Source: Bacilli bacterium
GTDB lineage: Bacteria > Bacillota_I > Bacilli_A > RF39 > UBA660
Direction of reading: 5' to 3'
NCBI GenBank assembly: GCA_017541325.1
Contig: JAFXZI010000014.1
Location: 1 to 45,740, forward strand
Length of the DNA stretch: 45,740 nt
The notes under the pieces are model-generated. The model saw only the letters and a list, made by a program, of their open reading frames with translations. It searched no databases and had not been told where the DNA came from. Shown here one piece after another: positions 1 to 45,740 of this stretch. A program made the position numbers and the translations under genes. Numbering within the stretch: the stretch's first letter is position 1; each line of letters starts with the position of its first letter.

Positions 1-29
1 AGCAATGCGCAAAGTTGCTCGTGTAAGGC
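1..29. other. GC-rich edge segment after the Cna-B stop codon
   Basis: These 29 bases are about 52 percent G+C (15 of 29), far above the surrounding DNA. They contain a short inverted repeat (AGCAA and TTGCT arms around TGCGCA). They directly follow the TGA stop of the Cna-B gene, which ends without the expected cell-wall anchor. This could be a recombination site, a repeat at an assembly edge, or chance. The window ends too soon to tell. Confidence 0.35.
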
Positions 30-1919
30 TCACCAACCAGAAGGAGCATCATATTTATTTGTAACTACAAATCCAGTATCTGTCTTTTCAATATTTGTTT
101 TATATAAGTTAACTTCGTCTTCAGTAACTTCGTATTCTATTTCTTTTCCTTTTTCATTAACTGCATATTTTTCAAATGTATAAGTCCATCCATTTTCGTC
201 AGATAAAATAGCTGATTCTAATTCATTATTGTTAGCTATTAATCTTACAGTTACACTTCCTGGACGAGCTCCATTTGCATCGTCATCATCATCCCAAACT
301 TTAGTAACTATTATATTTTTTACTTCTGGAATATGTTGATTTGTTATAGTTGTTGTTGTTCCTTTTTTCTCTGCTTTAATCATCTTATATCCACCTGGTT
401 CTGTTTCTGACCAAGTATATTCTATATCTACACCTTTATTTTTCTTAGGTAATTTATCAATAGTTGCAGTCCAGTCATTTGATTCACTTAATTCAACTGT
501 ATCTCCATTACTTAATGTCATAGTAATACTTGTTGGTCTAATACCATCTTGATCGTCTTTATCATCCCATACTTTTACTACAGTAGCTTCAGTCTCTTCT
601 GGAATATGTTGATTAGTTATAGTTGTAGTTGTTCCTTCTTTTTCTGTTTTAATGTTCTTATATCCTGTTGGTTCTGTTTCAGTCCAAGAATATTCTATAT
701 CTACACCTTTTTTACTCTTAGGTAAATCTTTAATAGTTGCAGTCCAGTCATTTGATTCACTTAATTCAACTGTATCTCCATTACTTAATGTCATAGTAAT
801 ACTTCCTGGTCTAATACCATCTTGATCGTCTTTATCATCCCATACTTTAACTACAGTAGCTTCAGTATATTCAACTTCATGAGTATTAGTAAGTTCTGTT
901 GTTCCAGGATTATAAGTAATTTGTTTTCCAGCTTCTAATGTTGCTTCTCCCCAATAAGACCAAGTACTTGGATCATCAAAAGTTAAAACTCCATTTCCGT
1001 TAGAATCAACTGTAACAGTTATATAACCATCAGATAAATTATGTTTTCCTTCACCATATGCAAAATGAGCACGGTCTCTTTTAAATTCATGCATTAATCC
1101 ACTTTTTTCAATTTCATTAAATATTGCTTCTTTTTCTGAATCTGATAATGGTTTGTTAGTCCAAATTATGAACTCATTTCCTTTTTTTGCTACAAGAAAA
1201 TATAAATCAGCACTTGTTTTTGAAAGTTGGAATTCAACTGTACTGCATGTTGTCTCTCTTCTTAAAATATCTCCTGTAACTTCATCAATATTAATTGTAT
1301 ATTCAGTTGGTGTTACTTTTTTAGTTAATTCATATCCTTCTGGTACTTTTGTTTCATCTACTGAATATGAAATTGCTTTTCCGTTTGCATCAAATATTGG
1401 AAGATTTTCAAATGTATATGTCCATTCATTTTCATTCTTTGTCCAAGTAGCAGTATATTCTTCATTAGCTACTCCATTTACAAGTAAAACGACGTTTAAA
1501 CTAGTTGGTCTCAATTCATCAATATCAGATGCATCATCCCATATTTTTTTACCAGTATAACTTGTAACTTGTTCAAATGCACCAGTACTTGCTCTTGTTG
1601 CTTTTACAACTTTTACTTCTCCTTTACTTGCGACAACTACTTTAGTCTCTTTCATTTCTTTAGCAATTTCATTGTTACTAACTGTAACATTTTCAATTTG
1701 ACCATCATTATTAATGATTGGATCATTTTCAATCTTTTCTTCGACTGTAGAGTCTTTTACAATCTCAGTATTTTCAGTTTTTTCTTCAACTGCTTCAACT
1801 ATTTCTTCTTCTTCATTTGTATCTAGTTCATCTATTACTTCATCTAATGCATAAACATATGGCAAACTAATAGAACAAACAAATGTCAATAAAAGAAATA
1901 TTGCCCATTTTTTTAACAT
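30..1919 (-). CDS. Secreted Cna-B repeat surface protein without a sorting signal
   Basis: A 629-residue predicted adhesin-like surface protein. Residues 1-25 are a signal peptide (MLKKW, hydrophobic core, ending near VYA). Residues 26-112 are acidic and low-complexity (Glu/Val/Thr). Four Cna-B type beta domains follow, each opening with a KVWDD or KIWDD motif, at roughly 117-225, 350-440, 441-531 and 532-625. Residues 226-345 form a separate insert. Cna-B domains are stalk modules of Gram-positive surface proteins and often carry isopeptide bonds. Domains 2 and 3 are near-identical tandem copies. The ATG has a good AAGGGGGA ribosome binding site. The oddity is the C-terminus: it stops at NKYDAPSGW just after the last domain, with no LPXTG-like motif, membrane segment or basic tail. 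The protein is either secreted or cut short at the edge. Confidence 0.85.
   Translation of the reverse strand: MLKKWAIFLLLTFVCSISLPYVYALDEVIDELDTNEEEEIVEAVEEKTENTEIVKDSTVEEKIENDPIINNDGQIENVTVSNNEIAKEMKETKVVVASKGEVKVVKATRASTGAFEQVTSYTGKKIWDDASDIDELRPTSLNVVLLVNGVANEEYTATWTKNENEWTYTFENLPIFDANGKAISYSVDETKVPEGYELTKKVTPTEYTINIDEVTGDILRRETTCSTVEFQLSKTSADLYFLVAKKGNEFIIWTNKPLSDSEKEAIFNEIEKSGLMHEFKRDRAHFAYGEGKHNLSDGYITVTVDSNGNGVLTFDDPSTWSYWGEATLEAGKQITYNPGTTELTNTHEVEYTEATVVKVWDDKDDQDGIRPGSITMTLSNGDTVELSESNDWTATIKDLPKSKKGVDIEYSWTETEPTGYKNIKTEKEGTTTTITNQHIPEETEATVVKVWDDKDDQDGIRPTSITMTLSNGDTVELSESNDWTATIDKLPKKNKGVDIEYTWSETEPGGYKMIKAEKKGTTTTITNQHIPEVKNIIVTKVWDDDDDANGARPGSVTVRLIANNNELESAILSDENGWTYTFEKYAVNEKGKEIEYEVTEDEVNLYKTNIEKTDTGFVVTNKYDAPSGW
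328..873 (-). repeat. Tandem 273-bp repeat encoding two Cna-B domains
   Basis: Two adjacent copies with a period of exactly 273 bp (91 codons), about 328-600 and 601-873. The shared segments include the KVWDD-KDDQDGIRP start and the TITNQHIP end of the domain. The copies differ at only scattered positions, so the duplication is recent or is maintained by recombination. Copy number could vary between strains by slippage or unequal crossover. Confidence 0.85.
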
Positions 1920-1951
1920 GACCTATTCCCCCTTAAACGCATGTGCTTTCT

Positions 1952-1979
1952 ATCTTATCATAAAAGTCTAATTTTTCAA
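1952..1979 (-). promoter_or_regulatory. Promoter of the Cna-B gene
   Basis: TTGAAA (1974-1979) and TAAGAT (1952-1957) with a 16-bp spacer, 33 bp before the ATG. Just upstream, at 2003-2019, is an AT-only inverted repeat (7-base arms TATTTTT/AAAAATA) that could be a regulator site. That second part is inference. Confidence 0.5.
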
Positions 1980-2060
1980 GGAAAAATAGTGTTTTAGGCA
2001 TATATTTTTACTAAAAATACATATTTTTTTACTATATACTTATAAATTTATTATTTCAAA

Positions 2061-2096
2061 ATAAAAACTTGAACATTTTTTTGTTCAAGTTTTAGT
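2061..2096 (-). terminator. Rho-independent terminator after mgtA
   Basis: Perfect 11-bp stem (arms 2064-2074 and 2083-2093, AAAACTTGAAC) with an 8-base loop, followed on the minus strand by a T-rich tract. It lies about 20 bp past the ATPase stop codon and separates that gene from the Cna-B gene. Confidence 0.85.
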
Positions 2097-2113
2097 ATTT
2101 TTATACTTTTAAA

Positions 2114-4669
2114 TTATAACCATTCTCCATATTTTCTAATATAGATATTTTTAACTATTTGAGCAATTATTCCATATAGAACTACAAATCCAATTAAGTA
2201 TAAATAGTAAATTCCTGGAAGGATAACAAAGTTAAATCCTTGAGTAAAGCTTAATAATATTGGTACAGTAATTGTTGCTACTATAGTTAAGAATGTTAAT
2301 AACAGTAATGTATTACTTGGTCTAGATTTAGTAATATGATTAGTTCTAATATAGAAAATCATTAATGTTTCAGATACGATACACTCTACAAACCATGCAG
2401 TTTGAAAATATGCTTGTAAATCAAATGAATTATATTTTAGAACAAACCAGAAGACTATAAATGCTACTATATCTGTAATAGAAGATATAACCCCAAATAT
2501 TACCATAAATTTACTTATAGATTTAATATCCCATTTTCTTACCTTCCTTATAAAGCTTTCATCTACATTATCATAAGGAATTCCTATTTGAGATAATTCA
2601 ACTATAAAATCTTGTATAAGCATTTGAATTGGTAGTAATGGTAAGAATGGTAAAAAGATACTCGCTATTAAAATACTAAATACATCTCCAAAGTCTTGGC
2701 TTAATGCTAATTTCATATATTTTAAAATATTACCATATACTTTTCTACCTTCAATAACTCCGTTATGAATTACTTCTAAGTTTTGTTCTAGAAGAATAAT
2801 ATCACTTGATTCTTTAGCAATATCAGTTCCACCATCAACACTTATTCCAACATCAGATACTCTAAGTGCTGGAGCATCATTTACTCCATCTCCCATATAT
2901 CCTACTGAGTGTCCATTCTTTCTTAAAATAGAAACAACTCTTTGTTTTTGCATTGGATTCATTCTTGCAAAAATATCTACTTCTTCTACTAATTTACCTA
3001 ATTCATAATCATTTAATTCTTCTATTTCTTTTCCTGTTACTATTCTACTATCTATTCCAACAGCATTACATATATTTTTAGTAGCAAAAGCATTATCTCC
3101 TGTAAGAATCTTTATATCTACTCCATACTTTTTCAATTTCTTAATAGTTGCTTCGGCTGATGGTTTAGGGGGATCTAAAAATGCAATTAAACCAATTAAA
3201 GTAAAATCTACTTCATTTTCTGCATCATAAACGTCTACTCCTTCATACTCAGGTTTAACTGCAAGTGCTATAACTTGCATTCCACTTTTTGCCATTTCTT
3301 CTGCTTTATCATTTACTTTACTAATTATTTTTTCATTTATTGGTACTTCTTTTCCATTAACACGTGCCATATCACATACTTTTATTATTTCTTCTAAAGC
3401 ACCTTTAGCAATAATTCTATAATTATCATGATGAGTTACTACAATAGATGATCTTTTTCTCATGTAATCAAATGGTATTTCATCTATTTTTTTATAATTT
3501 GATATATCTACATTATGACTTTTTGCATATTGGATTATTGCTTTATCAACTATGTTTTTATAACCAGTACTTAAATAACTGTTTACATATGCACATTTAA
3601 GTACATAATCATCATCTTCTCCATCAACATTTATATATTTTTGAAGTTCAATATTATTTTTAGTAAGAGTCCCTGTTTTATCTGTACATAAAGTATCCAT
3701 TGCACCTAAATTTTGAATTGACTTAATACTCTTAACTAAAGTGTTTTTCTTAGCTAGAGCTTTACTTCCTTTAGTTAAATTAACATTTACAATCATTGGT
3801 AACATACTTGGAGTTATACCAACTGCAACTGATAATGAAAATAAAATTGCTTCGTTAATATTTCCTCGTATCATTCCATATATAATAAATACCATGATAC
3901 AAATAATAACCATACATTTAATAAGAAGTCCTGTTATATGATTCATTCCTTTATCAAACGATGTTTCTTCTTTAACTATTTCTTTTTTTACATTCATCTT
4001 TCCCATAAATGTATCAAGACCAGTTTTAACAACTATTCCTCTACCTTGACCACTTATTACATTACATCCCATTAAACAAATATTATTTAATTCAATAGGA
4101 TCAGTAGAATCATTTTCAATATGAATATTTTTCTCTACTGCTGCACTTTCTCCTGTAAATGATGATTGATTAATAAATAAATCTTTACTTTCAAATAAAT
4201 ATAGATCAGCTGGTATAACACTCCCTGCACTTAAAGTAATAATATCTCCACATACTACTTTTTCTTGTCTTATTTCTTCTTGTTTACCATCTCTTATTAC
4301 ATCAGTAAATATTCTTATTTGTTCTTTTAATTTTTCATTAAATTTATAAGTAGAATAATCTTGAGTAAAACGAATAATTACACTTATTAGAGTAATACCA
4401 AGAATTATAAAAGCACCTATTCTATCATCTGTAATAAAGTCTATTGCTGCTAAAAGAATAAGAATTAAAACAAATTTATCTTTTAAAGCTTCTAATATAA
4501 AAAATAAAGGTGTCTTTTTCTTTCTATTAGTTGCAATGTTTTCTCCATATTCTTCTAATCTAATAAATGCTTCTTCTTCATTTAATCCGTTTTCGTTTGT
4601 TTTAAATAAAGACATTATTTCATTAACTTTCTTTTTTGCAATATCTTTATACTCTAATTTATTATTCAT
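2114..4669 (-). CDS. mgtA: MgtA-type magnesium-transporting P-type ATPase
   Basis: An 851-residue P-type ATPase that probably imports Mg2+ using ATP hydrolysis. It shows the TGES actuator loop (about residue 172), the phosphorylation motif DKTGTLT (Asp about 330), and the hinge motif GDGVNDAP. The C-terminal stretch FLPLLPIQ...QDF and IPYDNVDE is typical of the P3B (MgtA/MgtB) group, as is AMDTLCTDKTGTLT. The start is placed at MNNKLEY, which follows an AGGATGTG ribosome binding site; a longer frame upstream lacks one. Odd: helix M4 reads ITPSMLPMIV where MgtA proteins normally have PEMLP. No Mg2+ riboswitch is visible: only about 80 bp separate it from the previous gene, and a terminator takes part of that. 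Confidence 0.93.
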   Translation of the reverse strand: MNNKLEYKDIAKKKVNEIMSLFKTNENGLNEEEAFIRLEEYGENIATNRKKKTPLFFILEALKDKFVLILILLAAIDFITDDRIGAFIILGITLISVIIRFTQDYSTYKFNEKLKEQIRIFTDVIRDGKQEEIRQEKVVCGDIITLSAGSVIPADLYLFESKDLFINQSSFTGESAAVEKNIHIENDSTDPIELNNICLMGCNVISGQGRGIVVKTGLDTFMGKMNVKKEIVKEETSFDKGMNHITGLLIKCMVIICIMVFIIYGMIRGNINEAILFSLSVAVGITPSMLPMIVNVNLTKGSKALAKKNTLVKSIKSIQNLGAMDTLCTDKTGTLTKNNIELQKYINVDGEDDDYVLKCAYVNSYLSTGYKNIVDKAIIQYAKSHNVDISNYKKIDEIPFDYMRKRSSIVVTHHDNYRIIAKGALEEIIKVCDMARVNGKEVPINEKIISKVNDKAEEMAKSGMQVIALAVKPEYEGVDVYDAENEVDFTLIGLIAFLDPPKPSAEATIKKLKKYGVDIKILTGDNAFATKNICNAVGIDSRIVTGKEIEELNDYELGKLVEEVDIFARMNPMQKQRVVSILRKNGHSVGYMGDGVNDAPALRVSDVGISVDGGTDIAKESSDIILLEQNLEVIHNGVIEGRKVYGNILKYMKLALSQDFGDVFSILIASIFLPFLPLLPIQMLIQDFIVELSQIGIPYDNVDESFIRKVRKWDIKSISKFMVIFGVISSITDIVAFIVFWFVLKYNSFDLQAYFQTAWFVECIVSETLMIFYIRTNHITKSRPSNTLLLLTFLTIVATITVPILLSFTQGFNFVILPGIYYLYLIGFVVLYGIIAQIVKNIYIRKYGEWL

Positions 4670-4726
4670 ATAATCACATCCTATATAATTATAGCATATA
4701 CAAATATTCATTAATATATTTATAAA

Positions 4727-4757
4727 GCAAAAAATCTAACTATTTTAGTTAGATTTT
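4727..4757 (-). terminator. Terminator of the argH operon
   Basis: 10-bp stem AAAATCTAAC/GTTAGATTTT (arms 4731-4740 and 4748-4757) followed by a T-rich run on the minus strand. The stop codon of the B3/4 gene lies inside the 5' arm. Confidence 0.85.
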
Positions 4758-5474
4758 TATATCTATTTCATTATCATTATTATTTAATATTACATTAGAA
4801 ACTACTTTAGCATCTAAGTATTTAGTCATTAATTCTTCAAGTTCATTTAAAGCAGATTGTAATTCTTCTAATCGATTTGGTTCAACGCACTCCATAATAA
4901 TTATCTCTGTATTTGTTTCGTCTGTTATTTCTGTTCTTATGCCATCTCTCCAATTAAGACATCTACATACAACTCCATTATCATCTCTATAAGCTATTTC
5001 ACTTTTTAAAGGAGATTCATTTTCAGTTGATCCAATAGGAATAAATTTTTCATCACCATTCATAATATCTAGACATAGAGCATTATCAATTTTATCATAA
5101 TCTTCAGCACCTATTGGGAAAGCATATTTTAAAGAAATAGCATTTGTTATATCTACTGATGGTAAAATACTTCCTACTGGATTATTATGTAAAACTCTTT
5201 TCAATAAATTCTCAAGTGAACATCTGGTTCCTTTTTTTGTAGGGAATCTACTATAAATATCTCTCCATATTTTAACTACTTCATTTTCACTTATAACTTC
5301 ATTGGGTACATATTTCTTAGCAATTGTATTAGCATCATTTAAAATCTTTTCTATTTCTTTTAATTCTTCTTCAGTCATTTTTTTACATTCATTAACATTT
5401 TTAAGAACTAGTACTCCAACATTTAATTCTGGAATAATTTTAAATATTTCTTTATTAATTATTACTTTTTTCAT
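4749..5474 (-). CDS. Freestanding B3/4-domain protein, likely tRNA-editing deacylase
   Basis: 241 residues, recognisable as a stand-alone B3/4 domain, the module that edits mischarged tRNA in the beta subunit of phenylalanyl-tRNA synthetase (COG3382 group). Visible family features are WRDIYSRFPTKKGTR (about 70-84), the block NNPVGSILPSVDITNAISLKYAFPIGAED split around 97-125, and RDGIRTEITDET (176-187). It lies 13 bp behind argH with its own AGAGAGGT site and no terminator between, so it is in the same T-box-controlled transcript. One freestanding B3/4 protein, CtdA, is known to deacylate canavanyl-tRNA(Arg); given the arginine context, that activity is an inference here. It could also act on another mischarged tRNA. 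Confidence 0.82.
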   Translation of the reverse strand: MKKVIINKEIFKIIPELNVGVLVLKNVNECKKMTEEELKEIEKILNDANTIAKKYVPNEVISENEVVKIWRDIYSRFPTKKGTRCSLENLLKRVLHNNPVGSILPSVDITNAISLKYAFPIGAEDYDKIDNALCLDIMNGDEKFIPIGSTENESPLKSEIAYRDDNGVVCRCLNWRDGIRTEITDETNTEIIIMECVEPNRLEELQSALNELEELMTKYLDAKVVSNVILNNNDNEIDIKI

Positions 5475-5487
5475 ATTATTTACCTCT

Positions 5488-6864
5488 CTATATTTTATTT
5501 ACTATTTTTTCTATCTCACTAATCATCTTAATTACATTATCAAATGCTGGTCCACCATAAGATTTTCTTTGCCTAACACATGTTTTAGGATCAATTACAT
5601 CATAGATATCTTTCTCAAACAATGAAGAATAATTCTTATATTCATCAATAGATAAAGTATCTAAAGTCTTATTATTATCTATTGAATAGGCAACTAATTC
5701 ACCAACTATCTTATAAGCACTTCTAAAAGGAACTCCTTTTTTTACAAGATAATCAGCACAATCAGTTGCATTTATAAATCCTTCTCTAACTGCTTTTTCT
5801 GTTATTTCTTTATTAATTTTCATTGTATTAATCATCGGTATAACAGTTTCAATACATAATTTAACTGTATCAATACTATCAAATAATGTTTCTTTATCTT
5901 CTTGTAAGTCTTTATTATATGCAAGAGGAAGACCTTTCATAGTAGTTAAAAAACTCATATTATGTCCAATTACTCTTCCTGTTTTTCCTCTTACTAATTC
6001 TGCTATATCAGGATTCTTCTTTTGAGGCATAATAGATGAACCAGTTGAGAATGCATCATCTAATGTAATAAATTTAAACTCCCAACTAGACCATAAAATA
6101 AGCTCTTCACTAAGTCTTGATAAATGAATCATTATAATAGATAAATCATTTAACAATTCCATTAAATAATCTCTATCTGATACACCATCTAAACTATTTC
6201 TACAAGGACTATTAAAACCTAATAACTCACTAGTATAAAACCTATCTATTGGATGGGTAGTACCAGCTAGAGCACAACATCCTAATGGATTAACATTTAA
6301 TCTTTCTTTTGTATCTTTTAATCGATCAATATCTCTTAAAAACATTTCTACGTATGCCATGAGATAATGTGCAAACGTTATTGGTTGAGCTTTTTGTAAA
6401 TGTGTATATCCAGGCATAATTGTTTCAACATTACTCTTAGATTTACTTATAAATACATTAATTAATTCTTTTAATAAATCAATAATATTATCTATCTCTT
6501 TACGAGCATATAGCCTCATATCTAATGCAACTTGATCATTACGACTTCTTGCAGTATGAACCTTTTTACCAATATCACCTAATTCTTCTGTTAATTTATA
6601 TTCAACAAAAGAATGAATATCTTCAACATCATTAGATATTTCTAAATTACCACTTTCAATATCATTTAATAATTTATTTAAACTTGATACTAATTTATTA
6701 CTTTCATCTTCTTCTATTATTCCTTGTTTACCTAGCATTTTTACATGAGCTATGCTCCCAGTAATATCTTCTTTATATAATTTCTTATCAAATGAAATAG
6801 ACGCATTAAAATTATTTGTTTTCTCATCTATTTCTTTTTTAAATCTTCCATCCCATAGTGCCAT
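5488..6864 (-). CDS. argH: Argininosuccinate lyase
   Basis: 458 residues, the usual length. It splits argininosuccinate into arginine and fumarate, the last step of arginine synthesis, in the cytosol as a tetramer. Family motifs are HTARSRND (103-110), PGYTHLQKAQP (151-161) and the signature GSSIMPQKKNPD (275-286), which holds the catalytic serine. The start MALWDGRF follows TCCTCC (AGGAGG on the coding strand); the frame is open further upstream only because it runs through the T-box leader. The segment NPLGCCALAGT has two Cys where GAGALAGT is common. No argG or other arg gene is in the window, so argH stands apart from the rest of the pathway and is instead paired with the B3/4 gene. Confidence 0.96.
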   Translation of the reverse strand: MALWDGRFKKEIDEKTNNFNASISFDKKLYKEDITGSIAHVKMLGKQGIIEEDESNKLVSSLNKLLNDIESGNLEISNDVEDIHSFVEYKLTEELGDIGKKVHTARSRNDQVALDMRLYARKEIDNIIDLLKELINVFISKSKSNVETIMPGYTHLQKAQPITFAHYLMAYVEMFLRDIDRLKDTKERLNVNPLGCCALAGTTHPIDRFYTSELLGFNSPCRNSLDGVSDRDYLMELLNDLSIIMIHLSRLSEELILWSSWEFKFITLDDAFSTGSSIMPQKKNPDIAELVRGKTGRVIGHNMSFLTTMKGLPLAYNKDLQEDKETLFDSIDTVKLCIETVIPMINTMKINKEITEKAVREGFINATDCADYLVKKGVPFRSAYKIVGELVAYSIDNNKTLDTLSIDEYKNYSSLFEKDIYDVIDPKTCVRQRKSYGGPAFDNVIKMISEIEKIVNKI

Positions 6865-6881
6865 TTTTATTCCTCCTTCAA

Positions 6882-6912
6882 ATAAAAAAGTCTCTAGAAT
6901 AAATCTAGAGAC
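6882..6912 (-). terminator. Attenuator hairpin of the argH T-box
   Basis: 9-bp stem GTCTCTAGA/TCTAGAGAC (arms 6890-6898 and 6904-6912) followed by a T run on the minus strand, between the T-box sequence and the argH ribosome binding site. It is the terminator that uncharged tRNA binding would prevent. Confidence 0.9.
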
Positions 6913-7090
6913 GTAATATCCGCGGTACCACTCTACTTGCATAAAGCCACTCTAACTTATAACGAAGTTACTCGATCTATATAGATACTCACAAGTTCTT
7001 TTCAATTACTTTCAATTCTTTGGCTTACACCATCCCAAATTCGCTTTAATCTATACAGTAATTTACTCCTCTTGCTCATCGCTTTAATGG
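6884..7090 (-). promoter_or_regulatory. T-box riboswitch, probable Arg (AGA) specifier
   Basis: The leader RNA contains the conserved T-box AGAGTGGTACCGCGG (about 6918-6932 on the minus strand) upstream of the attenuator. Stem I is visible: the GATGAGCAAG strand (near 7079) pairs through CAAG/CTTG with the 3' strand, the upper helix AATTACT/AGTAATT closes above it, and the internal loop has the AGTA motif facing GAAAAGAA. The distal part has GGGATGGTGTAAGCC. If the loop follows the usual GAA-N-codon-purine layout, the specifier is AGA at 6997-6999, an arginine codon, followed by A. That agrees with argH. Uncharged tRNA-Arg would switch transcription on. The T-box is certain; the codon is my manual reading. 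Confidence 0.92.
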
Positions 7091-7095
7091 ATTAC

Positions 7096-7124
7096 ATTAT
7101 ATTAAAAAAAACGATATTTGTCAA
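7096..7124 (-). promoter_or_regulatory. Consensus promoter of the argH T-box operon
   Basis: Perfect TTGACA (7119-7124) and TATAAT (7096-7101) with a 17-bp spacer. Transcription should start near 7089, directly at the T-box stem I. A full-consensus promoter fits control by attenuation and not at initiation. Confidence 0.9.
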
Positions 7125-7148
7125 TTATACCATTAATATAGCACAAAA

Positions 7149-7173
7149 TAAAAAAGATACTATTAAGTATCTT
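7149..7173 (-). terminator. Terminator after tRNA-Met
   Basis: 7-bp stem AAGATAC/GTATCTT (7154-7160 and 7167-7173) followed by TTTTTATTTT on the minus strand, just past the tRNA 3' end. Confidence 0.8.
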
Positions 7174-7184
7174 CTTATTCAACT

Positions 7185-7261
7185 TGGTAGCGAGAGAGGG
7201 GGTCGAACCCACGACCTTTCGGGTATGAACCGAACGCTCTAGCCAACTGAGCTATCTCGCC
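7185..7261 (-). tRNA. tRNA-Met (CAT), elongator type
   Basis: 77-nt cloverleaf with encoded CCA. Acceptor stem GGCGAGA/TCTCGCT (G1-U72 pair), D arm AGCTCAGTTGGCTAGAGC, anticodon loop TTCATAC (CAT), T arm GTGGGTTCGACCCCC (one mismatch-tolerant pair). The closed acceptor end and overall likeness to elongator tRNA-Met argue against initiator tRNA. A CAT anticodon also occurs in tRNA-Ile2, which is less likely here. Confidence 0.93.
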
Positions 7262-7273
7262 ATGAACAAAAAT

Positions 7274-7302
7274 AATATATCATATATTTTTTTCTTTGAC
7301 AA
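7274..7302 (-). promoter_or_regulatory. Promoter of tRNA-Met
   Basis: TTGTCA (7297-7302) and TATATT (7274-7279), 17-bp spacer, placing transcription start a few bases before the mature tRNA 5' end. Confidence 0.6.
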
Positions 7303-7304
7303 TA

Positions 7305-7337
7305 ATAAAAAGAGTTTATTTTTTATTAAACTCTTTT
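7305..7337 (-). terminator. Terminator of the 281-residue membrane protein gene
   Basis: 11-bp stem AAAAGAGTTTA/TAAACTCTTTT (7307-7317 and 7327-7337) followed by a T-rich tract. The 5' arm includes the last codons of the gene. Confidence 0.75.
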
Positions 7338-8161
7338 AATTCATTATAAATATCTAAAATATCTTTTTGATAAATTGTATCATTATATTTAATATTTACT
7401 AAATCTTTTATTTTTTCTTTTCCTTTTAAATCCTTATATTTAGATTCTAATTCTTTCATAGTAATTTTTATTGATTCTTCATCAGATAATTCTTTTGTAC
7501 TATATTCCTGTGTAATACCATATTTTATTTCTCTATTTAAGAATCTATTTACAATCTTATCAATTTCCCTTACATATTTAGGCCTTTTATTATTCTCATA
7601 GATCATAATACTATAAGTTAAAAGATTAATATCTTCTACTTTACTTCTAATAACTCTATAATACATATTTTTAAGTCTTGCATATTCTACTATTACATAT
7701 TCTTTTTTTCTATTAATAAAGTTACTATTCTCTATCTTAATTTTAATATCTATATTATTCTTTAAAATATTATAAATAAATATAATTACTAATAACCAAA
7801 TAAATGGTCTTGCTTCTTCTACTGTAGGAAGAGCGTTATCTACTTGATTTAAGAAGTAGAAATATGTAATTAAAGATAAGACTATACTTATAATTGTTTC
7901 AATTAAATACTCTTTTTTATTAAGCATGCTCCCTTTATTAGAAAAATAATTATAATAGAATTCTCTAAATATAATTTCAAATATAACTATTAAAAAGATA
8001 TTTGTTTTTAAATCAGGTACTAATGCTGATAATACTATTATATAAATTGTAGGAATAATTGCTTTTTCTACAATATTAATTTCTTTTTTATCTATTATTT
8101 CATGAATAAAAAATAATGGAAAAATAAAAACTATTTGAAATATTAGAGTAAATATATTCAT
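7316..8161 (-). CDS. Polytopic membrane protein, unknown function
   Basis: 281 residues. The N-terminal half has about four or five hydrophobic segments (roughly 2-18, 33-48, 53-68, 86-104, 119-132). The C-terminal half (about 140-281) is charged, probably cytoplasmic, and ends in Lys/Glu-rich helices. I do not recognise a family. One stretch, YGITQEYSTKELSDEES, faintly resembles a motif in small lysozyme-like membrane proteins, but this is too weak for a call. The ATG follows AGGGGG. It sits downstream of dinG with its own promoter and a terminator-like hairpin over the ribosome binding site. Confidence 0.75.
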   Translation of the reverse strand: MNIFTLIFQIVFIFPLFFIHEIIDKKEINIVEKAIIPTIYIIVLSALVPDLKTNIFLIVIFEIIFREFYYNYFSNKGSMLNKKEYLIETIISIVLSLITYFYFLNQVDNALPTVEEARPFIWLLVIIFIYNILKNNIDIKIKIENSNFINRKKEYVIVEYARLKNMYYRVIRSKVEDINLLTYSIMIYENNKRPKYVREIDKIVNRFLNREIKYGITQEYSTKELSDEESIKITMKELESKYKDLKGKEKIKDLVNIKYNDTIYQKDILDIYNELKEFNKK

Positions 8162-8166
8162 ATAAA

Positions 8167-8217
8167 AACCCCCTAAGAATTAAATTTTATATTACTATAA
8201 GGGGTTATAAAAGTCAA
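8167..8217 (-). promoter_or_regulatory. Promoter nested in an RBS-blocking hairpin
   Basis: A promoter TTGACT (8212-8217) / TAATAT (8189-8194), 17-bp spacer, overlaps a hairpin with arms AACCCC (8201-8206) and GGGGTT (8167-8172). The 3' arm carries the AGGGGG ribosome binding site of the downstream gene and is followed by TTTTTATATG. Transcripts starting here would lack the 5' arm and expose the site; read-through from dinG would include both arms and either terminate or hide it. The sequence elements are visible, the regulatory reading is inference. Confidence 0.5.
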
Positions 8218-8222
8218 TTTAA

Positions 8223-10274
8223 CTATTTAGAATTTCTTTTTTCTTCAAAGAATTCTCCAACTTTATTTATATCAGTAGTAACATTAGAGAATGGCAATGC
8301 TTCTTCTATAGGTTTTCTGTATTTATTTGGAATAATACGACTATCTAGAATACTTACTACTCCAATGTCATCTTCTCCTCTAATTAATCTTCCTGTACCT
8401 TGCTTTAATTTAATTAGCATACTAGGAAGATATACTTGAGTAAATCCTAAATTACCACCATACATTTTTGCTTTAGCATCAATTATAGGATCGACAACTG
8501 GGAATGGTAATTTAGGTATAATTACATGTTCAAGTGAATTTCCTTTTACATCAATTCCTTCCCAGAATCCAGTTGCAAGTAAACAAGCATTTGTATCTTC
8601 CATAAATTCTCTTTTACTAATATCACTATTATTTTCATTTTGAATTATTATATTAAAATCATGTTCTGTTTTAATAAGTCTTTGATATACCGCTTCCATA
8701 TCTGCTTTAGAAGTAAATAGTATTAAGCTTCTTCCACCGGACATATTAATTAGTCTATCTGTTTCAGATGCAATAGAATCTAAATAAGCTTCATGATCTT
8801 CATCCCTAGGAGATAAAGTACTCGTAGATAAATACATCATTGTATTATTTTCATAATCATATGGGGATTTTATACTTCTTTCAGGAGATAAAGAAAAACC
8901 TTGAAATTCACTTGTTGTTAAACCTAAAGCATTAGAGAAAAATTCAATATCTATATTACCATCTTCAAAAGTCCTTGATGATAATGTTGCAGATGTAAAC
9001 ATTTTTCCATATCCTGCTTCTTTAAATAATTTCGCTGCGATATGAGAAAGATTTCTTTTAACACAACACAAATTTACTCTATTACGTTCTCCTGGTACAA
9101 AAGTTGCCCAAAAGACATTAGTTCTATCTTCAAAAGCTTTAGTAAGATCACATAAAGCATCTCGATATTCTCTTAAATTATACATTGCTCTTTTCTCTTG
9201 TTTAGACCATCCAGAAAGTGTTCTAGCATAACTATCAAATTCATCATATAATTCTAAAAATTCATATATTTTTTCTAGCAGATTACTAGATACAGTAAAT
9301 GGAAATCTTCCTTCATCAGTTACACTTTCTTCTTTTCTTTTTGAAATTGACGCTCTAACACTTCTAGATATAGTTTCATAAATACTATTAGATTTTTTAA
9401 TTAATTTAGAAATAGTACTAGATACACCAATATCTTGACAATTATTAAAAGCATTTACTATATCTCTACTATTAAACTCACAAGTATAAGCACTTATTAT
9501 TCTTTCTTCTAAAGTATGTGCTTCATCAAGTACTAAGAATGAAGGTTTATGTATTTGACCTCTTATATCATCTACTTTAACTCCTCTTCTCATTAGTTCT
9601 TGTTTTTCTAGTGTTTTCTTTTGACTATCAATTAACATATCATGGTTAGTAATTACTATCATACTATCTTTAGCCCACATATCTCTTTTCATTTGATAAA
9701 GACAATTTGCCCTAAAATTACAATTACGGCAGTCTACATTTTGAACATTTATCTTTTCCCAAGAAAAACCACTAATTCCATCATATGCTGCTTTATCTAG
9801 AGTTTTAGGATTAGTTTGATCAAAGATTCCTTCAATTGTATCTCTATCTTTGCTCTTTTTTGAAGATGATAAAAAGGCATTAGCTCTTTGAATACAAACA
9901 TAGTTATTTTTACCTTTAGCAATAACAACTGGTACCTTTACATTTAATAATCTTTCTAAGTTCTCTACTTCTGCTTTTAATTGCTCTTGTAAAGCAATAG
10001 TTGATGTAGATATAACAAATCCTGTTGGTACTTGTTTATGACGTTTAGTTGCCAAATATGCACCAAATAAAGGTACTAAATAACCAATAGTTTTTCCAGT
10101 ACCTACTCCAGCTTCTTGAATTAGGATATCATTATCACCTATTCTAGACATAACATTATATGATAATTCTTCTTGTCCTTCTCTAGAACTCAATCCTTTA
10201 AATTCACCACTGGCCATTCTTCTATAAAAATCTTCAATAAAGTCATATATTTCTTGTTCTATTTCTCTTGTCAT
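8223..10274 (-). CDS. dinG: DinG/XPD-family DNA helicase with iron-sulfur cluster
   Basis: 683-residue superfamily 2 helicase. Walker A GVGTGKT is at 56-62 and the DEAH box at 250-253 (FLVLDEAHTLEER). Four cysteines at about 127, 182, 185 and 191 fit the 4Fe-4S cluster of the DinG/XPD group, which unwinds DNA 5' to 3' and helps clear forks and R-loops. Late motifs include ATGFWEGIDVKG and QGTGRLIRGEDD, the latter with the arginine finger. There is no N-terminal exonuclease domain, so it matches the short DinG/YoaA form and not the long Bacillus DinG. It follows rnc by 8 bp and was probably transcribed with it. Which member (DinG or YoaA) is not certain. Confidence 0.9.
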   Translation of the reverse strand: MTREIEQEIYDFIEDFYRRMASGEFKGLSSREGQEELSYNVMSRIGDNDILIQEAGVGTGKTIGYLVPLFGAYLATKRHKQVPTGFVISTSTIALQEQLKAEVENLERLLNVKVPVVIAKGKNNYVCIQRANAFLSSSKKSKDRDTIEGIFDQTNPKTLDKAAYDGISGFSWEKINVQNVDCRNCNFRANCLYQMKRDMWAKDSMIVITNHDMLIDSQKKTLEKQELMRRGVKVDDIRGQIHKPSFLVLDEAHTLEERIISAYTCEFNSRDIVNAFNNCQDIGVSSTISKLIKKSNSIYETISRSVRASISKRKEESVTDEGRFPFTVSSNLLEKIYEFLELYDEFDSYARTLSGWSKQEKRAMYNLREYRDALCDLTKAFEDRTNVFWATFVPGERNRVNLCCVKRNLSHIAAKLFKEAGYGKMFTSATLSSRTFEDGNIDIEFFSNALGLTTSEFQGFSLSPERSIKSPYDYENNTMMYLSTSTLSPRDEDHEAYLDSIASETDRLINMSGGRSLILFTSKADMEAVYQRLIKTEHDFNIIIQNENNSDISKREFMEDTNACLLATGFWEGIDVKGNSLEHVIIPKLPFPVVDPIIDAKAKMYGGNLGFTQVYLPSMLIKLKQGTGRLIRGEDDIGVVSILDSRIIPNKYRKPIEEALPFSNVTTDINKVGEFFEEKRNSK

Positions 10275-10282
10275 AACATCAC

Positions 10283-10957
10283 CTACTTATCTTGTTTAGC
10301 AAGTCTTGTTAGAGCATCTTTAGCAGCCTCTTGTTCTGATTCTTTTTTACTACTACCAACTCCAGTACCATATTTAATATCATCAATCATTACAACAGTA
10401 GTAAATGTCTTATCATGTGCTGGTCCTTCTTCATTTGTTAATACATATTTTAGGCTTCTTCTATCTGTTTGAGTGTACTCTTGTAAAATAGATTTGTAAT
10501 CACTAAAGAAAGTTATATCTGGATTTTCTATATAAGGAACAATTATATTTAAGACTACCTCTTTAGTTTTTTCAAATCCTTGATCTAGATACAATGCACC
10601 AATAAAAGCTTCAAATATATCAGCTAAAATTACTTTTTTATATCTTCCACCATCTTTTTCTTCACCATGTCCTACTCTTATATAATTACTAAAATCTAAA
10701 TCAGAAGCATATTTAAAACAGGCATCTTCACAAACATAGCTAGCACGAAGTTTAGTCATATCTCCTTCTTTAATATTTAAGTTATTATATAAATAATCAC
10801 TAGATATTAATTCAAGTACAGCATCTCCTAAAAATTCTAATCTTTCATAATCTGCTTTTAAATTATTTTCATTTACATATGATGAGTGTGAAAATGCAGT
10901 ATTATATATTTTTTCTGAATTAGGTATAATATTTATTCTTTTAAATAGTTCCTTCAC
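10283..10957 (-). CDS. rnc: Ribonuclease III
   Basis: 224 residues. Cuts double-stranded RNA, including rRNA precursors. The catalytic signature ERLEFLGDAVLELI with its acidic residues is near 38-51, a second acidic site ADIFEAFIGALYLD is near 110-123, and a double-stranded RNA-binding domain fills the C-terminus (GVGSSKKESEQEAAKDAL). Two in-frame GTG codons are possible starts. The inner one (10957) sits 5 bases after AGGTGA, while the outer one (10966) overlaps that site, so the inner start is preferred. dinG follows at once. The divergent lipoprotein gene lies 84 bp away. Confidence 0.95.
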   Translation of the reverse strand: MKELFKRINIIPNSEKIYNTAFSHSSYVNENNLKADYERLEFLGDAVLELISSDYLYNNLNIKEGDMTKLRASYVCEDACFKYASDLDFSNYIRVGHGEEKDGGRYKKVILADIFEAFIGALYLDQGFEKTKEVVLNIIVPYIENPDITFFSDYKSILQEYTQTDRRSLKYVLTNEEGPAHDKTFTTVVMIDDIKYGTGVGSSKKESEQEAAKDALTRLAKQDK

Positions 10958-10990
10958 AAAAATCACCTATTATAATTATATCAAACTTTA

Positions 10991-11019
10991 TTGAAAAAAT
11001 AGAGATTTTTTAGTAGAAT
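10991..11019 (+). promoter_or_regulatory. Promoter of the lipoprotein/coiled-coil operon
   Basis: TTGAAA (10991-10996) and TAGAAT (11014-11019) with a 17-bp spacer on the plus strand, ahead of a GGAGTGG ribosome binding site and the ATG at 11042. Confidence 0.75.
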
Positions 11020-11041
11020 TAAATATGATTGGAGTGGTTAA

Positions 11042-11902
11042 ATGAAAAGATTAATTTTAACTGGATTTATATTATTTTCTTTAATGATAATTACTACTGG
11101 ATGTGTAAAAAAGGATAGTATGGAAGATATAGATATTATTACTTCTTCTTATCCTATAGAATATTTAGTAAATAGAATGTATGGTAATAAAGCTGATATT
11201 CAAGATATTTTCCCAGATAGTGAATCAATTGATACATATAAACTTAATAATAAAGAATTAAAAAAATATAGTAATAGAGATTTATTTATTTATAATGGTA
11301 ATAATGCTAGTAACATAGCACTTGAATTAAGTAATAGAAATCATAATATTTTATTAATAGATTCTACTAGAGGAATGAATTCAAGTTATGGTGTTGAAGA
11401 ATTATGGCTTGATCCATCTAATATGTTAATGATGGCTTTAAATATTAAAACAGGATTACAAGAATACATTACAAATAACTACTTAATAGATGAAATAAAT
11501 AATAATTATCAAGATTTAAAAATAGAATTATCTGAATTAGATGCAGACTATAAATTAAGTGTAGAAAATGCACCTGTTAAAACTTTAGTAGTTACTAATG
11601 AATCATTAGGTTTCTTAGAAAAATATGGATTAACTATTATTGTTTTAAATGATGAAACTTTAGATAAGACATATAATGAAGTAAGATCATTAATATATAA
11701 TAAAACACTTAGTAATATTTATATGTTTGATGAAAAAGAAATAAATGAAAAGACACAAAAACTTATAGATGATACAAAAATTAAAAAAGTTGTTTTAGAT
11801 CGATTGGATTTTATAACTGATGAACAAAGAAAAGCTGATAAAGATTATATGTCTATTATGGAAGACAATTTGGATTTAATAAAAAACGAATTATATAAAT
11901 AA
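11042..11902 (+). CDS. ZnuA/TroA-fold lipoprotein lacking metal-binding histidines
   Basis: 286 residues. Lipoprotein signal with lipobox TTGC (Cys21), then a sequence that lines up with the metal-binding proteins of zinc/manganese ABC transporters: IITSSYPIEYLVNRM (32-46), LFIYNGNN (81-88), LWLDPSN (121-127), TNESLGFLEKYGL (185-197) and a terminal DYM..M..NLDLIKNEL. In functional members each of the first three regions has a histidine metal ligand (PHDWEP, PHVWLDP, SHDAFGYF). Here these positions read near Ile63, Glu120 and Asn186, so all three are gone. No permease or ATPase gene is nearby; the partner is the coiled-coil gene 13 bp downstream. It may be a scaffold or bind another ligand. 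Confidence 0.8.
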   Translation: MKRLILTGFILFSLMIITTGCVKKDSMEDIDIITSSYPIEYLVNRMYGNKADIQDIFPDSESIDTYKLNNKELKKYSNRDLFIYNGNNASNIALELSNRNHNILLIDSTRGMNSSYGVEELWLDPSNMLMMALNIKTGLQEYITNNYLIDEINNNYQDLKIELSELDADYKLSVENAPVKTLVVTNESLGFLEKYGLTIIVLNDETLDKTYNEVRSLIYNKTLSNIYMFDEKEINEKTQKLIDDTKIKKVVLDRLDFITDEQRKADKDYMSIMEDNLDLIKNELYK

Positions 11903-11915
11903 TTAGGAGGTATTC

Positions 11916-13604
11916 ATGAAAGAAAGTAAAGACATCAAAGATAGAACACTTCCTTTTCTTTTGATTCAAGAAAAAGAAAAAAAAGAAAAAGAGGAAGCTG
12001 AAAAAAAAGAACAATTAGTAAGCAGATCTATTAATATAAATACAGATGTCGTTAAAAAAAGTGATAATCCAGTACCAACTACAGAAGTAATTCAACCTAC
12101 AATTATAAATCAAGTTAATACTACTCCACTTAATGATGATAAACAAATAGTAGAATCTATTCCATTAGTAGAAAAAACAAGAAAAGAAGGAGAAACAGTT
12201 GTTACAACATCAACAACAACAGTAACTCCTACTGATGTTACTCCAGTAATTGTTGATATGATTCCAATGAGTGATAAAGAAGTATCTATTAAAACAGAAG
12301 AAGTACAACAAGAACAAGGAAGTAATACCATAACTACTACTACAACTACTAAAGAGACAACAGAAAAAGAACGTCCTGTTATAGTTGATATGATACCTAT
12401 TTCAACGGAACCTGTAATAATTCCTGCTAATGAAGAAAAACAAGTTGAAACTGAAAGTGAAGAAAAAGAAGAAGCTACTTCTACTACTCTAACAACGATT
12501 ACTCCTTTATCTCAAGAAGAACAAGTACATTTAACAATTATTGAAGAAATAAAAGAATTTATTGATGATGATTTAAAAGAAGTTGAAGATTTAGCATATA
12601 AAATTGAAGTATTACAAGAACAAGAACAAGAAGAAGATACTGTTCTTGTTGAAGAAGAAGAAAGAATAAAAAAAGAACTTCAAGAATTAGAAAGAAAAAT
12701 TGAAGAACTTCGTACTAGATATGAAAAATTATATGAAAAATTAAAAATACAAAATATAGAAATTATAGATAATGATATTCTTGAAATATCAATTAAAGAT
12801 TATATTGAAGATACTAAAGAAGGACAAGATACAAGCAAGTATTTTGATCAAATTGAAGAAGTTACAATATACATTGATATATTAAATAGAATAATTGAAC
12901 TTGATCAAGCTAAAGATGAACTATCTACTAAAGTAGATGAAAAAGTTGAACAATTTGAAGAAAAAGAACAAAGTTTTGAGGAAGCACAAGATAAAAAAGT
13001 AGATATAGAAAAGATTAATGTTGATATTGAAACATATAATGAAATAGTTAGAAAATCTCTTGAGCAACTTAAAGAAAAAATGAGTAGAAGTACAGAAATA
13101 TCTTCTAGAATAGAAACATCATCTAGAAGAGCGATTAACTGGGGAAGAATATTAGTAGCGATTGTAATGTTATCACAAACTCCTCGTATTCCACCTACTC
13201 CTCGTGGTACTTATTTAAGAGCTGGTTTAGTTGCAGTTGCTATTCATTTATTACTTCATGCTACCTATAGAGAGAATACAACCAGAAGAATAAATACTAT
13301 TACTTATACAGACTTTAGACAAGAAATATTAAGCAGTAAAGAAATGCTTACTGAATCATTAAAATTAATTGGTACCTCTTTTGATGAATTACAACAATTC
13401 AAAAAAATGTTAGAAGATGAATTTGGAGAATATGCAGATCAAATTCCAGAATATTCAAAACTTATTAAATCATTAATTGATTTAGAAAAAGAATTACAAA
13501 GACAAGAAGAAAAAGCTAATGAATATAAAAAAGAAATTGAAGAAAGATTAGAAGTAAACGAAGAAAAAATAAAAAGAATTGAAGAATATACAACAGTAGA
13601 ATAA
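11916..13604 (+). CDS. Long coiled-coil protein with a central membrane hairpin
   Basis: 562 residues, no family recognised. Residues 1-200 are charged and Thr-rich, with long Thr/Glu runs and a duplicated motif VIVDMIP (about 111-117 and 155-161). Residues 205-400 are strongly heptad-like (Glu/Lys/Leu/Ile), predicted coiled coil. Residues 408-450 hold two hydrophobic segments split by the Pro/Arg turn QTPRIPPTPRGT, suggesting a membrane hairpin with both ends on the same side. Residues 465-562 are a second coiled coil. There is no signal peptide. AGGAGG precedes the ATG, and the gene is cotranscribed with the ZnuA-like lipoprotein. A structural or tethering role is plausible inference. Confidence 0.75.
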   Translation: MKESKDIKDRTLPFLLIQEKEKKEKEEAEKKEQLVSRSININTDVVKKSDNPVPTTEVIQPTIINQVNTTPLNDDKQIVESIPLVEKTRKEGETVVTTSTTTVTPTDVTPVIVDMIPMSDKEVSIKTEEVQQEQGSNTITTTTTTKETTEKERPVIVDMIPISTEPVIIPANEEKQVETESEEKEEATSTTLTTITPLSQEEQVHLTIIEEIKEFIDDDLKEVEDLAYKIEVLQEQEQEEDTVLVEEEERIKKELQELERKIEELRTRYEKLYEKLKIQNIEIIDNDILEISIKDYIEDTKEGQDTSKYFDQIEEVTIYIDILNRIIELDQAKDELSTKVDEKVEQFEEKEQSFEEAQDKKVDIEKINVDIETYNEIVRKSLEQLKEKMSRSTEISSRIETSSRRAINWGRILVAIVMLSQTPRIPPTPRGTYLRAGLVAVAIHLLLHATYRENTTRRINTITYTDFRQEILSSKEMLTESLKLIGTSFDELQQFKKMLEDEFGEYADQIPEYSKLIKSLIDLEKELQRQEEKANEYKKEIEERLEVNEEKIKRIEEYTTVE

Positions 13605-13632
13605 AAAAAGATGACTAAGTCATCTTTTTTTT
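13603..13632. terminator. Bidirectional terminator between convergent genes
   Basis: Near-perfect palindrome centred on GATGACTAAGTCATC with A7 before it and T8 after it. It can end transcription of the plus-strand coiled-coil gene and the minus-strand Ig-like gene, whose stop codon touches it. Confidence 0.9.
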
Positions 13633-14728
13633 ACATATCAAAATTGAAATCTCCATTTTCATTAATTGATGGTGATGACCTAGGTCCACTTCCACCACCC
13701 TTTTTAAGTTTAAGTAAGAACATACCAATAATTGTTAATATACATGTAACAATAGCAGTTATTATACAAGGTACTATAGGACTTGATTTCTTTTCTTTTG
13801 TTTTCTTTTCTTCTACAGTAACTTTAATTTCAGTTTTTACTAAACCTGCATTAATTGTTATTTTTGCTTCTCCTGCACCCATTGCATGAATATTTAAATC
13901 TTTATCTATAACTGCAACATTTTCATCACTAGATTTTATATTAATATCTTCTTCTTTTACACTAGCATCAGTAGGATCTAATGTATATATTATTCTTTTC
14001 TTATCTCCTACATTTAAAGTAATATTACTTTCTTTAACTTTAATTTCTTTTAGTTCAACAGGATCTTTCATTACAGTAAAACGAACTGTTTTTTCAATAT
14101 CTCCACTTTTAATTACAACAGTACCTTCTCCTTCACCAGTAGCATTTACTAAACCAGAATCAGAAACTGTTAAAACATCATTATTATTACTAGTATAAGT
14201 TACTGATTTATCTCTAGCATTATCTGGTAATACTGTAACCATTAATTGAACACTTTCACCAATTGATAAAGTATTTTTATAATCCTCTACTTCAATACTA
14301 GAAACAGTTATTATTTTTTCTTTTTTAGTAATTGTTGCAACAGAAGACCCAGATGGTGCTGACATGCTTTCTCTAACTACAACATTTACTGATTGATTAC
14401 TAGAAAAATCTTTTTTTATTTTAAATACTGGATAAAGCGTTCCTTCACTACTACAAGTTATTTCATCTATTGAATATGAACAACTCGAATCATTTCCTTT
14501 TTCAAAACCAACTAATTGTAAATATTCTGTATCATAATTAAAACTAATTATTATTTTAGCACCAAGGTTTTGTTTACCAGAAAAATTTAAACTTAAAGTG
14601 ACATATTGACCAGCTACAGTCTCTTCTGGAAGGGTTCTAACAGATAGATTAGCTCCAGTTATCGCTTCTACTTTAATACCAAAAAATAATATAAATAGAT
14701 AAACAAATATAAACATATATCTCTTCAT
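13631..14728 (-). CDS. Cohesin-like/Big_2 Ig-domain membrane protein
   Basis: 365 residues. Signal peptide at 1-22 (MKRYMFIFVYLF, ending near VEA). Residues about 25-140 look like a cohesin-type beta domain (FNYDTEYLQLVGFEKG, then a Cys pair). Two bacterial Ig-like Big_2 domains follow, near 145-220 (LSIGESVQLMVTVLPDNA) and 225-304 (LNVGDKKRIIYTLDPTDA). A membrane helix at about 318-340 leaves a short Gly/Ser/Pro-rich cytoplasmic tail. So it is exported and anchored by its C-terminus, not by sortase. The start is the ATG after GAGGTGGA; a GTG three codons upstream overlaps the ribosome binding site. Function is likely surface structure or binding, ligand unknown. Confidence 0.85.
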   Translation of the reverse strand: MKRYMFIFVYLFILFFGIKVEAITGANLSVRTLPEETVAGQYVTLSLNFSGKQNLGAKIIISFNYDTEYLQLVGFEKGNDSSCSYSIDEITCSSEGTLYPVFKIKKDFSSNQSVNVVVRESMSAPSGSSVATITKKEKIITVSSIEVEDYKNTLSIGESVQLMVTVLPDNARDKSVTYTSNNNDVLTVSDSGLVNATGEGEGTVVIKSGDIEKTVRFTVMKDPVELKEIKVKESNITLNVGDKKRIIYTLDPTDASVKEEDINIKSSDENVAVIDKDLNIHAMGAGEAKITINAGLVKTEIKVTVEEKKTKEKKSSPIVPCIITAIVTCILTIIGMFLLKLKKGGGSGPRSSPSINENGDFNFDM

Positions 14729-14783
14729 ATTATCCACCTCTATTATAATTTATCATATTTTTAAACTTTATTTTTCTTTAAAA

Positions 14784-14812
14784 GAAAAAAGAAATGTAAA
14801 TTTACATTTCTT
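14784..14812 (-). terminator. Terminator of gmk
   Basis: Perfect 24-base palindrome (14789-14812, arms AAGAAATGTAAA/TTTACATTTCTT) followed by CTTTTTTCTTT on the minus strand, overlapping the end of gmk. Confidence 0.8.
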
Positions 14813-15494
14813 CCTCAATTTTAATTTCTTTGTTTTGCATTTCTTTATCACTAAGTAACATTTCATGCATGAATTCTTCTGGATTATTAAGTACTACTTC
14901 TTCTATACGATCACATCTACATTTTTCTGATATTAATATAGCTTCAATTTTCTTTATAGTATTACTTATTTCATCGTTTACTACTACATAGTTATATTTA
15001 GTTACTTCATTCATTTCTTTATATGCTTGTAAGAATCTTTGATTAATCTTTTCTTCTGAATCAGTTCCTCTATTCTTAAGTCTACTTTTTAAAGCATTAA
15101 GACTAGGAGGAAATAAGAAAATAAATATTGCTTCTGGAATAAGTTCTTTTATTTTAGCAGCTCCTTGAATTTCTATTACTAAGAATACATCTATTCCTTG
15201 ATCTAATTTCTCATTAATATATTTTTTTGGAGTACCATAATAATTATTTACATATTTTGCATATTCTAAAAAGAATCCTTCTTCTATTTTTTCTTCAAAG
15301 TCTTTCTTTGATACAAAATAATAATTTTCTCCTTCTTTCTCACCTTTACGCATTTCACGAGAAGTCATAGAAATAGATAGCCATGAATCATTATGAGTTT
15401 TAGTATACTCATTTACTATTGTATCTTTACCAACTCCTGATGGCCCAGAAATAACTATTAAACTACCTTTAGTTTTTGTTTTAATTAAACCCAT
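14802..15494 (-). CDS. gmk: Guanylate kinase
   Basis: 230 residues. Phosphorylates GMP to GDP with ATP. The P-loop GPSGVGKDT is near 17-25 and the GMP-binding part SMTSREMRKGEKEGENYYF near 42-60, with IEIQGAAKIKE and the lid region SRLKNRGTDSEE following. The protein is about 20-25 residues longer than usual: the extra C-terminal part, after the core ending near 200, is acidic (MLLSDKEMQNKEIKIEEEM). Asp follows the P-loop lysine where Gly or Ser is more usual. The ATG follows AGGTGAT. It stands between terminators, so is probably its own unit. Confidence 0.95.
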   Translation of the reverse strand: MGLIKTKTKGSLIVISGPSGVGKDTIVNEYTKTHNDSWLSISMTSREMRKGEKEGENYYFVSKKDFEEKIEEGFFLEYAKYVNNYYGTPKKYINEKLDQGIDVFLVIEIQGAAKIKELIPEAIFIFLFPPSLNALKSRLKNRGTDSEEKINQRFLQAYKEMNEVTKYNYVVVNDEISNTIKKIEAILISEKCRCDRIEEVVLNNPEEFMHEMLLSDKEMQNKEIKIEEEM

Positions 15495-15532
15495 AATATC
15501 ACCTATAAATAATATAACATAAATTATATAAC

Positions 15533-15556
15533 AAAAAAACGGATTACTCCGTTTTT
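15533..15556 (-). terminator. Terminator of the ribosomal protein/tsf block
   Basis: 9-bp stem AAAAACGGA/TCCGTTTTT with a 4-base loop (arms 15535-15543 and 15548-15556), T run on the minus strand, directly after the tsf stop. Confidence 0.9.
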
Positions 15557-15557
15557 A

Positions 15558-16430
15558 TTATCCATTAATTTGACTCATTACTTCTTCAGCAAAGTTCTCT
15601 TGTCTCTTTTCGATTCCTTCTCCTACTTCATAACGAATCATAGATTTAATAACTCCACCATTGTTTTTAGCAAAAGCTTCAACAGTTAAGTCTGGATCTT
15701 TAATAAATTCTTGCTCTAATAAACAATTTTCTTTATAGAATTTATTAATTCTACCATTAACCATCTTTTCAGCTATTTCAGCAGGTTTACCTTCATTCAT
15801 AGCTTGTTCTTTGATGATTTCTTTTTCATGATCTAGTACTTCAGCAGGTACTGAATCACGGTTTAAATATGAAGGATTCATAGCAGCAACATGCATAGCT
15901 ACATCTTTAGCTACATCTTCATTAGCTCCTTCAAGAACAGTAATAACTCCAATTCTTCCTCCCATATGTGAATAGATTCCGAATACTTCATTATCGTTCT
16001 TTACAACTTTTTCAAATCTTCTGAAACTTAACTTTTCACCAATAGTTGCTACTAAGTTTACTAAATATTCAGATATTTTTCCATTAGGAGTATCAATTTC
16101 CATTGCTTCTTCCATAGTTTTAGCATCACTATTTAAAATAGCATTACTAATTTCATCTACGAATGATTTAAATTTTTCATTTTTAGCAACGAAATCAGTT
16201 TCTGAGTTTACTTCTATAATAACAGCAGTATTTCCATTAACTACAATGTTAGTTAATCCTTCAGCTGCAATTCTAGATTCTTTTTTTGCAGCTTTAGCTG
16301 TTCCTTTTTTTCTTAAATAATCAATTGCTCCTTCCATATCTCCTTTAGATTCTTCAAGAGCATTTTTACAATCAGCTATTCCAGCTCCAGTTTTTTCTCT
16401 TAGAGCTTTAACATCTTCAATTGTATACAT
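15558..16430 (-). CDS. tsf: Elongation factor Ts
   Basis: 290 residues, normal length. Exchanges GDP for GTP on EF-Tu. The N-terminal UBA-like domain has the signature LREKTGAGIADCKNALEE (10-27) followed by GDMEGAIDYLRKKG. The core TDFVAKNEKFK (about 77-87), with the Asp-Phe pair that enters EF-Tu, is intact, and GGRIGVITVLEG and AMNPSYL mark the second subdomain. It follows rpsB by 14 bp with an AAGGAGGA site inside the gap, the classical rpsB-tsf arrangement. Confidence 0.97.
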   Translation of the reverse strand: MYTIEDVKALREKTGAGIADCKNALEESKGDMEGAIDYLRKKGTAKAAKKESRIAAEGLTNIVVNGNTAVIIEVNSETDFVAKNEKFKSFVDEISNAILNSDAKTMEEAMEIDTPNGKISEYLVNLVATIGEKLSFRRFEKVVKNDNEVFGIYSHMGGRIGVITVLEGANEDVAKDVAMHVAAMNPSYLNRDSVPAEVLDHEKEIIKEQAMNEGKPAEIAEKMVNGRINKFYKENCLLEQEFIKDPDLTVEAFAKNNGGVIKSMIRYEVGEGIEKRQENFAEEVMSQING

Positions 16431-16444
16431 ATTGTTCCTCCTTC

Positions 16445-17455
16445 TTATTTTAATGAACTAATAAGTTCAGCTTTTTTCATTGTAGAATAACCTTTTAAAC
16501 CTTGTTCTTTAGCAATAGCTTTTAATTCAGTTAAAGTCATTTCTTCATAGTTAGGTTTTTCTTCTTTTTTAGTTTCTTTCTTAGTTGTTTTCTTCTCTTC
16601 CTTTACTTCTTCTTTCTTCTCTTCTTTAACTTTTTCTACTACTTCAGTTTGTTCTTCTTTTTTAGATTTCTTTTCTTTCTTTGGTTCAGTTGGTTGTTCA
16701 TCCATTTGAGGAACCATATCTTCTCTATTTTCTTTTGGTGCTTTTTCATCTTCAGTAATATAATCAACTAATTCTCTTCCAGTTGCTTCACAAATAGCAT
16801 TAGTTAATACTCCAATCATTAACTTAACACTTCTTACAGCATCATCATTTCCTGGAATAACATAATCAACCATATCTGGGTCACAGTTAGTATCTACTAC
16901 ACCAAATACAGGAATTCCTAAAATTCTAGCTTCTTTGATAGCTATTTCTTCTTTTTTAGGATCAACAATAACTAGAGCATTAGGAAGTTTTCTCATTTCT
17001 CTAATTCCTCTTAAGTTCTTGTTTAATTTATCATATTCTTTTCTAATTTTAATTACTTCTTTTTTAGGTAATAAATTGAAAACTCCATCTTTTTCCATGT
17101 TTTCAATATCTTCCATTCTTTTAATTCTTGAACGGATTGTTCTAAAGTTAGTTAGTGTTCCTCCTAACCATCTTTCATTTACAAAATAGTTATCAGTTCT
17201 TACTGCATTTTCTTCAGCTGCTTCTTGAGCTTGTTTTTTAGTACCAACAAATAGTACTTTTCCTTCAGCTTCAGCTATTTTTTTCATAGCATCATAAGCT
17301 TCTTCTAACATTTTAACTGTTTTTTGTAAATCGATTATATAGATATCATCTCTAGATGTATAGATATATTCTTTCATCTTAGGATTCCATCTTCTTTTTT
17401 GGTGTCCGAATTGAACACCAGCTTCTAATAAATAATTCATTGAAACTACTGTCAT
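16445..17455 (-). CDS. rpsB: 30S ribosomal protein S2 with C-terminal Rho_N/SAP-like tail
   Basis: 336 residues against roughly 240-260 usual. Residues 1-231 are a standard S2 ([20 protein letters not shown], the FVGTKKQAQ block, [14 protein letters not shown], and [12 protein letters not shown]), which helps bind S1 and mRNA on the small subunit. Residues 232-302 are a Lys/Glu-rich linker. Residues 303-336 ([20 protein letters not shown] and onward to [10 protein letters not shown]) look like the small helical Rho_N/SAP/HeH module that often binds nucleic acid. The same linker and module end L20, encoded just upstream. The leader of about 90 bp holds no clear hairpin. Confidence 0.96.
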
Positions 17456-17547
17456 ATTTTTCTTTTCCTTTCGTTATACACTTATTAATTTCTAAAATTT
17501 ACCACTCATAAGAGCACTAGATAAATAAATCCATTAATATGATTTTT

Positions 17548-18162
17548 TTATTTTGATAAAGCTTCAACAAGTTCAGCTTTTTTCATTTTACTAGCACCTT
17601 CTATTTTCTTTTTAGATGCAAGTTCTTTAAGTTCAGCAACTGTCATAGATGCATAATCTACTTTTTTAGTAGTTGCTTTCTTTTCTTCCTTTTTATCTTC
17701 TTTCTTTTCTTCTTTTTTAGTTTCTTTTTTAACTTCAGCTTTAGCTTCTTTTTTGTTTCCTTTTACGATTTCATTTTTTACTTCTTTTGGTGCAGCTTTA
17801 GCTTTTCCATCAAGTCCTGCTTTAGCTACTTTTACAAGCTCTGTAAATGCTTTAGGATCATTAATTGCTATTTCTGAAAGCATCTTTCTATTTACATCAA
17901 CACCAGCTTTTGCAAGTCCATTAATGAATCTAGAATAACTAATTTCATTTTCACGGCAAGCTGCATTAATTCTTGTAATCCATAATTTTCTAAAATCTCT
18001 TTTCTTTTGTTTTCTATCACGGAAAGCATATTGTCCAGAATGCATTAATTGTTCTTTAGCAGTTTTATATAATCTATGTTTACTACCAAAATAACCTTTA
18101 GCAGCTTTTAATACTTTCTTATGACGTTTCTTTGAAACAGTTCCAGTCTTTACTCTTGTCAT
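17548..18162 (-). CDS. rplT: 50S ribosomal protein L20 with C-terminal Rho_N/SAP-like tail
   Basis: 204 residues against about 118 usual. Residues 1-118 are a complete L20 ([58 protein letters not shown]), an early assembly protein that binds 23S rRNA and represses its own operon in known bacteria. Residues 119-168 are a Lys/Glu/Ala linker and 169-204 ([20 protein letters not shown] to [11 protein letters not shown]) a Rho_N/SAP-like module matching the end of S2. AGGAGG precedes the ATG. Third gene of infC-rpmI-rplT. Confidence 0.96.
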
Positions 18163-18175
18163 ATTGTTCGTCCTC

Positions 18176-18367
18176 CTATCTTATTGCATTTTTTAATCTG
18201 TTAGTATCAGCTTGAGATAAACTACTAGCAGTTCTTTTCTTTCTATTAAAATTCATATTCTTTTTACCAGTATTATGTCTGTGTCCTGGTTTACCAATTG
18301 TTATACTTCCACTTTGTCTAACATTTAATACTTTCTTTAATCCTTTGTGTGTTTTAATCTTAGGCAT
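18176..18367 (-). CDS. rpmI: 50S ribosomal protein L35
   Basis: 63 residues, very basic, normal length. It starts [20 protein letters not shown] and has the family pattern [17 protein letters not shown], ending in [14 protein letters not shown] structural protein of the large subunit. Lies between infC and rplT with short gaps and an AGGAGG site. Confidence 0.97.
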
Positions 18368-18385
18368 AATTTTTCCTCCTTATTT

Positions 18386-18910
18386 TTATTTCTTTGGTGC
18401 TAAAAGCATAGTCATACTACGACCATCAAGTTTTGGCATTTGTTCAATATCTGCAAGATCAGTTAATCTTGATGAGAAATCTAAAAGCACTTCTTTACCT
18501 ATTTCAGTATGTGCCATTTGTCTACCTTTAAAACGGATACTAAGTTTTATCTTATCTCCTTTTTCAAGATATTTAGTAACTTGTCTTAATTTAGTTTCTA
18601 TATCTCCGACATCAATAGTTGGAGAAAGTCTAAATTCTTTAAGTTCAACTTTATTGGCTTTTTGTCTTTTTAAAGCATCTTTCTCTTTTTTATTTTTCTC
18701 ATACTTAAACTTATTGTAATCCATTATCTTACATACAGGCGGATTACCATTTGGATTTATAAGAACTAAATCCAATCCTGCATAATTAGCTAATGTTAAA
18801 GCATCTTGTGTAGGTTTAACACCAACTTGTTCTCCATTTGGTCCAATAACTAAAACTTGACTCAATTTAATTTGTTCATTAATTAACAAATTATTTCTTG
18901 AACTTGCTAT
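18386..18910 (-). CDS. infC: Translation initiation factor IF-3 (ATA start)
   Basis: 174 residues from the proposed start. IF-3 binds the small subunit and rejects wrong start codons and tRNAs. N-domain LLINEQIKLSQVLVIGPNGEQVG and linker PVCKIMDYNKFKYEKNKKEKD are present, as is the C-domain ELKEFRLSPTID and KIKLSIRFKGRQMAH. The nearest ATG in frame (18925) overlaps the GGAGGTG ribosome binding site. The codon 6 bases past that site is ATA (18908-18910). infC is known to use rare AUU/AUC/AUA starts, through which IF-3 limits its own synthesis, so ATA is the best call. Other starts would leave poor spacing. Confidence 0.93.
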   Translation of the reverse strand: MASSRNNLLINEQIKLSQVLVIGPNGEQVGVKPTQDALTLANYAGLDLVLINPNGNPPVCKIMDYNKFKYEKNKKEKDALKRQKANKVELKEFRLSPTIDVGDIETKLRQVTKYLEKGDKIKLSIRFKGRQMAHTEIGKEVLLDFSSRLTDLADIEQMPKLDGRSMTMLLAPKK

Positions 18911-18925
18911 AAGAAACACCTCCAT

Positions 18926-19064
18926 TAAATAATAAAAAGTAGGTACTTGTACCTACTTTAATCCCACAAAAAACAATATAAATAATTATTCTCTTTGGCA
19001 TTTACCCATCGCTAATCTGCAATCAGGTGGATGTAGGTACATCTCTTTCCTTTTCATATTTACA
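18926..19064 (-). promoter_or_regulatory. infC-rpmI-rplT leader, probable L20 attenuator
   Basis: A leader of about 140 nt in front of infC ends in a strong terminator. An upstream segment (minus strand 19040 to 19033, GTACCTAC) can pair with the terminator's own 5' arm (GTAGGTAC, 18956 to 18949), so two exclusive folds are possible. This matches the general design of the L20-controlled leaders of Bacillus-type infC operons, where L20 binding favours termination. The pairing is visible by eye; L20 binding is inferred from gene order. Confidence 0.75.
18932..18959 (-). terminator. Attenuator hairpin in the infC leader
   Basis: 11-bp stem AAAGTAGGTAC/GTACCTACTTT (arms 18936-18946 and 18949-18959) with a T-rich tail, about 25 bp before infC. 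Confidence 0.88.
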
Positions 19065-19070
19065 GGAATA

Positions 19071-19098
19071 ATTATATCATATTAATATTAATTGTCAA
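19071..19098 (-). promoter_or_regulatory. Promoter of the infC operon
   Basis: TTGACA (19093-19098) and TATAAT (19071-19076), both consensus, with a 16-bp spacer. Start near 19064. Confidence 0.82.
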
Positions 19099-19101
19099 CA
19101 A

Positions 19102-19389
19102 TTATTTAGTTTTCTTCTTTGTTGTTTTCTTTTTCTTATTATTTTTCTTTTCTTCTTTTTCTTTTTGATTCTCTTCACTTAAATTAATAGGAATCTTTTC
19201 TCTAAATGTATTTAATATAACATTTAATACAAAGAATGCTAAAGCAATAAATACATACATATAATCAAGAGTAACATAATAAGTTATTACAAATCCAATT
19301 GTAAGAAGTGCACATAGAATTATTAACCATCTAAGTACTTTTCTTTTTTTATAATTCTTATAGTTTTCCTCATTAGATAATTTCTTCAT
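19102..19389 (-). CDS. Small two-helix membrane protein with basic tail
   Basis: 95 residues, no family recognised. Two hydrophobic stretches (about 20-39 and 43-61) follow a basic N-terminus, and the last 25 residues are almost all Lys, Glu, Asn and Thr. The ATG follows GGAGAAG, 12 bp after the preceding gene, so it is the last gene of the run that starts around 20.97 kb. Its stop lies next to the infC promoter. Likely an integral membrane protein with a charged cytoplasmic tail. Confidence 0.72.
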   Translation of the reverse strand: MKKLSNEENYKNYKKRKVLRWLIILCALLTIGFVITYYVTLDYMYVFIALAFFVLNVILNTFREKIPINLSEENQKEKEEKKNNKKKKTTKKKTK

Positions 19390-19401
19390 AACTTCTCCAA
19401 T

Positions 19402-20718
19402 CTATGCAGATAAGGCAACAAATGAAACAATCGCAACAAATAAGACAAACATAACAAGTAATACTGTTATTTCAATAAATGCTGCTCTGTCTACTGGCTC
19501 TTTACCTATCTTTTTAATTTTATCTGTTTTTATAATTTTATCTCTTTTTTTACTAATATCATTTAATATATATGATACATCTGATGCTGTATATCCAATT
19601 AGTTTTAATATAGAATTATTACTACTCTCCATAAGCATTGATACTTCTGTTTCTGTAGTAGTAACCTTATCTATTGAATCAGGATTAGTAGAAATAAAAC
19701 TATTTATAATTAATGGAAGAATTTCATTATCAAACTTTTGTCCTCTTTTAAATACTACTTCTCTTTCTAATTCATTATTTCTCTTTAATAATATTACTCT
19801 TTTATCTAAATTATCTTCAGGAATTAATATTTCTACTTCATCGTTATCACGATTAGGACTGGTTTCAATAAAATCAATTATTTGTGCTACTTCCAAATCA
19901 TTATTTAAATTAATATAAGTTCTAGTAAATTCTTCTTCGGAATACTTAACATCATCTTTATTTATAGGATCTGATATTTCATAAACTCCAAAATCATTTT
20001 TTCTTTTAGATTTAAATTTTAATTTTTGAGCATATTCTTCAAAACCAATTGAACCATCTGATAAAACATAATTAACTCTATTATTATCAACAGTAGTTAT
20101 TCCAAGTGTTAAATCATTAGCTCTAATATAGAAATCATGATTAATAATATATCTTATATTTTCTACTTCTTTAGGTAATTCTACATCTTCTGGATTTTCA
20201 ATTGCATCTACAATTGCTTCAAATATAGATATTAATTTATCACTATATTCTTCTATTGATAAATCACCAGGCAAGATATTTACATTAAAATACTCTTCAG
20301 ATTTAGAGTGAATCCTTCTAAATTCTAGTTCGATTCCTTCTATTTCAAACATTTTACAAATAATACTATTTAAACGTTTTTTAGCAGCATCTTCATATTT
20401 AAATGAAACAGATTTTCCACCTCCAGGATTATTATATATATAAATATCTAATCCTAAATTTAGAGAATATTCTTCCACTGCTTTCATTACATCTTTAGCA
20501 CTTCTTCCAGAATGAGGTACTACGATATCTTTGACAATAGTTACTTCTCCACTACTAACTTTATCTATATATTTTCCTGCTTCATCAAGAAAACCTAGAA
20601 ATTCTGTTGAATCAACTTCTGTTAAAGGAAGTCTTTCAATAAACCTTTCTAGTTCATTAACACTGATCTTATTACTTCGCATAAGTTCCATTATTTCATT
20701 TAAATCATGTTCTACCAT
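19402..20718 (-). CDS. Tail-anchored protein, unknown function
   Basis: 438 residues, no family recognised. Soluble, acidic, mixed alpha/beta for most of its length, then a single hydrophobic helix at the very C-terminus (about 410-437, ITVLLVMFVLFVAIVSFVAL), so it is predicted to be tail-anchored with its bulk in the cytoplasm. The start is the ATG that overlaps the stop of the DUF1294 gene (ATGGTAG), with GGGGATGG ahead. That overlap implies coupled translation. The longer frame upstream lies wholly inside the neighbour and is not used. Confidence 0.75.
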   Translation of the reverse strand: MVEHDLNEIMELMRSNKISVNELERFIERLPLTEVDSTEFLGFLDEAGKYIDKVSSGEVTIVKDIVVPHSGRSAKDVMKAVEEYSLNLGLDIYIYNNPGGGKSVSFKYEDAAKKRLNSIICKMFEIEGIELEFRRIHSKSEEYFNVNILPGDLSIEEYSDKLISIFEAIVDAIENPEDVELPKEVENIRYIINHDFYIRANDLTLGITTVDNNRVNYVLSDGSIGFEEYAQKLKFKSKRKNDFGVYEISDPINKDDVKYSEEEFTRTYINLNNDLEVAQIIDFIETSPNRDNDEVEILIPEDNLDKRVILLKRNNELEREVVFKRGQKFDNEILPLIINSFISTNPDSIDKVTTTETEVSMLMESSNNSILKLIGYTASDVSYILNDISKKRDKIIKTDKIKKIGKEPVDRAAFIEITVLLVMFVLFVAIVSFVALSA

Positions 20719-20966
20719 AAAACCATCCCCACAACTAATATCCAAATAATAAAAATTATATAAATAGGAATATTAAACTTATTCTTCTTTGTTTTATGTC
20801 TTACTAAATGCATTCCAAAAACTAAACCAAATGCGCCACCTATAATAGAAATTAGAAGGAATAATTTCTCGCTTATACGATATTTATTATTTATAGCATA
20901 GTACTTATCTAGAATACACATAATAAAACTAAAGATGTTTATAATTACCAAATACTGAATTATCAT
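20712..20966 (-). CDS. DUF1294 family membrane protein
   Basis: 84 residues with three hydrophobic helices. It matches DUF1294: N-terminal helix, a CILDKYYA segment, basic loop NNKYRISEKLF, a helix with GGAFGLVFGM, then the diagnostic HLVRHKTKKNKF and a last helix. Function of the family is not established. The stop overlaps the next gene start. RBS GGAAGAG. Confidence 0.85.
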   Translation of the reverse strand: MIIQYLVIINIFSFIMCILDKYYAINNKYRISEKLFLLISIIGGAFGLVFGMHLVRHKTKKNKFNIPIYIIFIIWILVVGMVLW

Positions 20967-21001
20967 ATGTCTTACTCTTCCTATTCTATAAATATTATAA
21001 C

Positions 21002-21030
21002 AAAAAAAACTATAAATTAATATAGTTTTT
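21002..21030 (-). terminator. Terminator after the YtxH gene
   Basis: 10-bp stem AAAAACTATA/TATAGTTTTT (21005-21014 and 21021-21030) with a T tract on the minus strand, touching the ytxH-like stop. It separates the DUF308/DUF948/YtxH set from DUF1294. Confidence 0.8.
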
Positions 21031-21442
21031 ATTTTTCTTCTTCAGTTTCTAATCTTTTTAATATTTCTTTAGTTACTACAATAGCACTATTTCTTACTTC
21101 TTTAGCGATTGTATTTATAACAGGAGTTGTCTTTTCTTTAGTAAGTTCTATTAACTCATCTGTCTTTTCTTTTAAAAGTCCTGCTTGATCTATAGCTATA
21201 TCTTTTACTTTTTCTCTATCTAAATCTTGAATAGTTGCTTTTATTTCATCAACCTTTTCTAAGATAGCATCTTTTACTTCTTCTACATCAAGCTCTTTAG
21301 CTTTTTCAGTTAATTCATTTAGTTTAGCTTTAAGTTCTTTTTGAGTTTCTTTTCCACTCTTAGGAGCAAATAAAATTCCAATTCCTGCACCTATTCCTAA
21401 ACCTAAAACAAATTTCCCAATATTACTTTTCTTTTTACTCAT
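21029..21442 (-). CDS. YtxH-domain protein
   Basis: 137 residues. Short N-terminus, then FVLGLGIGAGIGILFAPKSGKET, the Gly-rich helix that defines YtxH proteins, followed by a long amphipathic helical region with repeated Leu/Lys/Glu. Members are often stress-linked and membrane-associated; the activity is unknown. Start chosen at ATG 21442 because GGATGA lies at the right distance; it overlaps the stop of the preceding gene by 8 bp, so translation is probably coupled. Confidence 0.85.
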   Translation of the reverse strand: MSKKKSNIGKFVLGLGIGAGIGILFAPKSGKETQKELKAKLNELTEKAKELDVEEVKDAILEKVDEIKATIQDLDREKVKDIAIDQAGLLKEKTDELIELTKEKTTPVINTIAKEVRNSAIVVTKEILKRLETEEEK

Positions 21443-21701
21443 AAAAATCATCCTCTTTCTTAAATTTTCTTAGCACTTTATTAAACTTTCTTTTAACACT
21501 ATATTTAATATTAGATATACGATCTGTTACATTTTCAATAAGTTCAAAAGCACCATCTAAAGATGATAGTTTATCATTTACATCTTTTAAAGCTTTATTA
21601 GTTTGATCTAAAATACCAATTAATTTAATTCCAACTATAATAAATACTATTATAAGAATTATTAAAAATACACTTAAAATCGCACTTAATACTGGATTCA
21701 T
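21435..21701 (-). CDS. DUF948-like membrane protein
   Basis: 88 residues. One long hydrophobic helix (about 5-27) followed by a Leu/Asp/Asn-rich helix and a basic end. It resembles the DUF948 proteins that pair with YtxH genes in Bacilli, and here it overlaps the YtxH gene, which supports the call. GAAGGAGG precedes the ATG. Confidence 0.7.
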   Translation of the reverse strand: MNPVLSAILSVFLIILIIVFIIVGIKLIGILDQTNKALKDVNDKLSSLDGAFELIENVTDRISNIKYSVKRKFNKVLRKFKKEDDFYE

Positions 21702-21713
21702 AAAACCCTCCTT

Positions 21714-22274
21714 CTAATCATTTTTCTCTACTATTTCAATATTATTAAAATATAGATATGAAATAATTATATTAATAATTGAATAAAAACAAATAAACAA
21801 TCCTAATATAATATTAATATTTAAAACTTCTCTTGTTGGATTTAAAAGTACTACAACACCTGATGCAAATAATATTATTAAACATAATAGACTAAGTCCT
21901 ATATTCTTATTATTTGATTTAGCCAGTAATTTAGTATCTTTTATTTTTAAAAATGGAAATATTATCATTATTACTCCAAATGTAACTTGTAATCCATCTT
22001 TTATTAATGTTGGAAAGACAAAAAGAATAATTGCTATTACAAAGGAAATAATCATATAAATTAAACTTATATCAAATTTCTTACTCTTTTCTTCACGTGT
22101 TACATATTTATAAAGACCAAATACTCCTATAATAGATAATATTATACCTAAAAATGTAGATATAAATGTAATTGTAGAAGTTGGTTTAAAAAATAAATAT
22201 ACTCCAAATATAATAAATAATATAGATCCAATTACATTAGTAAAAAAGATATTTCTTAATTCGTTTTTATTCAT
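21714..22274 (-). CDS. HdeD/DUF308-like membrane protein
   Basis: 186 residues with six evenly spaced hydrophobic helices in three pairs, short loops and no soluble domain. The pattern (repeat of a helix pair with GVYLFFKPTSTITFISTFLGI) is like DUF308/HdeD proteins. No catalytic motif. It lies 9 bp after the iPGM-like gene and 12 bp before the DUF948-like gene, so is in one operon with both. Confidence 0.72.
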   Translation of the reverse strand: MNKNELRNIFFTNVIGSILFIIFGVYLFFKPTSTITFISTFLGIILSIIGVFGLYKYVTREEKSKKFDISLIYMIISFVIAIILFVFPTLIKDGLQVTFGVIMIIFPFLKIKDTKLLAKSNNKNIGLSLLCLIILFASGVVVLLNPTREVLNINIILGLFICFYSIINIIISYLYFNNIEIVEKND

Positions 22275-22283
22275 AGTACACCT

Positions 22284-23849
22284 CTATTTCATATAACGTG
22301 AATAGTACCACCAAGCCAAATATATAATCATACCTATTACTATTATAATAATAGTTGTCTTATTATTCTTTTTACCCTTTAATATCAACACTGTTTTAGA
22401 AGTTGTATCACCCATTAAATAGATCAATGTTCTAGATATATTAGAGATAGAATCTGTTGCTAGTAAAGCTGTATTTTTACTATATACATCATCTACTACT
22501 ATATATGGAACTTTATTAGAATAATTAATTAAAACATCTTCGTTTTCAATCATAACATTTTCTTTTATTCCATATAATGAAGTAAATATTAACATATGAT
22601 GATTTTTATATGTATGTTCATACACTTTTCTTAACGCTTTATCCATTTGCGTAAAATTATATCTTAATTTCTCAATATCTCCCTTTTTATAATCATTCAT
22701 TAGATTATAATCAATAATAATAGTATCATTAGTACCAGTATCAATTTCATTAAGAAGAATTTGAGTCATTTCTGCAAAATAATCATTATTAATTTTAACT
22801 GATTTAGTATTTAAGAATGGACTAACTTCATTTTTATTACCATTTAAAACACTATTGATATATGTTGCACGAGATGAATCTGCGATAAGTGTTACTTTTT
22901 TATTTAATCTTTCTAGATGTTTTACAAAGTAATCGTCAGGTAAATCATACTCATATGCATGAGATAATGTTCCTTTTTCATTAATTGGTAACAAAGAAGT
23001 AATCTTAATATTAGTAGGATTATCATCTGTTGTATATAATTGTTTTGGATTAACAATAATACTTAAATATCTACTAATAGGCATATATGCATAGTTAAAT
23101 ATAAATATACTATCATTACTTTCAAATAAAACACGTCTCTTAGTTAAGAATGGAGAAATATTTTCATCTGCTACTCCATTTTTATAACGAGTATCAAATA
23201 ATGATTGCCAATCTGCCCACGTTTCACTTACTGAAGTTGTACATATCTTATATAGTTTAGATAAATTAGATATAGGTGTTGAGTCACTTACTAAATCTAC
23301 TCCTACTATTAAAGATATATTTACATTTTCATATCCAGAAATACTTCTAGTTATTTGTTTAATTGATTCTTTTGCTGTTTGAAGTCCTTTTTCACTGTTG
23401 TAACCACAGAACAAGTGAATACATACTTCTTTAACATTTTGTTTTATACATTCTTTTACAAAAGCATTCAATTGATCTCCTGTTGAATAAGAGAACTTAT
23501 CACCTATCATGAAAAAGATATGCATTTTTGATTTATTTTTAGCAGCAAAATCTATACTTTCAATCATAGTATCATTAATAAAATTATTATCTAATATTCT
23601 TTTATCCATACTATGAACAGCTAAATCAATATATCCTCCATGAGAAAAGCATTGATATCCAAATTGATATGTACTAGATTGATTTGGTAAAAAACCACAC
23701 TCACGTCCATTCGCAAGCATGCTTCCATACATATATTCTTGACTTAATCTAATTACATTAGGAGTTAAATTATCTCCCAAACTATAAGAATTAGCTGCTT
23801 CGATTCCAAAACCATTGGCTAAAAATAATACTTTTTTCTTTCCATCCAT
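22284..23849 (-). CDS. Membrane-anchored iPGM-fold pseudoenzyme
   Basis: 521 residues. The whole length follows cofactor-independent phosphoglycerate mutase (alkaline phosphatase superfamily): LFLANGFGI for LILDGWG, GFLPNQSSTYQFGY (52-65) for the GLPxGQMGNSEVGH nucleophile loop, MIGDKFSYST (114-123) for LLSDGGVHSH, HLFCGYNSE (145-153) for AFLDGRDT, IADSSRATYI (322-331) for IAETEKYAHV, and FTSLYGIKE (422-430) for ITADHGN. In each the catalytic or metal residue is lost, including the serine nucleophile. A hydrophobic helix (about 498-514) and basic end follow. A GTG upstream overlaps the GGAAAGGTGG site, so ATG 23849 is chosen. It may sense or scaffold; function unknown. Confidence 0.8.
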   Translation of the reverse strand: MDGKKKVLFLANGFGIEAANSYSLGDNLTPNVIRLSQEYMYGSMLANGRECGFLPNQSSTYQFGYQCFSHGGYIDLAVHSMDKRILDNNFINDTMIESIDFAAKNKSKMHIFFMIGDKFSYSTGDQLNAFVKECIKQNVKEVCIHLFCGYNSEKGLQTAKESIKQITRSISGYENVNISLIVGVDLVSDSTPISNLSKLYKICTTSVSETWADWQSLFDTRYKNGVADENISPFLTKRRVLFESNDSIFIFNYAYMPISRYLSIIVNPKQLYTTDDNPTNIKITSLLPINEKGTLSHAYEYDLPDDYFVKHLERLNKKVTLIADSSRATYINSVLNGNKNEVSPFLNTKSVKINNDYFAEMTQILLNEIDTGTNDTIIIDYNLMNDYKKGDIEKLRYNFTQMDKALRKVYEHTYKNHHMLIFTSLYGIKENVMIENEDVLINYSNKVPYIVVDDVYSKNTALLATDSISNISRTLIYLMGDTTSKTVLILKGKKNNKTTIIIIVIGMIIYLAWWYYSRYMK

Positions 23850-23892
23850 GCTTTTGTCCACCTTTCCATTCTAATTATATTTTAATAGAAAT

Positions 23893-24738
23893 CTATTTAT
23901 AATTCAATTCTTTTTGGATATTATATGCAATAATAACATTCTTTAGAAGAGATATTACAGTCATTCTACCTACTCCATTAGGGACTGGAGTAATAAAACT
24001 AGCCTTAGGACTAACATTTTCAAAGTCAACATCTCCTACTAGTTTTCCATCAATAAAGTTAGTTCCAACATCTATAACAACAGCACCATCTTTTACCATA
24101 TCCTCTTTTATAAAATGTGGTTTACCGACTGCTACTATAACGATATCTGCCTTATTTGTAATATTTTTCAAATCAACTGTTTTAGAGTGTGTTACAGTAA
24201 CTGTTGCATTTTCACGAAGTAAACATGCAATAAGAGGTTTTCCTACTAAATTAGACCTACCTACTAAAACTACATTCTTTCCTTCTAAATTAATATTATA
24301 TTTATGAATTAAATCCATAACTCCGAGTGCGGTACATGGAAAAAAACAATCTTTATTGTCGAATAGTTTTCCTATATTAGTAGTAGTTAATCCATCTACA
24401 TCTTTTAAAGGATCAATACTATTAATAATATTATCTTCACTTAATGAATAAGGAAGTGGTAATTGTACCATTATTCCATTAATAGAATTATCTTTATTTA
24501 ATTCATCTATTTTAGTTAAAATAGTTTTTTCATCAATATCTTCTTCGTAATTGATATGCATTACATCAATTCCTATTTTTTCTCCAAATTTCTTCTTTTG
24601 TTCTATATATTTATTACTAGCACCATCATGACCTACTTGAATAATTGCAAGTCTAGGACTAGTTTCTAATTTTTCTACTGATAGTTTTAATTCATCAATC
24701 ATTTCTAATTGTAAACTTTTGCCATCCATTATTGTCAT
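23893..24738 (-). CDS. folD: Methylenetetrahydrofolate dehydrogenase/cyclohydrolase
   Basis: 281 residues, normal size. Two-step folate enzyme giving 10-formyl-THF, with NADP. Visible are VGHDGASNKYIEQKKK, containing the catalytic-type Tyr and Lys, the GIMVQLPLP motif, DVDGLT, the nucleotide loop VGRSNLVGKPL and the C-terminal PVPNGVGRMT. The ATG follows the yfcE stop codon with no gap, with GAAGGTGA ahead, so it is in one operon with that gene. Confidence 0.97.
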   Translation of the reverse strand: MTIMDGKSLQLEMIDELKLSVEKLETSPRLAIIQVGHDGASNKYIEQKKKFGEKIGIDVMHINYEEDIDEKTILTKIDELNKDNSINGIMVQLPLPYSLSEDNIINSIDPLKDVDGLTTTNIGKLFDNKDCFFPCTALGVMDLIHKYNINLEGKNVVLVGRSNLVGKPLIACLLRENATVTVTHSKTVDLKNITNKADIVIVAVGKPHFIKEDMVKDGAVVIDVGTNFIDGKLVGDVDFENVSPKASFITPVPNGVGRMTVISLLKNVIIAYNIQKELNYK

Positions 24739-25263
24739 TTAATCACCTTCTATTAACAAACTATCTATTAAATTATTATCTATATCGTATAGATTAAATC
24801 TATTATTTTCATATATTATATAACTTCCATCTGTACCATCTCGAGGTAGAGAAAGACTTCCTGGATTAATATAATACTTATTATTTTCTTTTAAAAGCAT
24901 TCCTCTATGTGTATGTCCATATACTAAGATATCTCCATCGTTTAAAAACGGATGAATATCTCTATTATACCTATGTCCATGAGTTAAGTAAAAATTATGA
25001 TTATCAACGTTTTGTTTTAAATAACCATCTACTAGATTAAAGTAAAGTCTTCCATAAATATATGTATCATTATTTCCTTTCATACATATTATGTTAGATG
25101 CTTTACTATTTAATAAATCTTCTACTTCTTCACTATCCCATCCAGGAGAAAATAAATCTCCTAAGCAGAATATAAAATTACATTTTTCTTTATTATATAT
25201 ATCTAGTACTTTTTTTAAATTTTTACTAATTCCATGTATATCAGATATTATTAGTATTTTCAT
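24739..25263 (-). CDS. yfcE: YfcE/MJ0936-type metallophosphoesterase
   Basis: 174 residues. Calcineurin-like phosphodiesterase: motifs SDIHG (7-11), GDLF, GNND (63-66), THGH and GHTH, all metal ligands present. Hydrolyses small phosphodiesters in the cytosol; the natural substrate is unclear. It starts only 10 bp past the terminator of the acyl-CoA ligase, and I see no ribosome binding site before the ATG, so it could be leaderless or start weakly. folD follows directly. Confidence 0.9.
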   Translation of the reverse strand: MKILIISDIHGISKNLKKVLDIYNKEKCNFIFCLGDLFSPGWDSEEVEDLLNSKASNIICMKGNNDTYIYGRLYFNLVDGYLKQNVDNHNFYLTHGHRYNRDIHPFLNDGDILVYGHTHRGMLLKENNKYYINPGSLSLPRDGTDGSYIIYENNRFNLYDIDNNLIDSLLIEGD

Positions 25264-25265
25264 AT

Positions 25266-25291
25266 GTCAAAAAGAGAAGACTATTCTTCTC
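25266..25291 (-). terminator. Terminator after the acyl-CoA ligase
   Basis: 7-bp stem GAGAAGA/TCTTCTC (25274-25280 and 25285-25291), followed by TTTTTGA on the minus strand; it includes the last codons of the ligase and lies directly before yfcE. Confidence 0.75.
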
Positions 25292-27041
25292 CTTCGTATG
25301 GATCGTCTCCATTATCATCTGCTTGTAATGTTTTAAAATCAATTTTTCCTAAAAGTGTTTTAGGTAATGATTTACGATAAACATATTTATATGGACACTC
25401 ATAATGAGCAAGATGCTTCTTACAGAAAGATTTAATATCATTTTTGGTAAATATACTTGGATGATATCCTTCTTTTAAAACTATGAAGGCTTTTCCAACT
25501 TCCATTTTATATTTATGTGGCATTCCAACTACTGTACATTGAAGTACTGCTGGATGTGATTCAATTATTTCTTCAACATGTTGTGGATAAACATTATAAC
25601 CACTACTAATAATCATTCTTTTTATTCTTTGATCATAGAATAAGAAGCCATCTTCATCCATATGCCCCATATCACCAGTATGTAACCAAATATGTCCATC
25701 TTTATGAACTTGAAGCATTTCATTTGTTTCTTCTTCATTATTTAAATATCCCATCATAACAGTAGGACCACATATACAAATTTCTCCAGATTCATTTGGT
25801 TTTACTTCTTTACGGGTTACCCTATCAATTATTTTAATATAATTGTGTAAGAAAGGTATTCCTATACTTCCAGGTTTATGTACCTCTTTATAATCACATG
25901 ATACAGCACTCATAGCTTCAGTCATTCCATATCCTTGAGCTATTTCTATTTCACATCCATGTTCTTTTAAATAAGTATTAATTCTATTTTCTAAGGAAGG
26001 ATTTAAACTATCTCCTCCAGAAACAATATATTTAATACAAGATAAATCTAAATTTTTAACTTTATTAGTATTTAATAAAGCTTCAAATAAAGTAGGTACT
26101 CCCATTACGACATTTGGATGATGTTTATTAAGTAAAACATCAAACTTTTTAGCATCGAATGTAGGAAGTAAAATAGTTTGTACTCCAAGAGCATAAGCTG
26201 TATGCATTGTAACTCCAATACCAAATCCATGGAATATTGGCATTATAGTTAAGCACTTATCTCCTACTTTTAATCTTTTTAAAAATGTTTCTCCTTGAAT
26301 AATTAAAGCAGCAAAACTTTTGTTACTATTAACTATTCCTTTTGGTTTTCCAGTTGTACCACCACTATGAAGAATAACTGCAGGAGATTCACCATCAGTA
26401 TTAGAATCAGGAACAATTACATTTTTTCCATATTTTCTAACAAATGATTTCCATTTAAGATATTTATAATTATATTTAGGATTTTTATATTTATGTTTTT
26501 TAGTAAAGAAATATCCAATTTTCATATATAGAGGCATAGAATCAGCTGCTGATACACAAATTATTTTTTTTAAATTAGTTTCATCTTCAATATTACTAAC
26601 TTTTTCATAATCTAGGTCTATTGTTACTAAAAATTCACTATTACCTTCATTAATATAATTCTTTATTTCGGTTTCACCAGATAAAGGATGAATCATACTA
26701 GCAACTGCACCAATTTTATTCAAAGCATAAACTGCTGTTATTGCTTCAGGTGTATTAGGCATACAAATAGATACTATATCCCCTTTTCTAACTCCAGCAG
26801 CATAAAAAGCATTACTTGCTTTATTAATTAACTTAATAAATCTACTATATTTAATTACTTTTCCATAATAATTAATTGCTGGTAAATCATAAAATTTTTC
26901 ACAAGCAGAACTAATTTCTTCATACATTGTATTATTAGGTATTTTTTTATTCAATTCCTCTTCTGTAAAATATTTTTCCCAGCGTCCCTTTAATTTTTTA
27001 GGTTGCCCAATAAAAGGAATATGTAATATTGGTAATTGCAT
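25281..27041 (-). CDS. Acyl-CoA ligase (AMP-forming)
   Basis: 586 residues, class I adenylate-forming enzyme, probably joining a fatty acid to CoA through acyl-AMP. Motifs: phosphate loop HSGGTTGKPKG (225-235), VSGGDSL, the GYGMTEAM adenine motif, GEICICGPTVMMGY, HTGDMGHMD, the hinge DQRIKRM and the catalytic lysine near LPKTLLGKIDF. Family closest in look to long-chain FadD types, but the chain length is not readable by eye. The last 12 residues are acidic. The ATG follows GAGGTG. It is separated from the rubrerythrin gene by a terminator and probably forms its own unit. Confidence 0.9.
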   Translation of the reverse strand: MQLPILHIPFIGQPKKLKGRWEKYFTEEELNKKIPNNTMYEEISSACEKFYDLPAINYYGKVIKYSRFIKLINKASNAFYAAGVRKGDIVSICMPNTPEAITAVYALNKIGAVASMIHPLSGETEIKNYINEGNSEFLVTIDLDYEKVSNIEDETNLKKIICVSAADSMPLYMKIGYFFTKKHKYKNPKYNYKYLKWKSFVRKYGKNVIVPDSNTDGESPAVILHSGGTTGKPKGIVNSNKSFAALIIQGETFLKRLKVGDKCLTIMPIFHGFGIGVTMHTAYALGVQTILLPTFDAKKFDVLLNKHHPNVVMGVPTLFEALLNTNKVKNLDLSCIKYIVSGGDSLNPSLENRINTYLKEHGCEIEIAQGYGMTEAMSAVSCDYKEVHKPGSIGIPFLHNYIKIIDRVTRKEVKPNESGEICICGPTVMMGYLNNEEETNEMLQVHKDGHIWLHTGDMGHMDEDGFLFYDQRIKRMIISSGYNVYPQHVEEIIESHPAVLQCTVVGMPHKYKMEVGKAFIVLKEGYHPSIFTKNDIKSFCKKHLAHYECPYKYVYRKSLPKTLLGKIDFKTLQADDNGDDPYEGEE

Positions 27042-27085
27042 ATATAAGCACCTCTATTTCTACTAAAATAGTATATCATAATAGA

Positions 27086-27118
27086 TAAAAAAAAGACATA
27101 TCATAGATATATCTTTTT
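27086..27118 (-). terminator. Terminator after rubrerythrin
   Basis: 12-bp stem with one C-A mismatch (arms 27091-27102 and 27106-27117, AAAAGACATATC) and a T run on the minus strand. Confidence 0.75.
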
Positions 27119-27129
27119 ATATATTTTAT

Positions 27130-27672
27130 TTACATGTAATTATCTGCTTTAACTTCGAAATAAGCTTGAGGATGATTACATACAGGACATACTTTTGGAG
27201 CTTCTTTTCCTACACATACATGTCCACAATTACGACAGATCCAAATCTTTTCTCCATCTTTACTAAATACTAATCCACCTTCTACATTTTCAAGAAGTTT
27301 TCTATATCTTTCTTCATGTTCTTTTTCAATCTTACCTACTTCAGTAAATAAATAAGCTAAGCGATCGAATCCTTCTTCTTTAGCAGTTTTAGCAAACCCT
27401 TCATACATATCTGTCCACTCATAGTTTTCACCATCAGCTGCATCTTTTAAATTAGTAATTGTATCAGGTACATCTCCATCATGTAATGCTTTAAACCAAA
27501 GTTTTGCATGTTCTTTTTCATTGTTAGCAGTTTCTTCAAATAAAGCAGCAATTTGTTCATATCCTTCTTTTTTTGCTTTACTTGCATAATAAGTATATTT
27601 ATTTCTTGCTTGAGATTCTCCAGCAAAAGCAGTCATTAAATTTTGTTCAGTTTTACTTCCTTTTAATTCCAT
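27130..27672 (-). CDS. rbr: Rubrerythrin
   Basis: 180 residues. Removes hydrogen peroxide in anaerobes. Four-helix ferritin-like domain with di-iron motifs [10 protein letters not shown] (16-25) and [10 protein letters not shown] (50-59), then [12 protein letters not shown] (112-123), and a C-terminal rubredoxin domain with Cys pairs CRNCGHVC and CPVCNHP. Normal order and length. Strong AGGAGG site. Consistent with an anaerobic host. Confidence 0.96.
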
Positions 27673-27709
27673 AATATCCTCCTAATTACAAATTATTATA
27701 TATATTTTT

Positions 27710-27967
27710 TTATTTACTTTCAATATCATTTATAATATATGAACCAAGTCTTTCTTTAATCAAAGTAATATATGAATAAATAATATCTTCATATTCAGAT
27801 TCATCAGTATAATTATTATCATCTATTGCTTTTTTTTCATATTTAATACCTTTTTTATCACATAATAACTCTAGAGTAGCTAGTACTAACTTTAATTCTT
27901 CTTTAGTCTTCTCTCTTTTACTATTAATAGGTAAATTATCATAAGCTTTTATTAATTCTTCAAACAT
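27710..27967 (-). CDS. Small acidic protein, last of a three-gene cluster
   Basis: 85 residues, not recognised. Mixed helical, charged, no signal or membrane segment. Begins 3 bp after the large gene stop (TAGATTATG, with AAGGAG inside the end of that gene), so it is cotranscribed and probably coupled. No clue to function apart from the neighbours. Confidence 0.65.
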   Translation of the reverse strand: MFEELIKAYDNLPINSKREKTKEELKLVLATLELLCDKKGIKYEKKAIDDNNYTDESEYEDIIYSYITLIKERLGSYIINDIESK

Positions 27968-27970
27968 AAT

Positions 27971-29719
27971 CTACTCCTTAGATACGACATAATACAAAGC
28001 GCTAACAAAAGTACTTTGTTCATCCCATTCTTTTTTCTTATCTAAATATTCATTTTCATATTCAGAAAGTTGTCCTTCTTCTTCATATGAAACTAGTAAT
28101 CTCTTCTCATGTAAAATATTATTATAAATACTATTAAGTAATGTTTGATATCCATCATATGATACATTTTCACTTCTAGTATATGTTTTATTTAGAATAG
28201 ATTTTGCTATCATTTCTTGAAGAACAGCAAGTGTTTTATTTTGAGCAATACGAGCTTCACGATATACTTCTTCTTTATTATCGTTTGTTCCTATTTCATC
28301 AACAAAGTTAGTATATATAATATTTCTTTTTAATTTCTTATATACTTCTGCTAAATCATCAACACTAATATTCTTAGCAATTATTTCTAGATCATACTTA
28401 TAATACTTACCATGGTTCATTGCACGATATTTAAACTCTTCTACTGCATGTGAATCTAAGAATTTTATTTCTTTATCTATAAGCTTATCAACTATAGTTT
28501 GATAATCAGGAATTAGTTTATCATTAGATAAATTCTTTTTCATTTTAGCAAAAGATGCTTTTTCTATTATTTCTTTTCTTGTTTTTTCATCCAATCCATT
28601 AAATAAATCCATAAAATTATGATAAGTATTCTTATATTTTTCTAATCTATTTTTAGAAGAATATAAATTATAAATAGTATACATACTTTCATAATTTTCA
28701 CTTTTATTAATTACATTAGCAGAGTTATGTGCAACAAATAATAATTCTTTAAACATAAAATCAGCAATATCGTATGCAAGTTCATTTAAAACTAATATTT
28801 CTTTTACATAATCATCTATAGAAGAAGTTTTATCTAATTTAAATTTATAATTTTCATCAAAATAAGAATTAATTATATTTACTTTTTTACTTTGTAAAGA
28901 ATTATTTCTAGGAATATCAAACTTAATTGTTTTTCCACTAAAATATTCTTTGTTTAATTTTTCAAATTCTTCTTCTAATAATTCATTTATTTTTATAATT
29001 TCATCTATAGAATCAGCTTTTGGTATAACAAAACCAAAACTTTTCATTTTCTTTTTATTTAATTTATATGAATTAATCTTATCTTTTAAATATGCAGATA
29101 CATCATTAATAATATTAGAGTCAATATCATATAAATAGATACTTTTTCTAACAAAAGAAGCTAGATAATGTCTATAAGGATATCGACTTGCTTTAAAAAA
29201 CAATTTATTAATATCACTTTCAATTAATTCTTTTTCTTCATTAGTTAGTTCTCTAGATTTTAATGGTTTAATATCATCTATATATCTACTAAAATAGTTA
29301 ATACCAGAAAAATCTAGAATAAATAGATCTATTATATCTAAATTTTTATATCTATTAGTTAATTCTATTTTTTCTTTACTTGATAATAATACTGGAAGTA
29401 ATCCATCTATTTTAAAAGTATTATAAAAAGATTCTTTTAGAATAGTTATTATATTATCTTTCTTTTCATGGTAGTAATCCATACTAAAAGAAGATAAGAA
29501 GTTAGGATCTATTACTATTATCTTATTTAAGATGAATTCTAATTTATCTGCCTTTCTTTTTAATTTTTGGTAGTATGCTTCATTGTTAATCGCTTTAATA
29601 CTGTTAGTAGAACTTACAAGTTTTAAAATCTCTTCAAAATATAAACTTACTCTTTTACTAACTGTTCTTTTTCCCGGCATGAAATAATTATAAAAATATT
29701 CAAATTCAGGGATATTCAT
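27971..29719 (-). CDS. Large protein of unknown function
   Basis: 582 residues, no domain recognised. Predicted mostly helical, rich in Lys, Glu, Asn, Leu and Tyr, without signal peptide or membrane helix, so probably cytoplasmic. The start ATG (29719) has GGAGAG inside the end of the preceding gene, whose stop lies one base upstream; a TTG four codons earlier is an alternative but overlaps that stop. It is the middle gene of a tight cluster of three, so the three probably work together. Confidence 0.7.
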   Translation of the reverse strand: MNIPEFEYFYNYFMPGKRTVSKRVSLYFEEILKLVSSTNSIKAINNEAYYQKLKRKADKLEFILNKIIVIDPNFLSSFSMDYYHEKKDNIITILKESFYNTFKIDGLLPVLLSSKEKIELTNRYKNLDIIDLFILDFSGINYFSRYIDDIKPLKSRELTNEEKELIESDINKLFFKASRYPYRHYLASFVRKSIYLYDIDSNIINDVSAYLKDKINSYKLNKKKMKSFGFVIPKADSIDEIIKINELLEEEFEKLNKEYFSGKTIKFDIPRNNSLQSKKVNIINSYFDENYKFKLDKTSSIDDYVKEILVLNELAYDIADFMFKELLFVAHNSANVINKSENYESMYTIYNLYSSKNRLEKYKNTYHNFMDLFNGLDEKTRKEIIEKASFAKMKKNLSNDKLIPDYQTIVDKLIDKEIKFLDSHAVEEFKYRAMNHGKYYKYDLEIIAKNISVDDLAEVYKKLKRNIIYTNFVDEIGTNDNKEEVYREARIAQNKTLAVLQEMIAKSILNKTYTRSENVSYDGYQTLLNSIYNNILHEKRLLVSYEEEGQLSEYENEYLDKKKEWDEQSTFVSALYYVVSKE

Positions 29720-29720
29720 T

Positions 29721-29972
29721 TTACTCTCCAATTATTTTTTTATTCTCTTTTCTTAATCTTTGAAGTTCAACATATTTTTTAGGAACTTCCATATATCCTT
29801 CAATAATATCATCGATTAAATCTAATTGTTCATCAATTGAGTCAAGAACAGTTTCAAGTTTTTCAATTTCTTCTTCTTTTCCTTGTCTTTCAAGTTCAAG
29901 TATTTCTTTTTCTATTTCTTCATATTTAGTTTCAAGTTTTTCTTTATACTTTCTTACTTCTTCTACGTTCAT
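29721..29972 (-). CDS. Short coiled-coil protein
   Basis: 83 residues. Nearly all one long amphipathic helix (VRKYKEKLETKYEEIEKEILELERQ and on), heptad-like, acidic/basic alternating. Predicted coiled coil, soluble. First gene of the unknown trio, AGGAGT site. A dimerising partner of the large neighbour is plausible; no direct evidence. Confidence 0.65.
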   Translation of the reverse strand: MNVEEVRKYKEKLETKYEEIEKEILELERQGKEEEIEKLETVLDSIDEQLDLIDDIIEGYMEVPKKYVELQRLRKENKKIIGE

Positions 29973-30001
29973 ACTACCAACTCCTCTATTATAATTATAA
30001 C

Positions 30002-30030
30002 AAAAAAAGTAGTTTTTTAAACTACTTTTT
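30002..30030 (-). terminator. Terminator of the miaB-GH25 operon
   Basis: 12-bp stem AAAAAGTAGTTT/AAACTACTTTTT (30004-30015 and 30019-30030) with a T run on the minus strand, just past the GH25 stop. Confidence 0.85.
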
Positions 30031-30044
30031 ATATCTATTTTTTT

Positions 30045-31256
30045 CTATTTATTTAAATACATAACATTTATGTCAACATCAGTATCTATTCCATCAATTT
30101 TTCCATTACTACATAGTTGCCAAATACTATATTTTTCTTTATATGTAGTATTACTAGTATAATGAGCAAGCCATACATTATGTTTTTCTTCTGTCCAAAT
30201 GTTTTCTAAATAATATTTACTACTATATAAGTACCCTTTATTATCATACTTTTCTACATAATCTAAGAAGGTATCCGCTACTTTAGTAAAATTATGATAA
30301 CTAAGATTTAATGTATTAAAATATGACCAACTTTCCCAGTCATAAGATATACCTAATTCAACAGTATAAGTACCTAAACTTTTAATAGCCCATGCTGCTT
30401 GTTCTTTTGCTTCTTCTTTTGTTGATGCATAAGTATAAACATATACTCCTACTTGTAATCCAGATGCTTTTGCATTTTTAATATTTTCTCCAAAATAAGG
30501 ATCAATTACCATCTCACCATGAAGACCTTTTTGATATCCAAGTCTAATTATGACAAATTCACATCCAGCTTCTTTTACTTTGCTAAAATCTATTTCACCT
30601 TGCCATTTAGACACATCTATTCCAATCATAGTTTGATCATTTTTATGTTTAGCAACAACATCTTTAAAATCAATTCTAACTCGATTAGATGTACTTGTTG
30701 AAACCGGCTTTTTAGTAGATGTTGCTTTAGGCTTTGGTTTAACAGTTAAAGTAAATTTTCTTTCTGTTTCATGTTCAGATGAATCTGTAATTTTATATGT
30801 TAAATGATATGTACCAACTTTATTAAAATCATACTCACCCAATATTTCTTTTTTGGGATTATCATCATAATTATCTCCTGCTAGAAATTTATTAATCAAA
30901 TCTATTTCTGTTCCTTCGGTAGTAGATATGCTACTTACAAATACTGTTGGTGCAGTATTATCTTCAACATTTATAGTTATTTTAGATTTATATCTCTTTT
31001 TATCTTTTATATATTTAATTTCTAATTCTTGGCTACCAACTTTTTCAGTATCTATAATCATATCTTCATTTAAAGAGACATTTGTTACTAAAGAAGATAG
31101 TTTTACCTCACTAAATACTTCTACATCGAAATTATTTGGATTAATTTCTATTTCTTTATATACATATTTATCCCAGTAAATATATATAGAAACACCAATT
31201 ACAATTAGTATTAAGATAACTATTAAAATAATTTTAACACTTTTCTTTAATCTCAT
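30045..31256 (-). CDS. Membrane-anchored GH25 lysozyme with Ig-like domain
   Basis: 403 residues. N-terminal membrane anchor (about 9-27), then a bacterial Ig-like/DUF5011-type region (roughly 35-173), a Thr/Ser/Pro/Lys linker (174-191), and a GH25 muramidase domain (about 209-403). Catalytic residues are visible: GIDVSKWQG (Asp214) and YDWES (Asp306, Glu308). GH25 enzymes cut peptidoglycan between MurNAc and GlcNAc. The ATG is contiguous with the dxs stop, with ATGGAG ahead, so it is translated with dxs. Probably acts at the outer face in wall remodelling. Confidence 0.92.
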   Translation of the reverse strand: MRLKKSVKIILIVILILIVIGVSIYIYWDKYVYKEIEINPNNFDVEVFSEVKLSSLVTNVSLNEDMIIDTEKVGSQELEIKYIKDKKRYKSKITINVEDNTAPTVFVSSISTTEGTEIDLINKFLAGDNYDDNPKKEILGEYDFNKVGTYHLTYKITDSSEHETERKFTLTVKPKPKATSTKKPVSTSTSNRVRIDFKDVVAKHKNDQTMIGIDVSKWQGEIDFSKVKEAGCEFVIIRLGYQKGLHGEMVIDPYFGENIKNAKASGLQVGVYVYTYASTKEEAKEQAAWAIKSLGTYTVELGISYDWESWSYFNTLNLSYHNFTKVADTFLDYVEKYDNKGYLYSSKYYLENIWTEEKHNVWLAHYTSNTTYKEKYSIWQLCSNGKIDGIDTDVDINVMYLNK

Positions 31257-33119
31257 TTAAAACTCCATCTTATTCTTTATTTCATTATAAATTGATAAAG
31301 AATCTAAGCCATATTCTTTTTCAATTTCTGATACATTTCCTTGTTTAATAAATTCTTCTGGATATCCAAAAGATATAAAATTAACATCTTTTATATCTTT
31401 ATCTATTATTAATTCTTTAATACGCGATGAAAAACCTGATGTTAATATATTATCTTCTATTGTAATTATATTATGAGTCTTTTTAATAGAATTTTCAATT
31501 ATTTTAGTATCAATTGGTTTTAAAAATCTTGCATTTATAACTTCAGCATTTATATGATCTTTTTTTAGTAATTCTTCTACTTCCATAGCACGACTTACCA
31601 TTTTACCAATCGCAACTATTGTAAGATTATCTCCTGTTGTTAATACTTCTGGTTTACCACAGGCAATATTTGTATGTTTTTTAAAACTTCTAGATTCTCC
31701 TCCACGAGGAAATCTTATAACAACTGGTTTATTTTCTTTTAGAGCATACTCTAACATATCATCAAGTTCTTGAAAATCTTTAGGTGCCATTATTGTTAGA
31801 TTAGGTACGATTCCTAAAAATGATAAATCAAATAAACCTTGATGAGTTTCACCATCTTGTCCAACTATTCCCGCACGATCAACAATCATAACAACTGGTA
31901 AGTTTTGAGTTGCAATATCATGAATTATTTGGTCATATGCTCTTTGATAAAAAGATGAATAAATAGATACAACTGGTTTTAATCCTTCACGAGCAAGTCC
32001 TGCTGCAAAAGTTAAAGCATGTTGTTCTGCAATACCTACATCAAAAAAACGATTTGGAAAACGACTAGCAAATGTAGTTAATCCTGTTCCTGATTTCATC
32101 GCAGCACATACTGCAACTATTTTTTTATCTTTTTCTGCAAGTTTTACTAACTTTTCACCAAATGCTTTTGAATAATCTTTTTGTTTTTCTTTTAAATCTT
32201 TTCCTGTTTCTATATCAAATGCACCAATACCATGAAAACGATCTGGATTTTCTTCTGCATATTTATATCCTTTTCCCTTTTTAGTTACTACATGAATAAG
32301 TACTGGTCCTTTAATCTTTTTACTCATTTTCATAATACTTTCTAATTGTTCTATATTATGTCCATCAACTGGTCCTAAATAAGTAAATCCAAGATCTTCA
32401 AATAACATATTAGGAAGAAGTATTTGTTTAAACATTCTCTTTACTTTACGAGATATTTTAACCATTCCTTTACCAATTACAGGAACATGATCAAATCCTC
32501 TTTTTATTAAATCATTTGATCCAGTATGTAATCTACTACTTCTAATACGTCCTAAACTAACTGAAATACCACCAACATTTTTAGATATACTCATTTCATT
32601 ATCATTTAGAATAACTGTAATATTCGTTTTAGAATAACCACAATCGTTAAGAGCTTCAAATGCCATTCCTCCAGTTAATGCACCATCTCCTATAACTGCA
32701 ACTACATTATGTTGTTCTCCTTTTAAATCTCTTGCTTTTGCCATACCTAAAGCTGCAGAAATAGATGTACTAGAATGTCCAGTTCCAAAACTATCATAAA
32801 TAGATTCATTTATTTTAGGAAAACCACTTAATCCATCTTTTTGTCTCAATGTTTTAAACTCTTCTCTTCTTCCAGTTAATATTTTATGTGCATAAGTTTG
32901 ATGCCCAACATCCCAGACAATTTTATCTTTTGGGGCATTATAAACACTATGAAGTGCTATAGTAAGTTCAATATCACCTAAATTAGATGCTAAATGTCCT
33001 CCTGTTTTAGATACAACATCTAGAATGTATTCTCTTAACTCTTCACTTAATTTTTCCTTTTCTTTTATAGATAATTCTTTTAAATCGTTAGGACTATCTA
33101 TTTTATTTAAAATATCCAT
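31257..33119 (-). CDS. dxs: 1-deoxy-D-xylulose-5-phosphate synthase
   Basis: 620 residues, normal length. Condenses pyruvate and glyceraldehyde 3-phosphate with thiamine diphosphate, first step of the MEP isoprenoid route. The TPP motif GDGALTGGMAFEALND...NDNEMSIS, the HQTYAHKILTGR, GHSSTSISAALG and DRAGIVGQDGETHQGLFD segments are all intact. AAGGAGGGG precedes the ATG. It lies between an RNHCP gene and the GH25 lysozyme in one operon. Confidence 0.97.
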   Translation of the reverse strand: MDILNKIDSPNDLKELSIKEKEKLSEELREYILDVVSKTGGHLASNLGDIELTIALHSVYNAPKDKIVWDVGHQTYAHKILTGRREEFKTLRQKDGLSGFPKINESIYDSFGTGHSSTSISAALGMAKARDLKGEQHNVVAVIGDGALTGGMAFEALNDCGYSKTNITVILNDNEMSISKNVGGISVSLGRIRSSRLHTGSNDLIKRGFDHVPVIGKGMVKISRKVKRMFKQILLPNMLFEDLGFTYLGPVDGHNIEQLESIMKMSKKIKGPVLIHVVTKKGKGYKYAEENPDRFHGIGAFDIETGKDLKEKQKDYSKAFGEKLVKLAEKDKKIVAVCAAMKSGTGLTTFASRFPNRFFDVGIAEQHALTFAAGLAREGLKPVVSIYSSFYQRAYDQIIHDIATQNLPVVMIVDRAGIVGQDGETHQGLFDLSFLGIVPNLTIMAPKDFQELDDMLEYALKENKPVVIRFPRGGESRSFKKHTNIACGKPEVLTTGDNLTIVAIGKMVSRAMEVEELLKKDHINAEVINARFLKPIDTKIIENSIKKTHNIITIEDNILTSGFSSRIKELIIDKDIKDVNFISFGYPEEFIKQGNVSEIEKEYGLDSLSIYNEIKNKMEF

Positions 33120-33136
33120 AAGCCCCTCCTTAGATG

Positions 33137-33454
33137 TTAACTATTTTCTTTCATTATTCTTAATATCTCATCAAAATTATCATCAACAGCCATTTTGTTT
33201 CTTTTTATTTCTCCGCATTTATTACATTTGTAAACTATTTTTAGTTCATCCTTTTTACCTTTTTCAACTGCAATAGGTTCAAGTATTCCTAAGCATTTAC
33301 ACATCCTATCTCCAGGATTTATATCTACATGTTTAGAACATAGACAATAAGGACAATGATCTCTTGCAGTATAACCAAGTGGTTTAACTAGTTTAGAACA
33401 AACAGAACAAGTAAATTCTTCATCAATCATTGTAAATTTCTTAGTATCAAACAT
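33137..33454 (-). CDS. RNHCP-domain zinc-ribbon protein
   Basis: 105 residues. Cys pairs CSVCSK, the family core ARDHCPYCLCSKHVDINPGD (RNHCP in most members), CKCLG and CNKCGEI, then the NKMAVDDNFDE end. Matches the RNHCP family, putative zinc-binding, function unknown. Here the first residues of the hallmark read RDHC, not RNHC. Lies 7 bp after ricA and 17 bp before dxs. Confidence 0.88.
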   Translation of the reverse strand: MFDTKKFTMIDEEFTCSVCSKLVKPLGYTARDHCPYCLCSKHVDINPGDRMCKCLGILEPIAVEKGKKDELKIVYKCNKCGEIKRNKMAVDDNFDEILRIMKENS

Positions 33455-33461
33455 ATTAACC

Positions 33462-33803
33462 TCAATTCATCTTTTCATTAAGATATTTTTCTATAACTAT
33501 TTTTATTTCTTGATATGTATTATCAAGTTCTTCTAATAATTCATTATATTCATTGTATATTGGATAACTGTACAACTCATCTTTTAATACTTGATACTTA
33601 TTATTTAAATCAGTTGTATCTAAATCCATTTCTTCTTTTTTTACTAATTCTTGTTGAATACTTTTAATTTCATTTATTAAATTCATTAATTCATCGTTAT
33701 TATTCATTTGTTCTTCTACTAAAAGAAATCTTTTATATGTTTTTGATTCTTTAATATAATCTATTATTTCATCTATTTTATTAAGAACTTTATTCTCCAA
33801 CAT
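33462..33803 (-). CDS. ricA: YlbF/YmcA (RicA)-like protein
   Basis: 113 residues, helical, of the YlbF/YmcA family (core ESKTYKRFLLVEEQMNNNDELMNLINEIKSIQQE, shown here in part). In Bacillus ymcA (ricA) sits just downstream of miaB, as here; RicA with YlbF and YaaT guides RNase Y processing. Start chosen at the ATG 33803 overlapping the miaB stop by 14 bp, with GGTGA ahead, and not the upstream frame inside miaB. The partners ylbF and yaaT are not in the window. Confidence 0.8.
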   Translation of the reverse strand: MLENKVLNKIDEIIDYIKESKTYKRFLLVEEQMNNNDELMNLINEIKSIQQELVKKEEMDLDTTDLNNKYQVLKDELYSYPIYNEYNELLEELDNTYQEIKIVIEKYLNEKMN

Positions 33804-35205
33804 ATTCACCATCCAAACTCCATGACTTGGCATCAACTACTTTTACCTTAACTATTTTACCAATCAAAGACTTGTCTCCTGGAAAATTAATTAATTTTTT
33901 AGTATCAGTATAACCAAAGAGAATTTTTTTCTTTGTACCTTCCCCTTCTACTAAAACAGATACTGTTTTATTTTCTAACTTTTTATTACTTTCTAGTGAA
34001 TATTTATTTATTAATTCATTTAATTTATATAATCTATCTTCTTTTACAGATTCATCTATTTGTTCTTTAAATTCAGCTGCCGGAGTCTTTTCTCTTGGTG
34101 AATAGATAAATGTATAAGCACTATCATATTTACAATGTTCTACTAAATCTAAAGTTTCATTAAAATCTTCTTCTGTTTCAGTAGGAAAGCCTACAATTAT
34201 ATCAGTTGAAATAACAACTCCTGGTATTCTTTCTCTTATTTTATCAAAAAGAGTTATATATTCTTCTTTTGTATAACGTCTTCCCATAAGTTTTAATACT
34301 CTACTAGATCCACTTTGAACTGGAAGATGAACAAAAGGCATAATATTTTCATATTTTGCTATTACATCAATCATTCCATCAGTAAAATCCCATGGATGAC
34401 TAGTCATAAAGAATATTCTAGGAATACCAGTTTTAGCAACGTCTTCAAGTAAGTTTTCCATATTATATTGATAATCAAAATCTTTTCCGTATGCATTAAC
34501 ATTTTGTCCAAGTAAAGTTACTTCTTTATATCCATCTTTTACTAATTCTTCTACTTCCAAAATTATATCTTTAGGATTTCTACTTCTTTGTTTTCCTCTA
34601 GTAAATGGTACTATACAATAAGTACAAAACTTATCACATCCATAAATAATATTTACATAGGCTTTATAAGGATTATCTCTTTTTACAGGAATACCTTCTA
34701 CAATATTACCTTCTTTAGAGAAGACCTCTATTTCTTGTTTATTTAAAGAAATGGTTTTATTTAAAACTTCTGGTAAATGATGAAGATTATGAGTACCAAT
34801 TACAAAATCTACATATTTACGTTTATTAATTATTTCAGATATAACTCCTTCTTCTTGAGCCATACATCCACAAAGACCAATTATTAAGTCTTTTTTCTCT
34901 TCTTTTAAATGTTTTAATCTACCAAGCATACCAAAAGCTTTATTATGAGCATTTTCTCTAATAGAACAAGTATTTAATATTACAAGATCTGCTTCTTTAT
35001 AATTATCTACATAAGAATAACCCATTTTCTCTATCATTGCTTTTATGTTTTCTGTATCATGTTCATTCATTTGGCAACCATATGTTTTAATAAAATACTT
35101 TTTTCCAACTCCAATAGTACTCAAATTAGAATTAAATACATATTGTTCATCTAATTCTTTATTTTTGCTTCTTTGTTTTGCTTTAACGTAATCAGGAAGT
35201 TCCAT
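33790..35205 (-). CDS. miaB: tRNA-2-methylthio-N6-dimethylallyladenosine synthase
   Basis: 471 residues. Radical SAM methylthiotransferase for position A37 of tRNAs reading UNN codons. N-terminal UPF0004 domain with KTYGCQMNEHD (42-52) and cysteines later, radical SAM motif YGCDKFCTYC, and a C-terminal TRAM domain (ending GEYVGE). Complete length. The first gene of the miaB-ricA-RNHCP-dxs-GH25 run. ATG follows an AGAAGGG site. Confidence 0.96.
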   Translation of the reverse strand: MELPDYVKAKQRSKNKELDEQYVFNSNLSTIGVGKKYFIKTYGCQMNEHDTENIKAMIEKMGYSYVDNYKEADLVILNTCSIRENAHNKAFGMLGRLKHLKEEKKDLIIGLCGCMAQEEGVISEIINKRKYVDFVIGTHNLHHLPEVLNKTISLNKQEIEVFSKEGNIVEGIPVKRDNPYKAYVNIIYGCDKFCTYCIVPFTRGKQRSRNPKDIILEVEELVKDGYKEVTLLGQNVNAYGKDFDYQYNMENLLEDVAKTGIPRIFFMTSHPWDFTDGMIDVIAKYENIMPFVHLPVQSGSSRVLKLMGRRYTKEEYITLFDKIRERIPGVVISTDIIVGFPTETEEDFNETLDLVEHCKYDSAYTFIYSPREKTPAAEFKEQIDESVKEDRLYKLNELINKYSLESNKKLENKTVSVLVEGEGTKKKILFGYTDTKKLINFPGDKSLIGKIVKVKVVDAKSWSLDGEYVGE

Positions 35206-35268
35206 AATAACCCTTCTTTCTCTAACATATTATACTAAAATTAAGATAAATAAAAAAGTAATAATTAA

Positions 35269-35964
35269 TTAACTATTACTTTCTATTAATACAGTTTTAA
35301 TAATACCATCTAGCTTATTTGTTTTATTTTTAGATAAAACTTCATCTTTAATATCCCTATAATCTCTTTTAAAATATTTAACTAACTTTTTCATACGTGG
35401 AACTAATTCTTTACTTTCTAATGAATCCATTATTATTTCTAAATTAGCCATCTTTGTATATTTACCATACTTATTAGTTTTTATATAAGTATCATATAAT
35501 CTTTTAAAAGATGCGATATCAATATTATTAAATCTTCTATCTTCTAATATTTTTATACTTGTATAAATATAATTATTATTAATTGAACGATCTAGAATTG
35601 TTTCACCATTATTATTTTTAATATTTGGTATAAACTCTTTATTCTTAATCAATTTTTTAATAATATCCATTACATGGACATAATTAATAAGTACTAATAT
35701 ATGAGCAAAAGTATTACCATCTTTATTTTGATGGTTAACATTCCAACTTTTATTTTTCATATGTTTTAGTACAAGTTGATATTCACCCTTCATTAATAAT
35801 CTAACTAAAATATCATTTCCATTTTTGTCACAAACATTTATGTCTATCTTATGTTTGCTAAGCAATTTATCTACTATATCTGAATAACCCTCTTTTATTA
35901 GCTCGAAAACGAGCGACGGTTCTTCAATACAAGAAGAGATTGCTTGTTGTTCATCATAAAACAT
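35269..35964 (-). CDS. Ankyrin-repeat-like protein
   Basis: 230 residues. At least three ankyrin-like units: DINVCDKNGNDILVRLLMKG, WNVNHQNKDGNTFAHILVL and FIPNIKNNNGETILDRSIN, each with the xDxNGxT-type turn. The rest is basic and helical. No signal peptide, so likely a cytoplasmic protein-binding adaptor. The start is the ATG with AGAGGTG six bases before it; the longer frame upstream begins inside the promoter. It has a consensus promoter with a palindrome in the spacer, so it is probably repressible. Confidence 0.8.
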   Translation of the reverse strand: MFYDEQQAISSCIEEPSLVFELIKEGYSDIVDKLLSKHKIDINVCDKNGNDILVRLLMKGEYQLVLKHMKNKSWNVNHQNKDGNTFAHILVLINYVHVMDIIKKLIKNKEFIPNIKNNNGETILDRSINNNYIYTSIKILEDRRFNNIDIASFKRLYDTYIKTNKYGKYTKMANLEIIMDSLESKELVPRMKKLVKYFKRDYRDIKDEVLSKNKTNKLDGIIKTVLIESNS

Positions 35965-35998
35965 GTAATACACCTCTTTTTTTAACGTGACGCTTTCT

Positions 35999-36027
35999 AT
36001 TCTAACAAAACCAAGTTTTGATGTCAA
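35999..36027 (-). promoter_or_regulatory. Promoter with built-in operator palindrome
   Basis: TTGACA (36022-36027) and TAGAAT (35999-36004), 17-bp spacer. The spacer contains a perfect inverted repeat CAAAAC-CAA-GTTTTG (36006-36020). A dimeric repressor binding there would block RNA polymerase. No regulator gene is adjacent. Confidence 0.72.
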
Positions 36028-36033
36028 TACAAC

Positions 36034-36058
36034 TAAAAAGCAGTCATAATGACTGCTT
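36034..36058 (-). terminator. Terminator of the NPKTG surface-protein gene
   Basis: 8-bp stem AAGCAGTC/GACTGCTT (36038-36045 and 36051-36058) with TTTTTAG on the minus strand. Confidence 0.85.
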
Positions 36059-36070
36059 ATATTAAAACCA

Positions 36071-37210
36071 TTAATTTAAATAGTTTTTCTTCTTATTTAT
36101 AGCGAAGAAAATAATTATTAAAACAGCAATTAATAAGAATATAATATTAACATCAAACAATCCTGTTTTTGGATTATTTGCTTCTTCAGGATTAGGTAAT
36201 CCCTCTAATTGAACAATAGTATCTTCTGATTTAACTTGTGTTACTACTTGATCACTCATAACATATGAGTTACCAATGTATTTATTAGTTGTTAAAGCAG
36301 ATTCAGGTACAATTGCTTCGTAGGTAAAAGTATGTTCTTCTTCAGGAGCTAATGAACTATAATTCCAAGTAATAATATTCTTTGATTTATTATAAACTCC
36401 TCTATCACTAACAGAATCTTCTTTAACTGTAATTCCTTCAGGAACATTAGTTACAATTATATTATTTAAAGAATCACCTTTTCCAACATTAGAAACTTTT
36501 ACATTATATTTTAATTTTCTATTATTAGTAGCATTATAACTTAATACATCATTTACAGTATTAGATATTTTTAATTCAGGAAGTCCCTCATTTACGAAGA
36601 AATATATAACTTCAAAGCATGCAGAACCCCACATACTATCTTCATCAGTAGTAGCAATTTGTCCATAAAAAGAAGTATTATCAGAATCACACATTCTTGC
36701 TACTCTATCATTATTTTCTATTTCAATACCTGATACAAAATGAGAATAATCTAATGATGAATCATTTTTTGTCATCATTATTTCAGATTGTTCTGCATAC
36801 ATGTTAATTTCCATTTTTGTAATATTATTATTTTCATCATAAGTAAAATCAATATCAGTTCCAGCAAAAAATATAATATCTTCTTTCTTATATCCTGTAG
36901 GCGCACTTTCTTCTACAACTTTAAGTGGAGTATAAAACCAATGGTCAGCTTTAACTCTATCTACATCTTCTTTTGTTTTTAAACTCTTAATAATTTGTTG
37001 ATATTCACTTGGTAGTAATGATAGTGCATCATCTGTTTCAACTATACCCTCAAAGATATATGCTTTATCTGATCTACGAGATACATTAACATTTAAGGTT
37101 TTTGTTTTGTCATAGTTCATTACTTTTAAAGTTGTATCAGGTAGATTTTTATAAGATGTATCAACTAAAAATAAACCAAATTCAAAATCTATTTTTCCAT
37201 TAGCATTCAT
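36071..37210 (-). CDS. DUF11-type surface protein with NPKTG sorting signal, no signal peptide
   Basis: 379 residues. The C-terminus is a complete cell-wall anchor: NPKTG, a hydrophobic helix (LFDVNIIFLLIAVLIIIFFAI) and basic KKKNYLN. Residues about 215-330 resemble DUF11-type repeats (VSNVGKGDSLNNIIVTNVP, WNYSSLAPEEEHTFTYEAIVP). The N-terminus, MNANGKIDFEFGLFLVDTSY, is not a signal peptide, and the frame closes within eight codons upstream. It still has AGGATG and an extended -10 box upstream, so it may be a truncated gene or be expressed in this form. Sortase variant and fate unknown. Confidence 0.75.
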   Translation of the reverse strand: MNANGKIDFEFGLFLVDTSYKNLPDTTLKVMNYDKTKTLNVNVSRRSDKAYIFEGIVETDDALSLLPSEYQQIIKSLKTKEDVDRVKADHWFYTPLKVVEESAPTGYKKEDIIFFAGTDIDFTYDENNNITKMEINMYAEQSEIMMTKNDSSLDYSHFVSGIEIENNDRVARMCDSDNTSFYGQIATTDEDSMWGSACFEVIYFFVNEGLPELKISNTVNDVLSYNATNNRKLKYNVKVSNVGKGDSLNNIIVTNVPEGITVKEDSVSDRGVYNKSKNIITWNYSSLAPEEEHTFTYEAIVPESALTTNKYIGNSYVMSDQVVTQVKSEDTIVQLEGLPNPEEANNPKTGLFDVNIIFLLIAVLIIIFFAINKKKNYLN

Positions 37211-37235
37211 GCTTATCATCCTACTTTCTAACATA

Positions 37236-37286
37236 ATTATATCATTACAATTGTTTGTTTACACTAATTTTATATGTAAATAGTGT
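37236..37286 (-). promoter_or_regulatory. Promoter region with nested inverted repeats
   Basis: An extended -10 TGATATAAT (37236-37244) precedes the NPKTG gene. Upstream are two nested inverted repeats: ACACTA/TAGTGT (37261-37266, 37281-37286) and TTTACA/TGTAAA (37258-37263, 37275-37280). They could be an operator. Only the pattern is visible. Confidence 0.4.
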
Positions 37287-37289
37287 CAA

Positions 37290-37313
37290 ATAAAAAAGAG
37301 TATTTCTACTCTT
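37290..37313 (-). terminator. Terminator of the 168-residue membrane protein
   Basis: 7-bp stem AAGAGTA/TACTCTT (37296-37302 and 37307-37313), T run on the minus strand, overlapping the stop codon. Confidence 0.75.
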
Positions 37314-37812
37314 CAATAATATCAGGATTAACTGTCATACAGAACGTATTATAATCTTCTGTTGTATAATGAATCTTTATCGTTTTAATCGCAACATTTT
37401 TCTTAACTTCTATATCTGTAATAAAGAATTTACCAACATTATTATAATAATATGGTTTATCTGTTTCACAATAATACAAGTCATATATTTCTGAATTATT
37501 TAACTCTTCATCAAAGAATTCTTTTACAAATTTAGTTTTACCTAAAGTTTTTAATGTAATAACTCCATCTTTATCACTTACAAAATATGTAAATCTAGGA
37601 ATATTAACTGATACTTTAACTCCTCCTATTTTATGTTCATATTTAGTATGAATAAAAGTTTTATTACATAATACTAAAAATGCAAGTATTAATACTATAA
37701 ATAAAATAATTCCTTCTATAACAAAATTTCTTTTCTTATATGTATTTAACTCTTTTTTAGACATTCTATTTGTCTTGTGAGTTACCTTTCTTTTTGTTTT
37801 TTTATTTTCCAT
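37306..37812 (-). CDS. Single-pass membrane protein, unknown
   Basis: 168 residues. Very basic cytoplasmic N-terminus (about 1-28), one membrane helix (about 31-49), then an extracellular domain of about 115 residues, beta-rich, with several Tyr and Cys. No family recognised. Site AGAGGGTG before the ATG. It has its own terminator and is followed by the NPKTG gene promoter. Confidence 0.7.
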   Translation of the reverse strand: MENKKTKRKVTHKTNRMSKKELNTYKKRNFVIEGIILFIVLILAFLVLCNKTFIHTKYEHKIGGVKVSVNIPRFTYFVSDKDGVITLKTLGKTKFVKEFFDEELNNSEIYDLYYCETDKPYYYNNVGKFFITDIEVKKNVAIKTIKIHYTTEDYNTFCMTVNPDIIEE

Positions 37813-37851
37813 ATAGACACCCTCTATTCTTCTAAAATTATATAATATAAC

Positions 37852-37998
37852 CTAAGAATTATCAACTGATAAAACAGTATCGTACAAATCTTTAGCAGAT
37901 TGCAGATCTATTTGTTTGGTATCAAATAATTTCTTTTCTTGTTCTTCTGATTCAAGTCCTTCGACTTCTTCCCAATATTTAATCCATTCTTTATCCAT
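37852..37998 (-). CDS. Small acidic protein of 48 residues
   Basis: A short frame, MDKEWIKYWEEVEGLESEEQ followed by 28 more residues ending SVDNS, with TAGAGGT six bases before its ATG. Acidic and helical. Codon use matches the neighbours. It lies just before the 168-residue membrane protein gene in the same direction, 39 bp apart, and may be in its transcript. No family recognised. The good ribosome binding site and clean stop favour a real gene. Confidence 0.6.
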   Translation of the reverse strand: MDKEWIKYWEEVEGLESEEQEKKLFDTKQIDLQSAKDLYDTVLSVDNS

Positions 37999-38081
37999 AA
38001 TATACCTCTACCTATATGATAACATAAAAAAAGAAAAGTAGACACGCTTATGTAAATCATTGCTGTAAATCATCGTAAAAT

Positions 38082-38107
38082 AAAAAACCTTATATGATAT
38101 AAGGTTT
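38082..38107 (-). terminator. Terminator of the tRNA-Lys/tRNA-Ser unit
   Basis: 9-bp stem AAACCTTAT/ATAAGGTTT (38085/38086-38093 and 38099-38107), T run on the minus strand, right after tRNA-Ser. Confidence 0.85.
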
Positions 38108-38115
38108 ATTACTTC

Positions 38116-38206
38116 TGGCGGAGACAGAGAGATTTGAACTCTCGCGACAGTTGCCCGTCCTACACCCTTAGCAGGGGCGCCTCTTCGACCACTTGAGTAT
38201 GTCTCC
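38116..38206 (-). tRNA. tRNA-Ser (GCT)
   Basis: 91 nt with encoded CCA. Acceptor GGAGACA/TGTCTCC, anticodon loop CTGCTAA with GCT, long variable arm (class II) as expected for serine, T arm GAGAGTTCAAATCTCTC. Downstream of tRNA-Lys by about 16 bp. Confidence 0.95.
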
Positions 38207-38222
38207 GTATTTTTATAAAAAA

Positions 38223-38298
38223 TGGTGTCCCCTTAGGGATTCGAACCCTAGACCCACTGATTAAGAGTCAGTTGCTCTACCAACTGAGCTAAGGAGAC
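38223..38298 (-). tRNA. tRNA-Lys (CTT)
   Basis: 76 nt with encoded CCA. Acceptor GTCTCCT/AGGGGAC (one G-U pair), D arm TAGCTCAGTTGGTAGAGC, anticodon loop CTCTTAA with CTT, T arm TAGGGTTCGAATCCCTA. First of the two-tRNA unit. Confidence 0.95.
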
Positions 38299-38319
38299 AC
38301 AAAACATAATTACTAATAA

Positions 38320-38347
38320 AGTATATCATAAAATAAGAAAAAAACAA
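38320..38347 (-). promoter_or_regulatory. Promoter of tRNA-Lys/tRNA-Ser
   Basis: TTGTTT (38342-38347) and TATACT (38320-38325), 16-bp spacer, with a TGA just before the -10 box. Confidence 0.55.
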
Positions 38348-38379
38348 ATATTTTTTAATATTCTAGGCTATTTCATAAA

Positions 38380-38398
38380 AAAAAGCACTAAGTGCTTT
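38380..38398 (-). terminator. Terminator of the Flp-type pilin gene
   Basis: AAAGCAC/GTGCTTT stem (38382-38388 and 38392-38398) followed by a T8 run on the minus strand, overlapping the stop codon. Confidence 0.8.
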
Positions 38399-38588
38399 AT
38401 TTGCAATATCCATCTCCAGGATTCTTTCCTTCTACATATTCTTTATCAGAAATACTACATGATGTTTTAGTAATACTATCTTTAATATAACCACCAAAAG
38501 TATTAATAATTCCTATTACGATAACTGAAATTAAAGCAATTATCAAAACATATTCAACTAATGCTTGCCCTTTTTTATTATTTCTCAT
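38397..38588 (-). CDS. Flp/TadE-like type IVb prepilin
   Basis: 63 residues. Short basic leader then the type III signal motif KKGQALVEYVLIIALISVIV: Gly before the cut, Glu at mature +5, and one hydrophobic helix, as in Flp pilins of Tad systems. The C-terminal part has two Cys. A prepilin peptidase should cleave after the Gly. Start at the ATG 38588 after GGTGATTTA; the longer frame upstream lacks a site. No other Tad gene is in the window, so the machinery must lie elsewhere or the protein acts alone. A DUF192 gene is divergent. Confidence 0.82.
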   Translation of the reverse strand: MRNNKKGQALVEYVLIIALISVIVIGIINTFGGYIKDSITKTSCSISDKEYVEGKNPGDGYCK

Positions 38589-38619
38589 CACTAAATCACC
38601 ATACCCTTTAGATAATTTA

Positions 38620-38648
38620 ATTTTATAATGATTGGTACTTTTTGTCAA
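38620..38648 (-). promoter_or_regulatory. Promoter of the pilin gene
   Basis: TTGACA (38643-38648) and TAAAAT (38620-38625), 17-bp spacer. The plus-strand DUF192 promoter must overlap here (a TGATATAGT box is near 38653-38661). Confidence 0.65.
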
Positions 38649-38677
38649 TAATATGATATAGTAAAAATGGTGATAAA

Positions 38678-38971
38678 ATGGACCATATAAAAGTAATTGA
38701 AGCCAAATGTTTTAAAGATAGACTATTTGGTTTAATAGGTAAAAAAAATATAGATTATTGCTTATTATTTAAAAGATGTAATAGTATCCATACCTTCTTT
38801 ATGAAAGAAGCTATTGATGTCATTATGACTGATAAAGATAATAAGATTATATATATTAAAAAAAATATGAAAAAAAACAGAATTATTCTTCCTAAAAAAG
38901 GAGTATATCAAACATATGAATTTCCAAATAATTATATCAAAAATTTAAAAAAAGGTGATATTTTAAAATAA
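38678..38971 (+). CDS. DUF192 family protein
   Basis: 97 residues. Matches DUF192: N-terminal AKCFKDRLFGLIGK, the CNSIHTFFMKEAIDVIMTDKD core, and IILPKKGVYQTYEFPNNY. No signal peptide, unlike many family members that are exported. The function is unknown, although family genes often sit near Tad/Flp pilus genes, as here with the divergent prepilin. It is one of only three genes on the plus strand. Confidence 0.87.
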   Translation: MDHIKVIEAKCFKDRLFGLIGKKNIDYCLLFKRCNSIHTFFMKEAIDVIMTDKDNKIIYIKKNMKKNRIILPKKGVYQTYEFPNNYIKNLKKGDILK

Positions 38972-38980
38972 CACCTTTTT
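38947..38980. terminator. Bidirectional terminator between DUF192 and the next gene
   Basis: AAAAAGGTG/CACCTTTTT stem (near 38949-38957 and 38972-38980) around an AT palindrome, flanked by A and T runs on both sides. Confidence 0.75.
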
Positions 38981-38981
38981 A

Positions 38982-39701
38982 TTATACATATTTAAGTGAT
39001 TTAGCAACACCTTTTTCGTATTGCTTTTCTCTTTTTCTCATCATTCTTCTAGCACATCTACCAGCTTTTCTATATTGTGGTGGATTTGCACTTTCTATTG
39101 AATCAAATCTAATTCTTTTTCTAGAAAGATCTCCAGCTTTTTTATAGAATTCTTCTGTTAATGCAAATTCTGGAAACTCCATTGCAATATAAGTAATTCC
39201 ACTTAAAAATACTGGATCATATGAAGAATTTCCTTCTCCACTAATTATTTTTTCAAAAATTCCTGGCATAGCGATTAAAAACCCTTTATATTCAGGATCT
39301 GATAGTCCTACTTCTGATGCTTTAAGACATTTATTTTGTTCTGTTAATTTGCTAGTTCTTTCTGGTGCAACATGTCTTAAATAATGATAAGCTTCTTCTT
39401 GATTTGCAAGATATCTATATTTTTTGCAAAGCAAATCGAAAAATTGATCTTCTTCTGGAATATCAAACTCACTACTTAAATAACTATTATATCCTTTTAA
39501 TAGAACATCCCCTATTCCTTTTGAACATTCTTTAAAATAAAATCCATAATTAGCATCATCCATAACAGTATATAATCCTGATACGAATGTATCAAAATCC
39601 TCAATAGTTGTTGAATACTTTCTTAATAATTCATCACTATCCATTGATAGAACATCACTTTGGACTTCTAGAGCCTCTCTAATTTTTCTTACGTTTATCA
39701 C
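38982..39701 (-). CDS. Unknown protein coupled to lon
   Basis: 239 residues, no family recognised. Helical, acidic in the middle and strongly basic at the C-terminus (RCARRMMRKREKQYEKG), which may bind nucleic acid or acidic partners. The start is a GTG with AGGAGG seven bases ahead, inside the lon coding end; it overlaps lon by 23 bp, so translation is likely coupled. The tight coupling hints at a Lon-related role, but that is inference. A plus-strand DUF192 gene converges on its end. Confidence 0.7.
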   Translation of the reverse strand: MINVRKIREALEVQSDVLSMDSDELLRKYSTTIEDFDTFVSGLYTVMDDANYGFYFKECSKGIGDVLLKGYNSYLSSEFDIPEEDQFFDLLCKKYRYLANQEEAYHYLRHVAPERTSKLTEQNKCLKASEVGLSDPEYKGFLIAMPGIFEKIISGEGNSSYDPVFLSGITYIAMEFPEFALTEEFYKKAGDLSRKRIRFDSIESANPPQYRKAGRCARRMMRKREKQYEKGVAKSLKYV

Positions 39702-42018
39702 TTTTTCTTCCTCCTTTTATTTTTTCATATATTTCATCATATTTACCTACTAAAATGAATTCTAAATCATTTTTTATTTCATCAGGAATTTCAGATAAAT
39801 CTCTTTCATTCTCTTTAGGAATAAAAATAGTTTTCATCATTGCTCTATGAGCACCAATTACTTTTTCTTTTAGTCCTCCTATTGGTAATATTTTACCTCT
39901 AATAGTAATCTCTCCAGTCATAGCAATTGTTGATGGAATTTTCATTTCAGTAAACAAACTGATCAAAGCAGTTGTTAGGGCTATACCAGCACTTGGACCC
40001 TCTTTTGGAACGCCTCCTTCTGGTACATGGATATGGATATTACTATTTTCTAACTTTTCCATATCAATCTTAAATTTATCAGCATTCGCTTTTATATAAC
40101 TAAAGGCAATTTGAGCGGATTCTTGCATAACCTCTCCTAAAGATCCTGTAAGAATAAGTTCTCCTTTCCCTTTATACATAGTTGTTTCAATAGGTAGTAT
40201 ATCTCCACCATATTTAGTATAAGCAAGTCCATTTACTATACCGACATGACCTACATCATCATTTTCATGATAAAAATACTTTTCATTACCTAAATAATCT
40301 TTAATATTATCTTCTGTAAGATTAAAACTCTCTTTTGATTTATCTACTACTATTTTCTTAACTATCTTTCTAATAATAGTTGCAATTAATCTTTCAAGTT
40401 CTCTTACTCCACTTTCTTTAGTATAATTTCTAATAATTGTAAGTAGAGCTTCATCAGTAAATGTAATTCTATTTTTCTTAACTCCATGTTCTTCTAATTG
40501 ATTAGGAACTAAATAAATCTTTGCAATATCTAATTTTTCATATTCTGTATAACTAGATAATTCTATTATTTCTAAACGATCTTTTAACTCTGTTGGAATT
40601 TGATCAATATAGTTAGCAGTTGCAATAAACATAACACTACTTAAATCATATTCTTCTTCAAGATAATGATCAGTAAACTTAGCATTTTGTTCTTTATCTA
40701 ATACTTCAAGTAAAGCACTAGCAGGATCTCCTTTAATATCTTTAGTCATTTTATCAATTTCATCGATAATAAATACTGGATTAGAAGTACCGGCTTTTTT
40801 CATTCCTTGAATTATAAGTCCAGGAGCAGCTCCAACATAAGTTCTTCTATGACCAACAATTTCTGCTTCGTCATTAACTCCTCCTACACTTATCTTAGTA
40901 GTAGTTCTATTCAAACTTCTTGCAATACTTTGAGCAAGAGTAGTTTTACCTACTCCAGGAGGTCCAACTAAACACATAATAGGACTTCTTAAACTATCTT
41001 TGTTTTGCTTTACTGCAAGATATTCTATTATTCTATCTTTAACTGAATCAAGAGCATAATGAGATTTATCTAAATCTTTCTTAACCTTGTTCAAATCATT
41101 TTCATCTTTAGTAAAATTATTCCATGGAATACTTAACATCCAATCAATATAAGTACTTATTATACCTAATTCTGGAGAATTAGGATTACATGCCTCATAT
41201 CTATTAATTTCATTTTCAAGTCTTTGTTTAATTTTTTGTGGACAATTCAGATTCTTGGCTTTTAGACGAAGTTCATCTACTTCAAAATCATGATCATGCA
41301 AGTCTCCTAGTTCTTCTTTTATTACCTTTATTTTTTCACGTAATACAAATTCTCTTTGACTCTTTTCAAGTTCTCTATTTACTTCTTCTTCTATTTGTTT
41401 TTCTAATTTTAAAATCTCTACATCTTTGTTAATATCATCTAGTATCATTTTTACTCTCTTTGTTGCTGAAAATTCTGTAATATATTCTTGCTTTCTTTCA
41501 ACTGAAATTGGTAAGAATAATGCTACTATATCAGTTAATTGATTTATATCATTTATTCCTGCAATTTGTGAAAGAACAGTATTAGACATATAAGGTACTT
41601 CTTTTACATACATTTCTATATGTTTAATAAGACTTCTTACATAAGCAAGTTCTTCTTTCATTTCTAATTGTTCTTCTTCTACAGTTGAAACAATCGCATC
41701 ACAAATACTATCTTCTTTAGTATAAGTATGGACATATCCTCTATGTAATCCAGATATTACTACCCTAGTTTTTCCATTAGGCATATCTATTTTCATCTTA
41801 ACAGATCCAACTACACCTACTTTAGGCAATTCAGTTATATCAGGATCTACTTCAAGTTCATCTTTAGGATTAACTACTAATAATTGATTAGAATAATAAT
41901 CCTCGGCTAATGCTATTATTTTTTTGTCGACATCTTTATCCAGTTCAATTCTAATCTCACTGTTTGGAAATAAGACCATGTTTCTAATTAAAAGTACTGG
42001 TAAATTTGTCTTCATCAT
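39679..42018 (-). CDS. lon: ATP-dependent protease Lon
   Basis: 779 residues, full length. N-terminal LAN domain, AAA+ module with Walker A GPPGVGKTT and Walker B PVFIIDEID, and a C-terminal serine protease domain with PKEGPSAG (catalytic Ser) and the following GLKEKVIGAHR lysine. Degrades misfolded and regulatory proteins. Start at the ATG 42018 (TATGATG) placed 8 bases after GGAGG; an earlier frame begins inside that site. A strong promoter lies directly upstream, and I see no HrcA-type or CtsR-type operator. Confidence 0.96.
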   Translation of the reverse strand: MMKTNLPVLLIRNMVLFPNSEIRIELDKDVDKKIIALAEDYYSNQLLVVNPKDELEVDPDITELPKVGVVGSVKMKIDMPNGKTRVVISGLHRGYVHTYTKEDSICDAIVSTVEEEQLEMKEELAYVRSLIKHIEMYVKEVPYMSNTVLSQIAGINDINQLTDIVALFLPISVERKQEYITEFSATKRVKMILDDINKDVEILKLEKQIEEEVNRELEKSQREFVLREKIKVIKEELGDLHDHDFEVDELRLKAKNLNCPQKIKQRLENEINRYEACNPNSPELGIISTYIDWMLSIPWNNFTKDENDLNKVKKDLDKSHYALDSVKDRIIEYLAVKQNKDSLRSPIMCLVGPPGVGKTTLAQSIARSLNRTTTKISVGGVNDEAEIVGHRRTYVGAAPGLIIQGMKKAGTSNPVFIIDEIDKMTKDIKGDPASALLEVLDKEQNAKFTDHYLEEEYDLSSVMFIATANYIDQIPTELKDRLEIIELSSYTEYEKLDIAKIYLVPNQLEEHGVKKNRITFTDEALLTIIRNYTKESGVRELERLIATIIRKIVKKIVVDKSKESFNLTEDNIKDYLGNEKYFYHENDDVGHVGIVNGLAYTKYGGDILPIETTMYKGKGELILTGSLGEVMQESAQIAFSYIKANADKFKIDMEKLENSNIHIHVPEGGVPKEGPSAGIALTTALISLFTEMKIPSTIAMTGEITIRGKILPIGGLKEKVIGAHRAMMKTIFIPKENERDLSEIPDEIKNDLEFILVGKYDEIYEKIKGGRKSDKRKKN

Positions 42019-42045
42019 AGTCATCGCCTCCAAAATATGTTTCTT

Positions 42046-42074
42046 ATTATAACTACTGAATAGTTAAATTGCAA
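42046..42074 (-). promoter_or_regulatory. Promoter of lon
   Basis: TTGCAA (42069-42074) and TATAAT (42046-42051) with a 17-bp spacer. Confidence 0.75.
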
Positions 42075-42087
42075 GAAAAAAGACAAT

Positions 42088-42118
42088 AAAAAAAGATGCA
42101 AATTACATAGCATCTTTT
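42088..42118 (-). terminator. Terminator of pnp
   Basis: 9-bp stem AAAAGATGC/GCATCTTTT (42091-42099 and 42110-42118), T run on the minus strand, at the end of the pnp gene. Confidence 0.85.
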
Positions 42119-44235
42119 CTTGAAAAATTAAGTTTTCCTTTTTTATCAGTTCCAATAGCTTTTACAAGTATTTCATCTCCTACTTGAACTACGTCTGATA
42201 CTTTTTCAACTCTCTCTTTAGCTAGTTTAGAAATATGTACTAATCCTTCACATCCAGGCCATACTTCAACAAAGCATCCAAAGTCTTCAATTTGTACAAC
42301 TTTTGCAGTATATACTTTACCTTCTTCTACTTCTCTAACTACGTTTTCAATCATTTCACGAGTTTTATCTATTACTTCTTTATCACTATGATAAATTACT
42401 ACTTTACCAAAGTCATCAATTTCTACTTTAACAGCACGAGCATCAGTTACTAATTTAACATCACTTGCTTCACAAATGATCTTAGTAATCATTTCTCCAC
42501 CTTTACCAATAACATCTTTAATTTTTTCAGGTTTAATCATAAACGTTTCCATCTTTGGAGCATATTTAGATACTTCTTTTCTTGGTTCAGGAATTGCACT
42601 TAACATTACATCTAATACTTCCATACGTGCTTTTTTAGCTTGAGCAAGTGCTTCTTTTAATATTTTCTTAGTAATACCTTTTATCTTAATATCCATTTGA
42701 AGTGCACAAATACCATCTTTAGTTCCAGCTACTTTAAAGTCCATATCTCCTAAATGATCTTCCATACCTTGAATATCAGTTAAAACTGTATAATCATCTC
42801 CAGCAGTAATAAGTCCCATAGCAATACCAGCAACTGGTGCTTTAATAGGAACTCCGGCAGCCATAAGTGACATACATCCAGCACAAATAGATGCTTGAGA
42901 ACTACTTCCATTACTTTCTAAGATTTCACTAACTACACGAATTGTATATGGGAACTCATCTTCACTAGGTATTACTTGAGCAAGAGCTTTTTCTCCAAGT
43001 GCACCATGACCTATTTCTCTTCTACCAGGAGAACCATATCTACCAGTTTCTCCAACTGAGAATTGTGGGAAATTATAATGAAGCATAAATCTCTTTTCTT
43101 CATCAAGACTAATTCCATCAAGTAATTGTCCCTCTCCAATAGCACCAAGTGTAGTTACTGATAAACTTTGTGTTTGTCCACGAGTAAATAATGCAGAACC
43201 ATGTACTCTAGGTAATATATCAACTGATGCAGAAAGTGGTCTTATTTCATCCATTTTACGTCCATCAATACGAGTTTTTTCTTTAACTACAATATTTCTA
43301 AAAATATCATATTCTACATCTTCTAAGATTAGTTTAACTTTAGTTATTAATTCTGCAAGTTCTTCTACTTTTAATTTATCTTCGTTTTCAACAGTATACT
43401 TTTCTACTATTTCTTCTTTTATAGCATCAATAGTTTCATATTTTAAAATCTTATCTTCAATTCTTAATGCAGCATCAAGTCTATCTCTACTTAAATCAGT
43501 AATTTCTTCTCTTAGAGAATCTTCAATTTCAAGTTTTTCATATTCCATTTTTTCTTCGCCAATTTCTTTTATAATTTCTTCTTCAAATGAAATAAGTTCT
43601 TTAACTGCATCATGTCCAAACATAAGGGCTTCTAACATATCATCTTCTGATACTTCTTTAGCACTAGATTCAACCATGTTAATAGCGTCTTTAGTACCAG
43701 CAACAGTTAGATCTATATCAGATTTTTCAAGTTGTTCTGGTGTAGGGTTAATAATTAATTCTCCATCTACACGTCCTACTTTAACACCAGCTATTGGTCC
43801 ATCAAAAGGAATTTTACTTATGCTTGTTGCAAGAGACGAACCAAATAAAGCAGTTATTTCTGGTGAACAATCTTGTTCAACAGAAAGTACTGTATTAACT
43901 ATTTGTACTTCATTTCTAAATCCTTCTGGGAATAGTGGTCTCATAGGTCTATCAATCATACGAGCAGCAAGTGTTGCATTGTCAGTTGGTCTTCCTTCTC
44001 TTTTAATAAATCCTCCTGGAATTTTTCCAACAGAATATAATTTTTCTTGATACAATACCATTAATGGGAAGAAATCACTTAGGATATTAGCATTTTTAGA
44101 TACTACTGCAGTTGATAAAACAACTGTATCTCCATATCTAACTAATACCGCTCCATGAGCTTGTTTTGCAAGTTCTCCATGTTCAACAATAAGTTTTCTT
44201 CCTCTAAAATCAAATTCAAATACTTTCTTTTCCAT
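42103..44235 (-). CDS. pnp: Polynucleotide phosphorylase
   Basis: 710 residues, normal length. 3'-to-5' phosphorolytic RNA exonuclease, part of RNA turnover. Two RNase PH domains ([26 protein letters not shown]; then [34 protein letters not shown] and [14 protein letters not shown]), KH domain ([17 protein letters not shown]) and S1 domain ([31 protein letters not shown]). Follows rpsO by 83 bp, with a terminator between; this is the usual rpsO-pnp order. Confidence 0.97.
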
Positions 44236-44279
44236 ATATCCTCCAACATTTTAAATTATAACTTAATTAATAGAAAAAT

Positions 44280-44302
44280 AAAAGACACTAAAAACAGTGT
44301 CT
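44280..44302 (-). terminator. Terminator of rpsO
   Basis: 7-bp stem AGACACT/AGTGTCT (44283-44289 and 44296-44302), T-rich tail on the minus strand, between rpsO and pnp. Confidence 0.8.
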
Positions 44303-44318
44303 ACTTTTATTCAATATT

Positions 44319-44588
44319 TTATTTTCTTAATCCTAATTCTTTAATTAATTTACGATATCTATTAATATCATTTTTAACTAAATAATTAAGAAGATTTTTT
44401 CTACGTCCAACTTTCTTTAAAAGTCCACGATTAGAATGATAATCATGTGGATGTTGTTTCATGTGTTCAGTTAAATTGTTAATTTCTTCAGTAAGAATAG
44501 CAACTTGAACTTCAATTGATCCACAGTCTTTTTCATCTTTAGCATATTTTTTAATTAATTTTTGCTTTTCTTCTTTAGTCATTGCCAT
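44319..44588 (-). CDS. rpsO: 30S ribosomal protein S15
   Basis: 89 residues, normal length. Binds 16S rRNA and aids 30S assembly. Contains TGSIEVQ-type [23 protein letters not shown] and [25 protein letters not shown]. The start is the [12 protein letters not shown] after AAGGAGGA; the upstream frame runs through the leader. The leader of about 75 nt could fold for S15 self-control, but I cannot see a defined site. Confidence 0.97.
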
Positions 44589-44669
44589 AATTATTCCTCC
44601 TTTTTTAATATTCGCTTCATCTGAGTACTTGTCGGAATAAAACATAGTACCAAGAAAAAGTACATTAAT

Positions 44670-44698
44670 AATATAACCTAATTATTTTAATAAAGCAA
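44670..44698 (-). promoter_or_regulatory. Promoter of rpsO
   Basis: TTGCTT (44693-44698) and TATATT (44670-44675) with a 17-bp spacer. Confidence 0.65.
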
Positions 44699-44701
44699 GT
44701 A

Positions 44702-45740
44702 TTATCTATTAAATTCTTCTAATAATCTAGTTGGTACTTGTTTTTCTTGAACTGTTTTAACATCTCTTTTTGAGAATAAGTATTTTTCTTTTTTATTATC
44801 TCTCTTAAATATATAAACTACTTTACTATATGTTGGTGTTCCTCCTGCTTCTCTTGGAGTAACTGTATAAGAATTAAGTACTAATTGAGAACCATTTAAA
44901 ACAACAGAATCAAGTTTATGATATTTACCTTCTGTTGTAGGAATTGTTGAATCTACACATCCTACTTTGTTATAGATTATATATGCATCAACTTTTGAAT
45001 CATAATGTATTCTTTTACAATTATGAACATCGATAGATATATTATCATAAGGAATATCTTCACTATAATACTTATCATATTTTTCTTTTACTTTTTTAGC
45101 ATCTAATGCATATACATTACGACTTCCTAATAATTCATTTAATTCTTCTTGTGTATTTGTAATATTTTTATCTTTATCTAAAGTTAGTGCATCTCCCTCA
45201 ACATAACCACATACTCCACCTTTAGAGTCAACCATCTCTTCTACATCAGAACATTTTATTTTATAATAATCACCACTATTAAATGTTCTAATTACATTAT
45301 TAAGTCTAGTTTTTAAATCATTAGTAATACTTATCATTTCATTTCCAGATTCATCAAATTGGGCAATTTCTGTCCAATAATATTCACCATAGTCTTCTTT
45401 AAATTGCATCCATAAATCTTCTATTTCTTCTTTAGTAATACCTCCTGGTATTTCTACTTTACTAACATCTTTTTCTACTATTTTCTTTCTATTTTCTAAT
45501 TTTTGTTTTTCTTCGGCATTTACAACACCATATTCTTTAGTATCTTTTACTTCAGGTTCTTCTTTCTTCTTTGGTTCTGTTTTCTTACCACTAGTAAGTA
45601 GTAAAATAAAACATACAATTAAAAGTATAATAAAGAAAACTACTCCCGCTATAATTGCAATAAGTTTTATATTTACTTTTTTCTTTGCGACAGGTTCTTT
45701 AAATTCTACATATCGATCTGAATATTGATTTGAATTTACC
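44702..45740 (-). CDS. Membrane-anchored protein, 5' end outside window
   Basis: Frame open to the window edge, 345 residues visible and no start. Residues before the first visible Met belong to it: a short polar piece, FKEPVAKKKVNIK, a membrane helix (LIAIIAGVVFFIILLIVCFILLL), then a Lys/Glu-rich linker (KKTEPKKKEEPEVKD) and a large soluble region. No family is recognised. Single-pass, probably with a small cytoplasmic N-terminus and the rest outside. No terminator is visible at its end, so it may read into rpsO. Confidence 0.75.
   Translation of the reverse strand, partial: VNSNQYSDRYVEFKEPVAKKKVNIKLIAIIAGVVFFIILLIVCFILLLTSGKKTEPKKKEEPEVKDTKEYGVVNAEEKQKLENRKKIVEKDVSKVEIPGGITKEEIEDLWMQFKEDYGEYYWTEIAQFDESGNEMISITNDLKTRLNNVIRTFNSGDYYKIKCSDVEEMVDSKGGVCGYVEGDALTLDKDKNITNTQEELNELLGSRNVYALDAKKVKEKYDKYYSEDIPYDNISIDVHNCKRIHYDSKVDAYIIYNKVGCVDSTIPTTEGKYHKLDSVVLNGSQLVLNSYTVTPREAGGTPTYSKVVYIFKRDNKKEKYLFSKRDVKTVQEKQVPTRLLEEFNR

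Follow-up and report, generated by a model that had tools for sequence, protein, structure and literature searches.

Conserved homologues of cofactor-independent phosphoglycerate mutase that lack its active-site residues in one family of Bacilli

The locus and the predicted fold

The window is the whole stretch of DNA that was analysed, a contig of 45,740 nucleotides (JAFXZI010000014.1) from a Bacilli bacterium. Its minus strand carries a gene, here named pseudo-iPGM, whose product is related to the cofactor-independent phosphoglycerate mutase (iPGM or GpmI); a GTG at 23861 provides an alternative start (Table 1). The DUF308 gene starts 9 nt past the pseudo-iPGM stop and has a Shine–Dalgarno-like AGGTG. 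A sequence-only reading of this DNA had placed pseudo-iPGM at the head of a conserved-looking operon of small envelope proteins. The head position is not clear in the window, where folD, on the same strand and itself preceded by a metallophosphoesterase gene, ends 43 nt upstream. The order pseudo-iPGM, DUF308, DUF948 does recur, but only in the genus of the window genome (g1) and its sister genus g105. Neighbours differ across the other genera and, since their conservation stops at genera or sister genera, no family-wide genomic partner emerges; in g1 and g105, the conserved DUF308, DUF948 and YtxH neighbours offer a first guess of an envelope role. Elsewhere in the window, a promoter-like match and a hairpin lie ahead of infC and would be consistent with a regulated leader.

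Table 1. Features of the window on and around the pseudo-iPGM gene
Feature	Positions	Strand	Remarks
Pseudo-iPGM CDS	22284-23849	minus	521 aa; ATG at 23849, stop 22286-22284 included
Former LDG metal-ligand motif, now A-N-G	23811-23819	minus	residues 11-13; D12 to N
Former NSEVGH nucleophile loop, now STYQFGY	23655-23675	minus	residues 59-65; S62 corresponds to Y61
Former ADHG metal-ligand motif, now S-L-Y-G	22569-22580	minus	residues 424-427; kept in clade
C-terminal hydrophobic segment, predicted transmembrane anchor	22302-22358	minus	residues ~498-516; hydropathy, positive-inside rule
DUF308 (HdeD-like) membrane protein	21714-22274	minus	next downstream in 10/10 g1 and g105 loci
DUF948-like small membrane protein	21435-21701	minus	below Pfam cut-off; usually next in g1/g105
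YtxH-like protein	21029-21451	minus	downstream in most g1/g105 loci
folD	23893-24738	minus	upstream; position not kept in all genus members
Perfect TTGACA-16-TATAAT match	19071-19098	minus	upstream of infC
Hairpin with T-run	18936-18959	minus	between promoter match and infC start

The homology to iPGM extends over the full length, as had been proposed: the GpmI equivalog profile TIGR01307 matches residues 4-480, far above chance (E 7e-28), with 97.3 bits against a curated cut-off of 330.65 bits, and phmmer retrieves 1EJJ/1O99 and other iPGM structures (E 2e-15). Because the protein passes the Pfam iPGM_N cut-off (E 1e-11, 45 bits versus 27), genes of this type are liable to be labelled phosphoglycerate mutase, a warning for annotation. 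PADLOC and PHROGs gave zero matches, and an anti-phage or phage protein was rejected on that ground.

An AlphaFold2 model of the window protein, built with 32 clade members as input, reached a mean pLDDT of 89.4 and contains the two-domain iPGM fold, i.e., a phosphatase core with an inserted transferase domain. iPGMs make up all of its top PDB matches (Foldseek E 1e-33), and the VIA comparison with iPGM yielded Z 28.8 over residues 2-490, with 478 residues aligned and an rmsd of 5.7, a high value that may reflect a different domain angle. For a short-tailed clade member (pLDDT 91), iPGMs were again the top matches. Prediction and superposition thus bear out the supposed retention of the fold, and no fold unlike iPGM was obtained.

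Loss of the active site and maintenance of the gene

The protein was aligned with 19 intact iPGMs, all of which keep the 15 catalytic positions; it retains none of these metal, nucleophile and substrate residues, in agreement with the loss of the active site read from the sequence. The nucleophile and all metal-binding residues are replaced (S62 to Y, D12 to N, D403 to N, H407 to K, D444 to L, H445 to Y and H462 to N), as is every substrate-binding residue (H123 to Y, R153 to N, D154 to S, R185 to V, R191 to S, R261 to A, R264 to P and K336 to R), the last being the sole conservative change among the substrate-contacting Arg, Lys and His. The block-by-block substitutions listed earlier stand, except that DGRD does not become CGYN: the alignment gives GYNS (R153 = N151), shifted by one residue.

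Conservation was counted over 41 clade members, with the early branch g93 set apart. The D12 position is Asn in 40 of them (0 bits entropy), the D444 position Leu in 38 and the H445 position Tyr in 37; despite their new residues, these three columns rank within the most conserved 5% of the clade alignment. The substrate positions are mostly variable, charge-reversed or deleted: R261 is Asp or Glu in 26/41, K336 is Arg in 23/41, and about half of the members have deletions at the H123, R191 and D403 positions. In g93, which also lacks the nucleophile and most other active-site residues, D12 is retained, and one of its two members additionally keeps K336 and D403. Judged from these sequences, catalytic death is close to certain, a metal-free, substrate-free core would be the simplest reading, and the persistence of a phosphate pocket appears unlikely.

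These substitutions bear directly on the earlier suggestion of sugar-phosphate sensing, according to which the protein would bind a sugar phosphate such as 3-phosphoglycerate and report the glycolytic state to the membrane. iPGM closes its two-domain clamshell on the substrate, and this architecture is retained; the K336 position is Arg in more than half of the members, and an intact gpmI works on these metabolites too. However, every phosphate-binding Arg (R153, R185, R191, R261, R264) is gone together with H123 and D154, the charge is mostly reversed at R261, and the short forms have lost several positions altogether, so that we regard sensing as improbable. Still less credit is given to a hidden activity, in which the fold would have gained a different catalytic site. 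Other pseudoenzymes have later proved active (PMC10211241), and polar residues outside the old site are invariant in the clade (H145, E209, D246, N252, D403); but H145, D246, N252 and D403 are conserved in active iPGMs too and are therefore probably structural, and no new metal-ligand cluster is evident, which makes such an activity very unlikely.

The same genome contains an intact gpmI (G000:C10:47893-49395), the active second copy whose search had been proposed, scoring 613 bits compared with 97 for pseudo-iPGM; the idea that the latter is the genome's only iPGM, with a shifted active site, is ruled out here. Among 37 genomes with pseudo-iPGM, 31 have an iPGM over the cut-off, and G122 has a dPGM only. 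In four other pseudo-positive genomes (G027:C8, with records L066 and L108; G021, 94% complete; G286; G073), iPGM above the cut-off, full-length dPGM and archaeal-type PGM were not found, assembly gaps being possible; in G027, gpmI is absent from an otherwise conserved cluster.

Orthologues are intact and without frameshifts in all eight other sampled genomes of g1 (69-91% identity). The closest pair (dS 0.59) has a pairwise Nei–Gojobori dN/dS of 0.095, and the others lie at 0.05-0.31, the near pairs carrying the weight since many pairs are saturated at synonymous sites. In these genomes, pseudo-iPGM and active gpmI have dN values of similar magnitude. Neither a dN/dS near 1 nor frameshifts were found, which rules out a decaying pseudogene, confirms the claim that this is not simple decay and indicates purifying selection throughout the sampled genus.

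Clade, membrane anchor and possible partners

A profile search placed the pseudo-iPGM clade in about 18 sampled genera of one family of Bacilli; outside that family, none was found at a strict cut-off among 395 class-wide genomes. The public records that matched carry the labels uncultured Bacilli, Tenericutes or Candidatus Faecisoma; they are metagenome-assembled genomes, and several derive from gut or rumen samples. In a maximum-likelihood tree, 43 pseudo sequences including g93 fall on one side of a branch with 100/100 support; because this branch is long, the tree does not place the joining point of the clade among active iPGMs. Pseudo-iPGM shows the features of a conserved pseudoenzyme: catalytic residues gone beside an active paralogue, purifying selection and monophyly. 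In one subclade, active gpmI and pseudo-iPGM lie three genes apart, a proximity which suggests local duplication of gpmI. The evolutionary route can be read from linked active and dead copies, g93 with its D12, a stepwise loss thereafter and the gain of a membrane anchor. The host genomes are near 1.2 Mb, a size at which spare genes are usually lost.

Several observations were made on related sequences. Apparent second pseudo-iPGMs in DUF1538 clusters (L079_12, L084_3, L087_17, L087_18) are probably not iPGMs, but a single-linkage artefact via the fused L098 protein. The latter (G137:C16), as well as G168 and G271, has a frame of 943-965 aa that apparently joins an active iPGM to a C-terminal part of ~430 aa resembling separate proteins near DUF1538/PII-like clusters. 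In L079, L084, L087 and L088 (genera g123 and g112), after pseudo-iPGM come genes for a DUF1538-like membrane protein and for a PII-like protein, both named by eye. The 24,507-codon 'open frame' of G278:C1 (L130) is an apparent run of N and no giant gene.

The C-terminal membrane helix noted from the sequence is upheld by prediction: a hydrophobic, putatively transmembrane (TM) segment begins at residue 498, preceded by a positively charged stretch, the arrangement of a tail-anchored protein with a single C-terminal TM helix. The positive charge before the helix and the lack of a signal peptide lead us to predict a cytoplasmic main domain. TM tails are predicted in 17 of the 43 tree members (g1 in full, and g105, g20, g129, the L109-L113/L136 group and g93) and, g93 being the earliest branch, the TM form is probably ancestral. 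The other 26 have no TM segment; their tails are polybasic and partly hydrophobic, with a net charge of +1 to +8, that of active iPGM tails being -4 to +2. A reading of these short tails as amphipathic membrane helices was rejected, their moment being no higher than in shuffles, so that membrane attachment of this part of the clade is at most putative.

With regard to partners, seven records (L109-L113, L134, L136) share a cluster encoding, in order, a 390-aa membrane protein, gpmI, a small membrane protein, engB, a ~145-aa protein, pseudo-iPGM, an 83-aa EsaB-like protein and WXG100-like proteins. The 390-aa gene was not seen in L110, and the small membrane protein gene was not called in L111 and L134. 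L110 has two extra genes after engB, and EssC follows directly (TIGR03928, 931 bits). The gpmI-to-pseudo part is also present in G278, where the pseudo gene runs into a masked stretch, and G027 has the cluster without gpmI. The 83-aa protein has no Pfam or NCBIfam match and no significant PDB match, its name resting on its position beside EssC and a C-terminal pattern. The ~145-aa protein was dismissed as an obligate partner (16/26 pseudo-positive versus 8/18 pseudo-negative genomes, p = 0.36).

This cluster raises the possibility that the anchored pseudoenzyme is an accessory part of a type VIIb secretion system, serving EssC at the membrane. In its favour are the EsaB-like and WXG100-like genes directly downstream in these seven records, EssC in L110, and EssB (TIGR03926), which was detected in none of 12 family f1 genomes tested, with or without the pseudo gene. 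EssC is over the cut-off in 138 of 291 family genomes and occurs in 21 of the 32 pseudo-positive genomes counted (one, G164, by E-value); the association gives p = 0.21 at the genus level (Fisher) and p = 0.04 at the genome level, where kinship is ignored. However, only one subclade shows this linkage, EssC is missing from some pseudo-positive genomes (e.g., G008, G025, G103, G140, G210, G304), and EssB is likewise undetected in genomes without the pseudoenzyme. The consistent linkage or co-occurrence with EssC expected of a core component was not found, the system is not supported as a family-wide partner, and the link is local; an accessory role is held to be unlikely. That pseudo-iPGM would stand in for the undetected EssB at the translocase, at least in the subclade with the shared cluster, is a long shot; if true, a secretion machine would have taken over a dead glycolytic enzyme as a structural or regulatory component anchored in the membrane. 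The type VIIb loci of the 12 genomes hold EssC, EsaB-like and many WXG100-like genes; the window genome is one of these 12 and has two EssC loci (G000:C2 and G000:C6).

A protein that binds active GpmI, or a different enzyme of glycolysis, and modulates it, for instance by membrane recruitment, would fit the presence of the active enzyme in most of the pseudo-positive genomes and the shared cluster of one subclade. However, G021 shows no iPGM at its high completeness, and G122 has only dPGM. Further, iPGM is a monomer, so no dimer interface was inherited. This role is also considered unlikely.

With moderate confidence, we favour a duplicated gpmI that lost catalysis and survives as a non-catalytic scaffold or regulator tethered to the membrane. 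After duplication, one copy would have lost all catalytic function and been retained as a tethered protein, its large domain probably facing the cytoplasm. Residues fixed in the clade (NG, SLYG, E-x-W, N-Y) may stabilise a metal-free two-domain body, which would make protein–protein contacts at the inner membrane face and serve a membrane process. Scaffolding, reached by exclusion, is possible.

Comparison with known systems

Pseudoenzymes are known from many families. In the open-licence papers searched, no iPGM pseudoenzyme lineage is described, and within that literature the present one is the first pseudoenzyme reported for its enzyme family. In small-genome Bacilli known so far from metagenomes, a central enzyme of metabolism has apparently become a membrane protein without catalytic function. 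With GpmI (TIGR01307; PDB 1EJJ, 4NWJ), pseudo-iPGM shares full-length homology, the two-domain fold, the domain order and membership of the iPGM branch of the alkaline phosphatase superfamily; it differs by the absence of nucleophile, metal ligands and substrate residues, by a score far below the cut-off and by the added C-terminal anchor.

EssB/YukC, a cytoplasmic pseudokinase that belongs to type VIIb secretion and is anchored in the membrane, likewise carries a dead-enzyme domain on one TM helix, and pseudo-iPGM neighbours EssC in one subclade; however, the fold is another one, and the secretion link of pseudo-iPGM is not general.

As for second iPGM-type genes in a genome, the portion of a PGM survey consulted describes iPGM paralogues as rare in bacteria (PMC2964296). 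The cases in that portion are recent duplicates, lateral transfers and frameshifted pseudogenes, with no conserved dead lineage among them.

A precedent for the proposed way of working is YejM/PbgA, an inner-membrane protein of the alkaline phosphatase superfamily that regulates LapB/FtsH/LpxC (PMC7157816, PMC9356133); a metalloenzyme nature has also been reported for it (PMC7576196). Both are membrane-anchored members of the same superfamily, the known role of YejM being the regulation of a membrane protease complex, and the pseudo-iPGM model matches the YejM domain in Foldseek (E 3e-4). However, YejM has N-terminal TM helices and a sulfatase-like domain in the periplasm, whereas pseudo-iPGM is of the iPGM type, predicted to be cytoplasmic and held by one C-terminal TM helix.
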